Origin: a bacterium
GTDB taxonomy: Bacteria; Armatimonadota; UBA5829
NCBI GenBank assembly: GCA_021373255.1
Contig: JAJFTD010000011.1
Span: 1-46,950 of the forward strand
Length of the DNA stretch: 46,950 bases
Direction of reading: 5' to 3'
The stretch's first letter is position 1, and each line of letters opens with the position of its first letter. A program made the position numbers and the translations under genes. Below are positions 1-46,950 of this stretch, piece by piece. The notes beneath the pieces are model-generated. The model made no database searches and had not been told where the DNA came from. It saw only the letters and a program-made list of their open reading frames with translations.

Positions 1-240
1 AGCAACTACGATGGCGGCTACCAGTTCAAAGCAGAAATCTACACCGCCGAGGGCGACCATTTCTTCACAAAGCGCCTTGATTGCACAAACTGTGCAGTTC
101 CAAGCGCCTATGCGGAGTTCATTGACAGCATACTCGAAAACCGGGCTCCCATGGCTACCGGAGAGCAGGGGCTCAAGGTCATGAAAATCCTTGAGGGCAT
201 CTACCAAAGCGCGAAGACCGGGAAGGAAGTTCGGTATTAG
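1..240 (+). CDS. Gfo/Idh/MocA family oxidoreductase, C-terminal fragment
   Basis: An open frame enters from the left edge and stops with TAG at 238-240, giving the last 79 residues of a protein. The end of the fragment (EQGLKVMKILEGIYQSAKTG, followed by KEVRY) matches the usual C-terminus of NAD(P)-dependent Gfo/Idh/MocA sugar dehydrogenases, where the last helix follows the substrate-domain sheet. The N-terminal Rossmann fold lies outside the window, so substrate and cofactor cannot be judged. Members of this family are abundant in bacteria that degrade plant polysaccharides, which fits the other carbohydrate genes here. The family call rests on the C-terminal signature alone. Confidence 0.75.
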   Translation, partial: SNYDGGYQFKAEIYTAEGDHFFTKRLDCTNCAVPSAYAEFIDSILENRAPMATGEQGLKVMKILEGIYQSAKTGKEVRY

Positions 241-288
241 TCGCAGAAAAGTGATGCAAGTGTTCCGAACCGGGTAAACGACATCATC

Positions 289-318
289 GAACCCTCCGGG
301 CATGCTCCCGGAGGGTTC
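289..318 (+). terminator. Perfect 12-bp hairpin between oxidoreductase and peptidase genes
   Basis: The arms at 289-300 (GAACCCTCCGGG) and 307-318 (CCCGGAGGGTTC) are perfect reverse complements around a 6-base loop. The hairpin lies 48 bases after the oxidoreductase stop and 27 bases before the peptidase start. No T-run follows, so it may be a weak or Rho-assisted terminator, an mRNA 3'-end stabiliser, or a leader hairpin of the peptidase gene. Confidence 0.55.
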
Positions 319-345
319 ACTCATAACTCAATACGAGGTGAACCA

Positions 346-1473
346 ATGGCAAATGCGGATCGAGTCAAGCAGCTCTTCCTTGACCTGCTCCGAATTAACA
401 GCCCGTCCAGGCACGAGCGTGGAGTGGCGGACTATCTGAAATCAAAACTTGAGGCTTTAGGGTTTCATGTGGAGGAAGACGACACTGCTGAGCAGATCGA
501 CGGAGATGCAGGCAATCTGATCGCTATGCTGCCAGGTACCATACCAGGCGCTCGGAGCATCTTCCTAGGCGCGCACATGGACACAGTAGAGCCTACGGAT
601 AAACTCGATATCAACTTCGATGGGAAGACGTTTCACTCCGACGGCAGCACGATACTCGGTGCAGATGATAAAGCAGGCATCGCTGCGATCATCGAGGGCG
701 TGGAGTCCATAATCGAAAGCGGCACTGAGCACGGCGATATTCAGATTATCTTCAATGTATCCGAAGAGGTTGGCCTGCTGGGGTCGCGCAAGCTCGATAC
801 GTCCAAGATCAAAGCAAGTATGGGATATATATTCGATACTCAAAAGCCTGCTGCGGGGATTACCGTAAGCGCACCAACGCATGAGAACATCATCGTGGAG
901 ATCACCGGTAAGGCAGCACACGCAGGTATGGCCCCGGAGAATGGCATCAGCGCAATAGTAGCCGCCAGCAAGGCAATCGCGCGGATGAACCTGGGCCGCA
1001 TAGACTTTGAGACCACCGCGAATATCGGTGTCATACAGGGCGGCAAGGCTCGCAACATCGTCCCGGACCAAGTCACCATAAAGGCAGAAGCCCGCAGCCG
1101 GAACAATGACAAACTGACCGCACAAGTAGATCACATGCGCTCGGTGTTCCAACAGGAAGCCGATGCCATGGGAGCGAAGTTGATGTTCCAGGGCGAGAGG
1201 GAGTACACCACGTTCCGATGGACCGAGAACGATGACATCGTAAAGCTGGCTGTGGCGGCGTGCGGTCGAATTGGGGTCAAGCCTACATTCCAGGACGGCG
1301 GAGGCGGCAGCGACGCCAACACATACAACAGCTTGGGCATCCCCTGCGTAGTGGTGGGGGTGGGTTATGATGGCGCTCACAGTCATTCCGAAAGCATTGC
1401 CCTTGAAGACTTGGTAACGGCGTCCAGGTTCGCTTCAGCGATCATCGAGACAGCCGCGCATGTGGAGGGCTAG
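346..1473 (+). CDS. M20-family zinc metallopeptidase, PepT-like
   Basis: 375-residue cytoplasmic peptidase of the M20/PepT-like group, which removes residues from short peptides using two zinc ions. The metal-site motifs are present: GAHMDTV with His77 and Asp79, GADDKAG around 105-111 for the bridging aspartate, SEE at 139-141 for the catalytic and binding glutamates, FDTQKP near 164, and a C-terminal AHSHSE histidine. A dimerisation (lid) domain insert of about 110 residues lies between them, as usual. ATG 346 is supported by GAGGTG at 335-340, five bases upstream. No signal peptide is seen. The DUF3866 gene starts 3 bases after the stop, so the two are probably co-transcribed. The exact substrate (tripeptides or other) cannot be read from sequence. 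Confidence 0.88.
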   Translation: MANADRVKQLFLDLLRINSPSRHERGVADYLKSKLEALGFHVEEDDTAEQIDGDAGNLIAMLPGTIPGARSIFLGAHMDTVEPTDKLDINFDGKTFHSDGSTILGADDKAGIAAIIEGVESIIESGTEHGDIQIIFNVSEEVGLLGSRKLDTSKIKASMGYIFDTQKPAAGITVSAPTHENIIVEITGKAAHAGMAPENGISAIVAASKAIARMNLGRIDFETTANIGVIQGGKARNIVPDQVTIKAEARSRNNDKLTAQVDHMRSVFQQEADAMGAKLMFQGEREYTTFRWTENDDIVKLAVAACGRIGVKPTFQDGGGGSDANTYNSLGIPCVVVGVGYDGAHSHSESIALEDLVTASRFASAIIETAAHVEG

Positions 1474-1476
1474 ACG

Positions 1477-2568
1477 ATGCTGACAAGAGCGCGGGGTAGG
1501 GTGATATCCATAGACATTGGGCGCGGCGATGCGCTGGAGATCAGCGTTGAGATTGATGGGCAGAAGTCGCGTGCGATGGCTTATACGCAGATCACAGGCC
1601 CCGTGCAAGTCGGCGATGAAGTCCTGCTTAACACCACCGCTGTGCGCAAGTCGCTCGGCACCGGCGGCTATCACTTCGTAATGGCGAACCTCTCCAGCAT
1701 CGACCCCGGCGCTGATGAGGCTGGTCACATTATGAAAGCGCGCTATACTCCCGTGCAACACAGCGTGCTCTCCGTAGAAGAAGACGATTCACCCTACCGC
1801 GCGGACATCGAAGAATTCGATACACTGGGCGGGATGCCGGTTCTTATCGGTCAACTCCACAGCCAACTCGCTCCCGCCGCAGCCGCTATTAAGCGCCAGA
1901 CAAGGTCACGTGCTCGGGTGTGTTATATCATGACAGATTCTGCCGCGCTGCCTTACGAGTTTAGCCGCTCCGCACATGAACTTAAAAATAAGGGCCTGAT
2001 CGACGCAGCTATTACCGTGGGGCAGGCATTTGGCGGGGATTATGAGGCGGTGAATATTTACACCGGGCTCATCGCCGCAAAGCAGGTCGTGCACGCTGAC
2101 GCTGTGATCGTCTGTCCGGGTCCGGGTAACGTCGGCACCGGCACCACCTATGGATATACATCTATTGAGCAGGGCGAGATAGTAAATGTAGTAAATATCC
2201 TCGGAGGCAACCCAATCGGTATTGCAAGGATCAGCTTCGCCGATCCACGTCCGCGCCACCAGGGCCTCAGCCACCACACCATCACATCTCTGGGCCGCGT
2301 AGCTCTTACCAAATGTACACTGGTTCTTCCCATGATGGATCAGATGAGGCTGCTGGCTGTGCAGGAACAAATTGCCCACAGCCCCATCAGCTATCGCCAC
2401 ACCACCCGCATAATCGACGGCCGCCCGGGTATCATAGAACTCCAGGAACAAGGTATCAAGATGTCGAGCATGGGCCGCGGTTTCTCAGAAGACGAAGAAT
2501 TCTTCCTGTCCGCTGCCGCAGCAGGTGTGCTGGCGGCTGATATGTTGAGAAGCACAGGTGGAGCGTGA
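1477..2568 (+). CDS. DUF3866 family protein
   Basis: 363-residue protein with the recognisable DUF3866 opening (MLTRARGRVISI), the motif GDEVLLNTTAV and the family signature LGTGGYHFVMANL near residues 60-71. A glycine-rich stretch (VIVCPGPGNVGTGTTYGY, about 212-229) looks like a nucleotide- or phosphate-binding loop, but its role is not known. No signal peptide or membrane segment. It begins 3 bases after the M20 peptidase stop. DUF3866 proteins are known mainly from Actinobacteria and Firmicutes, have no assigned function, and their presence fits a Terrabacteria-type genome. The start ATG is set by the tight spacing to the upstream gene. Confidence 0.85.
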   Translation: MLTRARGRVISIDIGRGDALEISVEIDGQKSRAMAYTQITGPVQVGDEVLLNTTAVRKSLGTGGYHFVMANLSSIDPGADEAGHIMKARYTPVQHSVLSVEEDDSPYRADIEEFDTLGGMPVLIGQLHSQLAPAAAAIKRQTRSRARVCYIMTDSAALPYEFSRSAHELKNKGLIDAAITVGQAFGGDYEAVNIYTGLIAAKQVVHADAVIVCPGPGNVGTGTTYGYTSIEQGEIVNVVNILGGNPIGIARISFADPRPRHQGLSHHTITSLGRVALTKCTLVLPMMDQMRLLAVQEQIAHSPISYRHTTRIIDGRPGIIELQEQGIKMSSMGRGFSEDEEFFLSAAAAGVLAADMLRSTGGA

Positions 2569-2580
2569 ATCCGAATAGAC

Positions 2581-2826
2581 TTTTAATCGCGAAAACGCGA
2601 AGGAGCGAAAGCACGAAATGGGTTAGAATGTCACAAAATCATAAAGCCACAAGGTTAAGAAAGTCGAAGTGATAACGCAAGTTGTTTCGGGAAACCCTTT
2701 CCCGAAACCGCCCCTCGGGCAACAGTGGTTCTGAAAGAACCGCGAGAGCCGGACGTGCTATCTTTGATATGTTTTCAGAATCGCTGAAGGGATGAATGAA
2801 ATGAAACGCTGAAAGGCTAACGCCGG
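2581..2826 (+). repeat. Mosaic intergenic repeat, copy A (octamer arrays plus hairpin)
   Basis: The spacer between two convergent genes is filled with structured repeat. 2588-2619 is four octamers (CGCGAAAA, CGCGAAGG, AGCGAAAG, CACGAAAT). 2630-2677 is a second octamer series (GTCACAAA, ATCATAAA, GCCACAAG, GTTAAGAA, AGTCGAAG). 2684-2708 is a perfect 11-bp hairpin (GTTTCGGGAAA, loop CCC, TTTCCCGAAAC). 2781-2820 is a third octamer-like series with TGAA cores. The CGAAA, hairpin and TGAA blocks recur in the same order on the opposite strand at 21347-21538. No gene is seen here. Confidence 0.85.
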
Positions 2827-2833
2827 GCGCTGT

Positions 2834-3649
2834 TCAGACCTCCAATATGATCCCGTCATACGCGACCTCTATGTCCTTTTTAGCAGCCTTTGACTCCAGT
2901 TCTTCGTGGAGCAGCCCGATATTGTGAGAGAAGTGAGTTATCACAGTGCGCGTTGCAGGTGACACTGCTCCTGCTCGTGTGAGGTGGGTTCGTAACTTGA
3001 GCACATCGCGCATGTTCATATGGAGTTGCGAAGAGTGCAGAGCAGTGCCGTTAGTGCATTCGGCAATCAGCAAATCGAACTTGAAATTCGATATGAAATC
3101 GAGCGTTGATTTGCCATAAAATCCAGTGTCCGATGAATAAAGTACTGTCGCTGTTTCGGATTGGATGATATAATTAAGAGCAGTCTCATTTCTTGCGTGT
3201 TCCGCAAGAATGGGGATAAAAGTGAGATAGTCTGCTTTTATGGGTATATACGGCTCTACAGTGTGAAACTCTGCCGGTAATTCTCGCCTCTCGTGTCGAG
3301 ATTTTATGGCACGCATTACCTTTTCATTACCGTATATCTGTATAGGTGCATTCGCCAGACAATGGGCAAACGGGTGACTCATATACTCCACTTCATCTGG
3401 GTCAAAATGGTCACCATGGGAATGAGTGTAGAACAGGTGTTTGAGCTTGGATTGGTCGATTCCGAAGCGGATTGAATGGTAATAGGTATCCGGCGGAAGA
3501 TCGATCTTGAAGATATCATCAATTTGTAGTGAAGCGCGGCTCCTGAGGTTTTTACCACCAAGTGCACGAGCTTTGGCACAGGTTGTGCAACCACAAAATA
3601 TGCCAGGCCATCCCTCAGCAGCCGCTGTACCAAGTATTTGTATACGCAT
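2834..3649 (-). CDS. MBL-fold metallo-hydrolase, PhnP-like
   Basis: 271-residue metallo-beta-lactamase-fold hydrolase. The metal-binding motif HSHGDH spans His76-His81, and further conserved positions are visible (SSDTGF, and a late THFSHN). The N-terminus has a Cys-X-Cys-X2-Cys cluster (Cys19, Cys21, Cys24) after a GTAAAEGWPG turn. That arrangement is the structural zinc site of PhnP-type phosphoribosyl cyclic phosphate phosphodiesterases and relatives such as PqqB-like proteins. No phn gene is nearby, so the PhnP reaction is not assured; it may be a general cyclic-phosphate or lactone hydrolase. Start ATG (complement of 3647-3649) has GAGGTAG about six bases upstream and a promoter with an extended -10 at 3679-3684. 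It stands alone on its strand. Confidence 0.82.
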   Translation of the reverse strand: MRIQILGTAAAEGWPGIFCGCTTCAKARALGGKNLRSRASLQIDDIFKIDLPPDTYYHSIRFGIDQSKLKHLFYTHSHGDHFDPDEVEYMSHPFAHCLANAPIQIYGNEKVMRAIKSRHERRELPAEFHTVEPYIPIKADYLTFIPILAEHARNETALNYIIQSETATVLYSSDTGFYGKSTLDFISNFKFDLLIAECTNGTALHSSQLHMNMRDVLKLRTHLTRAGAVSPATRTVITHFSHNIGLLHEELESKAAKKDIEVAYDGIILEV

Positions 3650-3678
3650 AAGTCTACCTCATATATGGAGTGAGCTTT

Positions 3679-3684
3679 ATTATA
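3679..3684 (-). promoter_or_regulatory. Extended -10 promoter for the MBL-fold hydrolase
   Basis: On the minus strand TATAAT is preceded by TGG, giving an extended -10 (TGNTATAAT). A TTGAAT lies 19 bases further upstream, longer than ideal. Transcription would start near 3672, about 23 bases before the ATG. Confidence 0.55.
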
Positions 3685-3774
3685 CCAGCCTATCTACTGC
3701 ATTATTCAAGAAATGTGATTGCGGCAAGCATTAGTTTATAACCGCAATCTCTTCATGAATAATGCGGAGTCCAT

Positions 3775-3803
3775 TTGACACCGCATGACGGTGTATATAT
3801 AAT
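3775..3803 (+). promoter_or_regulatory. Consensus sigma-70 promoter of secDF
   Basis: TTGACA at 3775-3780 and TATAAT at 3798-3803 are both perfect consensus hexamers with the optimal 17-base spacer. The start point would be near 3810, giving an 80-base leader before the GTG at 3892. Confidence 0.85.
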
Positions 3804-3891
3804 AGCTCTGTTGTCTCTGAATGGCGCTTCACGGCTAGACACCAATTCGGCCGGCTGATGCTGGTCTCTATCGTGTTTGGGAGGTTAAATA

Positions 3892-6369
3892 GTGTCAAGA
3901 TACCAAAAACTCTTCGTGTTAGTAATTGCCCTCGCTATAGCAGCGGGCGCGGTTGCGTATCTCAAACCGCTGAGGAAAGGCCTCGACATCGCCGGCGGCA
4001 TCCGGGTTGTCATGCAAGCTGATCCTAAGAGGGGTGATGACTGGCCGAAGACACACCAAGAGCGAGTCGACAAGATGGAATCCATCCGCAAGACCATCGC
4101 AAAGAGAATGGCTGCGGTCGCTGAGCCGAAGGTAACTGTAGCCGGCGAGGATAGACTTGTTGTCGAGTTGCCGGGCGTGAAAAACCCGACCAAGGCTCTC
4201 AACGAAATTAAGAAAACCGCGTCTTTGGAGTTTTTCTACCTCAAGGACGTCCAGAATGTCAACAATTCCATGGGTAAGTGGAAGATGGATGCTCCTGCGA
4301 GCAAGGAAGATTCCTACATCTTTACCGGACCCAATGGCGAGATTATTGACAGTGTAAAGCAGCCCGAAGAGGTTATGAGCAAGGTTGTGGATAGAGACCG
4401 CAACAAGCCGCTTCTCACGGGTAAAGACCTTCTCCCGAACGCGAAGGCAAATCTAAACCAGCAGAGCCAAATAGTCATCAACATCGAGTTTAATGACAGT
4501 GGGCGAGAGATATTTAAAAACTTCACCCGCTCGCACATTGATGACTACCTGGCCGTGTTCTTCGACGGCAAACTGCTGACTGCGCCTAAAATCAATGAGG
4601 CTATCCCCAGCGGCAGTGCTGAAATCTCTGGTTTTTCCAGTCTTCCTGAGGCTAAGAAGACCGCTGAGTTCCTCAATGCTGGTGCTCTACCGATTCCGCT
4701 GAAGGTTATCAGCAAAGACCAGGTAGAGCCTACCCTTGGCGACGAGACCGTTCATCAGGTCGTGTTTGCCGGTATCATCGGCCTTGCGCTGGTGGTGCTT
4801 TTCATGCTCCTTTATTACAGACTCCCGGGGCTTATTGCAAGCATCGCGCTTTGTCTGTATGCATTGTTTGTGATTGCTGCGTTCAAACTCATCGGAGCGA
4901 CAATGTCGCTCGCGGGCATCGCGGCTTTGATTATATCTATTGGTATGGCGGTTGACGCCAACATCCTGATATTCGAGCGTTTGAAAGAAGAGCTGCGAAG
5001 TGGTAAGACTTTGCGGGCGGCTATCGATGCTGGATTCAACAGGGCGTTTACGGCAATCTTCGACTCCAATATGTGTACGGCGATCACCTGCGCCATCCTG
5101 ATGTGGTATGGCAGCCCCTCGGTTGTCAGCTTCGCCACCACACTAATCATTGGTGTGGCTATCAGTATGTTCACTGCTATCACGGTTACCAGGACCATCC
5201 TGCACCTGTTAGTGAACGCTGAGTGGGCGCAGAGCCCGAAACTGTTTGGTTTGGGCACAAGCTGGATGCATCACGTAACCTGGAACATCGTCGGCAAGAA
5301 GGCGTATTTCTTTATACTCAGTGGTATATTGATTATTCCTGGCCTGGTGGTGTTGAGCATGTATGGCCTGAAGCCGGGCATCGAGTTTAAGTCTGGAACC
5401 AGCGTGCAGGCTACGTTCAACCAGCGTGTGCAACTTGATGCTGTGCGCAGCGAGGTGAGCAAGTACTCCAAGGAAAGCGAAATCCAGCTTGGTAGTGATG
5501 GCAAGGTGGCGTTTATCAAGACTCTGCCACTTAGCGAGTCTAAAGAAGAAGCCATGCGTGCCGATCTTGATCAGAAGTTCAATATGCTCAATGGGAAGTT
5601 CGACTCAGTAAGCAGTGTTGAACCGACGATCAGTAAAGAGCTGACTACCAACGCATTCCTTGCGGTGTTGATTGCATCCGGTGCGATTATTCTCTACCTG
5701 ACCGGTAGATTCGCAATCTCCGGTATTGCGTCCGGTCTTAAATACGGCGTGTGTGCGGTTATCGCTCTGATACACGATGCGGCGTTTATTCTCGGCCTGT
5801 TCGCCATACTGGGCAAGGTGCTGGGATGGGAGGTTGACAGCCTCTTCGTGACTGCTGTTCTGACCATTATCGGTTTCAGCGTTCACGACACCATCGTTGT
5901 ATTCGACAGAATCAGGGAGAACCTGCGGCATCGACAGCGTGGCGAGAGCTTCGAGCAGCTTGCTAACAGGAGTATCCTGCAGACGTTGAGCCGCTCGATC
6001 AACACCTCGTTCACTGTTGTGTTGACGTTGGCTATGCTGATTGTGTTCGGTGGCCCGCTTCTGAGGCACTTCTATGTGGCCCTGCTTGTGGGTATCATCA
6101 TCGGAACGTATTCATCGATCTTCAACGCGACTCCGCTTGTAATCGTGTGGGAGTATCTGGCTTCAAAGAGCGCTGCGCCCAAGAAGAAAGAATCCGAGGG
6201 CAAGGTGCTGGTTGAGAAGCCGATCGAAAGTCCGATAGACGTAAAGCCGATCGCGGAGAGCAGCGAAGCAATTGATACTACTGAAGTCGATTCCACCGGC
6301 TCCAATGGTTCAAACGGCAATGGAGCTGCAAGAATCAAGCGCAAGACGGCTAAGAAGAGACGATACTAG
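3892..6369 (+). CDS. secDF: Protein translocase subunit SecDF (fused SecD-SecF)
   Basis: 825-residue inner-membrane RND-type protein that uses the proton gradient to help pull proteins out of the SecYEG channel. The SecD half has an N-terminal membrane helix (about 7-24), the LDIAGGIRVVMQ motif, a periplasmic P1 region and a membrane block carrying GMAVDANILIFERL near residue 350. The SecF half follows from about 455, with GIEFKSGTSV and the second conserved motif VHDTIVVFDRI near 663. Each half has six predicted membrane segments. A basic, Ser/Asn-rich cytoplasmic tail of about 70 residues ends in KRKTAKKRRY. The start is GTG 3892 with GGGAGG at 3879-3884. Fused SecDF is a recognised variant; no yajC is adjacent. 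It is monocistronic, with its own promoter and terminator. Confidence 0.95.
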   Translation: MSRYQKLFVLVIALAIAAGAVAYLKPLRKGLDIAGGIRVVMQADPKRGDDWPKTHQERVDKMESIRKTIAKRMAAVAEPKVTVAGEDRLVVELPGVKNPTKALNEIKKTASLEFFYLKDVQNVNNSMGKWKMDAPASKEDSYIFTGPNGEIIDSVKQPEEVMSKVVDRDRNKPLLTGKDLLPNAKANLNQQSQIVINIEFNDSGREIFKNFTRSHIDDYLAVFFDGKLLTAPKINEAIPSGSAEISGFSSLPEAKKTAEFLNAGALPIPLKVISKDQVEPTLGDETVHQVVFAGIIGLALVVLFMLLYYRLPGLIASIALCLYALFVIAAFKLIGATMSLAGIAALIISIGMAVDANILIFERLKEELRSGKTLRAAIDAGFNRAFTAIFDSNMCTAITCAILMWYGSPSVVSFATTLIIGVAISMFTAITVTRTILHLLVNAEWAQSPKLFGLGTSWMHHVTWNIVGKKAYFFILSGILIIPGLVVLSMYGLKPGIEFKSGTSVQATFNQRVQLDAVRSEVSKYSKESEIQLGSDGKVAFIKTLPLSESKEEAMRADLDQKFNMLNGKFDSVSSVEPTISKELTTNAFLAVLIASGAIILYLTGRFAISGIASGLKYGVCAVIALIHDAAFILGLFAILGKVLGWEVDSLFVTAVLTIIGFSVHDTIVVFDRIRENLRHRQRGESFEQLANRSILQTLSRSINTSFTVVLTLAMLIVFGGPLLRHFYVALLVGIIIGTYSSIFNATPLVIVWEYLASKSAAPKKKESEGKVLVEKPIESPIDVKPIAESSEAIDTTEVDSTGSNGSNGNGAARIKRKTAKKRRY

Positions 6370-6393
6370 TCGATAAATCAGAACAACGAACCG

Positions 6394-6424
6394 GGGGCTC
6401 GCTGTAAAGGCGAGCCCCTTTTTT
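6394..6424 (+). terminator. Rho-independent terminator of secDF
   Basis: A perfect 9-bp GC-rich stem (GGGGCTCGC 6394-6402, GCGAGCCCC 6410-6418) with a 7-base loop is followed by six T (6419-6424). It begins 24 bases after the secDF stop. Confidence 0.9.
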
Positions 6425-6429
6425 ATTTA

Positions 6430-6549
6430 GATTGCAGATTTAAGATTGATGATTGAGGCAAGCGAGTTGTACAATGGTAGAGGAAAATGTGGAAAGAGCG
6501 CGTGCCACTCCATAGGCAATCTTCAATCTACAATCTAAAATCTACAATC
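6430..6549. repeat. Inverted pair of heptamer arrays (GATTGNA)
   Basis: Left arm 6430-6457 is four in-phase heptamers (GATTGCA, GATTTAA, GATTGAT, GATTGAG). Right arm 6515-6549 is five heptamers in the opposite orientation (GGCAATC, TTCAATC, TACAATC, TAAAATC, TACAATC). The arms enclose 57 bases of unrelated sequence and can pair to form a long imperfect hairpin. The element fills the spacer between the secDF terminator and recJ and ends 10 bases before the recJ start, so it may lie within the recJ 5' leader. Confidence 0.85.
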
Positions 6550-6559
6550 AAATGTTGGT

Positions 6560-8281
6560 GTGTTTTTGGAAGACATAGTCTGGACGGTAGTTGAGTGTGA
6601 TGACGAAGCGGCTGAGAGATTGGCTAACGAAATCGGTATGCCGGGAATCATCGGCCGTCTGCTGGTCAACCGAGGTATTACCACCGCTGCGGAAGCTGCA
6701 CGGTTTTTGAACCCCTCTCTCTCGCATCTGCACGACCCCTATCTGCTCCCTGACCTCGATGCTGGCGTAGACCGGCTCGCTGCCGCGCTGAAAACAGGTG
6801 AGAGGATATGTGTCCACGGCGATTATGATGTAGATGGTGTCACCAGTACAGCTCTTTTAGTGCGCGCCCTGAGAGCTCTAAAGGCGAATGTGCAGTATAG
6901 AGTCCCTCACCGCCGCAGAGACGGTTATGATATCAAACCTCACGCAATTGACGAGTGCGCGCAGGATGGGGTAGGGCTGGTTGTTACCTGCGACTGCGGC
7001 ATTAACGCACACGAAACTGTAAACCGCGCAAGTGAGCTTGGAATTGATGTCATTATAACCGATCACCACGAGCCTGGGTATGAACTCCCGGGTGCGGTTG
7101 CTGTTATCAATCCTAAGCGCTCAGATTCGACGTATCCATTCACTGGTTTGGCTGGAGTAGGTGTTGCGTTCAAGTTTGCGCAAGGTTTAGTAAAAAAGTT
7201 AGGCTTAAGCGAGGAAGCGTTTGTATCACGCTTCGTTGATCTTGCCGCGTTAGGCACTGTTGGGGATGTCGTCCCACTACTTGGCGAGAACCGCGACATA
7301 GTTAAATACGGTTTGGAAGCTATCCCATTAAGCAAAAAGATCGGCCTTAGGACAATGCTGAAGAGCACCGGCGTGGATGGAAAAACTTTGAGCGCGTATC
7401 ATCTCGCATTTGTGCTCGGGCCGAGAATCAATGCTGTTGGCCGTATGGACGATGCCCGCGCCGCGCTGGACCTGTTTCTTACAAAAGACGAAGAAGAAGC
7501 GAAGTCTCTCACACTGGATATGGAGCGCCACAACACCGAGCGCAAAGCCGAGCAAGAGAGAATTCTCGCTCAAGCAATGGAACAGGTTAGCTCCAAGGAC
7601 CTATCAAGCACACGCGTGTTGGTGCTCCACCACGATGGCTGGAACTCCGGTGTTGTCGGAATTGTCGCGGGCAGGATTTGCGAGACATTTACAAGACCCG
7701 CCATCCTCATCAGCCGTGACGAAGAGTCGGGACAGGGTGGAGGGTCGGCGCGCAGTATCTGTTCATTCAACATGCTCGAAGGCCTCCGTCATTGCGCGGA
7801 CCTGCTTGGCCGGTTCGGTGGGCATGCTCTTGCGGCGGGTCTTCACATTCCCCTCGCCAACCTGGACGCGTTCGAGGAGAAGATAAACGCTTATGCCATG
7901 GATGTCATTCCCGAGGAGGAGTTGGCGCCGAGAATAGAAGTCGAGGCGGAACTGCAGCCGACAGACATCAACCGCAAGCTCGCAGATACTCTTGCCTGTA
8001 TGGAACCCTTTGGTGAGGGCAACCCGGAGCCTATGTTCATGTCACGTGGATTTACCGTGCTTAGTCGGCAGAGGGTGGGCGATGGCTCGCATCTGAAGAT
8101 GCGGGTTCAGGGCGAAAATGCGCCTCCGATCGACTGTATAGCGTTCAAGTTAGGCCACCTCGCGGATCAACTCCAGCTTGGCAGTAGCGTCGATTTGTGT
8201 TACAATATTAGACTAAATAAGTTCAATGGTTCGGAGACGGTACAGCTCGTCGGTGCCGCTATAAGGCCGGGAAATCGTTAA
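6560..8281 (+). CDS. recJ: Single-stranded-DNA-specific exonuclease RecJ
   Basis: 573-residue 5'-to-3' single-strand exonuclease acting in recombination and mismatch repair in the cytoplasm. DHH-superfamily motifs are intact: HGDYDVDG at 86-93, CDCG at 144-147, TDHHEPG at 167-173 and the GTVGDVVPL block near 233. The DHHA1 part shows the GRFGGHALAAGL motif around residue 421, and an OB-fold follows at the C-terminus. Length matches a standard RecJ. The start is uncertain: GTG 6560 gives the full protein, but no clear ribosome binding site precedes it because the heptamer repeat runs up to 6549; TTG 6566 is an alternative. rel follows 21 bases after the stop, so recJ, rel and the methyltransferase are probably one operon. 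Confidence 0.95.
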   Translation: MFLEDIVWTVVECDDEAAERLANEIGMPGIIGRLLVNRGITTAAEAARFLNPSLSHLHDPYLLPDLDAGVDRLAAALKTGERICVHGDYDVDGVTSTALLVRALRALKANVQYRVPHRRRDGYDIKPHAIDECAQDGVGLVVTCDCGINAHETVNRASELGIDVIITDHHEPGYELPGAVAVINPKRSDSTYPFTGLAGVGVAFKFAQGLVKKLGLSEEAFVSRFVDLAALGTVGDVVPLLGENRDIVKYGLEAIPLSKKIGLRTMLKSTGVDGKTLSAYHLAFVLGPRINAVGRMDDARAALDLFLTKDEEEAKSLTLDMERHNTERKAEQERILAQAMEQVSSKDLSSTRVLVLHHDGWNSGVVGIVAGRICETFTRPAILISRDEESGQGGGSARSICSFNMLEGLRHCADLLGRFGGHALAAGLHIPLANLDAFEEKINAYAMDVIPEEELAPRIEVEAELQPTDINRKLADTLACMEPFGEGNPEPMFMSRGFTVLSRQRVGDGSHLKMRVQGENAPPIDCIAFKLGHLADQLQLGSSVDLCYNIRLNKFNGSETVQLVGAAIRPGNR

Positions 8282-8302
8282 TATACGGCCGGTACCCAGC
8301 AG

Positions 8303-10537
8303 ATGATAATACAGATTGCCAGCATAGACACCATCATAGAGAGGGTGAAAAGTTATAATGCCGGGACGGATGTTGAGTTAATCCGCCGGGCGTATGATTT
8401 CGCCGCAGAGGCACATAAAGATCAGAAACGCCTCACCGGTGAACCCTACATCATACATCCGCTCGCTACTGCTGAGATTCTTGTCGACCTCGAAATGGAC
8501 GATGCCAGCATTGCCGCCGCGCTGCTCCATGATGTTGTTGAAGACCAAGACTACACAATAGATGACATAAAAGCGAAATTTGGTGAAGAGATAGCCAGAC
8601 TGGTTGATGGTGTCACCAAACTGGCAATGACCGATTTTGAACTCGATCCACAGGACGGTGAGGAGCGCTCAGAAGTTCCTAAAAAGCGTCGTGTTGAGTT
8701 CAGGCGAAGCGCCGAAAACCTCAGGAAAATTTTCCTTGCAATGGCGCGTGACTTTCGGGTGATGGTTATCAAACTCGCCGATCGTCTACACAATATGCGC
8801 AGCCTCAACGGCCAACCAGAAGATCGCCAGCGCAAGATTGCTCAAGAGACGATGCAGATCTACGCTCCACTCGCGCACCGCCTGGGTATCTGGAAAGTAA
8901 AGTGGGAGCTAGAGGACCTGGCGTTCAAGTATATTGAGCCCGAGGCATACGCCGTGGTCGCCGATAAAGTTGCGCGGACCCGCGGTGACCGTGAGGATGA
9001 GCTGAGCGAAGCCGTTGAGATGATCCAAAAGCATTTGGCAAAAGACGGCATAGATGTTACTATTCAAGCCAGACCGAAACACCTGTGGAGCATTTACCAA
9101 AAAATGCTTCGTGAGGAATTGGATTTCAGCGAGATCCATGATCTATCGGCGATCCGCGTAATCGTAGACCGCGTAGGAGACTGTTACCACGCACTGGGGT
9201 TGGTGCACGACCTTTGGATGCCCATACCCGAGCGGTTCTCAGATTACATCGCGAAGCCGAAATCGAACATGTATCAGTCGCTGCACACCAAGGTTATCGG
9301 CCCACGTGGTGAGCCGCTTGAGGTGCAGATACGCACCTGGGATATGCACAGGGTTTCCGAGTTCGGTGTAGCTGCGCACTGGCAATATAAAGAGCGCATG
9401 AGTTCCGGCGATGAGTTCGAGCGCAAGCTATCATGGCTGCGTCAACAGCTCTTCGACTGGCAGATGGACAGCAAGGACGCCGGCGAGTTCCTGCACAGCG
9501 TCATTAACGACCTCTTTACTGATCAGGTTTTTGTATTCACACCCAGGGGCGATGTTATCGACCTTCCCGCCGGTTCCACGCCTGTGGACTTCGCATACCG
9601 CATCCACAGTGATGTAGGCAACCATTGCGTCGGGGCCAGAGTAAACGGCCGCATAGTGCCGCTGACTTATAAATTCAACAACGGCGACATTGTGGAGATC
9701 ATCTCCCGCTCGAACAGCCAGCCGAGTATGGACTGGCTCGCGTTCGTGAAGACCTCGCACGCCCGTAATAGGATCAAATCATACTACAGGCGTCTGCACT
9801 TCGGAGAAAGCATCCAGAAGGGCAGAGAGATGCTTGAACGCGAGTTGGAGCGGCTGGGCCAGGATGTACCTGCAATAATGAAGGGCTCGGATTTGGCTGT
9901 TATCGCCAAGACAATGAACATCCCGAACGAAGAGGAACTGCTTGGGGCTATAGGCTATGGCAGTATCGCCGTTGGGACTGTTGTCAACAAGCTCAAGCTG
10001 CCGGAAGCGCCGAAGCCGCTGGAGTCTTTCACTATCGAGGCGCCCAAGTCTACAGGAAAGACCGCCAAACTAACCGTAACCCTGGATGGTGTAAAAAACC
10101 TGATGATCAGCCGCGCCAAGTGCTGCGCGCCGCTTCCGGGTGAAGAGGTAGTTGGATATGTATCACGAGGCAAGGGTGTGTCACTGCACTCGGTGACGTG
10201 CCCGAACGTAACCGCCTATCGTCTGAACGAACCTGAACGGTTGGTCGATATAAATTGGGCTCAGAGCGACGGTGAAAAATACCCTACGGATATAGCAATT
10301 CGCGCGTTGGACCGCGTGGGCTTGCTCAATGATATCACTGCTGTAATCTCAGAGGCAAAGACTAATATCACCAGTGTGCGGACGAAATCTTTCCCGGATA
10401 AGACCGCCAACGTCGATATGACCGTGGATGTGTCTGATATTCATGTTCTGAACCTTATCATGGTCAAGGTTAATAGCCTCAGTGATGTGATCAAGGTTGA
10501 GCGAGTTTCCGCTCATAGTCCTCGGAAAGGAAAGTAA
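8303..10537 (+). CDS. rel: Bifunctional (p)ppGpp synthetase/hydrolase, Rel/SpoT type
   Basis: 744-residue long RSH protein controlling the stringent response. The HD hydrolase domain is complete, with IIHP (His52) and LLHDVVED (His76-Asp77), so degradation of (p)ppGpp is expected. The synthetase domain has the RPKHLWSIYQKM and YQSLHT motifs and VQIRT. A TGS domain (VFVFTPRGDVIDLPAGSTP onward, about 413-475), a Cys-containing zinc-finger/conserved-cysteine region (AKCCAPLPGE near 610) and a C-terminal ACT domain follow. Both catalytic halves look intact, so this is a bifunctional Rel rather than RelA. ATG 8303 has no strong ribosome binding site. The methyltransferase starts 5 bases after the stop. 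Confidence 0.96.
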   Translation: MIIQIASIDTIIERVKSYNAGTDVELIRRAYDFAAEAHKDQKRLTGEPYIIHPLATAEILVDLEMDDASIAAALLHDVVEDQDYTIDDIKAKFGEEIARLVDGVTKLAMTDFELDPQDGEERSEVPKKRRVEFRRSAENLRKIFLAMARDFRVMVIKLADRLHNMRSLNGQPEDRQRKIAQETMQIYAPLAHRLGIWKVKWELEDLAFKYIEPEAYAVVADKVARTRGDREDELSEAVEMIQKHLAKDGIDVTIQARPKHLWSIYQKMLREELDFSEIHDLSAIRVIVDRVGDCYHALGLVHDLWMPIPERFSDYIAKPKSNMYQSLHTKVIGPRGEPLEVQIRTWDMHRVSEFGVAAHWQYKERMSSGDEFERKLSWLRQQLFDWQMDSKDAGEFLHSVINDLFTDQVFVFTPRGDVIDLPAGSTPVDFAYRIHSDVGNHCVGARVNGRIVPLTYKFNNGDIVEIISRSNSQPSMDWLAFVKTSHARNRIKSYYRRLHFGESIQKGREMLERELERLGQDVPAIMKGSDLAVIAKTMNIPNEEELLGAIGYGSIAVGTVVNKLKLPEAPKPLESFTIEAPKSTGKTAKLTVTLDGVKNLMISRAKCCAPLPGEEVVGYVSRGKGVSLHSVTCPNVTAYRLNEPERLVDINWAQSDGEKYPTDIAIRALDRVGLLNDITAVISEAKTNITSVRTKSFPDKTANVDMTVDVSDIHVLNLIMVKVNSLSDVIKVERVSAHSPRKGK

Positions 10538-10542
10538 AAGTC

Positions 10543-11346
10543 ATGACGCTGGACTACGTGCACGGGTATTCCGAACGCGAAGCGTTCAGGTTAGTTGACC
10601 AGGCTACTACCCTCACGGAGATTCTTCATAGTGATACATACTATGAGCCTGACTCGAATGTGTTGGAAGCCGGGTGTGGTGTCGGGGCGCAAACGATCAC
10701 TCTGGCATCGAACAGCCCGCTGGCTTCATTTACCTCAGTTGATATCTCCTCCGAGTCTGTGAACAGTGCCCGCAGCTTAATCACGGCTGCGGGCATAACG
10801 AATGTGACTTTTAGGATCGAGGATATATTCAACCTCTCCTTTGAGTCTGAGAGCTTCGATCACGTGTTCGTTTGCTTCGTGCTGGAGCACCTTAGTGAGC
10901 CGCTGAGAGCGCTGCAGTGCCTGAAACGTGTGTTGAAACCCGGTGGTACCATAACTGTGATCGAGGGAGATCATGGCTCATGCTATTTCTCTCCTGATAG
11001 CGATGCTGCCCGAGCGGCGATAGCTTGCCTGGTGAGAGCGCAGGCTTCTGGTGGGGGAGACTCGCTCATCGGCCGCCGATTATATCCACTTCTATGCGAC
11101 GCTCGATTCAAGGGAGTATCAGTATCGCCGAGAATGGTATATGTGGATGCCGGCAAGCCGCACCTGGTGGATGGATTCACCCGCAAGACCTTCACTGCGA
11201 TGGTGGAAGGTGTGAGAGAAGAAGCCCTTGCATCCGGGATGATAGACCAGGACACGTGGGACCAGGGCATCCGTGATCTCTACCGAACAACCGAACCCGA
11301 CGGGACTTTCTGCTACACATTTTTCAAAGCCACAGCGATCAAATAG
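10543..11346 (+). CDS. Class I SAM-dependent methyltransferase
   Basis: 267-residue cytoplasmic protein with the class I methyltransferase fold. Motif I is VLEAGCGVGAQT (about 44-55), the acidic motif II end is FTSVDISSES, the central DHVFVCFVLEHL motif lies near 107, and LKPGGTITVIEGD is the typical post-III strand. The HL pair and the overall order resemble the UbiE/Methyltransf_11 group. The substrate is unknown; a C-terminal 100-residue extension probably covers the active site. AAAGGAAA at the end of rel (about 10526-10533) can serve as ribosome binding site, so translation is probably coupled. The stop TAG at 11344-11346 directly abuts the stop of the convergent gene, with no spacer between them. 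Confidence 0.85.
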   Translation: MTLDYVHGYSEREAFRLVDQATTLTEILHSDTYYEPDSNVLEAGCGVGAQTITLASNSPLASFTSVDISSESVNSARSLITAAGITNVTFRIEDIFNLSFESESFDHVFVCFVLEHLSEPLRALQCLKRVLKPGGTITVIEGDHGSCYFSPDSDAARAAIACLVRAQASGGGDSLIGRRLYPLLCDARFKGVSVSPRMVYVDAGKPHLVDGFTRKTFTAMVEGVREEALASGMIDQDTWDQGIRDLYRTTEPDGTFCYTFFKATAIK

Positions 11347-13539
11347 CTATCGCAGCCAATTATTCATAGCATGCGGCCGGTGAGCTAGGTATATAGCCTC
11401 GGCGGCATCCGCGCGTGAGATCGGATCATCAGGTCTGAACGTGCCCGGCTGGGTGTTCTCAAAGAGTTCTGCACTGATCCTATGAGCGGCAAGGGTTTCT
11501 ACTGCGGCATAATATGGCGACTCTTTGGGCACATCGGCATAGGTCGGTTTCTCAGGTATCACCAATCCATCCCACTCCCTTTGCTTCACCTCCACCAGCC
11601 GCATAGCGAACTCACCTCGCGTGATCAGATAATTCGGTGAGGTGGGTGGGTCGGATGTGTTGACTGACCTGCCTTCCAAGCGCATCAACTGGTTCATAGC
11701 CAGTGTCGCTTCATCTTGAGTGAGCGGATCTTCTGGTCTGAACTGCTCTTCGTCCATCACGCCTCTTGCTGTCATGAAATTAATCGCTGCAAAGTGCCTG
11801 GTATCGCGGTCTACATCCGAGTTCCAGTTTATATATGCATATTGCGACAGCAGCTTGTCCTGAATCCAAGCAGGGTTGATCTCATTCAATGGACGGCTAT
11901 ACAAAATGCTCCAGTAAGCCGCTACAGCCGCTGTCTGCCCCAGCGACATACGCACAGGCTCCATACGAAGCGTTCCATATCCGACATGCGAAGCTGACAC
12001 CGCTGTTGAAACCAGCAGACCATCCGCCCCAACCGGCACTAAAAGCCCGTAAGGTATTTGATACCAAGGAGTAAAGCCGACCAGCCACATCTCTCCCTCG
12101 CCCTTATGCTCTGCTGAGGGATCGGTGAGTTCCTCTGTTGCGTGGCTGTCCATCGGGTAGTCACCGATGCCTACCGAGTCGACGCGGTGTAATTCGCGTG
12201 CATTAGTGACATCGTTTTCTCTAAACCAATAGTGCCCCAGCACCCTGCGCGCCTCACGTACATAAAGCGATACCGGAAAATTATCGTTATCCAGAAACTC
12301 GTCGTCCGCAAGGCCAAGGTTGGTGTGGCCCCGTTCGTTCTGCATAAAATAAAGATATCCCAGTGCCCTGTCTCGATACATTGAAGCAATTTCACTGCGC
12401 CGCTTTTCGCTTGCTGTCGGATAATCGTAATTAATCCCCGGCCAATCAATGCCGAACGGGTGCTGGTTTATCTCAAACTTACCATTGGGGAGTCGCCCTG
12501 ATGTAGCATTCCAGGTCTCTTGCCAATCCGGTGAGGGTTGATAGTGTTCAGGATTGTATAAGTTTGGCCTCTGAACTTGTGGCGCTGAGGCGTCACCATA
12601 ATCCTTCCAGATCATGAGATATGCATAAGACATCTGCCTTGTATCACCCTCACCCGTGCTGCCTGGGAGAATTTCCTGCCGCTCATTGTTGAAGAAAATT
12701 GACCCTGCATGCGGCTCGTCAGATGTGCGCGGTTCGCGGCCGACATGATAACGCGCTCCGGCGGACACAGAGAAATCCACCGTATCAGTAGCATCGATAA
12801 TAACAGCAGCGTATAAACGCCCTTCGCAGTTTGATGTAAGATCACGAAGAACCGCACCGGCTACTTTCCTGCCGGACATTATGGGCTTTTCAGCGCGAGT
12901 CTTAAGGAAAATGTGAATGTTTTCGTGTTCGTAAAGCATCGATTTAAACACCGCGTTAGCCACTCGCGGTTCATATCTAAGTCCATTTCCGGTTCCATAG
13001 AAACTTATTATCCTGCGGCGAAAGTCCTCGAAGAAGCCGTTAGCTCTGGATGCATTGCGAATGTCCGTGCTGCCGAGGCCGTTAGAAGCCATCCCGCCCA
13101 CGCGGTTCGTTTCCTCCACCAGTGCGACGCGCAGCCCCAATCGTGCGGCAGTCACAGCAGCAGCCGTGCCTGAGGCGGTGGCTCCAATCACCAATAAATC
13201 GAAATGATCTTCATTCGGAGTCCGGCACCAAGTTTTCTCTTGCACCATTGGTCCACTATCACCCAATGAGAACGTGTACCTGGTATTTGAAGCTAAGCCG
13301 GTGATTGTAGTCGAGGCGAACGGCTTTGTTTGGTCGGGTGGGAACATGCCCAGGAGTTTTCCATCTTGAAAAACCTGTGCCTCATGACCATTGTGTCTCC
13401 AATATAAGGCGATAGTGTCAGGCCCCTGTGCTATGGCTTGGAACGCCCCATCAGGGGATGTTGAAAGCTCGGCATATGCACAGGCGGCTGGAACACACAA
13501 TATCGCAAGCATTAGCAGGCATCTCAGTTCCATGTTCAT
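11347..13539 (-). CDS. Secreted FAD-dependent oxidoreductase with fibronectin-III-like and SLH domains
   Basis: 730-residue exported protein. It has a signal peptide (about 1-23, ending near CAYAEL) and a fibronectin-type-III-like domain (about 28-105). A large FAD-binding domain of the FAD-dependent oxidoreductase type (PF12831-like) begins with LLVIGATASGTAAAVTAARL and has the VEETNRVGGMASNGLGS loop. The C-terminal 130 residues carry S-layer homology repeats (FRPEDPLTQDEA, LITRGEFA, YADVPKESPYYAAVETLAAH, FRPDDPISRADAAEAIYL), which would tether it to the cell surface. The dinucleotide loop reads GATASG, not GXGXXG, as is common in this family. Substrate unknown; a role in carbohydrate or cell-wall chemistry is only inferred. 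ATG 13539 has AGGAACC upstream; ATG 13533 is an alternative. Confidence 0.85.
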   Translation of the reverse strand: MNMELRCLLMLAILCVPAACAYAELSTSPDGAFQAIAQGPDTIALYWRHNGHEAQVFQDGKLLGMFPPDQTKPFASTTITGLASNTRYTFSLGDSGPMVQEKTWCRTPNEDHFDLLVIGATASGTAAAVTAARLGLRVALVEETNRVGGMASNGLGSTDIRNASRANGFFEDFRRRIISFYGTGNGLRYEPRVANAVFKSMLYEHENIHIFLKTRAEKPIMSGRKVAGAVLRDLTSNCEGRLYAAVIIDATDTVDFSVSAGARYHVGREPRTSDEPHAGSIFFNNERQEILPGSTGEGDTRQMSYAYLMIWKDYGDASAPQVQRPNLYNPEHYQPSPDWQETWNATSGRLPNGKFEINQHPFGIDWPGINYDYPTASEKRRSEIASMYRDRALGYLYFMQNERGHTNLGLADDEFLDNDNFPVSLYVREARRVLGHYWFRENDVTNARELHRVDSVGIGDYPMDSHATEELTDPSAEHKGEGEMWLVGFTPWYQIPYGLLVPVGADGLLVSTAVSASHVGYGTLRMEPVRMSLGQTAAVAAYWSILYSRPLNEINPAWIQDKLLSQYAYINWNSDVDRDTRHFAAINFMTARGVMDEEQFRPEDPLTQDEATLAMNQLMRLEGRSVNTSDPPTSPNYLITRGEFAMRLVEVKQREWDGLVIPEKPTYADVPKESPYYAAVETLAAHRISAELFENTQPGTFRPDDPISRADAAEAIYLAHRPHAMNNWLR

Positions 13540-13711
13540 TGGTTCCTGTGTTCGACATTACAATGCAGTTCCCCTTCTACCCTTATGAGAGATGCATCAC
13601 TCCGCAGGCGTTTCGCGCATTTACTCTTCCTTATTTCCATAAGCGGACACATTTAGGCTAAGGAATGCCTGGGGCTTGCACCGAATATAATAATGTAGGA
13701 ACCAAGCCGCT

Positions 13712-13740
13712 TTGTAAAGCGTATAAACCTCTGGTATAAT
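13712..13740 (+). promoter_or_regulatory. Sigma-70 promoter with extended -10 for the 13812 gene
   Basis: TTGTAA at 13712-13717 and TATAAT at 13735-13740 are separated by 17 bases, and TGG precedes the -10 (extended -10). The start point would be near 13747, about 65 bases before ATG 13812. Confidence 0.7.
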
Positions 13741-13811
13741 CTGTCTGGATATCTGTCAAAGAATCTTGGATAAAAACGTTTCGCATTTTCCGAGGAGGGA
13801 CTTCTCCCGTT

Positions 13812-14375
13812 ATGGTAGGACTGAAAAGGCACAAGAGAATCGAAGGATGGGCGGTGGAGGTACCGGACGCGGATTCAGAACTGGGGCAGCTTACGCCGAT
13901 ACAACGGCTGGCTGAGAATAACCGGTTGTGGGTGTTCAGCCTGGCGGGCGTTCTGGTATTGGCGATATTGCTGATGTTTATATTCAAGCATTCAGCGAAA
14001 CCCGCTGATCCTTATGGTGTCCGTCCGAGCTATGCCAACAAAGGCTATTACGACGATCAACAGCATAGATTGTTTGCCCAAGAGTTTGCGGTGAACAAAT
14101 CGTATGGATCTGCAGTCATAGAGGCCAACTTCGTCTCTCTAGATCGATTCAAAATCGTCCTCGATGGCAACTGCAGCGCAGATGAGATCGACTACGCCGC
14201 CAAGATGGCTGCGATGCTCATATTGAGAAAGTTCCGTTACAGAGCCGTTGTGCAGTGCTATGTGCGGCGCGCTTCAGATGGAGTCGAACACTTGGCTGCT
14301 ACTACTATATGGTCGCCGAAGAAGTATGGGTTTGTGGTGAAGTTCGAGAACTCCAACGCGCAGATGACAAACTGA
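13812..14375 (+). CDS. Hypothetical single-pass membrane protein
   Basis: 187-residue protein of no family I recognise. A basic N-terminal segment of about 38 residues precedes one hydrophobic helix (LWVFSLAGVLVLAILLMFIF, about 39-58), followed by KHSAKP, so the N-terminus should be cytoplasmic and the remaining 125 residues extracytoplasmic. The soluble part ends in alternating hydrophobic and charged segments and has two cysteines. ATG 13812 is preceded by GAGGAGGGA about ten bases upstream. It has its own promoter at 13712-13740 and lies 97 bases before the SIMPL gene, with which it may be co-transcribed through the structured spacer. Confidence 0.7.
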   Translation: MVGLKRHKRIEGWAVEVPDADSELGQLTPIQRLAENNRLWVFSLAGVLVLAILLMFIFKHSAKPADPYGVRPSYANKGYYDDQQHRLFAQEFAVNKSYGSAVIEANFVSLDRFKIVLDGNCSADEIDYAAKMAAMLILRKFRYRAVVQCYVRRASDGVEHLAATTIWSPKKYGFVVKFENSNAQMTN

Positions 14376-14392
14376 ACCTGATAATTATCCTG

Positions 14393-14467
14393 CACCTCCG
14401 GGTATAAGCATCCTGCTTGCTTATTTAAATTGAGCGGGAAGCCGCTCTAGCTCTATACCTGGAGGTG
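14393..14467 (+). promoter_or_regulatory. Structured leader that can sequester the SIMPL gene ribosome binding site
   Basis: CACCTCCGGGTATA at 14393-14406 pairs over all 14 bases (one G-U) with TATACCTGGAGGTG at 14454-14467, which contains the GGAGGTG ribosome binding site of the next gene. Inside are two further hairpins: AAGCA/TGCTT (14406-14410 with 14414-14418; its first base competes with the outer stem) and a perfect GAGCGG/CCGCTC (14432-14437 with 14442-14447, loop GAAG). The whole resembles a three-way junction. In the closed form the start site would be hidden. Confidence 0.65.
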
Positions 14468-14472
14468 TTGTT

Positions 14473-15168
14473 ATGTACAGTCTTCGGACACTCAGCATAT
14501 ATGCTGCGATCGCCATTTTATTGTGTGTGCTGCCTCTTGCTGCGCAGGCTCAGCAGCCTCAAACTGGCGTTATAGCCACAGGCACATCCACCGTCACAGG
14601 CACCCCGGACACAGCTTTTGTCACATTCGGCGTAATGAACCAGGACCGTGACGCTGCTGCCGCCGCGCGGGAAAATGCAACCAAGACCACAGCGGTGATC
14701 AATGCCATAGTGAGGTTTGGGATTCCACGAAATAATATCCAGACTGTGAACTACTCCGTCTCACCGGTAATGGACTACAAGCAAAATCCACCCGTTACCG
14801 TCGGCTACCAGGTCACAAATCAAGTGCGCGTAAAGACCAAGGATCTCACCAAAACCGGGCAATTGATAGATGCGGCAGTGGGAGCCGGTGCCAACAACGT
14901 GCAATCGATAGAATTTACTGTGGAAGACCCATCTCCCTTGCGAAGACAGGCGCTGGTTAATGCTATTGCAGATGCAAGGGCAAAGGCTCAGGCAATGGCA
15001 GATGCGCTGGGTGTGAAGCTGGGCAGAGTAACACAAGTTTCGGAGTCAGTAGGCATCACCCCACGCCCAATGTATGCCGCCGCAAGATCCGAAGCAGCCC
15101 CTACACCCATTTTACCGGGTGAGGTGGAGATTACCGGCAATGTGACAGTGGTTTATGCGATTTTGTAG
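14473..15168 (+). CDS. SIMPL (DUF541) domain periplasmic protein
   Basis: 231-residue exported protein. The signal peptide spans about 1-27 (hydrophobic core AAIAILLCVLPLAA, cleavage near AQAQQ). The mature part is a SIMPL/DUF541 domain: it begins ATGTSTVTGTPDTAFVTFGV, continues with the QTVNYSVSPVMDY strand, and has the conserved late segment ALVNAIADARAKAQAMADAL followed by a GEVEITGNVTVVYAI ending. E. coli YggE is of this family and is linked to oxidative stress; some family members form large periplasmic rings. Function in this organism is not known. The ribosome binding site GGAGGTG (14461-14467) is 5 bases from ATG 14473 and is embedded in a leader stem that can block it. Confidence 0.9.
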   Translation: MYSLRTLSIYAAIAILLCVLPLAAQAQQPQTGVIATGTSTVTGTPDTAFVTFGVMNQDRDAAAAARENATKTTAVINAIVRFGIPRNNIQTVNYSVSPVMDYKQNPPVTVGYQVTNQVRVKTKDLTKTGQLIDAAVGAGANNVQSIEFTVEDPSPLRRQALVNAIADARAKAQAMADALGVKLGRVTQVSESVGITPRPMYAAARSEAAPTPILPGEVEITGNVTVVYAIL

Positions 15169-15190
15169 CTGAATATAAGACAGATTCCAA

Positions 15191-15228
15191 GGCTGCGAGA
15201 ATCGATCAGAAGTGCAATTCTCGCAGCC
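15191..15228. terminator. Bidirectional hairpin between convergent genes
   Basis: Perfect 12-bp stem: GGCTGCGAGAAT (15191-15202) with ATTCTCGCAGCC (15217-15228), loop of 14 bases. It sits between the SIMPL gene stop (15168) and the HAF-repeat gene stop (15240). No long T-run is present on either side. Confidence 0.65.
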
Positions 15229-15239
15229 CCTTATAGAAG

Positions 15240-16586
15240 TTACTTAGCTCCCACAATTCGTACAGAGTCACTGCCCTGTACTTTGGTTCCATTAAATGTA
15301 GTTCCGGTAAGGGTTAGTGAGGTAGTTTCAGGCAGCAGTTGCAGGTCAGTAGTTTTGAAACGGAAAACCATTTCCTGAGTACCGTCTCCATCTACGTCAT
15401 CAAGCTCGTGAGCAATCGATGATGCTCCAGCAAGCATTACTGTTGAATAGTCTAAATCTTTAATTCTGAAATCTTCTGAAGCAAAGACAGCTACTGCCAC
15501 TTTCCCTTTACTCTTCAAGTTGATCACGTTTGGCTCTTCATTTGGCCTGATGTCGATTTTAGTGATATAGATAGGATTCAACAGCAGAGCATGATAATTC
15601 CGCTGTTGGTCTACGCCAGTAGCGGCGATCTGGCTGTGATTATTGATGCGGATAGGTGCTATTACCGTCCAACCGGATCCGGGCAAGATCATATCATTTA
15701 GATTCATCCATGTCTCATTTCTGTAGAGCATTGGTATGGAGATTAGGGAACGGTAATTAAACCTGATACGTCCGACAATTTCACCCAAATCGTTTATGTC
15801 ATAATTGTAATCCATTGTATTGCCGCAGCTAATGCCCAAATCTGTAGGAACTCCGTCTTTCCATAAAACAATTCTTTCTCCACTAGGTCCATCATCTCTA
15901 GAATTAAAGGCAATGCCGATGACATCACCCATATTGTTGATCCGATTACCGATACATAAGTAACAACCAGGGAGAGGCTCCAGGTATCTTGCTGTTCCGT
16001 TTTTCCAGATGAAAGTGCGATAACTGAACGGGAACGTACCCCTAATTACACCCAGGATTTGGCCTTTGTCATTAATATCTCTGCCTCTGCTATCATGATT
16101 CGAGTCAAGACCCTCCAACATCGACAAAACACCATCTTTCCATCTGAAAGCATGGTTATCGGCATAGCCTGTAACCTCACTTTGGTTATTTATGGCTGTA
16201 GCATAACAGTCTTTTCCTGCTGGCGGCACTCCCAGATCAGTAAGGCTTCCGTCGCGCCAGATAAAACCATGATTCTGTCGATTTGCATAATAGTAGCAAC
16301 CTACTATTTCGCTAAGATCATTTAGATCATAAGCTATTGCAAACAGCCGATTAGGAATGTCAATGTTGTGGAGAGAGCCGTCCCAGAAGAATAAATGTGG
16401 AGTGCCATATGAATAACAAGCTACTTCCCCCAGATTATTCAAGCCAGAAGGATAACTTGCATTCCGACCGAATGTGCCACAACTAATTACCTCATAACGT
16501 AATTCTGCTCCTGCTCTGGGCACCCAGAGATTCAATGATAACAAGCCGATGAGTAAAGTGAGAATACATTTTCTGTTCAATTGCAT
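15240..16586 (-). CDS. Secreted HAF-repeat protein
   Basis: About 448-residue exported protein. After a signal peptide (core ILTLLIGLLSLNLW, cleavage near RAGAEL) come about six copies of a HAF-type repeat of roughly 45-50 residues, each with an INN.GEV.G turn and an F.W.DG..T.L strand pair (for example INNQSEVTGYADNHAFRWKD). Such repeats probably form a beta-propeller-like surface protein. The last 100 residues (from IDIRPNEEPNVINLKSKGKV) match a C-terminal domain common in secreted proteins of environmental bacteria and archaea. Start: TTG 16598, ATG 16586 and TTG 16580 are all in frame. AAGGAGG at 16590-16596 is only three bases from the ATG but well placed for TTG 16580, so the true start may be 16580. 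Confidence 0.8.
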   Translation of the reverse strand: MQLNRKCILTLLIGLLSLNLWVPRAGAELRYEVISCGTFGRNASYPSGLNNLGEVACYSYGTPHLFFWDGSLHNIDIPNRLFAIAYDLNDLSEIVGCYYYANRQNHGFIWRDGSLTDLGVPPAGKDCYATAINNQSEVTGYADNHAFRWKDGVLSMLEGLDSNHDSRGRDINDKGQILGVIRGTFPFSYRTFIWKNGTARYLEPLPGCYLCIGNRINNMGDVIGIAFNSRDDGPSGERIVLWKDGVPTDLGISCGNTMDYNYDINDLGEIVGRIRFNYRSLISIPMLYRNETWMNLNDMILPGSGWTVIAPIRINNHSQIAATGVDQQRNYHALLLNPIYITKIDIRPNEEPNVINLKSKGKVAVAVFASEDFRIKDLDYSTVMLAGASSIAHELDDVDGDGTQEMVFRFKTTDLQLLPETTSLTLTGTTFNGTKVQGSDSVRIVGAK

Positions 16587-16601
16587 ATCCTCCTTCAAAT
16601 G

Positions 16602-16613
16602 TCACAATTGTGA
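16602..16613. promoter_or_regulatory. Perfect 12-bp palindrome (operator candidate)
   Basis: TCACAATTGTGA is a perfect palindrome just downstream of the likely start point of the HAF-repeat gene and 15 bases from its ATG. Its position would let a dimeric repressor block transcription; no regulator is known for it. Confidence 0.4.
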
Positions 16614-16623
16614 GATATGATTA

Positions 16624-16652
16624 TTGTTAACATGGAAATGTTTGGCTGTCAA
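16624..16652 (-). promoter_or_regulatory. Probable promoter of the HAF-repeat gene
   Basis: On the minus strand TTGACA (complement of 16647-16652) is followed after 17 bases by TAACAA (complement of 16624-16629). The -35 is perfect and the -10 is weak, which fits a regulated promoter. It is divergent from the kinase promoter. Confidence 0.45.
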
Positions 16653-16671
16653 GCGTTTTCTTTGCTTGCCA

Positions 16672-16701
16672 TTGTCTAAGCCTTGCCAGTTCTGGTATAC
16701 T
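16672..16701 (+). promoter_or_regulatory. Probable promoter of the histidine kinase operon
   Basis: TTGTCT at 16672-16677 and TATACT at 16696-16701 with an 18-base spacer; TGG before the -10 makes it an extended -10. The start point would be near 16708, about 39 bases before ATG 16747. Confidence 0.55.
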
Positions 16702-16746
16702 TTCCTGGGTGATAAGCCCCACTAATGCAAATGTTGGTTTAGTATT

Positions 16747-18522
16747 ATGAGACCAGAAGATGCACTTTGCGGCCCTAATGCCGACCCTACGCTTTTCGCC
16801 AGGATAAGCGAACTTGTGGCGACCAGCGAATCTCTAGATGAGATACTCAAGTATATTATTGAGGAAGCTGTAATCGCATGTAATGCGGACAGAGGGTTCC
16901 TCGCCATAGCCGATCACGACCGCGGCGAACTTGATGTCAGGTATACGGCTGGCTCAGGTTGGACTGAGGAAACCAGGATTGACCGCCTGAAGGTCTCGGA
17001 AGAGACCGGCCGTGGAATTACCAGTCACGTGGCGGCTACTGCAATGCCCTACATGTCTCCAAATGTATTGGAAGACCCATACTACAGGATGTACTTTGAA
17101 GATGTGCGCAGTGAGCTTGCCGTGCCATTGGTGGATGGCCATAAGCGGACACTAGGCGTTATCAACATTGAGAGCACGCAGCTAAATGCATTTGGCGAGG
17201 GGCACGAGTGCACAGTTGTCGGGTTGGCGCATCTTGGGACCATCGCGCTGACTGTTTCTGAGCTCCGTGCTCGTGAAGCCGCCATTGTGCAGATCGGCAA
17301 AGAACTCAACGCACTGCCGGAAATGAACATGATCCTACAGAAGGTGGTAGAGGTCGCAGCCGAGGCGTTGAAGTTTGAAGACTGCTCGCTGTTTCTGTTG
17401 GATCGTGCATCGGGCAAACTGGTCCTCAGGGCATCCCGTGGAGTATTAGGCAAGCGGGTTGGAGAGGCATCTTATGAGGTTGGTGAAGGCCTTACCGGTT
17501 GGACGGGTGAGCAGCAGTTGCCGGTGCGGCTCCAAAATCCTTTGAACGATCCCCGGTGGAGGGGGCGATTTGAGGAGATGCCCGCTAAAGAGATCGGTGC
17601 GTTTATGGCTGTGCCCATAAATAGCCCCAGCGGTATTATGGGCGTGCTGCGTGTTCAGCGCCGCAAGAGCCCGTATAAGTGGTTTCCTAATGATTTTACC
17701 GAAGAAGATGAGCGGGTGTTGGCGACTATCGCCGTGCAGTTGGGCATAGCTCTGGACAACGCGAGGCTGCTGGATCAGCTTGTGCGCACCGAGCGTATGG
17801 CTGCGTGGGGCGAGATGTCCGCAAGATCGGCGCATATGATCGGCAATCGTGTGTTCGCTATTAAAGGCGATGTGAACGAGATGGAGTATCTACTTGGATC
17901 GTCCAATCTCAACATTGCCGAGGCGATGCAACTCTCAGAGAGCATAAAGAAGGGCATTTTCCTTCTTGAGGAGATTCTCAACGAGTTCAGAGAGTTTGTA
18001 AAAGCCACGCAGCTCGACACAGAAGACGTTGATATAAACGAGCTTGTGAAGCAATCCGTTGATGAAGGGTTCCCGAAGAGGTCGCAAACGCATGTGAAGT
18101 TCAGGCTTGGTAAGAACCTTCCGAGCATCCAGGCTGATTCAAAGAAGCTAATGCGCTGCTTCTGCGAGCTGATGGAGAACTCAGTCAACTTTATGCCCGA
18201 TGGTGGTGAGATTAAAGTCTGTACTTGCATCGCTGAGCCCAGCAGTAGAAAATGGCTGCGCCCAGGCCAACAGTCCGGCAAGTATATACAGGTTAAATTT
18301 GAAGATAAGGGCCCAGGTGTCGACAGCGAACTGAAGCCAAAAATATTCGACCCATTCTATACATCGCGTGCCAAGGGAATGGGATTGGGCCTTTCTATCG
18401 TAAAAGGAATTGTTGAGGCTCATAACGGCGTGATTTTCGAGAGCGGAAAGCCTGGAAAAGGCGCCAAGTTCACTATTCTGCTCCCCTATGATGAACCGAT
18501 AAGGGAGCTGACAGGTAAGTAA
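16747..18522 (+). CDS. Soluble GAF-GAF sensor histidine kinase
   Basis: 591-residue kinase with no membrane segment, so it senses something in the cytoplasm. Two GAF domains lie at about 25-165 and 180-340. The dimerisation helix follows with the likely phosphoacceptor His363 in SARSAHMIGNR; the residue after the histidine is Met, where most HisKA kinases have Glu. The ATPase domain has an N box (ELMENSVNFMP), G1 (FEDKGPGVD), F box (IFDPFYTSRA) and G2 (GMGLGLSIVKGIVEAHNG), all intact. The ATG has no strong ribosome binding site. The receiver gene starts 22 bases after the stop and is its probable partner. Confidence 0.9.
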   Translation: MRPEDALCGPNADPTLFARISELVATSESLDEILKYIIEEAVIACNADRGFLAIADHDRGELDVRYTAGSGWTEETRIDRLKVSEETGRGITSHVAATAMPYMSPNVLEDPYYRMYFEDVRSELAVPLVDGHKRTLGVINIESTQLNAFGEGHECTVVGLAHLGTIALTVSELRAREAAIVQIGKELNALPEMNMILQKVVEVAAEALKFEDCSLFLLDRASGKLVLRASRGVLGKRVGEASYEVGEGLTGWTGEQQLPVRLQNPLNDPRWRGRFEEMPAKEIGAFMAVPINSPSGIMGVLRVQRRKSPYKWFPNDFTEEDERVLATIAVQLGIALDNARLLDQLVRTERMAAWGEMSARSAHMIGNRVFAIKGDVNEMEYLLGSSNLNIAEAMQLSESIKKGIFLLEEILNEFREFVKATQLDTEDVDINELVKQSVDEGFPKRSQTHVKFRLGKNLPSIQADSKKLMRCFCELMENSVNFMPDGGEIKVCTCIAEPSSRKWLRPGQQSGKYIQVKFEDKGPGVDSELKPKIFDPFYTSRAKGMGLGLSIVKGIVEAHNGVIFESGKPGKGAKFTILLPYDEPIRELTGK

Positions 18523-18544
18523 TCGGTTTACTGGAGGAAACTCA

Positions 18545-18979
18545 GTGTGTAGAGTTCTCGTAATTGATGATGAAGAGGCCGTTCGCCAGGTTGTAAGGCG
18601 CCGGTTGGAACGTGACGGCTATTCAGTAGATACAGCCGACAGCCAGGAATCGGGAGTCGAGGCCATCAAGGGCCATCACCCACCATACGATATCGTCGTG
18701 ACGGATATGTCCATGGAAACACCTACCAGCGGTCTTGAGGTGCTGCAGTCCGCGCTTTCAGCCGATGTGTTCACAGAGGTAGTGGTCCTCACTGCGTATG
18801 GCAACGTGGCTAATGCAGTGGAGTGCATGAAGCGTGGCGCGTTCGACTATGTTGAGAAGAACATTCCCGGAGTTGATGTCTTTGAAGTTCTGTCGATTAA
18901 GATCGGCCAGGCGCTGGATAGACGCCGCAGTTCTCTTGCGACTTTGAGAAAGATCGAACAATACAGCAATCCAAAATGA
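18545..18979 (+). CDS. Single-domain response regulator (receiver)
   Basis: 144-residue CheY-like receiver without an output domain. The acidic pocket Asp8-Asp9, phosphoacceptor Asp54 (VVTDMSM), Thr83 (VLTAYG) and Lys105 (YVEKN) are all present. The start is GTG 18545, preceded by CTGGAGG near 18531-18537. The stop overlaps the start of the protease gene by four bases (ATGA), so their translation is coupled. With no DNA-binding domain it must act by protein contact, either as a phosphorelay step or on a target encoded elsewhere. The upstream kinase gene is the likely phosphodonor. Confidence 0.9.
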   Translation: MCRVLVIDDEEAVRQVVRRRLERDGYSVDTADSQESGVEAIKGHHPPYDIVVTDMSMETPTSGLEVLQSALSADVFTEVVVLTAYGNVANAVECMKRGAFDYVEKNIPGVDVFEVLSIKIGQALDRRRSSLATLRKIEQYSNPK

Positions 18980-20160
18980 AACACGTAGGTCTTGTAGCAC
19001 TTTGTTTTGTGGCTGGAATGCTGGGTGCTATGGTGGGCAATGACCTCACCAGGCAAGGCGCGCCCGGCAATACGATATCGAACGTGGCCAACACCGCAGG
19101 TGGCGGTCACGTTCGGCTGATCGCTTCCGACACTGGCTCCAACGCGAGCCTGAGTGTTGGCAAGTCAAGCAATGCTGTAATTGAGGCTATTCGCAAGGTT
19201 GGCCCCGCTGTCGTGAACATAGACACCCTCGTGATGCGGCGGCAGTCAATGTTCGGTTTTGGCGGCGCGTTCGGCGGGCTTTTTGGCAACGACCCATTCA
19301 GCCAGTTGGTCCCGAGCAAAGGCCAGGGCTCCGGTGTGATTATCGACGGAGACAAAGGCTACATTGTGACCAATGAACACGTTGTCCACGATGTAATCTC
19401 CGCCGGTAAAGGTGACATCAAAGTCAGTCTTCCAAACAAGCAGACCTACGATGCCAAGATAGTCGGCGCGGACCCGCAGTATGACATCGCTGTGCTCAAG
19501 ATCGACGGCAAGAACCTGCCGTCTGTGAAGCTGGCCTCGTCCGATGGCCTCACCATCGGCGAGTGGGCAGTGGCAATCGGTAACCCGTTTGGATTTAGAA
19601 ACACCGTTACCCTGGGCGTGGTAAGCGCTGTGGAAAGATCGCTGGCAACCGATGCCGGTGCGCGCCTCGATGGTTTGATTCAAACTGATGCCGCTATCAA
19701 CCCCGGTAACTCAGGCGGCCCGCTGTGTGATATCGACGGCAATGTCATCGGCATCAATACTGCAATCCTAAATGGCGCGGAGGGTCTCGGCTTCTCCATA
19801 GGCGCATCCTCCATCAAACCAGTTATTGAGGAGATCATCAAATACGGTCGGGTAAAGCACGGCTGGAGTGGGATGAGGTTCTGGGATATCTCTCAGGAAT
19901 GGGCACAACGCCTGGGGCTGGAGAACACCGATGGAGCGCTGGTTGTTGAAATCCAAAGGAACAGCCCGGCTGACCAAGCAGGCATCAAGCCCGCTGATGT
20001 AGTTCTCCAGGCGAATGGTGCAAAGGTAACCAGTGTGGCTGATATGCAGGACATCCTGCGCAAAGCCAGGGTAGGTGACCAACTCTCGCTGACTCTGTAT
20101 CGCAAGGGCAAGCGCATCAATATTAAATTGCCCCTGAGCGACATTCCCGGCGTTGAGTGA
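18976..20160 (+). CDS. HtrA/DegP-type serine protease (S1C) with PDZ domain
   Basis: 394-residue envelope protease. An N-terminal hydrophobic segment (VGLVALCFVAGMLGAMVG, about 4-21) is a signal anchor or signal peptide. The trypsin-like domain carries the triad His135 (TNEHVVHD), Asp170 (PQYDIAVLKID) and Ser246 (INPGNSGGPL). One PDZ domain (about 285-385, with VEIQRNSPADQAGIKPADVV) would bind substrate C-termini. Length and the single PDZ match the DegS/HtrA-like S1C group. The gene overlaps the receiver gene by four bases, linking the kinase-receiver pair to envelope protein quality control. Confidence 0.92.
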   Translation: MKHVGLVALCFVAGMLGAMVGNDLTRQGAPGNTISNVANTAGGGHVRLIASDTGSNASLSVGKSSNAVIEAIRKVGPAVVNIDTLVMRRQSMFGFGGAFGGLFGNDPFSQLVPSKGQGSGVIIDGDKGYIVTNEHVVHDVISAGKGDIKVSLPNKQTYDAKIVGADPQYDIAVLKIDGKNLPSVKLASSDGLTIGEWAVAIGNPFGFRNTVTLGVVSAVERSLATDAGARLDGLIQTDAAINPGNSGGPLCDIDGNVIGINTAILNGAEGLGFSIGASSIKPVIEEIIKYGRVKHGWSGMRFWDISQEWAQRLGLENTDGALVVEIQRNSPADQAGIKPADVVLQANGAKVTSVADMQDILRKARVGDQLSLTLYRKGKRINIKLPLSDIPGVE

Positions 20161-20176
20161 TCAAGCCAGCAATTCT

Positions 20177-20201
20177 ATCAGCCGGACTTACTTCGGCTGA
20201 T
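20177..20201. terminator. Hairpin shared by htrA-like gene and folB 3' ends
   Basis: ATCAGCCG (20177-20184) and CGGCTGAT (20194-20201) form an 8-bp stem with a 9-base loop. It overlaps the last codons of folB and lies 17 bases after the protease stop. There is no T-run, so terminator function is uncertain. Confidence 0.4.
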
Positions 20202-20534
20202 CTCAACCCCCACAGTCCGCGCGAATCGCAGGGCAGATGGCTTCTCAACGGTCACATCAACCTGCTCCACCCGGTCGAACTCCAGGCACGCATCTGCAAT
20301 AGCCTCAGCCAATGCTTCAACAAGCATGAACTGAGATTCTTCCGCCAACTGCAGCACCCGCTGCTTTACTGCTTTATAATCGACGGTTTTTGTGACATCA
20401 TCGCTGCGACCTGCTTCGCGCAGGTCAGCATGGAGCGTGATATTGATAACAACAGGCTGTTTCTCGTGCCGTTCGCGCTCGTATAGACCGATTATGCACT
20501 GCAGGGTCAGATCACGAATGTGGATCTTATCCAC
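20178..20534 (-). CDS. folB: Dihydroneopterin aldolase
   Basis: 118-residue cytoplasmic enzyme that cleaves 7,8-dihydroneopterin to 6-hydroxymethyl-dihydropterin and glycolaldehyde in folate synthesis; related enzymes epimerise the pterin side chain. It shows the family opening (MDKIHIRDLTLQCIIGLYE), the KQPVVINITL strand, VDYKAVKQRV, and the late VTVEKPSALRFARTVGVEI segment with the conserved lysine. Length is standard. Its ATG lies within the 3' end of the SDR gene (8-base overlap), so the two are translated together. Neighbouring genes are also pterin enzymes, but folE, folK and folP are not in the window. Confidence 0.93.
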   Translation of the reverse strand: MDKIHIRDLTLQCIIGLYERERHEKQPVVINITLHADLREAGRSDDVTKTVDYKAVKQRVLQLAEESQFMLVEALAEAIADACLEFDRVEQVDVTVEKPSALRFARTVGVEISRSKSG

Positions 20535-21273
20535 GTCCTACCTCATCCAGATGCCGGCCTCCATCCACAAATATAACCTGGCCGGTAATAAACTCGCTGC
20601 GCACCAAAAACAGCACCGCATCTGCCACATATTCCGGGCTCCCGATGCGTTTCAATGGCAGCTCGCCTTTTAAGGATTCCAGATAATCGAGCCCCTTTCC
20701 TTCAGGCGGGAGGATTAAACCCGGAGCAACGGCATTCACCTGAATCCCCGGCGCAAGATGCACAGCCATCATCCGTGTGAACAACCCCAGCAAATGTTTA
20801 CCAGCCATATATGCGACATGGGACCAGTCATAGTTGATCACAATGCGTGTGTCAAGGAAGTTCACGATGTGTCCTGTTTGGGTTTTCTCCGCAAACCGTC
20901 TCCCAAGAGCAAATGGCGCCCATGCGTCAACCTCCACGCTGTGTATTACCTCCTCCAGCGTAACAGAATCGAAGCTGCTTCTTGGAAACATCGAAGCATT
21001 GTTTATAAGGATATCCAGCGGTCCTGAGATGCCGGATGCGCGGTCGATCAGTGTTTCGACCTCCTCATTCATCCCAAGGTCACTTTGTATAACCCATGCC
21101 CGGGGCCCAATGCTCTGAATTTCACTCGCCAACTGCTCCGCCTCTTCTCGTGAACGCTTGTAGTGTATGACTACATTCACGCCTGCGTTAGCAAGTGCAA
21201 GCGCTGTAGCCCGCCCAATCCTGCGGGCTCCACCAGTGATAAAGGCGGTTTTTCCTGTAAGGTCCAATGCCAT
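20527..21273 (-). CDS. SDR-family oxidoreductase, pteridine-reductase-like
   Basis: 248-residue NAD(P)-dependent short-chain dehydrogenase. The cofactor motif TGGARRIG (13-20) has the Arg-Arg seen in PTR1/FolM pteridine reductases and preferred for NADPH. NNAS is at 91-94, and the active site YMAGK gives Tyr155 and Lys159. The usual catalytic Ser is replaced by Asp141 (NFLDTR), as in PTR1 (Asp-Tyr-Lys triad) and FolM. Together with its overlap with folB, this suggests reduction of dihydropterins to tetrahydropterins. The specific pterin is inferred, not shown. ATG 21273 has AAGGAG about seven bases upstream; copy B of the mosaic repeat lies directly upstream. Confidence 0.85.
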   Translation of the reverse strand: MALDLTGKTAFITGGARRIGRATALALANAGVNVVIHYKRSREEAEQLASEIQSIGPRAWVIQSDLGMNEEVETLIDRASGISGPLDILINNASMFPRSSFDSVTLEEVIHSVEVDAWAPFALGRRFAEKTQTGHIVNFLDTRIVINYDWSHVAYMAGKHLLGLFTRMMAVHLAPGIQVNAVAPGLILPPEGKGLDYLESLKGELPLKRIGSPEYVADAVLFLVRSEFITGQVIFVDGGRHLDEVGRG

Positions 21274-21285
21274 GACTTCTCCTTG

Positions 21286-21540
21286 TTGAGAGATTGAATT
21301 GCTGAGACACTGAAGGGATATGAAGATGCTGAATAAGAAAGTACAAGCGTCCGGCGTTAGTCCCTTCAGCGTTTCATTTCACTCATCCCTTCAGCGATTC
21401 AGGGAACACATCACATTGTGTGTTCGGCGGTTTCGGGAAAAGGGTTTCCCGAAACAACGTGCGTTATCTCTTTATCCATTCAACCTGCGTTATCTCTTTA
21501 TCCCATTTCGTGCTTTCGCCCTTTCGCGATTAAAAGCTCT
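21286..21540 (-). repeat. Mosaic intergenic repeat, copy B (inverted relative to copy A)
   Basis: Read on the minus strand from 21538 this contains the CGAAA octamers (TCGCGAAA, GGGCGAAA, GCACGAAA), a duplicated GGATAAAGAGATAACGCA unit, the same 11-bp hairpin as copy A (GTTTCGGGAAA 21430-21440 with TTTCCCGAAAC 21445-21455), and the TGAA octamers (21347-21402). At the other end, plus-strand TGA octamers (TTGAGAGA, TTGAATTG, CTGAGACA, CTGAAGGG at 21286-21317) face the TTCA octamers, so an inverted pair is present here too. It separates the carbinolamine dehydratase from the SDR gene. Confidence 0.85.
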
Positions 21541-21559
21541 CTCGCATGCAAAAACTTGT

Positions 21560-21907
21560 CTATATCGATTGAGCCACGCCAAGCTGCTCCGCAAGACGAT
21601 CGATCTTTGCTGCCACTATAAAGTCATTGGGGGACAAGCCTTTGATAGCATGCGTGGTCAATTCAATACGCACCTTTCCCCAGGATATGTGCAAGTCGGG
21701 GTGGTGGTTTTGATCCTCGGCTATATTGGTGATTCTATTAGCAAACTTCATCGCCTCTACAAAGTTAGGGAACTTAAAAGTCCGCTCGATGTGGTCTTCG
21801 CTGATATCCCAATTAGGAATCTGTTTAGCCAGTTCCTGAGCTTGATCTCTATTTAGCGGAGGGGTGTCTTTCGAAAAGGTTATGCATTTCTGTTCCGCAA
21901 GCTCCAT
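21560..21907 (-). CDS. phhB: Pterin-4a-carbinolamine dehydratase
   Basis: 115-residue enzyme that dehydrates 4a-hydroxytetrahydropterin so it can be recycled after aromatic amino acid hydroxylation. The active-site region is intact: NHHPDLHISWGKVRIELTTH gives His68, His69, Pro70 and His86, followed by GLSPNDFIVAAKID. Length is typical. ATG 21907 is the first start. It lies upstream of the SDR and folB genes on the same strand, with the mosaic repeat between. No phenylalanine hydroxylase (phhA) is visible in the window; PCD homologues can also act in molybdopterin metabolism or as regulators, so the physiological reaction is inferred. Confidence 0.92.
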   Translation of the reverse strand: MELAEQKCITFSKDTPPLNRDQAQELAKQIPNWDISEDHIERTFKFPNFVEAMKFANRITNIAEDQNHHPDLHISWGKVRIELTTHAIKGLSPNDFIVAAKIDRLAEQLGVAQSI

Positions 21908-22097
21908 ATCAATCCTCCAAATGTTGATATGTATAGTTGCCCTGCGGCGCAGAAACCCAACCCTCTGCAGGTCACCATTGGCTGCTGTGAGATTGCGTAG
22001 AGTATGTCTGACTCGGGTAATCTGCTAATGTGGCATGACTTAGTCGCGCGGCCATATTTTGCCGTTCGATTAACTGCCATCAAATCTCGCAGGAGGT

Positions 22098-23138
22098 ATG
22101 GTGAATAACATGCGAGTCAATACTCTATTCGCCATCGCTGTGATGATGGTGGTATTGTCAGCGTCTGCATTCGGGCAGACTACGACGACCATCCCAAGCT
22201 ACACGGTAGTTCCGGTCACTATAGACCAGAGCCTTAGCTCGGCGACAGCCAATGTTGGAGACACGTTCAGCTCACGTTGTAATAACGTGGAGTGTGGTGG
22301 GTTCCCGTCGGGGACCCGTTTCATTGGTAGGGTGACCAGTGTCTCACGTGCTTCGGGCAGTACCCCGGGGCAAATAGGAGTATCATTTGTGCAGGCTATA
22401 CTGCCCACCGGTGTAAGTGTGCCAATTAGTGGCAGTCTGAGTGCTCTTGATCCGAGTTCTGTGCGGATTGATCCAAACACGGGTCTGCTGACCGGTCAAC
22501 CCGGTAGGCGCAACCAAACAAACAGATTCATTGCCTATGGTGCCGGCCTGGGTTTGATCATTGGTTCTATTGCAGGTAGTAATGTTTATGGCGCCTTGCT
22601 TGGCGCTGCGGCAGGTTGGCTCTATGGCCGTTATGCCACTGGTCAGGCTGCAGGTAGAGACGTGGTAGTCTCACCAGGAACACAGTTCGGTATTATGCTG
22701 AACAACCCTGTCAGATTACCTTCAGGCGGCGCTGGTCCCGGCAACTATGACCGCTGCATTGGTTGTCCTGGATACACCGGCTCTGGTGGCGGTGCTGGCC
22801 CAGGCTATTCGACACAACTGACATTCCCGAGCAACCAGCAGCCGTTTTATACTAACAATGGCGTGCTGATGGTTCCATTCAGGCAATCGATGGAGGGAAT
22901 CAACCAGCCGTTCAGCTACGATTATACAACGCGCTCAGTAGTGATGGATAACGGTATAAACCGTATATCCGTGCCATCGAACAGCACTGTGATGTATGTA
23001 AATGGCGTGGCGCAGAGGCTCAGCGCACCAACAAGGACTATTGGCGGAAACTTATATGTTCCTGTTGATGTATTGACCGCAGCCACTGGTATGACGGCGT
23101 ATTGGGACCAAAATGCGAGGATTCTTACACTCCAGTAG
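22098..23138 (+). CDS. Secreted protein with copper-amine-oxidase-N-like C-terminal domain
   Basis: 346-residue exported protein. A signal peptide (TLFAIAVMMVVLSASAFG) is followed by a beta-rich region of about 110 residues, then a glycine-rich hydrophobic segment (LGLIIGSIAGSNVYGALLGAAAGWLYG in two overlapping parts, about 150-180) resembling a glycine zipper. The last 90 residues (VPFRQSMEGIN... NGVAQRLSAPTR... LYVPVDVLTAATG) match the copper amine oxidase N-terminal-like domain often found in wall-associated proteins of Terrabacteria. No enzyme domain is seen. Start: AGGAGG (22091-22096) is one base from ATG 22098, four from GTG 22101 and 13 from ATG 22110, so the exact start is unclear. 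Confidence 0.75.
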   Translation: MVNNMRVNTLFAIAVMMVVLSASAFGQTTTTIPSYTVVPVTIDQSLSSATANVGDTFSSRCNNVECGGFPSGTRFIGRVTSVSRASGSTPGQIGVSFVQAILPTGVSVPISGSLSALDPSSVRIDPNTGLLTGQPGRRNQTNRFIAYGAGLGLIIGSIAGSNVYGALLGAAAGWLYGRYATGQAAGRDVVVSPGTQFGIMLNNPVRLPSGGAGPGNYDRCIGCPGYTGSGGGAGPGYSTQLTFPSNQQPFYTNNGVLMVPFRQSMEGINQPFSYDYTTRSVVMDNGINRISVPSNSTVMYVNGVAQRLSAPTRTIGGNLYVPVDVLTAATGMTAYWDQNARILTLQ

Positions 23139-23175
23139 CCTCATTTCGCATATCAAACTATTATGAGGCAGACCG

Positions 23176-23216
23176 AGGGCAGTATCCCTTCCTGTGTAAC
23201 GAAGGGATACTGCCCT
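23176..23216 (+). terminator. Perfect 15-bp hairpin after the 22098 gene
   Basis: AGGGCAGTATCCCTT (23176-23190) pairs perfectly with AAGGGATACTGCCCT (23202-23216), 11-base loop, 37 bases after the stop. No T-run follows; it ends about 30 bases before the next start, so it could also influence that gene. Confidence 0.6.
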
Positions 23217-23246
23217 GCAGAGAAGTGATATGTGGTGACGGTTGTA

Positions 23247-24092
23247 ATGGACAACGATGAGATAGCCAAGAGGTTCGAGTTCATAGCCGGTATCCTTGAA
23301 AGCCGCGGGGTAAACCCTTATCGCGTGCAGGCATATCGTAACGCCGCTGACACCCTCAGGAGTATGGAGCGAAGCGTGGCTGAGATATTGGAGACCGAGG
23401 GGCAAAAGGGCCTGCGTAAACTTCCGGGAATAGGTGTGTCGTTAGCACGATATATTCAAGAGTATCTATACACAGGCCGGATGTCGGTGCTGGACCGTGT
23501 GCGTGGCAGGACTGATCCTATCGCTCTGATATCGACACTGCCTGGTGTGGGGACCGATACTGCGGAACTGATATACGAGACACTGGGTGTAGAAACGCTG
23601 GAAGAACTAGAGATGGCAGCGCGGGAGGGCGAGCTGTCCAGGGTTCCGGGGCTTGGCCCAAAGAGAATCAGGGGTATTGTTGAAAGTCTTGCCGGTCGAT
23701 TGGGACCACGCACACGCCGTGAGATATCCCACGTACTGGAACCGGCGGTGGACGAGATACTCGACGTTGATCGTGAGTATCGCGAAAAGGCCGAGGCTGG
23801 TACCATCAGAAAGGTAGCTCCCAAGAGATTTAACCCATCAGGTGAAGCATGGCTGCCTGTGCTTAACACCCGACGTGGCAACCATTTCTACACAGCGCTT
23901 TACTCCAACACCGCCCGTGCTCATGACCAGGGTAAGACACGCGAATGGGTGGTGGTATATTTCGACGGTCCTGAGGGAAGTGGGCAGGTCACTGTGGTTA
24001 CATCCAGGGGTGGTCCGCTGAGTGGTAAACGAGTAATCAGAGGCCGCGAGGAGGAGTGTTTGGAGTATTATGAGAAGCGCCAGGCGGCCTAA
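23247..24092 (+). CDS. Helix-hairpin-helix DNA-binding protein, PolX-N-terminus-like
   Basis: 281-residue protein (286 from GTG 23232). The first part (MDNDEIAKRFEFIAGILESR, then NPYRVQAYRNAADTLRS) resembles the 8-kDa domain of family X DNA polymerases. It is followed by three helix-hairpin-helix motifs: LRKLPGIGVSLA, ISTLPGVGTDTA and LSRVPGLGPKRI. The polymerase palm and the PHP phosphoesterase domain of bacterial PolX are absent. Instead, a conserved-looking C-terminal segment of about 100 residues (from KRFNPSGEAWLP to RGREEECLEYYEKR) follows, of no function I know. A role in binding gapped or nicked DNA is an inference. ATG 23247 aligns best with PolX N-termini; GTG 23232 is an alternative. 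Confidence 0.75.
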   Translation: MDNDEIAKRFEFIAGILESRGVNPYRVQAYRNAADTLRSMERSVAEILETEGQKGLRKLPGIGVSLARYIQEYLYTGRMSVLDRVRGRTDPIALISTLPGVGTDTAELIYETLGVETLEELEMAAREGELSRVPGLGPKRIRGIVESLAGRLGPRTRREISHVLEPAVDEILDVDREYREKAEAGTIRKVAPKRFNPSGEAWLPVLNTRRGNHFYTALYSNTARAHDQGKTREWVVVYFDGPEGSGQVTVVTSRGGPLSGKRVIRGREEECLEYYEKRQAA

Positions 24093-24138
24093 AGCGCACA
24101 TTTAAGGAATACTTAAGGACTCTTGTGTCAAATATATC

Positions 24139-24168
24139 TTGCGAATCGGTTCAGCCGGGAGGTATAAT
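24139..24168 (+). promoter_or_regulatory. Promoter for a possible small RNA upstream of the pyr leader
   Basis: TTGCGA at 24139-24144 and TATAAT at 24163-24168, spacer 18. The start point falls near 24175, exactly at the base of the first hairpin of 24175-24232. Confidence 0.5.
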
Positions 24169-24174
24169 CTCAAG

Positions 24175-24240
24175 CGAGGGAGCGGGCTTTGCTGGTTCCC
24201 TCGGGTCGGAAGGTAGGCCAGGCCTTCCGACCGTTTCTAT
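24175..24240 (+). ncRNA. Candidate two-hairpin small RNA or first leader
   Basis: Two stems in tandem: CGAGGGA (24175-24181) with TCCCTCG (24197-24203), then GGTCGGAAGG (24204-24213) with CCTTCCGACC (24223-24232), followed by GTTTCTAT. A promoter lies just upstream and a second, stronger promoter (24269-24297) follows, so a transcript of about 60-70 bases ending at the second stem is possible. It does not match an RNA family I recognise. It could also be an old duplicate leader of the pyr operon. Confidence 0.4.
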
Positions 24241-24268
24241 GTACAAAGAAAAATATATGCTCGGCTAG

Positions 24269-24297
24269 TTGACAATGGGCCTGGTAGAGCATATAAT
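24269..24297 (+). promoter_or_regulatory. Consensus sigma-70 promoter of the pyrimidine operon
   Basis: TTGACA (24269-24274) and TATAAT (24292-24297), both perfect, with a 17-base spacer. Transcription from about 24304 would begin just before the PyrR-binding leader. Confidence 0.88.
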
Positions 24298-24314
24298 TAC
24301 GGAAATCGGATATG

Positions 24315-24967
<653 letters not shown>

Positions 24968-24989
24968 GCTACGGCCTCTGAGGACAATT

Positions 24990-25928
24990 ATGCAGCTTCA
25001 GCGCAAGGACATATTGGGGCTTCAGGATATGACACCCGAGGAGATCGGGCTGATCCTGGAGACGGCGAAATCCAGCAAGGATATATTGGCAAGGCCGGTG
25101 AAGAAAGTGCCGATTCTTCGGGGCAAGTCGGTTTGCACGCTGTTTTACGAGAACAGCACCCGCACGCGCACCAGTTTCGAACTCGCGGCCAAGATAATGA
25201 GCGCAGACACTACAAGCATCTCCGTAGCCGGGTCGAGTATCAACAAAGGCGAGAGCTATAAAGATACTCTTCTCACACTGGAAGCGATGGGTGTTGATCT
25301 GTTCGTGATCAGGCACGGAGCGGGTGGGGCGGCTCACTTTGCGGCTAATACGGTAAAATCGCATGTCATCAACGCAGGCGACGGAATGCATGAGCATCCG
25401 ACACAGGGTCTGCTGGATATGCTGACAATTCTGGAGAACAAAGGCGGCTTCGACGGGCTAAAGGTCTTGCTGGTGGGTGACATTATGCACAGCAGGGTCG
25501 CGCGGTCTAATTTGTGGGGTCTGAGCAAGATGGGCGCGGAAGTCAGGTTCTGCGGCCCCAGCACACTGCTCCCCTCGGAAATCGACAAGCTGTCGGTCAA
25601 AGTTTATACGGACATCGACGAAGCTATCGACGGTGTTGACGTGGTGAATGTACTCCGCATCCAACTCGAGCGAATGAACAAGGGGTTCTTCCCCAGCGTG
25701 AGCGAATATGCGAACCTTTTCGGCATCAACAAGAACAGGCTACGCGGCGCGAAATCGGACGTGTTGGTGATGCACCCCGGCCCTATGAACCGTGGCATCG
25801 AGATTACTCCGGATGTGGCGGACGGTGAGTTTGCTGTGATAACCGATCAGGTAACCAATGGGGTCGCGGTCAGGATGGCGCTTCTTTATCTTCTCCTGGG
25901 AGGTGGCGGAAATGTGGCTGCTGCTTAA
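24990..25928 (+). CDS. pyrB: Aspartate carbamoyltransferase catalytic subunit
   Basis: 312-residue enzyme joining carbamoyl phosphate and aspartate to carbamoyl aspartate, the committed step of pyrimidine synthesis. The carbamoyl-phosphate site STRTRTSFE, the mobile lysine loop [35 protein letters not shown] and the aspartate-binding [11 protein letters not shown] are all intact. No pyrI regulatory subunit is present. Start ATG 24990 is chosen because GAGGA (24980-24984) is five bases upstream; an in-frame TTG at 24957 lies inside pyrR and lacks such a site. The last 17 bases overlap pyrC. Confidence 0.96.
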
Positions 25929-27207
25929 GAACGGGCGGATCATAGACCCCTCGCAGGGGATGGATACTGCTGCTGATTTATTGATCGAGGACGGGCTTAT
26001 TTCCAAGATTGGCAGCATTGATGCGAGCACGCTGAATTCGTCCGACGGTGTCGCTTATGACATTTCCGGCCTTGTTGTGACACCGGGCTTGATCGATGTC
26101 CACGTCCACCTGCGTGAACCGGGATTCGAGTATAAAGAAACTATCGAGACTGGCGCTCTTGCCGCCGCTGCGGGTGGGTTCACGACCATTCTAGGTATGC
26201 CCAATACCAAACCGGTAATTGACAATCGCGCTGTCGTTGAGTATGTAATGAACCAGGGCCGAAACTCGGCTGTTAATGTGCTGACATCGGGCGCGGCTAC
26301 AAAAGATAACGAGGGCAAGGAGATGGCTGAGATCGGCGAGATGGTCAAAGCCGGTGCCGTTGCGATCTCCGATGACGCATTCCCTGTGCAAAGCGCGGAC
26401 CTGATGCGGCGCGTTATGGAATACGCAAAGATGTTCGATGTGCCGGTCGTCACGCACTGTGAAGACAAATCAATGACCGAAGGCGCTTCAATGAACGAAG
26501 GGCTGACATGCACGATGCTTGGCCTCAGGCCGTGGCCGCGCCAGGCAGAAGAGATTATGATCTGGCGCAACATCCTGCTGGCCGAACTCTCGGGATGCAG
26601 GTTGCACATCCAGCACGTGACTACCGCCGGTGGAGTCGAGGCGATCAGGTGGGGTAAATCACGCGGAATTAAATTAACCGCCGAAACCTGCCCCCACTAT
26701 TTCTCTCTCACCGACCAAGCCCTCACGAACTACGATCAAAATGCAAAAGTAAACCCGCCCCTTCGCACCCAAGCCGATGTGGATGCAATCAAGGCTGCTC
26801 TCGCGGACGGGACAATAGACATAATCGCCACCGACCACGCTCCGCACGCACTGCAGGAGAAAGAAGTTGAATTCCAGAATGCCGCATTCGGAATGGTCGG
26901 ATTAGAAACTGCGCTCCCATTGGTGATAACAAACCTTGTCAAAACAGGCGTATTACCATTGGTTGACGTCATCGCAAAGTTAACGGCCGCGCCGGCACAA
27001 CTGCTCGGTATAAAAGCAGGTACCCTGTCTGAAGGCGCTCCAGCAGACGTGACCATCATTGATATAGATGCAAAAATAACAGTCCGCAGCGCCGAGTTCA
27101 AGTCCAAAGGCAGGAACACCCCGTTGGAAGGAACCGAGCTGACGGGAAAAGCTGTAGCTACGATAGTAGGCGGCAAAGTAGTGCACGGAGCCGACATGCT
27201 GAGGTAG
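25912..27207 (+). CDS. pyrC: Dihydroorotase
   Basis: 431-residue zinc amidohydrolase closing carbamoyl aspartate to dihydroorotate. Metal ligands are visible in [24 protein letters not shown] and the catalytic IATDHAPH. The substrate-binding GMPNTKPVI and KVNPPLR motifs are present. The length and motifs match class I (PyrC-type I, often paired with PyrB) dihydroorotases. ATG 25912 has GGGAGGTGG upstream and overlaps pyrB by 17 bases, so translation is coupled. A longer in-frame extension within pyrB is rejected. A short GC-rich repeat fragment follows at 27220-27241. Confidence 0.96.
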
Positions 27208-27219
27208 ATAGATAACCTG

Positions 27220-27241
27220 CCCCCTCTCCTGGGGGAGAAGG
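27220..27241. repeat. Short GC-rich palindromic repeat remnant between pyrC and pyrE
   Basis: CCCCCTCTCC-TGGGGGAGAAGG resembles the core of the repeat that sits inside carB at 31642-31678 (CCCTCTCCC, TTGGC, GGGAGAGGG). It is imperfect and lies in the 68-base pyrC-pyrE spacer. Confidence 0.5.
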
Positions 27242-27275
27242 AATACGTGATACGTTTTCGGAGATGGAGTATCAA

Positions 27276-27872
27276 ATGAACACTCTATACAATAAAATCT
27301 ACGACGCCGGATGCATCAAGTTCGGTGAGTTTAAGCTTAAGAGCGGGATAATGTCTCCTGTCTACTGCGACTTCCGGGGGCTTATATCTAACCCGGCGCT
27401 GCTCAAGGAAATCGGTGAGGCGTTGGCAGCGAAGGCGAAAGAGATCGGATGCAACCGCGTGGCAGGCATTCCCTACGCAGGCCTGCCGCTTGGCGTCGCA
27501 GCGAGCCTGGCTGGAAACATTCCGATGATTTATCCGCGCAAGGAAGCCAAAGACTATGGGACGAAGAAGCTGATAGAGGGCGCGTATAGCGAAGGCGATA
27601 AAGTCCTTGTGATCGACGACATCATCACAGACGGCGCGAGTAAAATCGAAGCCATTACACCCCTGCGCGAAGCCGGGCTGGTCATCACTGATGTGTTAAT
27701 CATTCTAGACCGTGAGCAGGGTGGGGACAAGATTCTTGCAAAGGCAGGCTACAAGCTGCACTCACTCGGGAAGTTGTCAGCGGTCTTGGATACGCTTGTT
27801 GAGGCGGGTAAAGTCGATGCTGGTATGAGGGCAAAGGTAGCGGAGTTCATTGCGAACAATCAGTTCGCTTAA
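27276..27872 (+). CDS. pyrE: Orotate phosphoribosyltransferase
   Basis: 198-residue enzyme that joins orotate and PRPP to give OMP. FKLKSGIMSPVYCDFRG is the N-terminal orotate-binding part, YPRKEAKDYGTKKLIEGAY contains the flexible catalytic loop with its lysines, and VLVIDDIITDGASK is the PRPP-binding loop with the acidic pair. ATG 27276 is preferred, with TGGAG at 27265-27269 six bases away; ATG 27264 would adjoin its own ribosome binding site. The neighbours are dihydroorotase and carA. The next enzyme, OMP decarboxylase (pyrF), is not in the window. Confidence 0.95.
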   Translation: MNTLYNKIYDAGCIKFGEFKLKSGIMSPVYCDFRGLISNPALLKEIGEALAAKAKEIGCNRVAGIPYAGLPLGVAASLAGNIPMIYPRKEAKDYGTKKLIEGAYSEGDKVLVIDDIITDGASKIEAITPLREAGLVITDVLIILDREQGGDKILAKAGYKLHSLGKLSAVLDTLVEAGKVDAGMRAKVAEFIANNQFA

Positions 27873-27891
27873 ATAATAAGGGAGCAGTTAG

Positions 27892-28995
27892 TTGAAAGCA
27901 ATTCTACTTCTTGCAGACGGAACCATATTCGAGGGAGAGTCCATCGGGGCCAGCGGTACCACCATTGGGGAATCCGTGTTTGCCACCGCTATGACGGGTT
28001 ATCAGGAGATGCTCACAGACCCATCGTTTGCGGGGCAGTTGCTCACGCTTACCTACCCGCTGGTCGGTAACTACGGCGTGAACACCGAGGATGTGGAGTC
28101 CGGCAAGATACAAGTGGAGGGGTTCATCGTTCGTGAGTTGTGCGAAGAGCCGAGCAACTGGCGTTCCAGTATGAGCTTACGAGAATATCTGACCAGCGCG
28201 GGAGTGGTGTCGATGCAGGGGATTGACACGCGCGCGCTTACTCGTCATCTGCGTGTGAGCGGCGTTATGATGGGCGCAATGTCTACTGAGCTTACCACTT
28301 CTGAACTCAAGAATGCTCTTGAAAGCGCCCCTAATTATGGTGATCTGAACTTTGTGCAGCGCGTATCAACGAGTGCGACCTATGAGTGGACCGGCGACGA
28401 GTGCAGCAAGCTCTCCGACCTGCCGGACCCCAAGTGCCACATAGCGTTGATTGATCTCGGAATCAAGCGCAACATTGCCCGATGTTTAGCGAAAGAAGGC
28501 TGCAAGGTTACCATCTTGTCTTGCAACGCATCAGCCGACGATGTGCTCCGGGTCCAACCCGATGGCGTGGTCTTCTCGCCTGGCCCCGGCGATCCGAGGC
28601 AGCTAAAGGACACTGTCGCTACAATGCGGACGCTAATAGGCAAGAAACCAATACTCGGGATTTGCCTCGGCCACCAGATGTTCGGGATGGCGATGGGCGG
28701 CAACATCATCAAACTGAAGTTCGGCCACAGAGGCGCAAACCATCCCGTAAAGAATATTATCAACGGCAGAGTAAGCATCACGTCGCAGAATCACGGCTAC
28801 GCAGTGCACCCGGACAAGCTGTCTAATGATGTGCAAGTTGAGCGCATAAACTTGAACGATGGCACCGTGGAAGGCCTCCGCCACAAGCACCTGCCAATCT
28901 TTACGATCCAATATCACCCAGAAGCATCTGCAGGACCGTTGGACGAGGGATATCTGTTCAAGGACTTTGTGAACAATGTGATGGCGGCGAAGTAG
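27892..28995 (+). CDS. carA: Carbamoyl phosphate synthase small subunit
   Basis: 367-residue glutaminase subunit that supplies ammonia to CarB for carbamoyl phosphate. The N-terminal CPSase domain begins MKAILLLADGTIFEGESIG and has the GYQEMLTDPSF motif. The class I glutamine amidotransferase domain has the nucleophile in GICLGHQMFGMAMGG and the His-Glu pair in YHPEASAGP. The start is TTG 27892, supported by GGGAG just upstream (27880-27884). Length is standard. carB is separated from it by two small membrane-protein genes, an unusual layout, but all lie on the same strand with short spacers. Confidence 0.95.
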   Translation: MKAILLLADGTIFEGESIGASGTTIGESVFATAMTGYQEMLTDPSFAGQLLTLTYPLVGNYGVNTEDVESGKIQVEGFIVRELCEEPSNWRSSMSLREYLTSAGVVSMQGIDTRALTRHLRVSGVMMGAMSTELTTSELKNALESAPNYGDLNFVQRVSTSATYEWTGDECSKLSDLPDPKCHIALIDLGIKRNIARCLAKEGCKVTILSCNASADDVLRVQPDGVVFSPGPGDPRQLKDTVATMRTLIGKKPILGICLGHQMFGMAMGGNIIKLKFGHRGANHPVKNIINGRVSITSQNHGYAVHPDKLSNDVQVERINLNDGTVEGLRHKHLPIFTIQYHPEASAGPLDEGYLFKDFVNNVMAAK

Positions 28996-29033
28996 TCTGC
29001 TAGCAGGGAACAAGAATGCCTGGAGGCATGGGA

Positions 29034-29534
29034 ATGGTTCGCCAGCGTGAGCGTGTTTTTCGGACTAACCTTAGTATCGAAGAGTGCCGTGAAAGACTAC
29101 ATCGTGAGGCACGGGCGTCGTTCTTATTTCCTGATATCCGCGGGATAAAGTATACATGGGGCTTTAGACGAGATAAGTTCTGGTTGCAGAAAACTGAACG
29201 TGAACAACGATTTCCGATGATCCAGCCCATGTTATACGGCAGTCTTGCTCAAGATGATCATTCGCATGGGACGATTGTAAGAGTGCATTTCGGAACATCA
29301 GGTCTTGCACGTGCATCCACTCTTGTCATGTTGTTGATGATAGTTGCTGCGCTGGCATACTCGTACAGTGCACTGAGGAGAGGGCACTGGGAAATTGCAG
29401 CTATCATAGTTGGTCTCATCGCTCAGAATTTTGCATCTACGCCTCGAAGAATATCTATGGTAAGACGCGCGAAAGCCGTGTTGATACGGCATTTCAAGGA
29501 TTTGTTAGAGGCTGAGCGTGTTCGTAATAGCTAA
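29034..29534 (+). CDS. Hypothetical membrane protein between carA and carB
   Basis: 166-residue protein (172 from ATG 29016) of no family I recognise. The first 90 residues are soluble and Arg-rich, with a strand-like pattern (FLFPDIRGIKYTWGFRRDKF). Two hydrophobic helices follow (STLVMLLMIVAALAYSYSAL and WEIAAIIVGLIAQNF) and then a basic tail. ATG 29034 is preferred because GGAGG at 29022-29026 is seven bases upstream. It sits 38 bases after carA on the same strand, so it is probably part of the pyr transcript, but nothing links its sequence to pyrimidines. Confidence 0.65.
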   Translation: MVRQRERVFRTNLSIEECRERLHREARASFLFPDIRGIKYTWGFRRDKFWLQKTEREQRFPMIQPMLYGSLAQDDHSHGTIVRVHFGTSGLARASTLVMLLMIVAALAYSYSALRRGHWEIAAIIVGLIAQNFASTPRRISMVRRAKAVLIRHFKDLLEAERVRNS

Positions 29535-29602
29535 AAGTGGCGCTCAGTTTTAATTTCGGGCTCTCCACTCTCAGCTCATGGCTGTTATAGGAGTTATAAG
29601 AA

Positions 29603-29851
29603 ATGCAATTATATTATCTATTAGGAATCGTATTCATCGGCCTTGGCCTGCGTATGGTGTCCAAGGGTTACGCTACAAAATCCACTGCTCGCATGCTGCT
29701 GGGGCTGGCAATAATCCCGGTGGGCATCTCGCAGTTCTTTAGAACGACGCCTTGGCTAGCAACAACACTGATTGCCTTGGCCCTGTTATTGTTCACGGCC
29801 AGTCTGTATATGATCAAAGTGGCCGCCAACGCGCAACGCAAAACGCATTAA
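29603..29851 (+). CDS. Small hydrophobic membrane protein
   Basis: 82-residue protein with three hydrophobic segments (YYLLGIVFIGLGLRMV, ARMLLGLAIIPVGISQFF, ATTLIALALLLFTASLYMI) and a short polar C-terminus. The last codons (NAQRKTH) are encoded by the start of a heptamer repeat, suggesting the repeat has shaped or replaced the original C-terminus. AGGAG about ten bases before ATG 29603 supports translation. It is unrecognised and lies between carA and carB on the same strand. Confidence 0.6.
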   Translation: MQLYYLLGIVFIGLGLRMVSKGYATKSTARMLLGLAIIPVGISQFFRTTPWLATTLIALALLLFTASLYMIKVAANAQRKTH

Positions 29852-29887
29852 CGCAAAACACGCAACGCAAGACGCGCAACGCATAAC
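29831..29887. repeat. Heptamer array (GCNNAAC) before carB
   Basis: Units GCGCAAC, GCAAAAC, GCATTAAC, then with phase slips GCAAGAC (29867-29873), GCGCAAC (29874-29880), GCATAAC (29881-29887). It covers the last codons of the preceding gene and most of the spacer up to carB (start 29902). Confidence 0.75.
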
Positions 29888-29901
29888 CGAAAGAGAGAAG
29901 T

Positions 29902-32900
29902 ATGCCGAAACGTAATGATCTGAAAAAAGTAATGGTAGTAGGCTCCGGGCCGATCATAATCGGGCAGGCGGCTGAGTTTGACTACGCGGGGACGCAGGCA
30001 TGCAAGTCCCTTCGCGAGGAGGGCATATCGGTCGTCCTGATCAACTCCAACCCTGCAACGATTATGACCGATGTGGAAGTGGCCGACAAAGTCTATATTG
30101 AGCCGATCAATGTGGAGTTCGCGACCCGTGTGATTGAGCGCGAGCGGCCGGATGGCCTGTTGCCCACACTGGGTGGACAAACCGGCCTCAATCTTGCAGT
30201 GGAGCTTGCCTCCGCAGGGGTGCTTGAGAAATATAACGTGGAGTTGCTCGGCACGCCGCTCCAGGCTATTATGGACGCCGAAGATCGTGAGCTTTTCAGA
30301 TCACTCATGCGTGAAATCGGCGAGCCTGTGCCCGAGAGCTGGATTGTTGAGAGGACACAGCAGCTTCAGGATATTATAGATTCCAACCCGCCCTGGCCGC
30401 TTATCGTTCGCCCGGCATACACTCTCGGTGGCACTGGCGGTGGCGTTGCGTATAATCCTGAAGAACTATTGGAGATTGGCTCGCGTGGTCTCAAGCTATC
30501 GCTGAAGAGCCAGGTAATGATCGAGCGCTGCCTGCTGGGGTGGAAAGAAGTCGAGTATGAAGTAATGCGCGACTCCAACGACACCTGCATCACTATCTGT
30601 TCTATGGAAAACTTCGATCCGATGGGTATCCACACCGGCGATAGCATAGTAGTTGCGCCTATGCAGACGCTTACGGACAAAGAATATCAGATGCTTCGTT
30701 CCGCGTCGCTCAAGATTATCCGCGCCTTGAAAATCGAGGGCGGGTGTAACGTCCAGCTTGCAATGAGTCCCAATGGGTTTGAATACTACGTGATCGAGGT
30801 CAACCCCAGGGTGAGCCGGTCCTCCGCGCTTGCGTCCAAGGCAACGGGTTATCCAATAGCGCGTGTGGCTGCGAAGATCGCAATTGGCTTGGATTTGGAC
30901 GAGATTCCCAATGCTGTAACCGGCAAGACAAAAGCCGCATTCGAGCCGACTATCGACTACATCGTAGCCAAAATCCCGCGCTGGCCATTTGATAAGTTCT
31001 ACCAGGCCGACCGCACAGTGGGCACGCAGATGAAGGCCACTGGCGAGGTCATGAGCATCGACCGCACATTTGAGGCGGCTATTATGAAAGCAGTACGCTC
31101 GCTTGAGATCGGCTTGAACTGGCTCAGGCTCAAGAACGCCGATGAACTCACGAACGATGACATCGAAAGTGGGCTCGTGAAAGCTACCGATGAGCGGCTG
31201 TTTATCGTCGCCGAAGCGCTGCGCAGGGGATACACTGTGGAGCGCGTTCACGAGCTTACCAAAATCGACCCGTGGTTCCTGCGAAAGATATGCAATATTA
31301 TTGATATGGAAAACGAGCTGCAGTCGCGCGGGGCAGAGATCAAGGCCCTGACCGCTGGGCAGATTGCTACCCAGACCGATGCTGTGGACCTGCTCCAACG
31401 CGCCAAGTCGATGCGCTTTCCTGACAAGGTTATCAGCCAGTTCACAAGCGCCAATGAAACCCAACTCCGCTATGTTCAAAAGAAGCTGGGTATGCTGCCC
31501 AAGTTCAAGATGGTCGACACCTGCGCTGCTGAGTTCGAAGCCGAAACTCCCTACTTCTACTCCTGCCACGAGCGAGAAGACGAAACCGGCTGTGTAACGT
31601 TCACGCCAAGCAGTTCCGTCGGCGGGGGAATGATATCGACTCCCTCTCCCTTGGCGGGAGAGGGCAGGGGTGAGGGGGACTCCCTTCCGATTCCTCAACC
31701 CAAGAAAAAAGCCATCGTCATCGGTTCAGGCCCCATAAGAATCGGCCAGGGGGTGGAGTTCGACTACTGCAGCGTCCATTCAGCATGGGCTCTTCGCGAG
31801 GCTGGCTACGAATCGATCATAATCAACAACAATCCCGAAACCGTCTCCACGGACTTCGATACATCGGACAGGCTCTACTTCGAGCCGCTCACGGTCGAAG
31901 ACGTGATGAATGTAATCGAATACGAACAGCCTGATGGGATAATCCTACAGTTCGGTGGCCAGACTGCGATCAACCTCGCCAAGCCGCTTAATGCGTTAGG
32001 CATCCCCATTTTTGGCAGCGACTTTAAGTCAATCGACCTCGCCGAGGACCGCGACCAGTTTGAGCGAATTCTTCGCGAGTTGAACATCCCCAAGCCTGCA
32101 GGACGCGCCATATTTGGGCCGGACGCTGCAGTGCAGGTCGCCAAGGAGATTGGCTACCCTGTGCTCGTGCGCCCCAGCTACGTGCTCGGCGGCCGGGCTA
32201 TGGAGATTGTCTACACTGAAAAAGACCTACGCCAGTATATGAAGCACGCGGTAGAGGTCAGCCCTGATCCCGACGCGCCGATTCTTGTAGATAAATACGT
32301 TATCGGCAAAGAGGTCGAAGTAGATGTCATCGCGGACGGTGTGGACTGTCTGATTCCTGGCATAATGGAGCACATCGAGCGGGCAGGGGTACACTCGGGT
32401 GACAGTATGGCCGTGTGCCCTCCGCAGACCCTCTCGCAGGACATTATAAACCAGATCACATCCCACGCAATTAAGCTCGCAATGGCGCTGGAAGTGCGTG
32501 GGTTGATGAATATTCAGTTTGTCATCGATGGCAGCGAGGTGCAGGTAATAGAAGTGAACCCACGCGCCAGCCGCACGGTGCCGTATCTTTCTAAGATCAC
32601 CGGCGTGCCGATGATACATGTCGCAACTAATGTGGTGCTTGGCAAAAGTCTCAAGGAACAGGGCTACGAGACCGGCCTCTACAGACGGCAACCCAGCCTC
32701 GCGGTAAAAGCGCCTGTGTTCAGCTTCCAGAAGCTCACAGAAGTCGATGTCTCACTCGGCCCTGAGATGAAGTCGACTGGTGAGATTATGGGTATCGATA
32801 TGGACTTCTCTCGCGCGCTGTATAAGGCGATGGTCGCTTGCAACCTAGACGCTCCTGTGGCAGGCAAGATGATTGCCACGATTGCGGACCAGGACAAGGA

Positions 32901-33294
32901 AGAAGCTGTTGATATCATTCGGGAGTTTGTTGATCTTGGCTACGAAGTCTACGCTACAGAGGGAACTTCCCACTATTTCAAGACAAAGGGAGTGCCAACA
33001 ATAGAGGTTCGCAAGATCGGCGACCAGCAGTCTCCAAATCTTATGGAGTTGATCGTGCAAAACAAGGTGGATCTGCTGATTAATACGGCTTCTAAGGATA
33101 GAAAGATCGAGATGGAAGCTGCAATGATCCGCAAAGCCAGCGTCCAACGCTCGATACCATGCCTCACATCTCTCGATACCGCCCGCGCTTTATGCATGGC
33201 TCTGCGCTCAAAACAACGCGGTGAAAAGCCGGAGTGCCTACCAGTCGATGAATACCTGAAAGGCACGCCAGCTGATCTTACTACGGTAGGCTAG
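29902..33294 (+). CDS. carB: Carbamoyl phosphate synthase large subunit, with repeat-derived insert
   Basis: 1130-residue enzyme, about 50 longer than usual. The two homologous ATP-grasp halves begin [20 protein letters not shown] and [20 protein letters not shown]; the first makes carboxyphosphate and carbamate, the second carbamoyl phosphate. The oligomerisation domain lies between, and the C-terminal MGS-like allosteric domain ([13 protein letters not shown]) is present. Residues about 573-600, at the junction of the halves, contain [13 protein letters not shown] encoded by a palindromic GC-rich repeat at 31642-31678; the frame is preserved and both halves look intact, so the enzyme is probably functional. 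It is last in the pyr operon; ATG 29902 follows GAGAGAAG. Confidence 0.96.
31642..31678. repeat. Palindromic GC-rich repeat inserted in frame in carB
   Basis: CCCTCTCCC (31642-31650) and GGGAGAGGG (31656-31664) form a 9-bp stem with loop TTGGC, followed by CAGGGGTGAGGGGG. This word is a common dispersed intergenic repeat type in bacteria, and its translation ([12 protein letters not shown]) turns up in many unrelated proteins. Here it encodes part of a linker between the two CarB halves. Confidence 0.8.
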
Positions 33295-33378
33295 CCTGCT
33301 TAGTTTGAGAGATATCCAATTTGTGAGTTAGCGCTGGATAAATGCAGGATGCAAGCCGGGTAGCACTGCAATGAAACG

Positions 33379-33963
33379 TCAGCTTTTTCTGCGTCGTCTT
33401 ATGCACCCTAAGGCTCCGAACCCGCAGGCTAAGGCAAGAAGACTCGAAGGCTCGGGCACGGCATTCCACTCAATAACATAGCCATGCTGGGGTGTATCGC
33501 ATCCGTTGTCATCCCACGTGCTGCCCTTGATATTATTCATTCCTGACATCTGAACCCGATCTTGCAGGTGAGCGATCCCCATATCAAATGCAATAGGAGC
33601 CCAATTTGTATATGTAAACGGTTCATCTGTTACCCATCTCCAGCCACCATCCGGCTCGGTAGAACCGGTCTGTTGATATCCGCCAAGCCAAGGTCCCAGC
33701 ATCCATCCGGCATAGCTGCCCCATACAGTATCATTCTGTTGGGCTAGGTTGAATATGAACTCGTTTTCGGATGAAGATGTAACCGTGGCAAGATACCCGC
33801 CCGCCGCAACAGCAGCGCTCTGCGCGTCTGTCCAACTGATTCCCGATGAGTTAGCTACTACCAAGTAATAGTGGCCATTCTCGGGATTGTATATACGGTT
33901 ATCCGCTGTGCTTGGCAGGGATAGAGCAAGCAGGCACATTGCCGTAAATGCAAATCTTCTCAT
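33379..33963 (-). CDS. PEP-CTERM protein with C-type-lectin-like domain
   Basis: 194-residue exported protein. A signal peptide (AFTAMCLLALSLPSTA) is followed by a C-type-lectin-like domain: NGHYYLVV, SWTDAQSAAVAAGGYLATVT, GGYQQTGSTEPDGGWRW, FTYTNWAP and WDDNGCD, with the expected aromatic and acidic positions of a carbohydrate- or ligand-binding fold. It ends with VPEPSSLLALACGFGALGC and IRRRRKS: a PEP motif, membrane helix and basic tail, the signal for sorting by an exosortase. No exosortase gene is in the window. ATG 33963 is preferred, with GAGGAGG about six bases upstream; the ATG six codons earlier (33981) lies before the ribosome binding site. It has its own promoter at 34023-34051. 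Confidence 0.88.
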   Translation of the reverse strand: MRRFAFTAMCLLALSLPSTADNRIYNPENGHYYLVVANSSGISWTDAQSAAVAAGGYLATVTSSSENEFIFNLAQQNDTVWGSYAGWMLGPWLGGYQQTGSTEPDGGWRWVTDEPFTYTNWAPIAFDMGIAHLQDRVQMSGMNNIKGSTWDDNGCDTPQHGYVIEWNAVPEPSSLLALACGFGALGCIRRRRKS

Positions 33964-34022
33964 CTGAGCCTCCTCGAACATGTGTAGTGAGGTTACGAAA
34001 ACTGTCGCACCTTAATAAGCGC

Positions 34023-34051
34023 AATATAGCACAGCTTGAACTATGAGTCAA
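34023..34051 (-). promoter_or_regulatory. Sigma-70 promoter of the lectin-like PEP-CTERM gene
   Basis: Minus-strand TTGACT (complement of 34046-34051), 17-base spacer, TATATT (complement of 34023-34028). A 7-bp inverted repeat AGCTTGA/TCAAGCT (34033-34039, 34048-34054) overlaps the -35 and spacer and could be an operator. The rest of 33982-34244 shows no gene. Confidence 0.7.
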
Positions 34052-34244
34052 GCTGGTTAAATATTATGTGGGATAATTGTGTGATTGGTGTCTAGTGTGC
34101 AAGGGTGTTTGAAGAGATAGCCATCTGTTTGCAAAATCATTCAGACTATTTAAGGAGTTCCTTGGGCGGCATTTTGCAACACCGCCCGATCAGAAAAATC
34201 CAAGACGCATCCAGATTTATATCCAGATGGTATAGTTGTGAGGA

Positions 34245-34895
34245 TTACTTTCTCCTGCGAATGCCAAAGCCGATAAGGCCAACGAACCCACTAAGCATAG
34301 CAGCCATGCTGCCCGGTTCCGGAACGGTACCAAGATAGGCATCGGCTATTTTTATACCGCCTGCGTAACAAGGTGTAAATTGAACCTGCGCGAAGTTGGT
34401 ACCCTCGGGAGCGGTATATTCATACACGCAGTGTACCCATCCAGGTGCCTGGCCATTAAGCTTCGCAACAGTGTTATTTATCCACTGCGTGCCATTACTG
34501 TCTCTAAAAGATGCCACGTTAGCCCATGTGTGTAGGCTTGAATTATCCAGGTTTATCCAATACGAAAAAGTGTATGTATTCCCAGCGGTTACCGGCACAT
34601 AACAACTAGCAAGCGTCATCCATGTGTTGGAGCTAGTTCTCTCAATTCGTGCGGCATAACCCACTCCGTTAACGCCGGCGACCTGGCTCAGAGTTCCTGC
34701 GGTTCCGCCACCATTAATCTGATTCTGGAAAAGCCACTTACCACCGGGCAACCAGGTATCACCTGCAGCACTTAAGCTGCTGGGGACAGTAGTAAATCCT
34801 CCATCCGGGAGCAGGTTTGCGGCATAAGAGCACGCTGCTGACATGGCGATCAGGGCTGCACACATGGCAACCAGGCAAAGTTTTGATGTTTTCAT
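34245..34895 (-). CDS. PEP-CTERM protein with carbohydrate-binding-like jelly-roll domain
   Basis: 216-residue exported protein. The signal peptide is about 1-25 (CLVAMCAALIAMSAACSYA). The mature part begins NLLPDGGFTT and has the pattern of a CBM-like jelly-roll domain often seen before PEP-CTERM tails (YAARIERTSSNTWMTLASC, VTAGNTYTFSYWINLDNS, FAQVQFTPCYAGGIKIADAY). It ends with VPEPGSMAAMLSGFVGLIGF and GIRRRK, a full PEP-CTERM sorting signal. Two cysteines in the mature domain may pair. Ligand unknown. GGAGGA lies about 11 bases before ATG 34895. A strong promoter at 35090-35118 predicts a long leader of about 190 bases. Confidence 0.85.
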   Translation of the reverse strand: MKTSKLCLVAMCAALIAMSAACSYAANLLPDGGFTTVPSSLSAAGDTWLPGGKWLFQNQINGGGTAGTLSQVAGVNGVGYAARIERTSSNTWMTLASCYVPVTAGNTYTFSYWINLDNSSLHTWANVASFRDSNGTQWINNTVAKLNGQAPGWVHCVYEYTAPEGTNFAQVQFTPCYAGGIKIADAYLGTVPEPGSMAAMLSGFVGLIGFGIRRRK

Positions 34896-35404
34896 CTTCA
34901 GTATTCTCCTCCATTTTATGTGTTTGTTGTGACTTCTGCTGGGTGATTTAATAATCTGGGCAGATCACCTCTTTTCACAGGCTGAATGATGTAATACCAT
35001 TAATACAGCTTGCATTAGCAGATTGTCGGATATGTAGGACACAGATCCGAATGTGTAAACATACCGCGTAACTGTCTGCCTGCTAATGCAATATAACATG
35101 TGATTGTCTAGTTGTCAACAGGCGTTTTTGCGTGAAGCTGTTATTATAGTTGTGGGATATAGCAGCTAGAATTAGTATAATGATCGTGGTTAACATACAG
35201 GTAGCACAATGCAAAATTAGATACATACAATTGGAAGTAATGTAGGGTGCTATAGGATGAAGTAAGTGCATATTGATGCAGATGATGATATATGACGGTG
35301 TAACTGATAATGATACTAGTTATATTACAGTCGCAAGCATCTTGTATAGCATTAGGTGTGGTGCTATGGGAAGATGTGTAGTTAATGGGAAATTATGTTG
35401 GGTA
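34896..35404. other. AT-rich intergenic region without a gene
   Basis: 509 bases, clearly more AT-rich than the surroundings. It holds a minus-strand promoter (35090-35118), a perfect 12-bp inverted repeat (TTGCATTAGCAG 35010-35021 and CTGCTAATGCAA 35080-35091), and the 3' region of the GH94-like gene. Open frames here lack ribosome binding sites and protein-like sequence. I see no terminator hairpin. Confidence 0.6.
35090..35118 (-). promoter_or_regulatory. Near-consensus promoter upstream of the 34245-34895 PEP-CTERM gene
   Basis: Minus-strand TTGACA (complement of 35113-35118), 17-base spacer, TATATT (complement of 35090-35095). The right arm of the 12-bp inverted repeat (35080-35091) overlaps the -10 and start point, which suits a repressor site. 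Confidence 0.75.
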
Positions 35405-37321
35405 TTAGTGCACCGTCACATCAACCATATGCTCGCGTCCGTCACCAAAGTAGGGCAGGCTCTCACCCAGCACGGGTTCGCCATCGACTACCACACTTAC
35501 TTTGCGCTTGCTGTTGGATTCCGATCGCTTGATGTGGATGATGTAAGTGTCTTCTCTGAAACGCCGCGTGGCTTGGCACTCTGCCCAAGAATCGGGCATG
35601 CTAGGGTGTAGAATTAACCCCTCGTTTGTGGCAACTATTCCCAATATCTCCTCAACCATTGCGGCATAGATATGGTAAGCCGCGTCGCTCTCGCCTGCCT
35701 GTCCATTTAGCGGATCGAGGTGTTGGTGAAGCAGATCTGTTGTTTTTGCGTTCGAGAGTGAGTGAGATACGGATTGCAAATACCGCACCCGCCGGGGTAG
35801 GGTTCGCTGCTCGGGATATTCGGGGCGACTCGTTGTTCTGCGATCTCGAATGAGCCTCAAGTGCTCAGTGAACTCAGGATCGTCCGGCTCTATATATGAC
35901 CAGAGCATCAGCGCATGCTCGAGATTGGCATCGTAATTATTGTCTGCAGGCTGCGGAGAGTTAATACATGCTCGAATGGCACGCTCGCAGTGCTCTCGCA
36001 GGGACAAAACCGGCCCGCCGTTGAGCGGGATCGTCTGGCTGAGCACTCCCACATTACCGGTTTCTGCGACATACTTCGCGGTGCAGATTGCGAGCCAAAG
36101 CAGTTCGGAAGGCGGCAGCATCAATTGTGTCTCACCATCAGGCGAATAAGTGCCAAGCACTGATACCCGCCCCGCAAAATTAATCAGTGCCTCCCGACAA
36201 GCGTAGGGAGCTGTGGCGGAGATGGCACAAAGTCGTCTGAGCACCGTTGCGGCTGATACAGGACTTGCCGGACCATGCTCGTGTTGACTTCTAATCCACC
36301 CCGCGTAGGCCTCGTAGGGAAGCCATGTGTTGACTAATGCATCAAATACCCTGTCCTGAGAGTCAAGGTGGATGCTGGAGCATGTCTTTCGCCAATGCTC
36401 CCTGGTGTTCTCTATTTCTTTTGCCACAGAGTCTGTCTTGGTATATGCCGCAACTGCCAGCATAGCCTCTTCAGCCGTGTGAGCTGCGCCAAAGCAGAAC
36501 CCGAACTCCGCTTCACCCTCTATTGGTAGATCTATCTCCATTGTGAAGCCCGCGATGGGTTTTATGGCGATGCCGTCCTCACAGTTGGATTCCTCACCAT
36601 CCAGGGCCTTTGGGCTTCGCAGCGATCCATCATCACCGATAAAATCAGACTTGTCGAGAAACACTGCTGATGGAGCAAGTGTGCTTGAATGGAACAGCAC
36701 CGTGTCCCGAGCCATTCGGCCCGGCAGGTCCATTCCAATAGACTCCAATGGCTTGCGCATAAATACAGCCCGCTCATGCTCAAGGTATCCCGTTTCCAGC
36801 GGAGAGTCTACCTGCGGCTCAACATATGTGGCAAACATGAGGGTCCGCTCGTGCGCGGATTTGTTCTCAAGTCTGATATGCCACACCTCGCATGGATGCT
36901 CTGCAGATACCGATATGGTAAGCGTGCAATCTATTTTGCTGTGAAGACTACGCACACTCATAACTCCGGGCGAAAAACTTACCTGGTAATCGTCAGCATT
37001 TTCGCATACGGGGTTATAAAACGGCGACCAGGTCTCCCCGGTTTCACGATCTTTGATATACCATGCCTTGCCCATTCGGTTGTATTGGAGTATTGGTGCC
37101 TTGCCAAGCCAGCTTCCACCGGTTCCGTCAGGTTCTATCTCGACTGAGTAATCGGAGCCGACCGCACAGAGCAGGCTGCCGAATGGCGCCTCTCCACTGA
37201 AGTGACTGATAACATAAGAATCATCAGTCGTAAAGTTTCCTTCAGCATATATTACTTGCTGACCCGCATCTTTTCCCGGTCGGATTATCATTTTGCTCAT
37301 CTCACAAGTCCGAATATCCAT
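35405..37321 (-). CDS. Divergent GH94-like glycoside phosphorylase/hydrolase homologue
   Basis: About 638 residues, no signal peptide. The N-terminal beta-sandwich shows the GH94 feature GETWSPFYNPV and the later linker-helix block HPCEVWHIRLENKS. The alpha/alpha-barrel start VNTWLPYEAYAGWIRS matches NxWLPYQ...W.RS of cellobiose phosphorylases and cyclic-glucan synthases, and the end block AAYHIYAAMVEEILGI plus LHPSMPDSWAE is typical. However, the stretch after the WIRS segment, where GH94 enzymes have the catalytic acid in RDQLQD, reads EHGPASPVSAA here, and the barrel is shortened. It may be catalytically dead or have a new specificity. Start uncertain: TTG 37342, ATG 37321 and ATG 37300 are in frame, with no clear ribosome binding site. 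Confidence 0.65.
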   Translation of the reverse strand: MDIRTCEMSKMIIRPGKDAGQQVIYAEGNFTTDDSYVISHFSGEAPFGSLLCAVGSDYSVEIEPDGTGGSWLGKAPILQYNRMGKAWYIKDRETGETWSPFYNPVCENADDYQVSFSPGVMSVRSLHSKIDCTLTISVSAEHPCEVWHIRLENKSAHERTLMFATYVEPQVDSPLETGYLEHERAVFMRKPLESIGMDLPGRMARDTVLFHSSTLAPSAVFLDKSDFIGDDGSLRSPKALDGEESNCEDGIAIKPIAGFTMEIDLPIEGEAEFGFCFGAAHTAEEAMLAVAAYTKTDSVAKEIENTREHWRKTCSSIHLDSQDRVFDALVNTWLPYEAYAGWIRSQHEHGPASPVSAATVLRRLCAISATAPYACREALINFAGRVSVLGTYSPDGETQLMLPPSELLWLAICTAKYVAETGNVGVLSQTIPLNGGPVLSLREHCERAIRACINSPQPADNNYDANLEHALMLWSYIEPDDPEFTEHLRLIRDRRTTSRPEYPEQRTLPRRVRYLQSVSHSLSNAKTTDLLHQHLDPLNGQAGESDAAYHIYAAMVEEILGIVATNEGLILHPSMPDSWAECQATRRFREDTYIIHIKRSESNSKRKVSVVVDGEPVLGESLPYFGDGREHMVDVTVH

Positions 37322-37465
37322 ATTGTTGCCCGCATTATTCAACCTTATTATAAAGAATACAGGCGGCGGAGTCTTATACCCGCCATTATATTAGTATCGG
37401 TTGTTTTCTCTCCCGTCTTTCGGGCATTTTTGGTGCTTATAAGAGTTACGGAACTGGTTCTCTGC

Positions 37466-37495
37466 TTGACCCACTGCAACTCATCTGAGTATACT
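37466..37495 (+). promoter_or_regulatory. Probable promoter of lipB-tamB
   Basis: TTGACC at 37466-37471 and TATACT at 37490-37495, spacer 18. The start point would be near 37502, giving a 32-base leader before GTG 37534. Confidence 0.65.
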
Positions 37496-37533
37496 GGGGG
37501 AACAGGAATACGAACGCCGGAGGCAGTGCAGCA

Positions 37534-38253
37534 GTGCAGGATAACACTTCGATTCAAAACCCCAGAAACAACACCGATCAACCTTTGGAAGTGAAAGATT
37601 GCCTGCTTGATAATATAGAGCGCATCTCCTACTCTGATGCCTTGGCGCTTCAGCATGATTTGCATGACCGATGCGCGGCTGGCGAGATTCCCGGAGTTCT
37701 TCTGCTTCTCGAGCATAACCCTGTTATTACGATGGGCGTAAAGACCAGCAGCCGTGGGAACGTGCTGGTGAGTGCGGAGTCATTGAAAGCGCAGGGCGTG
37801 GAGCTTGTGGAAACCGATCGGGGTGGGGATGTTACTTACCACGGGCCGGGGCAGCTTGTGGGCTACCCGATAGTGCGTCTTCGTGAGTTCGGCGGAGACC
37901 TCCATGGCTACCTGCGCAGCCTCGAGCAATGTGTGATCGACACTATCGCGCAATTCGGGTTAAAAGGCGAACGCAACGGCCTCGCAGGTGTGTGGGTCGG
38001 TGATAAGAAAATTTGTTCCATAGGTGTGGCTGTGCGGAAGTGGGTCACCTATCACGGCTTTGCACTGAATGTGGACCCCAACCTGTCTCACTTCCAACTA
38101 ATCAACCCCTGCGGACTGCCATCTGAGAAGATTACGTCGATGGCTAAGCTGCTCGGCTCGGCTCCGTCAATGCAAGAGGTCCGCGAGGCATGCGCTCGCA
38201 GTTTCGCGGCTGTATTTGGAGTAAATATGACACCGCGTGGGGAACCGAGATGA
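37534..38253 (+). CDS. lipB: Octanoyltransferase (lipoyl(octanoyl) transferase)
   Basis: 239-residue cytoplasmic enzyme moving octanoyl from acyl carrier protein to lipoyl domains. The family signature RGGDVTYHGPGQLVGYPI (97-114) is complete. Catalytic Lys159 lies in GDKKICSIGVAVRKWVTYHG, and catalytic Cys193 is in NPCGLPSEKITSM. An N-terminal extension of about 20 polar residues precedes the domain. The start is GTG 37534 with GGAGG at 37519-37523. The stop overlaps the tamB ATG by four bases, so the two are translationally coupled although their functions are unrelated. lipA is not in the window. Confidence 0.95.
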   Translation: MQDNTSIQNPRNNTDQPLEVKDCLLDNIERISYSDALALQHDLHDRCAAGEIPGVLLLLEHNPVITMGVKTSSRGNVLVSAESLKAQGVELVETDRGGDVTYHGPGQLVGYPIVRLREFGGDLHGYLRSLEQCVIDTIAQFGLKGERNGLAGVWVGDKKICSIGVAVRKWVTYHGFALNVDPNLSHFQLINPCGLPSEKITSMAKLLGSAPSMQEVREACARSFAAVFGVNMTPRGEPR

Positions 38254-41200
38254 AACGCTCTCGGAGGCTATTCATCGTCCTGACCGTGCTTGTTCCGGCG
38301 CTGGCGATAGTTGTCGGGGCAATTATATTTGTCAGGGTCCAGATGCAAAGGGTCCTCCGAAACGCTGACGTCATCATTGTGGATGAGCTTACCCGGCGTT
38401 TGGACCGTGAGGTCAGGATCGACGGCGCGCGGGTGGATCCGCTGGGCGTTGTGGTCCTTAAAAACGTCCAAATCGCATCCGGCAGGTGGCTAAAAGACGG
38501 CAAACTCGTCACGGCGCGAGAGGTCAGGGTGCGGTTTGATCCAAGATCCCTGCTGATGCGCAATAAGGGCGCGCAGAGTGTGAGGAGCGCGGTTATAATC
38601 GACCCGATACTGAACCTCGTGCGGCGGCGTGACGGCAGCCTCAACATCCAAGACCTCCTAAAGAAGCCTTCAGGCCCCGCTGGACCGCCTTTCGAGGGCA
38701 GTGTGCAGGTAAAGAACGGCACGGTCAGATTCACCGATTACCTTTCCAAAACTGGTCGAGGTCCCGAAGTAACGCGTGTCAATGGGCTGCAGGGCTATCT
38801 CGACGCCGGTGGCCAGCCTACATATTCATTCTGGATGCTTGCAAAAGGCTCTGGTGGCAAACTAGGCAGAGCCAGGGTTGCGGGTGAATACGATGCCAAG
38901 AGGAAAATTACCACGCTCGACCTGTCGGCGGGAGATGTGTCGGCTGCATATTGGAGCCGTTACTTTGGCATCGCTGGGTTCATGAAAATACGCAGCGGCA
39001 GCTTGGATGTGTCTGCCGGTGTGCGGGTTCGCTCAACATCAAAGAAATCGCACATTTCACTCACCGGCGCCGCTCGTGTCAATAAGGCTAGTGTGCTCCT
39101 TGGGATTGCTAACAAACCTGTGGAACAGTTGAGCGGCAGCCTGGCTCTTGCTGGTGAAAAGATTATTCTCAATCTGCAAGGCAACATAAGCGGCTCTCCC
39201 ATACATGCCACAGGTGGGATCAACAAATTTACAAACCCCGCGTTATCGCTGTCGGTATCGTCGCCTAATGCCGATTGGGTCGGACTGATGACAGCCCTCA
39301 AAGTTCCCGAATCCGTGCGGCAGATCCATCCAAGCGGCAGGGGACCTATAAATGTTACGATCAGTGGCCGATCCTCTGCGCCTGTGGTAGACGTGACTGC
39401 GCGAGTGCCTAAAGTTTCCGCACGAGGCTACACGGCTACGGATGCGCGTTTATCTATGAAGTATTCGCACGGCCTGCTTGCGATGCGTTCGCTGCAAGCC
39501 AACTGGCGCGGGGCCAAAGTAGTCGCTTCCGGGACAATCACCACACAGGGCAATCCTGTGATCGATATAAAAGGCAGAGCCGCAGGTGTTAAGCTGGCGA
39601 ACCTCCCACTGCCGCATGATTTTGCTGCCACTGGTACCGCTAGTTTGAGATTCACAGGCGCAGGACCCATCGCTGCTCCTCGCATTCGGGCGCATGTTCG
39701 TGTCCGTGGGGGAGAGTTTAGAGGTATAGCTTTCGATTCTGCATCTGGACGGGTGAGCTATGCCGGTGGAAACTTGCAGGTCAACGGGCTGGATATACGC
39801 AGTTCCGTTACTGGCCGGCTGGTTATCAGGGGATCAGCAAGCCCTAAAAAACTCAACTTGTCCATATCCGGTGAGAGTGTGGACCTTGCTAAGGTCGGGA
39901 AGTTCGCCGGGGTAACCGGCATACAAGGCAGGGGGTTCTTCAGCGGGCAGGTGATGGGCAATGTAAGCGCGCCGGTGTATTCTGGCGTGATGGAAGTATT
40001 TGCCGCACGCTACCGTGGCTATCGCGTTGACTACGCCCGCCTGCGGTTCGTTACCGACCTAAACACCGCACGAGTCACGGACGCAGTGGTGCGCATGTTC
40101 CCCGCGGAGCTTAAATTCAGGGCTTCTGCCGGAGGATTGAACACAGACCGGGTGTCGTATAGGGTGGCTGGAAGAGTTGAGCGGCTGACGGTTGGTGAGC
40201 TGGGTCATCTCATTGGCCGGAACATTAACGCGAGTGGGACACTGGTTGGTGACTTCCAGGCCACGGGCGCATATCTTCCCCAAGCCACCAATGGACGCTC
40301 TCCACTGGCGGATATGAGTGCCTCCGCTGATCTCAGAATCCAAGACGGCACAGCTTTTGGCTACCCTATTAACAATGCCACGGCGCGGCTGACAATGGAC
40401 GGCCCCAAGCTCTTGGTAAAGCAAGCTGAACTCACCAGCCTTGATGCCAAAGCCACCGTGAGTGGTTCTGTGGACGTTGACAACAAGTCCGTCGCGTTAG
40501 CACTTACATTGACCGACCTTAACCTTGCGAGGCTCCGCGACAAGATAGGTGACTACGCTGAAGTGGGCGGAACAGCCGGGGCGCTCGGAACTGTCACTGG
40601 AAGCTGGGACAACCCAAAAGTAGTGCTTAATGCCGGTGTAGAAGATTTTGACGTAAACCATTACAGGTTCAGCAGCACTAAGTTCGATCTGGTTTATGCT
40701 GACAATGTATTGGATTCGTTCAATGCGGTGCTGAGGCGTGGAGATCAGTCATATAATGTCCAAGTTAATGGGTATAACTTGAACACTAACACAGTTAAAG
40801 TTGCCAAAGGCACTATTAAGAACGCCAGCATTCCGCAGGTTTGGAGTATGCTCGCGGAGAGCCCGTATGTCGACACCGATGCCGCTTCAGAAGCCCGGCA
40901 GACTATGAAGCGTATTCCAAGGATCACCAGTGGGACCGCAGATGTGTCTTTCGACCTGTCCGGCAGTATTGAGCGTCCAACTGGAAGCATAACCGTGCGA
41001 GCCTCTGATATCGGTTTGGATAAACACCGCATAGAGTCCGTTGCGTTGGATGCCACCTCGGCGGACGGTGTGCTCAAGGTTGATCAACTCAAGGCGCTTT
41101 CCGGGGATACCAGCTTTACTGTCGCAGGTAATTATACATTCGATACAAAACAAGTCCAATTAGATGCAGCGGCGTCTAATGTCGATCTTACCAAGCTGCG

Positions 41201-42818
41201 GCCTTGGCTGGGGGATAACACTCCAGGCGGCATAATGGCAGCGGATTTTGTGGTACAGGGTAATGTATCTTCCCCGCACGTGATTGGTTCGGTGGAAGTT
41301 GTAAAGCCGAGTATGCACGGGTTCGTTCTCGACGCCCTGCGTGCCAGCCGTATTGAGGTCACTCAGGATAAGATAGAAGTTGCCGATGTGATCCTTGCAA
41401 GCGGGAATCACCAAGCCGTTGCCCAAGGCTATATCCCGTGGGACTGGTCCGAGTTCACGATTCCATCTAACCGCCCTCTGGAGCTGACCGCAAGGCTCAA
41501 CAAGCAGGACCTATCGCTGCTCACTGTCTTCTCAAGTCAATTCGATCCCGCGCGAACCAGAGGTGAGGTCGAGGGGCAGCTCAGAATGGCTGGTACCGTT
41601 TCCGAACCACAGCTCAGTGGCTCGCTCAAAGTCGATAACGGCGCTATTGCGATCAAAGGCTTTATAAATTCGTTCGACAAAGTAGGGGTTGACCTGGCAT
41701 TTAATGGCGACAGGGTCATCGTGAATAAACTTTCCGCACAATCGAGTATGGGTGGAAGCATTGGGGTGGTACCGGGCGGATATATCTCCATGGGTGATCG
41801 CACCGCCCACATGCAAGTCGCTGCAGACGGGCTGATCATTGCCGAGCGCGACGCATTGGGGTTCCGTGAAGATGTGAATATGCGTATAGATGCGGGTTTA
41901 GCTGTTACTGGTGACCTGGCGAGCCCACTTGTAGCTAATGCCGCCACATCCGGCATTCCGGGCGGAGTAAACATCTCCGATGCCACGCTATCGTTCGTTG
42001 TGCCCGAAAACATGCCAAAGCCCCAGGCTAAGCCGCTTTCTGTGAATCCTCGCTTCGATGTGGGTATAAAGCTGGGTAAGGACGTTGTGGTTTCTCCTCC
42101 AAGTATGTCGCTGGTTGTTGGTGGAAATGGTCTGCTCAACGGCACGCTTGAGAAGCCTGATCTTGTATTCGACCTCGCGGCTCAACAGGGCAGTGTGAGG
42201 CTTGCAACATCGAGGCTGCGGGTGACGCCGGGGGGCAAAATATATATGCGATACGCTCCGCCGAGTCCGATGGAGCTGCGAGTGGACTTCCAGGCGACGA
42301 CCACAGTCACAGCGACCGGCTTACTTGGGAGGCCGCAGAGATATGTAATTACCCTTGGCGCTACAGGCCCGGTGTCGGATATGCAGGTAGACCTGTCTTC
42401 CTCGCCTGCCGACCTGAGCAGGGAGCAGATGCTCGCGGCGCTGGGACACATGCCCGGCATACTCACAGGCGGAGAAGCCGCTCTGCAAAAAGAGCTTGGT
42501 AATATTTTAACAGCAGTGGGTACAAGCACATTATTCGCACCGGTTGAAAATTTATTTGTAGAAAAGTTGGGGTTCGAGCAATTTTCGCTTGAATATGGTC
42601 CAGGCCTGCCTCTGGCGCTGTATGTATCACGGAAACTGATCGGAAATACGTACATGTCCTACTACGGACGTCTAAAATCGGACTTTACGAAAGTGAATGA
42701 TGTTGCATATCAACTCGGTTTAGGTTACAAGTTAGGAAGGAACTACGACTTCAACATCCAAGTCGATAACCAGGAGACCGCGACATTCCAAGTGCAGTAT
42801 AGCTTATCGTTTAAATAA
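38250..42818 (+). CDS. tamB: Translocation and assembly module protein TamB (AsmA-like/DUF490)
   Basis: 1522-residue envelope protein, anchored by an N-terminal helix (LFIVLTVLVPALAIVVGAIIFV, split over about 7-28). It is followed by a very long repetitive beta-structure expected to form the hydrophobic groove of the bridge-like lipid-transfer superfamily. The C-terminal DUF490/TamB domain is recognisable: ATTTVTATGLLGRPQRYVIT, then LSREQMLAALGHMPGI, FEQFSLEYG and LALYVSRKLIGNTYMSYYGR. Known TamB proteins span the periplasm and act with an Omp85 protein in lipid transport or outer membrane assembly. ATG 38250 overlaps lipB by four bases; a longer frame within lipB is rejected. bamA lies downstream after the sigma factor gene. 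Confidence 0.92.
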   Translation: MKRSRRLFIVLTVLVPALAIVVGAIIFVRVQMQRVLRNADVIIVDELTRRLDREVRIDGARVDPLGVVVLKNVQIASGRWLKDGKLVTAREVRVRFDPRSLLMRNKGAQSVRSAVIIDPILNLVRRRDGSLNIQDLLKKPSGPAGPPFEGSVQVKNGTVRFTDYLSKTGRGPEVTRVNGLQGYLDAGGQPTYSFWMLAKGSGGKLGRARVAGEYDAKRKITTLDLSAGDVSAAYWSRYFGIAGFMKIRSGSLDVSAGVRVRSTSKKSHISLTGAARVNKASVLLGIANKPVEQLSGSLALAGEKIILNLQGNISGSPIHATGGINKFTNPALSLSVSSPNADWVGLMTALKVPESVRQIHPSGRGPINVTISGRSSAPVVDVTARVPKVSARGYTATDARLSMKYSHGLLAMRSLQANWRGAKVVASGTITTQGNPVIDIKGRAAGVKLANLPLPHDFAATGTASLRFTGAGPIAAPRIRAHVRVRGGEFRGIAFDSASGRVSYAGGNLQVNGLDIRSSVTGRLVIRGSASPKKLNLSISGESVDLAKVGKFAGVTGIQGRGFFSGQVMGNVSAPVYSGVMEVFAARYRGYRVDYARLRFVTDLNTARVTDAVVRMFPAELKFRASAGGLNTDRVSYRVAGRVERLTVGELGHLIGRNINASGTLVGDFQATGAYLPQATNGRSPLADMSASADLRIQDGTAFGYPINNATARLTMDGPKLLVKQAELTSLDAKATVSGSVDVDNKSVALALTLTDLNLARLRDKIGDYAEVGGTAGALGTVTGSWDNPKVVLNAGVEDFDVNHYRFSSTKFDLVYADNVLDSFNAVLRRGDQSYNVQVNGYNLNTNTVKVAKGTIKNASIPQVWSMLAESPYVDTDAASEARQTMKRIPRITSGTADVSFDLSGSIERPTGSITVRASDIGLDKHRIESVALDATSADGVLKVDQLKALSGDTSFTVAGNYTFDTKQVQLDAAASNVDLTKLRPWLGDNTPGGIMAADFVVQGNVSSPHVIGSVEVVKPSMHGFVLDALRASRIEVTQDKIEVADVILASGNHQAVAQGYIPWDWSEFTIPSNRPLELTARLNKQDLSLLTVFSSQFDPARTRGEVEGQLRMAGTVSEPQLSGSLKVDNGAIAIKGFINSFDKVGVDLAFNGDRVIVNKLSAQSSMGGSIGVVPGGYISMGDRTAHMQVAADGLIIAERDALGFREDVNMRIDAGLAVTGDLASPLVANAATSGIPGGVNISDATLSFVVPENMPKPQAKPLSVNPRFDVGIKLGKDVVVSPPSMSLVVGGNGLLNGTLEKPDLVFDLAAQQGSVRLATSRLRVTPGGKIYMRYAPPSPMELRVDFQATTTVTATGLLGRPQRYVITLGATGPVSDMQVDLSSSPADLSREQMLAALGHMPGILTGGEAALQKELGNILTAVGTSTLFAPVENLFVEKLGFEQFSLEYGPGLPLALYVSRKLIGNTYMSYYGRLKSDFTKVNDVAYQLGLGYKLGRNYDFNIQVDNQETATFQVQYSLSFK

Positions 42819-42864
42819 AACAGCTAAATAAAGCGGCTAAGTCGCGGGCAACAAGGGGTAGGTT

Positions 42865-43386
42865 ATGGACTTCGATGAACTGGTCGATCAGTATGAGAAG
42901 CCGATTTTCAACCTGATCTACCGATTGTTGAGCGATAGAGATGAAGCCGCAGACCTCACGCAGGAGACTTTCCTTGCGGCGTATAAGTCGTATGCCAACT
43001 TCCAAGGTGGCTCATCGGTGTACACGTGGCTTTACCGGATTGCCGTGAACAAGTGCAAAAATAAATATAAAGAGCGCGACCTGCGGAAGCAATATGAAAG
43101 TCTCTCCCTGGATTGTGATGGGGGAGAAGATACTGTGGTTGAAAATCAAGCTCTGCGGAATCCGCACGAGGCTTTACAACGTAAAGAATTAAAAGAGTTG
43201 ATTGTACGGGCAATAAGCGAACTTCCCCCCGACTATAGAATAGTGGCGGTATTGAGAGACCTGCAAGGGCTGTCATACCAGGAAGTTGCCCAAGCTGCCG
43301 ACCTGTCAGTAGACGTGGTCCGCACAAGGTTAGCCAGGGCAAGAGGAATGCTCAAGCGTAAGTTAATACCGTATTTAGGGGGTTAA
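42865..43386 (+). CDS. ECF-type RNA polymerase sigma factor
   Basis: 173-residue sigma-70 family factor with only regions 2 and 4. Region 2 (about 3-70) starts DFDELVDQYEKPIFNLIYRL and includes DLTQETFLAAYKSYANF and the -10-melting segment VYTWLYRIAVNKCKNKY. Region 4 (about 110-168) has LPPDYRIVAVLRDLQGLSY and the helix-turn-helix QEVAQAADLSVDVVRTRLAR. Start ATG 42865 has AGGGGTAGG eight bases upstream. No anti-sigma factor is adjacent. It lies 46 bases after tamB and upstream of bamA, so an envelope-stress role like RpoE is a reasonable inference. Its last codons form the first unit of an octamer repeat. Confidence 0.92.
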   Translation: MDFDELVDQYEKPIFNLIYRLLSDRDEAADLTQETFLAAYKSYANFQGGSSVYTWLYRIAVNKCKNKYKERDLRKQYESLSLDCDGGEDTVVENQALRNPHEALQRKELKELIVRAISELPPDYRIVAVLRDLQGLSYQEVAQAADLSVDVVRTRLARARGMLKRKLIPYLGG

Positions 43387-43520
43387 AAGGCCACAAGGTC
43401 AAAAGGTTACAAAGTTAAAGCCTAGGATCAAACAAGGGTTTAAGTCTTAAAAATATGCTTGGCAATGCACTATCCATTTCCCAACCTTATGACTTTCCGA
43501 CCTTATGACCTTCAAACCTT
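43381..43520. repeat. Inverted pair of octamer arrays (AAGGTYAN)
   Basis: Left arm: AAGGCCAC 43387-43394, AAGGTCAA 43395-43402, AAGGTTAC 43403-43410, AAAGTTAA 43411-43418; the sigma-gene stop (GGTTAA) is already in phase. Right arm, opposite orientation: CCAACCTT 43481-43488, ATGACTTT, CCGACCTT, ATGACCTT, CAAACCTT ending 43520, five units in perfect 8-base register. The arms enclose about 62 bases and can fold into a long imperfect hairpin. The bamA promoter begins 16 bases further on. Confidence 0.88.
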
Positions 43521-43535
43521 TGCACGTTCTCTCGC

Positions 43536-43565
43536 TTGAGGGATTATGTGAATTTACTGTATAAT
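43536..43565 (+). promoter_or_regulatory. Promoter of bamA
   Basis: TTGAGG at 43536-43541 and TATAAT at 43560-43565, spacer 18; start point near 43572. Its position inside the in-frame upstream extension of bamA supports the later ATG 43617 as start. bamA can thus be expressed apart from tamB and the sigma factor. Confidence 0.65.
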
Positions 43566-43616
43566 CTGATCACCGCGGCACGGCTGCTTGCGGAGTATGT
43601 GGAGGAATCATCGGAG

Positions 43617-45455
43617 ATGATAAATCGGGCATCAAGAATTAGAGGGCTTGTTTTTGTGGCGCTGCTGGTTATGCTGGCTGTGCCCGCGACACTGGTGGCC
43701 CAGAGTGTCGCAAAGGTGGTGGAGGTGGCAATAAGTGGAAATCAGAACATCAACACCGATACCATTAACAGCGGCATATCATTGAAAGTCGGCGATGAAT
43801 ACTCTGAGCAGGCTATCGAAAAAGACAAGGCCGCTATTATGGCCCTGGGGTATTTCAGCGCCGTTACCGTGCATAAGGATGATGCGCCGGGTGGGGTGAA
43901 AGTGACTTATGAAGTCACAGAGAACCCCAGGATACAGGATGTAAAAGTAGTTGGAAGTGAACCTATAGATGCTCAGAAGGTCCTAGACCTGATGAAGACG
44001 AAGCCGAACCAGGTTCTCAACACCGCTACACTAAACCAGGATATCGAAGCGATCCAGAGCTTCTATGGTGAGCAGGGTTATATCGCCTATGTTACTGAAG
44101 ATATTGGTGTGGACGCGCAGACAGGCGTGCTTACGGTGCCGATCCTGGTCCATAAAGTTGAGAGCGTGGACGTGAGTGGCAACAAGAAGACCAAGTCGAT
44201 GGTTATCACTCGTGAGATGAAGACCCAGGCGGGCGTGATATTCAATTACAAGACGCTGCGCCAGGACATTATGAAGGTCTACGGTCTGGACATTCTCGAA
44301 GAAGTAAAGACTCCTCAGATCACCCCAGGTACCGAAGTGGGTCTGGTCAAGGTCACAATTCCCGTGACAGAAAAGAAGACCGGCAATGTTTCTGTGGGTA
44401 TTGGCTACAGTTCCAGGCAGAAACTGGTCGGCCAAGCCAGGCTTTCTGAAAATAACTTCCGTGGCCTCGGCCAGGGTTTGAATCTCACCTGGGAGCAGGG
44501 CACCACCGATGAGGCAGTAGGCGGAAACTCCAGCTATGAACTCGGCTTTTACGAGCCGTGGATCGATAAGCACCACACGTCGTTGAACATAAACGGATTC
44601 AACAAGTTGCTCTACCGATTTTCATCGGGCTTTTTCAACAGTGGCTCAGTAGATGACAAAGTCTACAACGAGCGCCACAAGGGTGCGGACCTTACCCTCA
44701 GTCGCCCGTTAAATGACTTTACAAGAGTTTACGTTGGTGGCAGGTTTGAGAATGTCGACACAGACCCGAGCTTGTTGACTAATGACGGCAGTGTGAGCGA
44801 CCTCGTAAATATCGTGCAGACTGGTGATGTTATTGGTGGTTCGCTCAGGGTTGTTCATAACACCCGAGATTTTGACCTCGACCCGGCTGTGGGTGGTTAT
44901 GAAGCATTGTCGTTGGAACTTGGTACTGTAAATGCCACCAGGTATCAAGACGAGGACAATAATAACGTGCTGGAACCGCTTCCGTTTGACGGTGGATTCC
45001 AGAAAGCTTCGGTTGATGCGCGCCGCTATTTCAGCAAGCAGGGAGCAAAAGCCACACCTCAGGATAAGCGGACTACCATAGCTGTTCGGCTGAGAGCTGG
45101 ATACGGTAATGGGACAATCCCCTACTTCGAGCAGTTCTTCGTAGGTGGCAGCGAGAGCCTGCGTGGTTATCGTGAAGACCGCTTCTGGGGCGACAAGATG
45201 CTGCTTGCCAGTGTTGAATACAGAAAGCCGATCGCGCAATCAGTCGGCGGCGTTCTGTTCTTCGACTACGGCGACGCGTGGGGTACTGCGAATGAGTTTA
45301 AAGTCCCTGAGTTTGATCAGACTAACACATTCAGTGGCCACTATGGCACCGGGGTGGGGCTGCGAGTCGCGACTCCCATCGGTAATCTCAGGTTGGACTA
45401 CGGTATTGGTGACGAAGGCCCAAGAACCCACTTCAGCATGGGACATGCATTCTAG
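43617..45455 (+). CDS. bamA: Outer membrane protein assembly factor BamA (Omp85)
   Basis: 612-residue outer-membrane protein that inserts beta-barrel proteins. The signal peptide is about 1-31 (LVFVALLVMLAVPATLVAQS). About three POTRA domains follow (KVVEVAISGNQNINTDTI; RIQDVKVVGSEPIDAQKVLD; KVESVDVSGNKKTKSMVITR), fewer than the five of E. coli BamA but normal in some phyla. The barrel has the conserved FVGGSESLRGYREDRFWG with the loop-6 LRGY version of the VRGF motif, and it ends in a terminal Phe (FSMGHAF) as outer-membrane barrels do. ATG 43617 has GGAGGA at 43601-43606; the upstream TTG 43536 lies in the promoter. It is direct evidence for an outer membrane. Confidence 0.94.
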   Translation: MINRASRIRGLVFVALLVMLAVPATLVAQSVAKVVEVAISGNQNINTDTINSGISLKVGDEYSEQAIEKDKAAIMALGYFSAVTVHKDDAPGGVKVTYEVTENPRIQDVKVVGSEPIDAQKVLDLMKTKPNQVLNTATLNQDIEAIQSFYGEQGYIAYVTEDIGVDAQTGVLTVPILVHKVESVDVSGNKKTKSMVITREMKTQAGVIFNYKTLRQDIMKVYGLDILEEVKTPQITPGTEVGLVKVTIPVTEKKTGNVSVGIGYSSRQKLVGQARLSENNFRGLGQGLNLTWEQGTTDEAVGGNSSYELGFYEPWIDKHHTSLNINGFNKLLYRFSSGFFNSGSVDDKVYNERHKGADLTLSRPLNDFTRVYVGGRFENVDTDPSLLTNDGSVSDLVNIVQTGDVIGGSLRVVHNTRDFDLDPAVGGYEALSLELGTVNATRYQDEDNNNVLEPLPFDGGFQKASVDARRYFSKQGAKATPQDKRTTIAVRLRAGYGNGTIPYFEQFFVGGSESLRGYREDRFWGDKMLLASVEYRKPIAQSVGGVLFFDYGDAWGTANEFKVPEFDQTNTFSGHYGTGVGLRVATPIGNLRLDYGIGDEGPRTHFSMGHAF

Positions 45456-45486
45456 TATTTATTACACTGCCTGATAACCAGACAAT

Positions 45487-45519
45487 AAAAATGGCCGGCG
45501 TTATGACCGGCCATTTTTT
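45487..45519. terminator. Bidirectional Rho-independent terminator after bamA
   Basis: ATGGCCGG (45491-45498) pairs perfectly with CCGGCCAT (45507-45514), extended by AAAA/TTTT, and followed by T-run 45514-45519. The A-run on the other side lets it serve the convergent glycoside hydrolase gene too. Confidence 0.9.
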
Positions 45520-45533
45520 GTTATTAAGCTAAA

Positions 45534-46950
45534 TCACACAAACCCCTCAAGCCTCGGTGCATGCTGAATGCCGAGTGATCGTGCGTTGCCATTGATCAGG
45601 TTGCTCATGTTGTTCCTGATACGTATCTCTAGTTGATTTACGCCCTGCTGAGCAACTCCAGCTATGTCCAGAACATAGGGAGCCCACAGGCGCTTGCCCG
45701 CAGGTTGACCGTTTACCAGCACCTCCGCGACATCATGCACATCGTCTATGTTCAACAACAGGAATGAGAAGTCTTTATCCAGGGTGAACTCCGCCTTATA
45801 GACCATTGTGCCGGAGAAGAACGGATAGTCGGTTTCCAAGCTCAGTGGGTTGGGGGAGCCGGGGGCTTCTATTGTTACTTTCGTACCACTGATGTGGGTG
45901 TGGAAATCACCTACCAGCCTGATCGGCTCGCTGAGCTTGGTTGGCGATATAATTCTGAAGCGATTGACCCCACGTGTCAGTAGTCCCTGGACATCGGCAG
46001 TGACATCCATCCAGTCGGTCAGGAAAGTCTCATGCGTGCACTGTTCCAAGCTGATCTTGCTATCATTCAGATATACCTCACAACCAGCATAATCTTTATC
46101 AAGCACAAGCCGTATCCCACTGGGATCGGTATTAATCTCAATTTCAGCCTCATAGACCCCCGCAAAACCTTCGAAGCTCGGCGGATTGGCGTCCCAGTTG
46201 CTGGGTATATACCTCGGCTGCGTGCGCACATCCACACTCTTCGGCTCTTTTTCCTCTGCTGAATAAGTGAAATGGAACAGTTGCGCCACATTGAATGGCA
46301 TTTCTACCCTCAAGTTCTCCACACTGATCGGCAATGGTTCGCCTTCAGGCTGCCTTAGCGGCTGAGCATCAGCGACGTTACTCACTATGAACATCGACTG
46401 ATTAGGCTGGAATCTGAGTTCTGCTTGTGTCTTCGCGCCCGCCCTCTTACCTTCCAGACGAGTATAAGCGCCTGTCTCCTGATCGAAGATGGCTGCGTCC
46501 GGGTAGTCCTTTATCATCGCAGTTACTTTGCGGTGTTTCTCGGACCTGTTGAGCAGAAATGTGATCTTGTGTCCGTCCTTCTCGCGCCGGTAGGCCATTA
46601 TCTCATCCGCTCCACCGCCGGTTATCTGAATATCATCATTGAGTTCTTTTCTCAGGATTTCGACAAACGATTCCAGTTCCTCGGACCGTACATACTGCGT
46701 ATTGCCCGACCCATTGGGTATATTCTGCCGTCCGGGTTCCATGGCTTTGAAGAAGAATGTAGTGCTGACCCCTGCATCTGATATCTCTCGCAGGCGGTGC
46801 ACCTCCGTTGGACGTGTATACGAACTCGACGGCACCACCAAAACTTCATATGCCTCATCAGCCAGCTTGATCTTGCCATCCTCTATCACAGCATCCTGAA
46901 GCGCCTGGAAGTCGAGCAGGTCGAAGTCGATCTGGTTTTTGATCAGTTCC
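45534..46950 (-). CDS. Glycoside hydrolase, C-terminal part (GH106/alpha-L-rhamnosidase-like)
   Basis: The frame stays open to the window edge, so this is the C-terminal 471 residues or so of a larger protein. The upstream end reads LIKNQIDFDLLDFQALQDA and then VLVVPSSSYTRPTEVHRLRE, the flavodoxin-like segment found near the middle of GH106-type rhamnosidases and related beta-galactosidase-like enzymes. The rest contains two jelly-roll sugar-binding-like domains, the second with VYKAEFTLDKDFSFLLLNID, VAEVLVNGQPAGKRLWAPY and NQLEIRIRNNMSNLINGN. The catalytic domain lies outside the window, so specificity cannot be read. Internal ATG/ATA codons near 46889 are not starts, because similarity continues upstream. 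It ends 15 bases after the shared terminator. Confidence 0.75.
   Translation of the reverse strand, partial: ELIKNQIDFDLLDFQALQDAVIEDGKIKLADEAYEVLVVPSSSYTRPTEVHRLREISDAGVSTTFFFKAMEPGRQNIPNGSGNTQYVRSEELESFVEILRKELNDDIQITGGGADEIMAYRREKDGHKITFLLNRSEKHRKVTAMIKDYPDAAIFDQETGAYTRLEGKRAGAKTQAELRFQPNQSMFIVSNVADAQPLRQPEGEPLPISVENLRVEMPFNVAQLFHFTYSAEEKEPKSVDVRTQPRYIPSNWDANPPSFEGFAGVYEAEIEINTDPSGIRLVLDKDYAGCEVYLNDSKISLEQCTHETFLTDWMDVTADVQGLLTRGVNRFRIISPTKLSEPIRLVGDFHTHISGTKVTIEAPGSPNPLSLETDYPFFSGTMVYKAEFTLDKDFSFLLLNIDDVHDVAEVLVNGQPAGKRLWAPYVLDIAGVAQQGVNQLEIRIRNNMSNLINGNARSLGIQHAPRLEGFV

Follow-up and report, generated by a model that had tools for sequence, protein, structure and literature searches.

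The leader of a SIMPL-domain gene in this Armatimonadota genome is predicted to fold back on itself and to bury the Shine-Dalgarno (SD) sequence of the gene in a long stem. The occlusion is well supported, and we believe that it is very probably a selected feature. The explanation we favour, at a probability of roughly 40%, is that the stem acts as a fold-back lock on read-through mRNA, while the SIMPL gene would have its own promoter within the 5' arm of that stem. Transcripts that run in from the upstream gene's promoter would carry both arms and, as the in silico pairing suggests, fold into a form whose SIMPL ribosome binding site (RBS) would be inaccessible. A second promoter, with its -10 box GGGTATANT in the 5' arm, would start an RNA a few bases further on. 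Since an RNA starting at this box would lose the 5' arm, it could be translated, and synthesis of the SIMPL protein would depend on activity of the gene's own promoter, not merely on transcription of the upstream gene. We infer the internal promoter, which is weak in the copy studied here (TATAAG, no -35). If this reading is true, a phage-style silencing of read-through mRNA operates on an ordinary chromosomal gene pair in three families of one order. Co-transcribed neighbours would then need not be co-expressed, and the SIMPL mRNA would exist in a long form that is silent and a short one that can be translated.

The leader lies between two neighbouring genes of a draft genome (4.19 Mb, 201 contigs), in a stretch of 46,950 nucleotides, hereafter the window. 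The upstream gene (13812-14375, plus strand) encodes 187 amino acids without a Pfam or NCBIfam match, and is present in 14 of the 19 genomes of the order. The SIMPL-domain gene (PF04402, Pfam E 5.1e-58) occupies 14473-15168 of the same strand, starts with an ATG at 14473 and encodes 231 amino acids. A promoter-like site, TTGTAA-17-TATAAT with a TG before the -10, lies at 13712-13740 (plus strand) and is the presumed source of read-through; the consensus scan that located it found three such sites against 2.1 expected by shuffles. Judged by its sequence, the upstream gene has its own conserved promoter motif, CTCTGGTATAAT being found at most 120 bases upstream in nine of the 14 genomes that have the gene. 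Between the two genes of the window, one terminator-like match was found against 1.4 expected, which is the level of chance.

A few further features of the locus may be recorded. The 187-aa protein has, by eye, one apparent membrane stretch. The minus strand at 11347-13539 encodes an FAD-dependent oxidoreductase (PF12831) fused to an S-layer homology domain. A perfect 12-bp inverted repeat, GGCTGCGAGAAT, lies at 15191-15228 between the SIMPL gene and a convergent minus-strand gene (15240-16598); it is perhaps a shared terminator, although without a clear T run.

A preliminary description of this locus claimed that a 14-base segment pairs with the region of the SIMPL SD, and this is borne out. 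Positions 14393-14406 (CACCTCCGGGTATA) pair with 14454-14467 (TATACCTGGAGGTG) through 13 Watson-Crick pairs and one G-U, and a further G-U at 14392/14468 extends the stem; the predicted 5' arm, GCACCTCCGGGTATA, thus spans 14392-14406 and the 3' arm, TATACCTGGAGGTGT, 14454-14468, both on the plus strand. The SD itself, GGAGGTG at 14461-14467, is inside the predicted stem, as had also been claimed. The RNA of 14380-14490 folds with -41.3 kcal/mol; 200 dinucleotide shuffles give -26.7 +/- 3.2 (z -4.55), and none of them was equally stable. Opening the SD costs 18.5 kcal/mol, more than for any other of the 28 ORFs with an SD in the window (11.0 for the second, median 5.6); these ORFs were called mechanically, and some are surely false. 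When only the upstream part was shuffled, opening of the initiation region cost 8.7 +/- 1.8 kcal/mol against 20.2 for the real leader, and 0 of 500 shuffles were as high.

SIMPL genes occur in ten of the 19 genomes of the order, and in eight they adjoin the 187-aa gene (the window's own genome and G003, G004, G013, G015, G016, G017 and G018). A protein search of the genome contigs gave 13 loci, and the leaders were compared without the 10 that lie outside Armatimonadota. Besides our genome, six others, all of those named except G013, combine the gene pair with a similar 5' arm, and together they represent three families of one order. An intergenic arm carrying GGGTA is present in seven of the eight neighbour-pair genomes, with GGGTATA in six of these. 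Its partner is TATACCT-GGAGG in our genome, TACTC-GGAGG in G003, G004 and G016, ACC-GGAGGC in G018 and, in a shifted register, ATCC-AGGAGG in G015, making arm-SD pairing possible in five of the six relatives. The arm of G017 is without an SD partner; for its GGTATAAATGCATTGCC the possible partner is GGCAATGCAAGCATATACC, around the start codon, and its MFE fold pairs the 5' arm with the start codon and early coding region, not with the SD, no better than shuffles do. The leader is absent from G013, where the SIMPL gene starts close behind the upstream stop codon, and from G009, a member of the same family.

Of the 24 SIMPL loci (L002-L025), 18 entered the occlusion tests, those with an unclear start codon or a distant match (L016, L020, L021, L023, L024 and L025) being left out. 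Homologues without the pairing had been named beforehand as evidence against the proposed lock. Occlusion beyond upstream-only shuffles was found in our genome, G003, G004 and G015 (each 0/500), and was borderline in G018 (p 0.048), but it did not exceed shuffles in G016 (p 0.14) and G017 (p 0.21), nor in the leaderless G013 (p 0.76). All 11 other SIMPL leaders tested, nine from outside the order plus those of G013 and G009, were unoccluded (p 0.11-0.88). In a ranking of SD opening among 106 mechanically called SD-bearing ORFs in the loci of the order, SIMPL leaders took ranks 1, 2, 9, 13 and 18, and those of G013 and G017 fell outside the best 20.

Compensatory changes in the stem had been suggested as support for the pairing. 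Because MAFFT aligned G016, G018 and G015 one base out of register, its alignment was set aside for a formal count of covariation, and the pairs were instead tabulated by a hand-set register in five leaders (our genome, G003, G004, G016 and G018). One stem pair is A-U in our genome, G-U in G003, G004 and G016, and G-C in G018; two pairs exchange C and U opposite G, and another is C-G or U-G. In this register G016 fails one pair and G018 five of 13, the MFE fold of G018 using a different register. Pairs are therefore kept while their bases change, but since most changes are one-sided and of the wobble type, we regard the covariation as supportive, not strong. Considering that relatives keep the occlusion and that the pair changes are mostly of this type, the core of the first reading holds, namely that the leader can lock the RBS away. 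A DNA operator palindrome was also considered; the variable spacing of the arms and the presence of several G-U pairs make it less likely.

Beyond the stem, the conserved sequence looks like a promoter -10 box more than a core that senses ligand or heat. In the window the putative box is GGGTATAAG at 14400-14408 (plus strand), within and just beyond the 5' arm; its variants are GGGTATAAT in G003 and G004, GGGTATAGT in G016 and GGGTATACT in G018. GGGTA is kept in all seven arms, and a -10-like TATANT (GGGTATANT) in four. Read from the T of GGGTA, these four have TATAATA (G003, G004), TATAGTA (G016) and TATACTA (G018), and the other loop bases differ. Poorer boxes are those of our genome (TATAAG, in which the key last T is absent), G015 (TAAAAA) and G017 (TATAAA). 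Inspection by eye showed neither a -35 nor an in-register TGN in any copy. Promoters of the sigma B type have GGGTAT as -10 and GTTT as -35 some 12-14 bases before it. A general-stress sigma factor was dropped as a candidate, since in G003 and G004 no more than 8-9 bases separate GTTTTA from the box; by eye, a -35 of this type is absent from the remaining leaders.

The extended -10 TGGTATAAT occurs 79 times in our genome against 25 for the reversed control. No enrichment was seen for GGGTATAAT in our genome (28 against 38) or for GGGTATANTA in G004, G016 and G018 (43 against 71), and these counts were rejected as evidence of promoter enrichment. A promoter-like position, that is, outside long ORFs and close before a start with an SD, was found for five of the 28 GGGTATAAT sites in our genome and for seven of the 30 TGGTATAAT sites fetched of the 79, against 4.3% of 1500 random positions, which were sampled from the window and the loci fetched around pattern hits.

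The full element CTCC-GGGTATA was considered as a general promoter motif and rejected. It has 62 sites in the 19 genomes of the order against 43 for the reversed control. Thirty of the 62 were fetched as loci. Two are SIMPL leaders, and all but two of the remaining 28 (the exceptions being L114 and L116) lie inside a stop-to-stop frame of at least 200 codons on one strand; the full element therefore does not qualify as a general promoter motif. For one of these 26, L122, the long frame is that of the htrA-like gene it precedes. Across the phylum (291 genomes), CTCC(N)GGGTATA-N8..38-GGAGG had 14 matches against 18 for reversed controls, three of the 14 being SIMPL leaders; the pattern misses our own leader, whose loop is too long, and that of G016, which has CTTC.

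We modelled a start inside the arm as an RNA beginning 12 nt downstream of the box's first base. In this model the initiation region becomes easier to open, by 13.9 kcal/mol in G003, 11.1 in G004, 10.9 in our genome, 6.4 in G016, 6.0 in G018, 3.9 in G015 and 2.9 in G017, the last being within the control range. The comparison set of 27 other promoter-like leaders includes eight of one orthologous gene; 25 of the 27 change by -1.9 to 3.3 kcal/mol, and two, L049 (6.9) and L201 (7.8), match some SIMPL leaders in their relief. Of the eight GGGTATANTA sites, L176 stayed outside this comparison. Measured by mean unpaired probability, truncation would free the SD only in part: it rises from 0.00 to 0.10 in our genome, from 0.00 to 0.18 in G004, from 0.00 to 0.11 in G003 and from 0.01 to 0.41 in G016, hardly moves in G018 (0.22 to 0.24), and falls in G015 (0.37 to 0.10) and G017 (0.60 to 0.31).

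The stem might instead serve a conditional translational switch without an internal promoter, in which a protein, a helicase, a small RNA or another signal opens the SD stem. Such a switch would account for the strong occlusion in several leaders, and it gains from the poor -10 box of the window copy (TATAAG), since with so poor a box this copy may depend on the full-length mRNA. Yet no loop or core that could serve a ligand or protein is conserved among the leaders, their apical parts vary in length and sequence, and the window gave no Rfam match. A switch would also leave unexplained why four relatives retain TATANTA in a loop that is unpaired. We consider this alternative rather unlikely on balance.

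It is distinctly unlikely, in our view, that the pairing is without function and arises from the coincidence of a GGG-type promoter, preceded by CTCC, with a strong SD. A CTC recurs before TGGTATAAT in the promoters of the upstream gene, so that the CTCC facing GGAG could be partly fortuitous, and the weak or borderline occlusion in G016, G017 and G018 would fit such an origin. Against it stand the pairing of 13-15 bp in our genome, G003 and G004, with its G-U and A-U exchanges, and the 25 of 27 other promoter-like leaders that are without such occlusion.

We give still less credence to translational coupling, in which ribosomes ending the upstream gene would open the 5' arm or sit on it and so free the SD, the SIMPL protein being made in step with its neighbour. 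The conserved gene order agrees with coupling, and the arm follows the stop codon by only 4 nt in G015 and 10 nt in G017. The corresponding gap, however, is 16 nt in our genome, 17 in G003, 19 in G004, 28 in G018 and 139 in G016, and gaps of 16-139 nt are at the edge of, or beyond, the footprint of a terminating ribosome.

The preliminary description further proposed a three-way junction formed by two inner hairpins, and on this basis a riboswitch or an RNA thermometer with a possible link to stress. The two small hairpins (14407-14421 and 14432-14447, in the apical region 14407-14453 of the plus strand) do appear in the window fold, but the relatives are without them: the apical part is a short loop in G004, G016 and G018, an extension of the main stem in G003 and a different inner hairpin in G015, and these five leaders share no conserved junction or aptamer core. 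The leader had not been recognised as a known riboswitch class, and Rfam yielded no family for the window at the gathering threshold or up to E 5. A thermometer would agree with an SD paired in a leader stem, and the SD of G016 does open clearly with heat in silico, alone among the leaders (unpaired 0.12 at 75 C and 0.42 at 85 C). Predicted changes with temperature were small in G015 and G018, and in our genome, G003 and G004 the SD stayed unpaired at no more than 0.022 even at 85 C. The link to stress drew on the SIMPL/YggE family name; YggE-like relatives are annotated as oxidative-stress proteins, but the SIMPL protein reaches 115.9 bits against the NCBI oxidative-stress equivalog, whose cut-off is 249 bits. 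Since the inner hairpins are not conserved and our own stem stays shut at 85 C, a thermometer or a classical riboswitch is very improbable as judged from these predicted folds.

A fold-back lock on read-through mRNA has counterparts in known systems. In the fold-back inhibition of the IS10 and IS50 transposases, RNA that reads in from outside hides the transposase RBS in a pairing with upstream sequence. The SIMPL leader resembles these elements in the predicted sequestration of its RBS within RNA entering from outside; in IS10 and IS50 the mechanism serves the control of transposition and the arms derive from the end of the element. In phage T4 gene e, as PMC3014915 describes it, longer early transcripts fold and lysozyme synthesis from them is about 100-fold lower, while transcripts from late promoters are without the 5' part and are well translated; a promoter box, TATAAATA, lies in the 5'-strand DNA, where phages related to T4 keep a late promoter (PMC3014915). 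Going by that account, the cases share an SD in a stem of read-through RNA, predicted in ours, and T4 has a promoter box in the 5' strand where ours has a putative one. They differ in that gene e is a phage gene read by a phage late sigma factor, whereas our case is a chromosomal gene pair with a putative vegetative -10, known from sequence.

Similarly, PMC2988022 describes a very stable RBS-sequestering hairpin on transcripts from upstream promoters for I-TevI, I-TevII, I-TevIII, segB and mobE, with the late promoter of I-TevI-type leaders placed in such a way that late transcripts cannot form the hairpin. To judge from this description, the predicted hairpin in the read-through RNA of the SIMPL gene is of the same kind, but those are phage homing-endonuclease genes and ours is a conserved bacterial chromosomal gene pair. 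The Yersinia yopN thermometer has the SD and start codon in one hairpin and both long and short transcripts; unlike the proposed SIMPL short form, both yopN transcripts keep the hairpin, which melts at 37 C (PMC8612567). Among the titles and beginnings of abstracts listed for fold-back and read-through sequestration, none revealed a chromosomal case with a promoter in the arm.

One might extend the proposed lock to the view that the order uses leaders with a promoter in the arm as a standing insulation of chromosomal genes in transcribed neighbourhoods, a generalisation that we regard as unlikely. Beyond SIMPL, the leaders L049 and L201 are candidates for such insulation, with a similar loss of modelled occlusion on truncation.

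Four of the loci fetched along the way deserve a short description. L049 (G000:C33:24352-24389), from our genome, has GGGTATAAT, TATACCCC and GGGGTATACCAGGAGG in this order before a 60-aa ORF that, by eye, is zinc-ribbon-like. L201 (G016:C65:43722-43731) is a GGGTATATTA leader of a gene for a DoxX-like membrane protein, again named by eye, and its arm can pair with the start-codon region. L096/L122 (G013:C269:8826-8860) has a CTCCGGGTATAAT box and a GGAGG before a gene whose protein start resembles, by eye, an HtrA/DegP protease. Finally, L116 (G001:C1:21617-21627) has CTCCGGGTATACT a short distance upstream of a 253-aa ORF whose start resembles a signal peptide; opening its SD, which is fairly occluded, costs 10.1 kcal/mol (rank 12 of 106).
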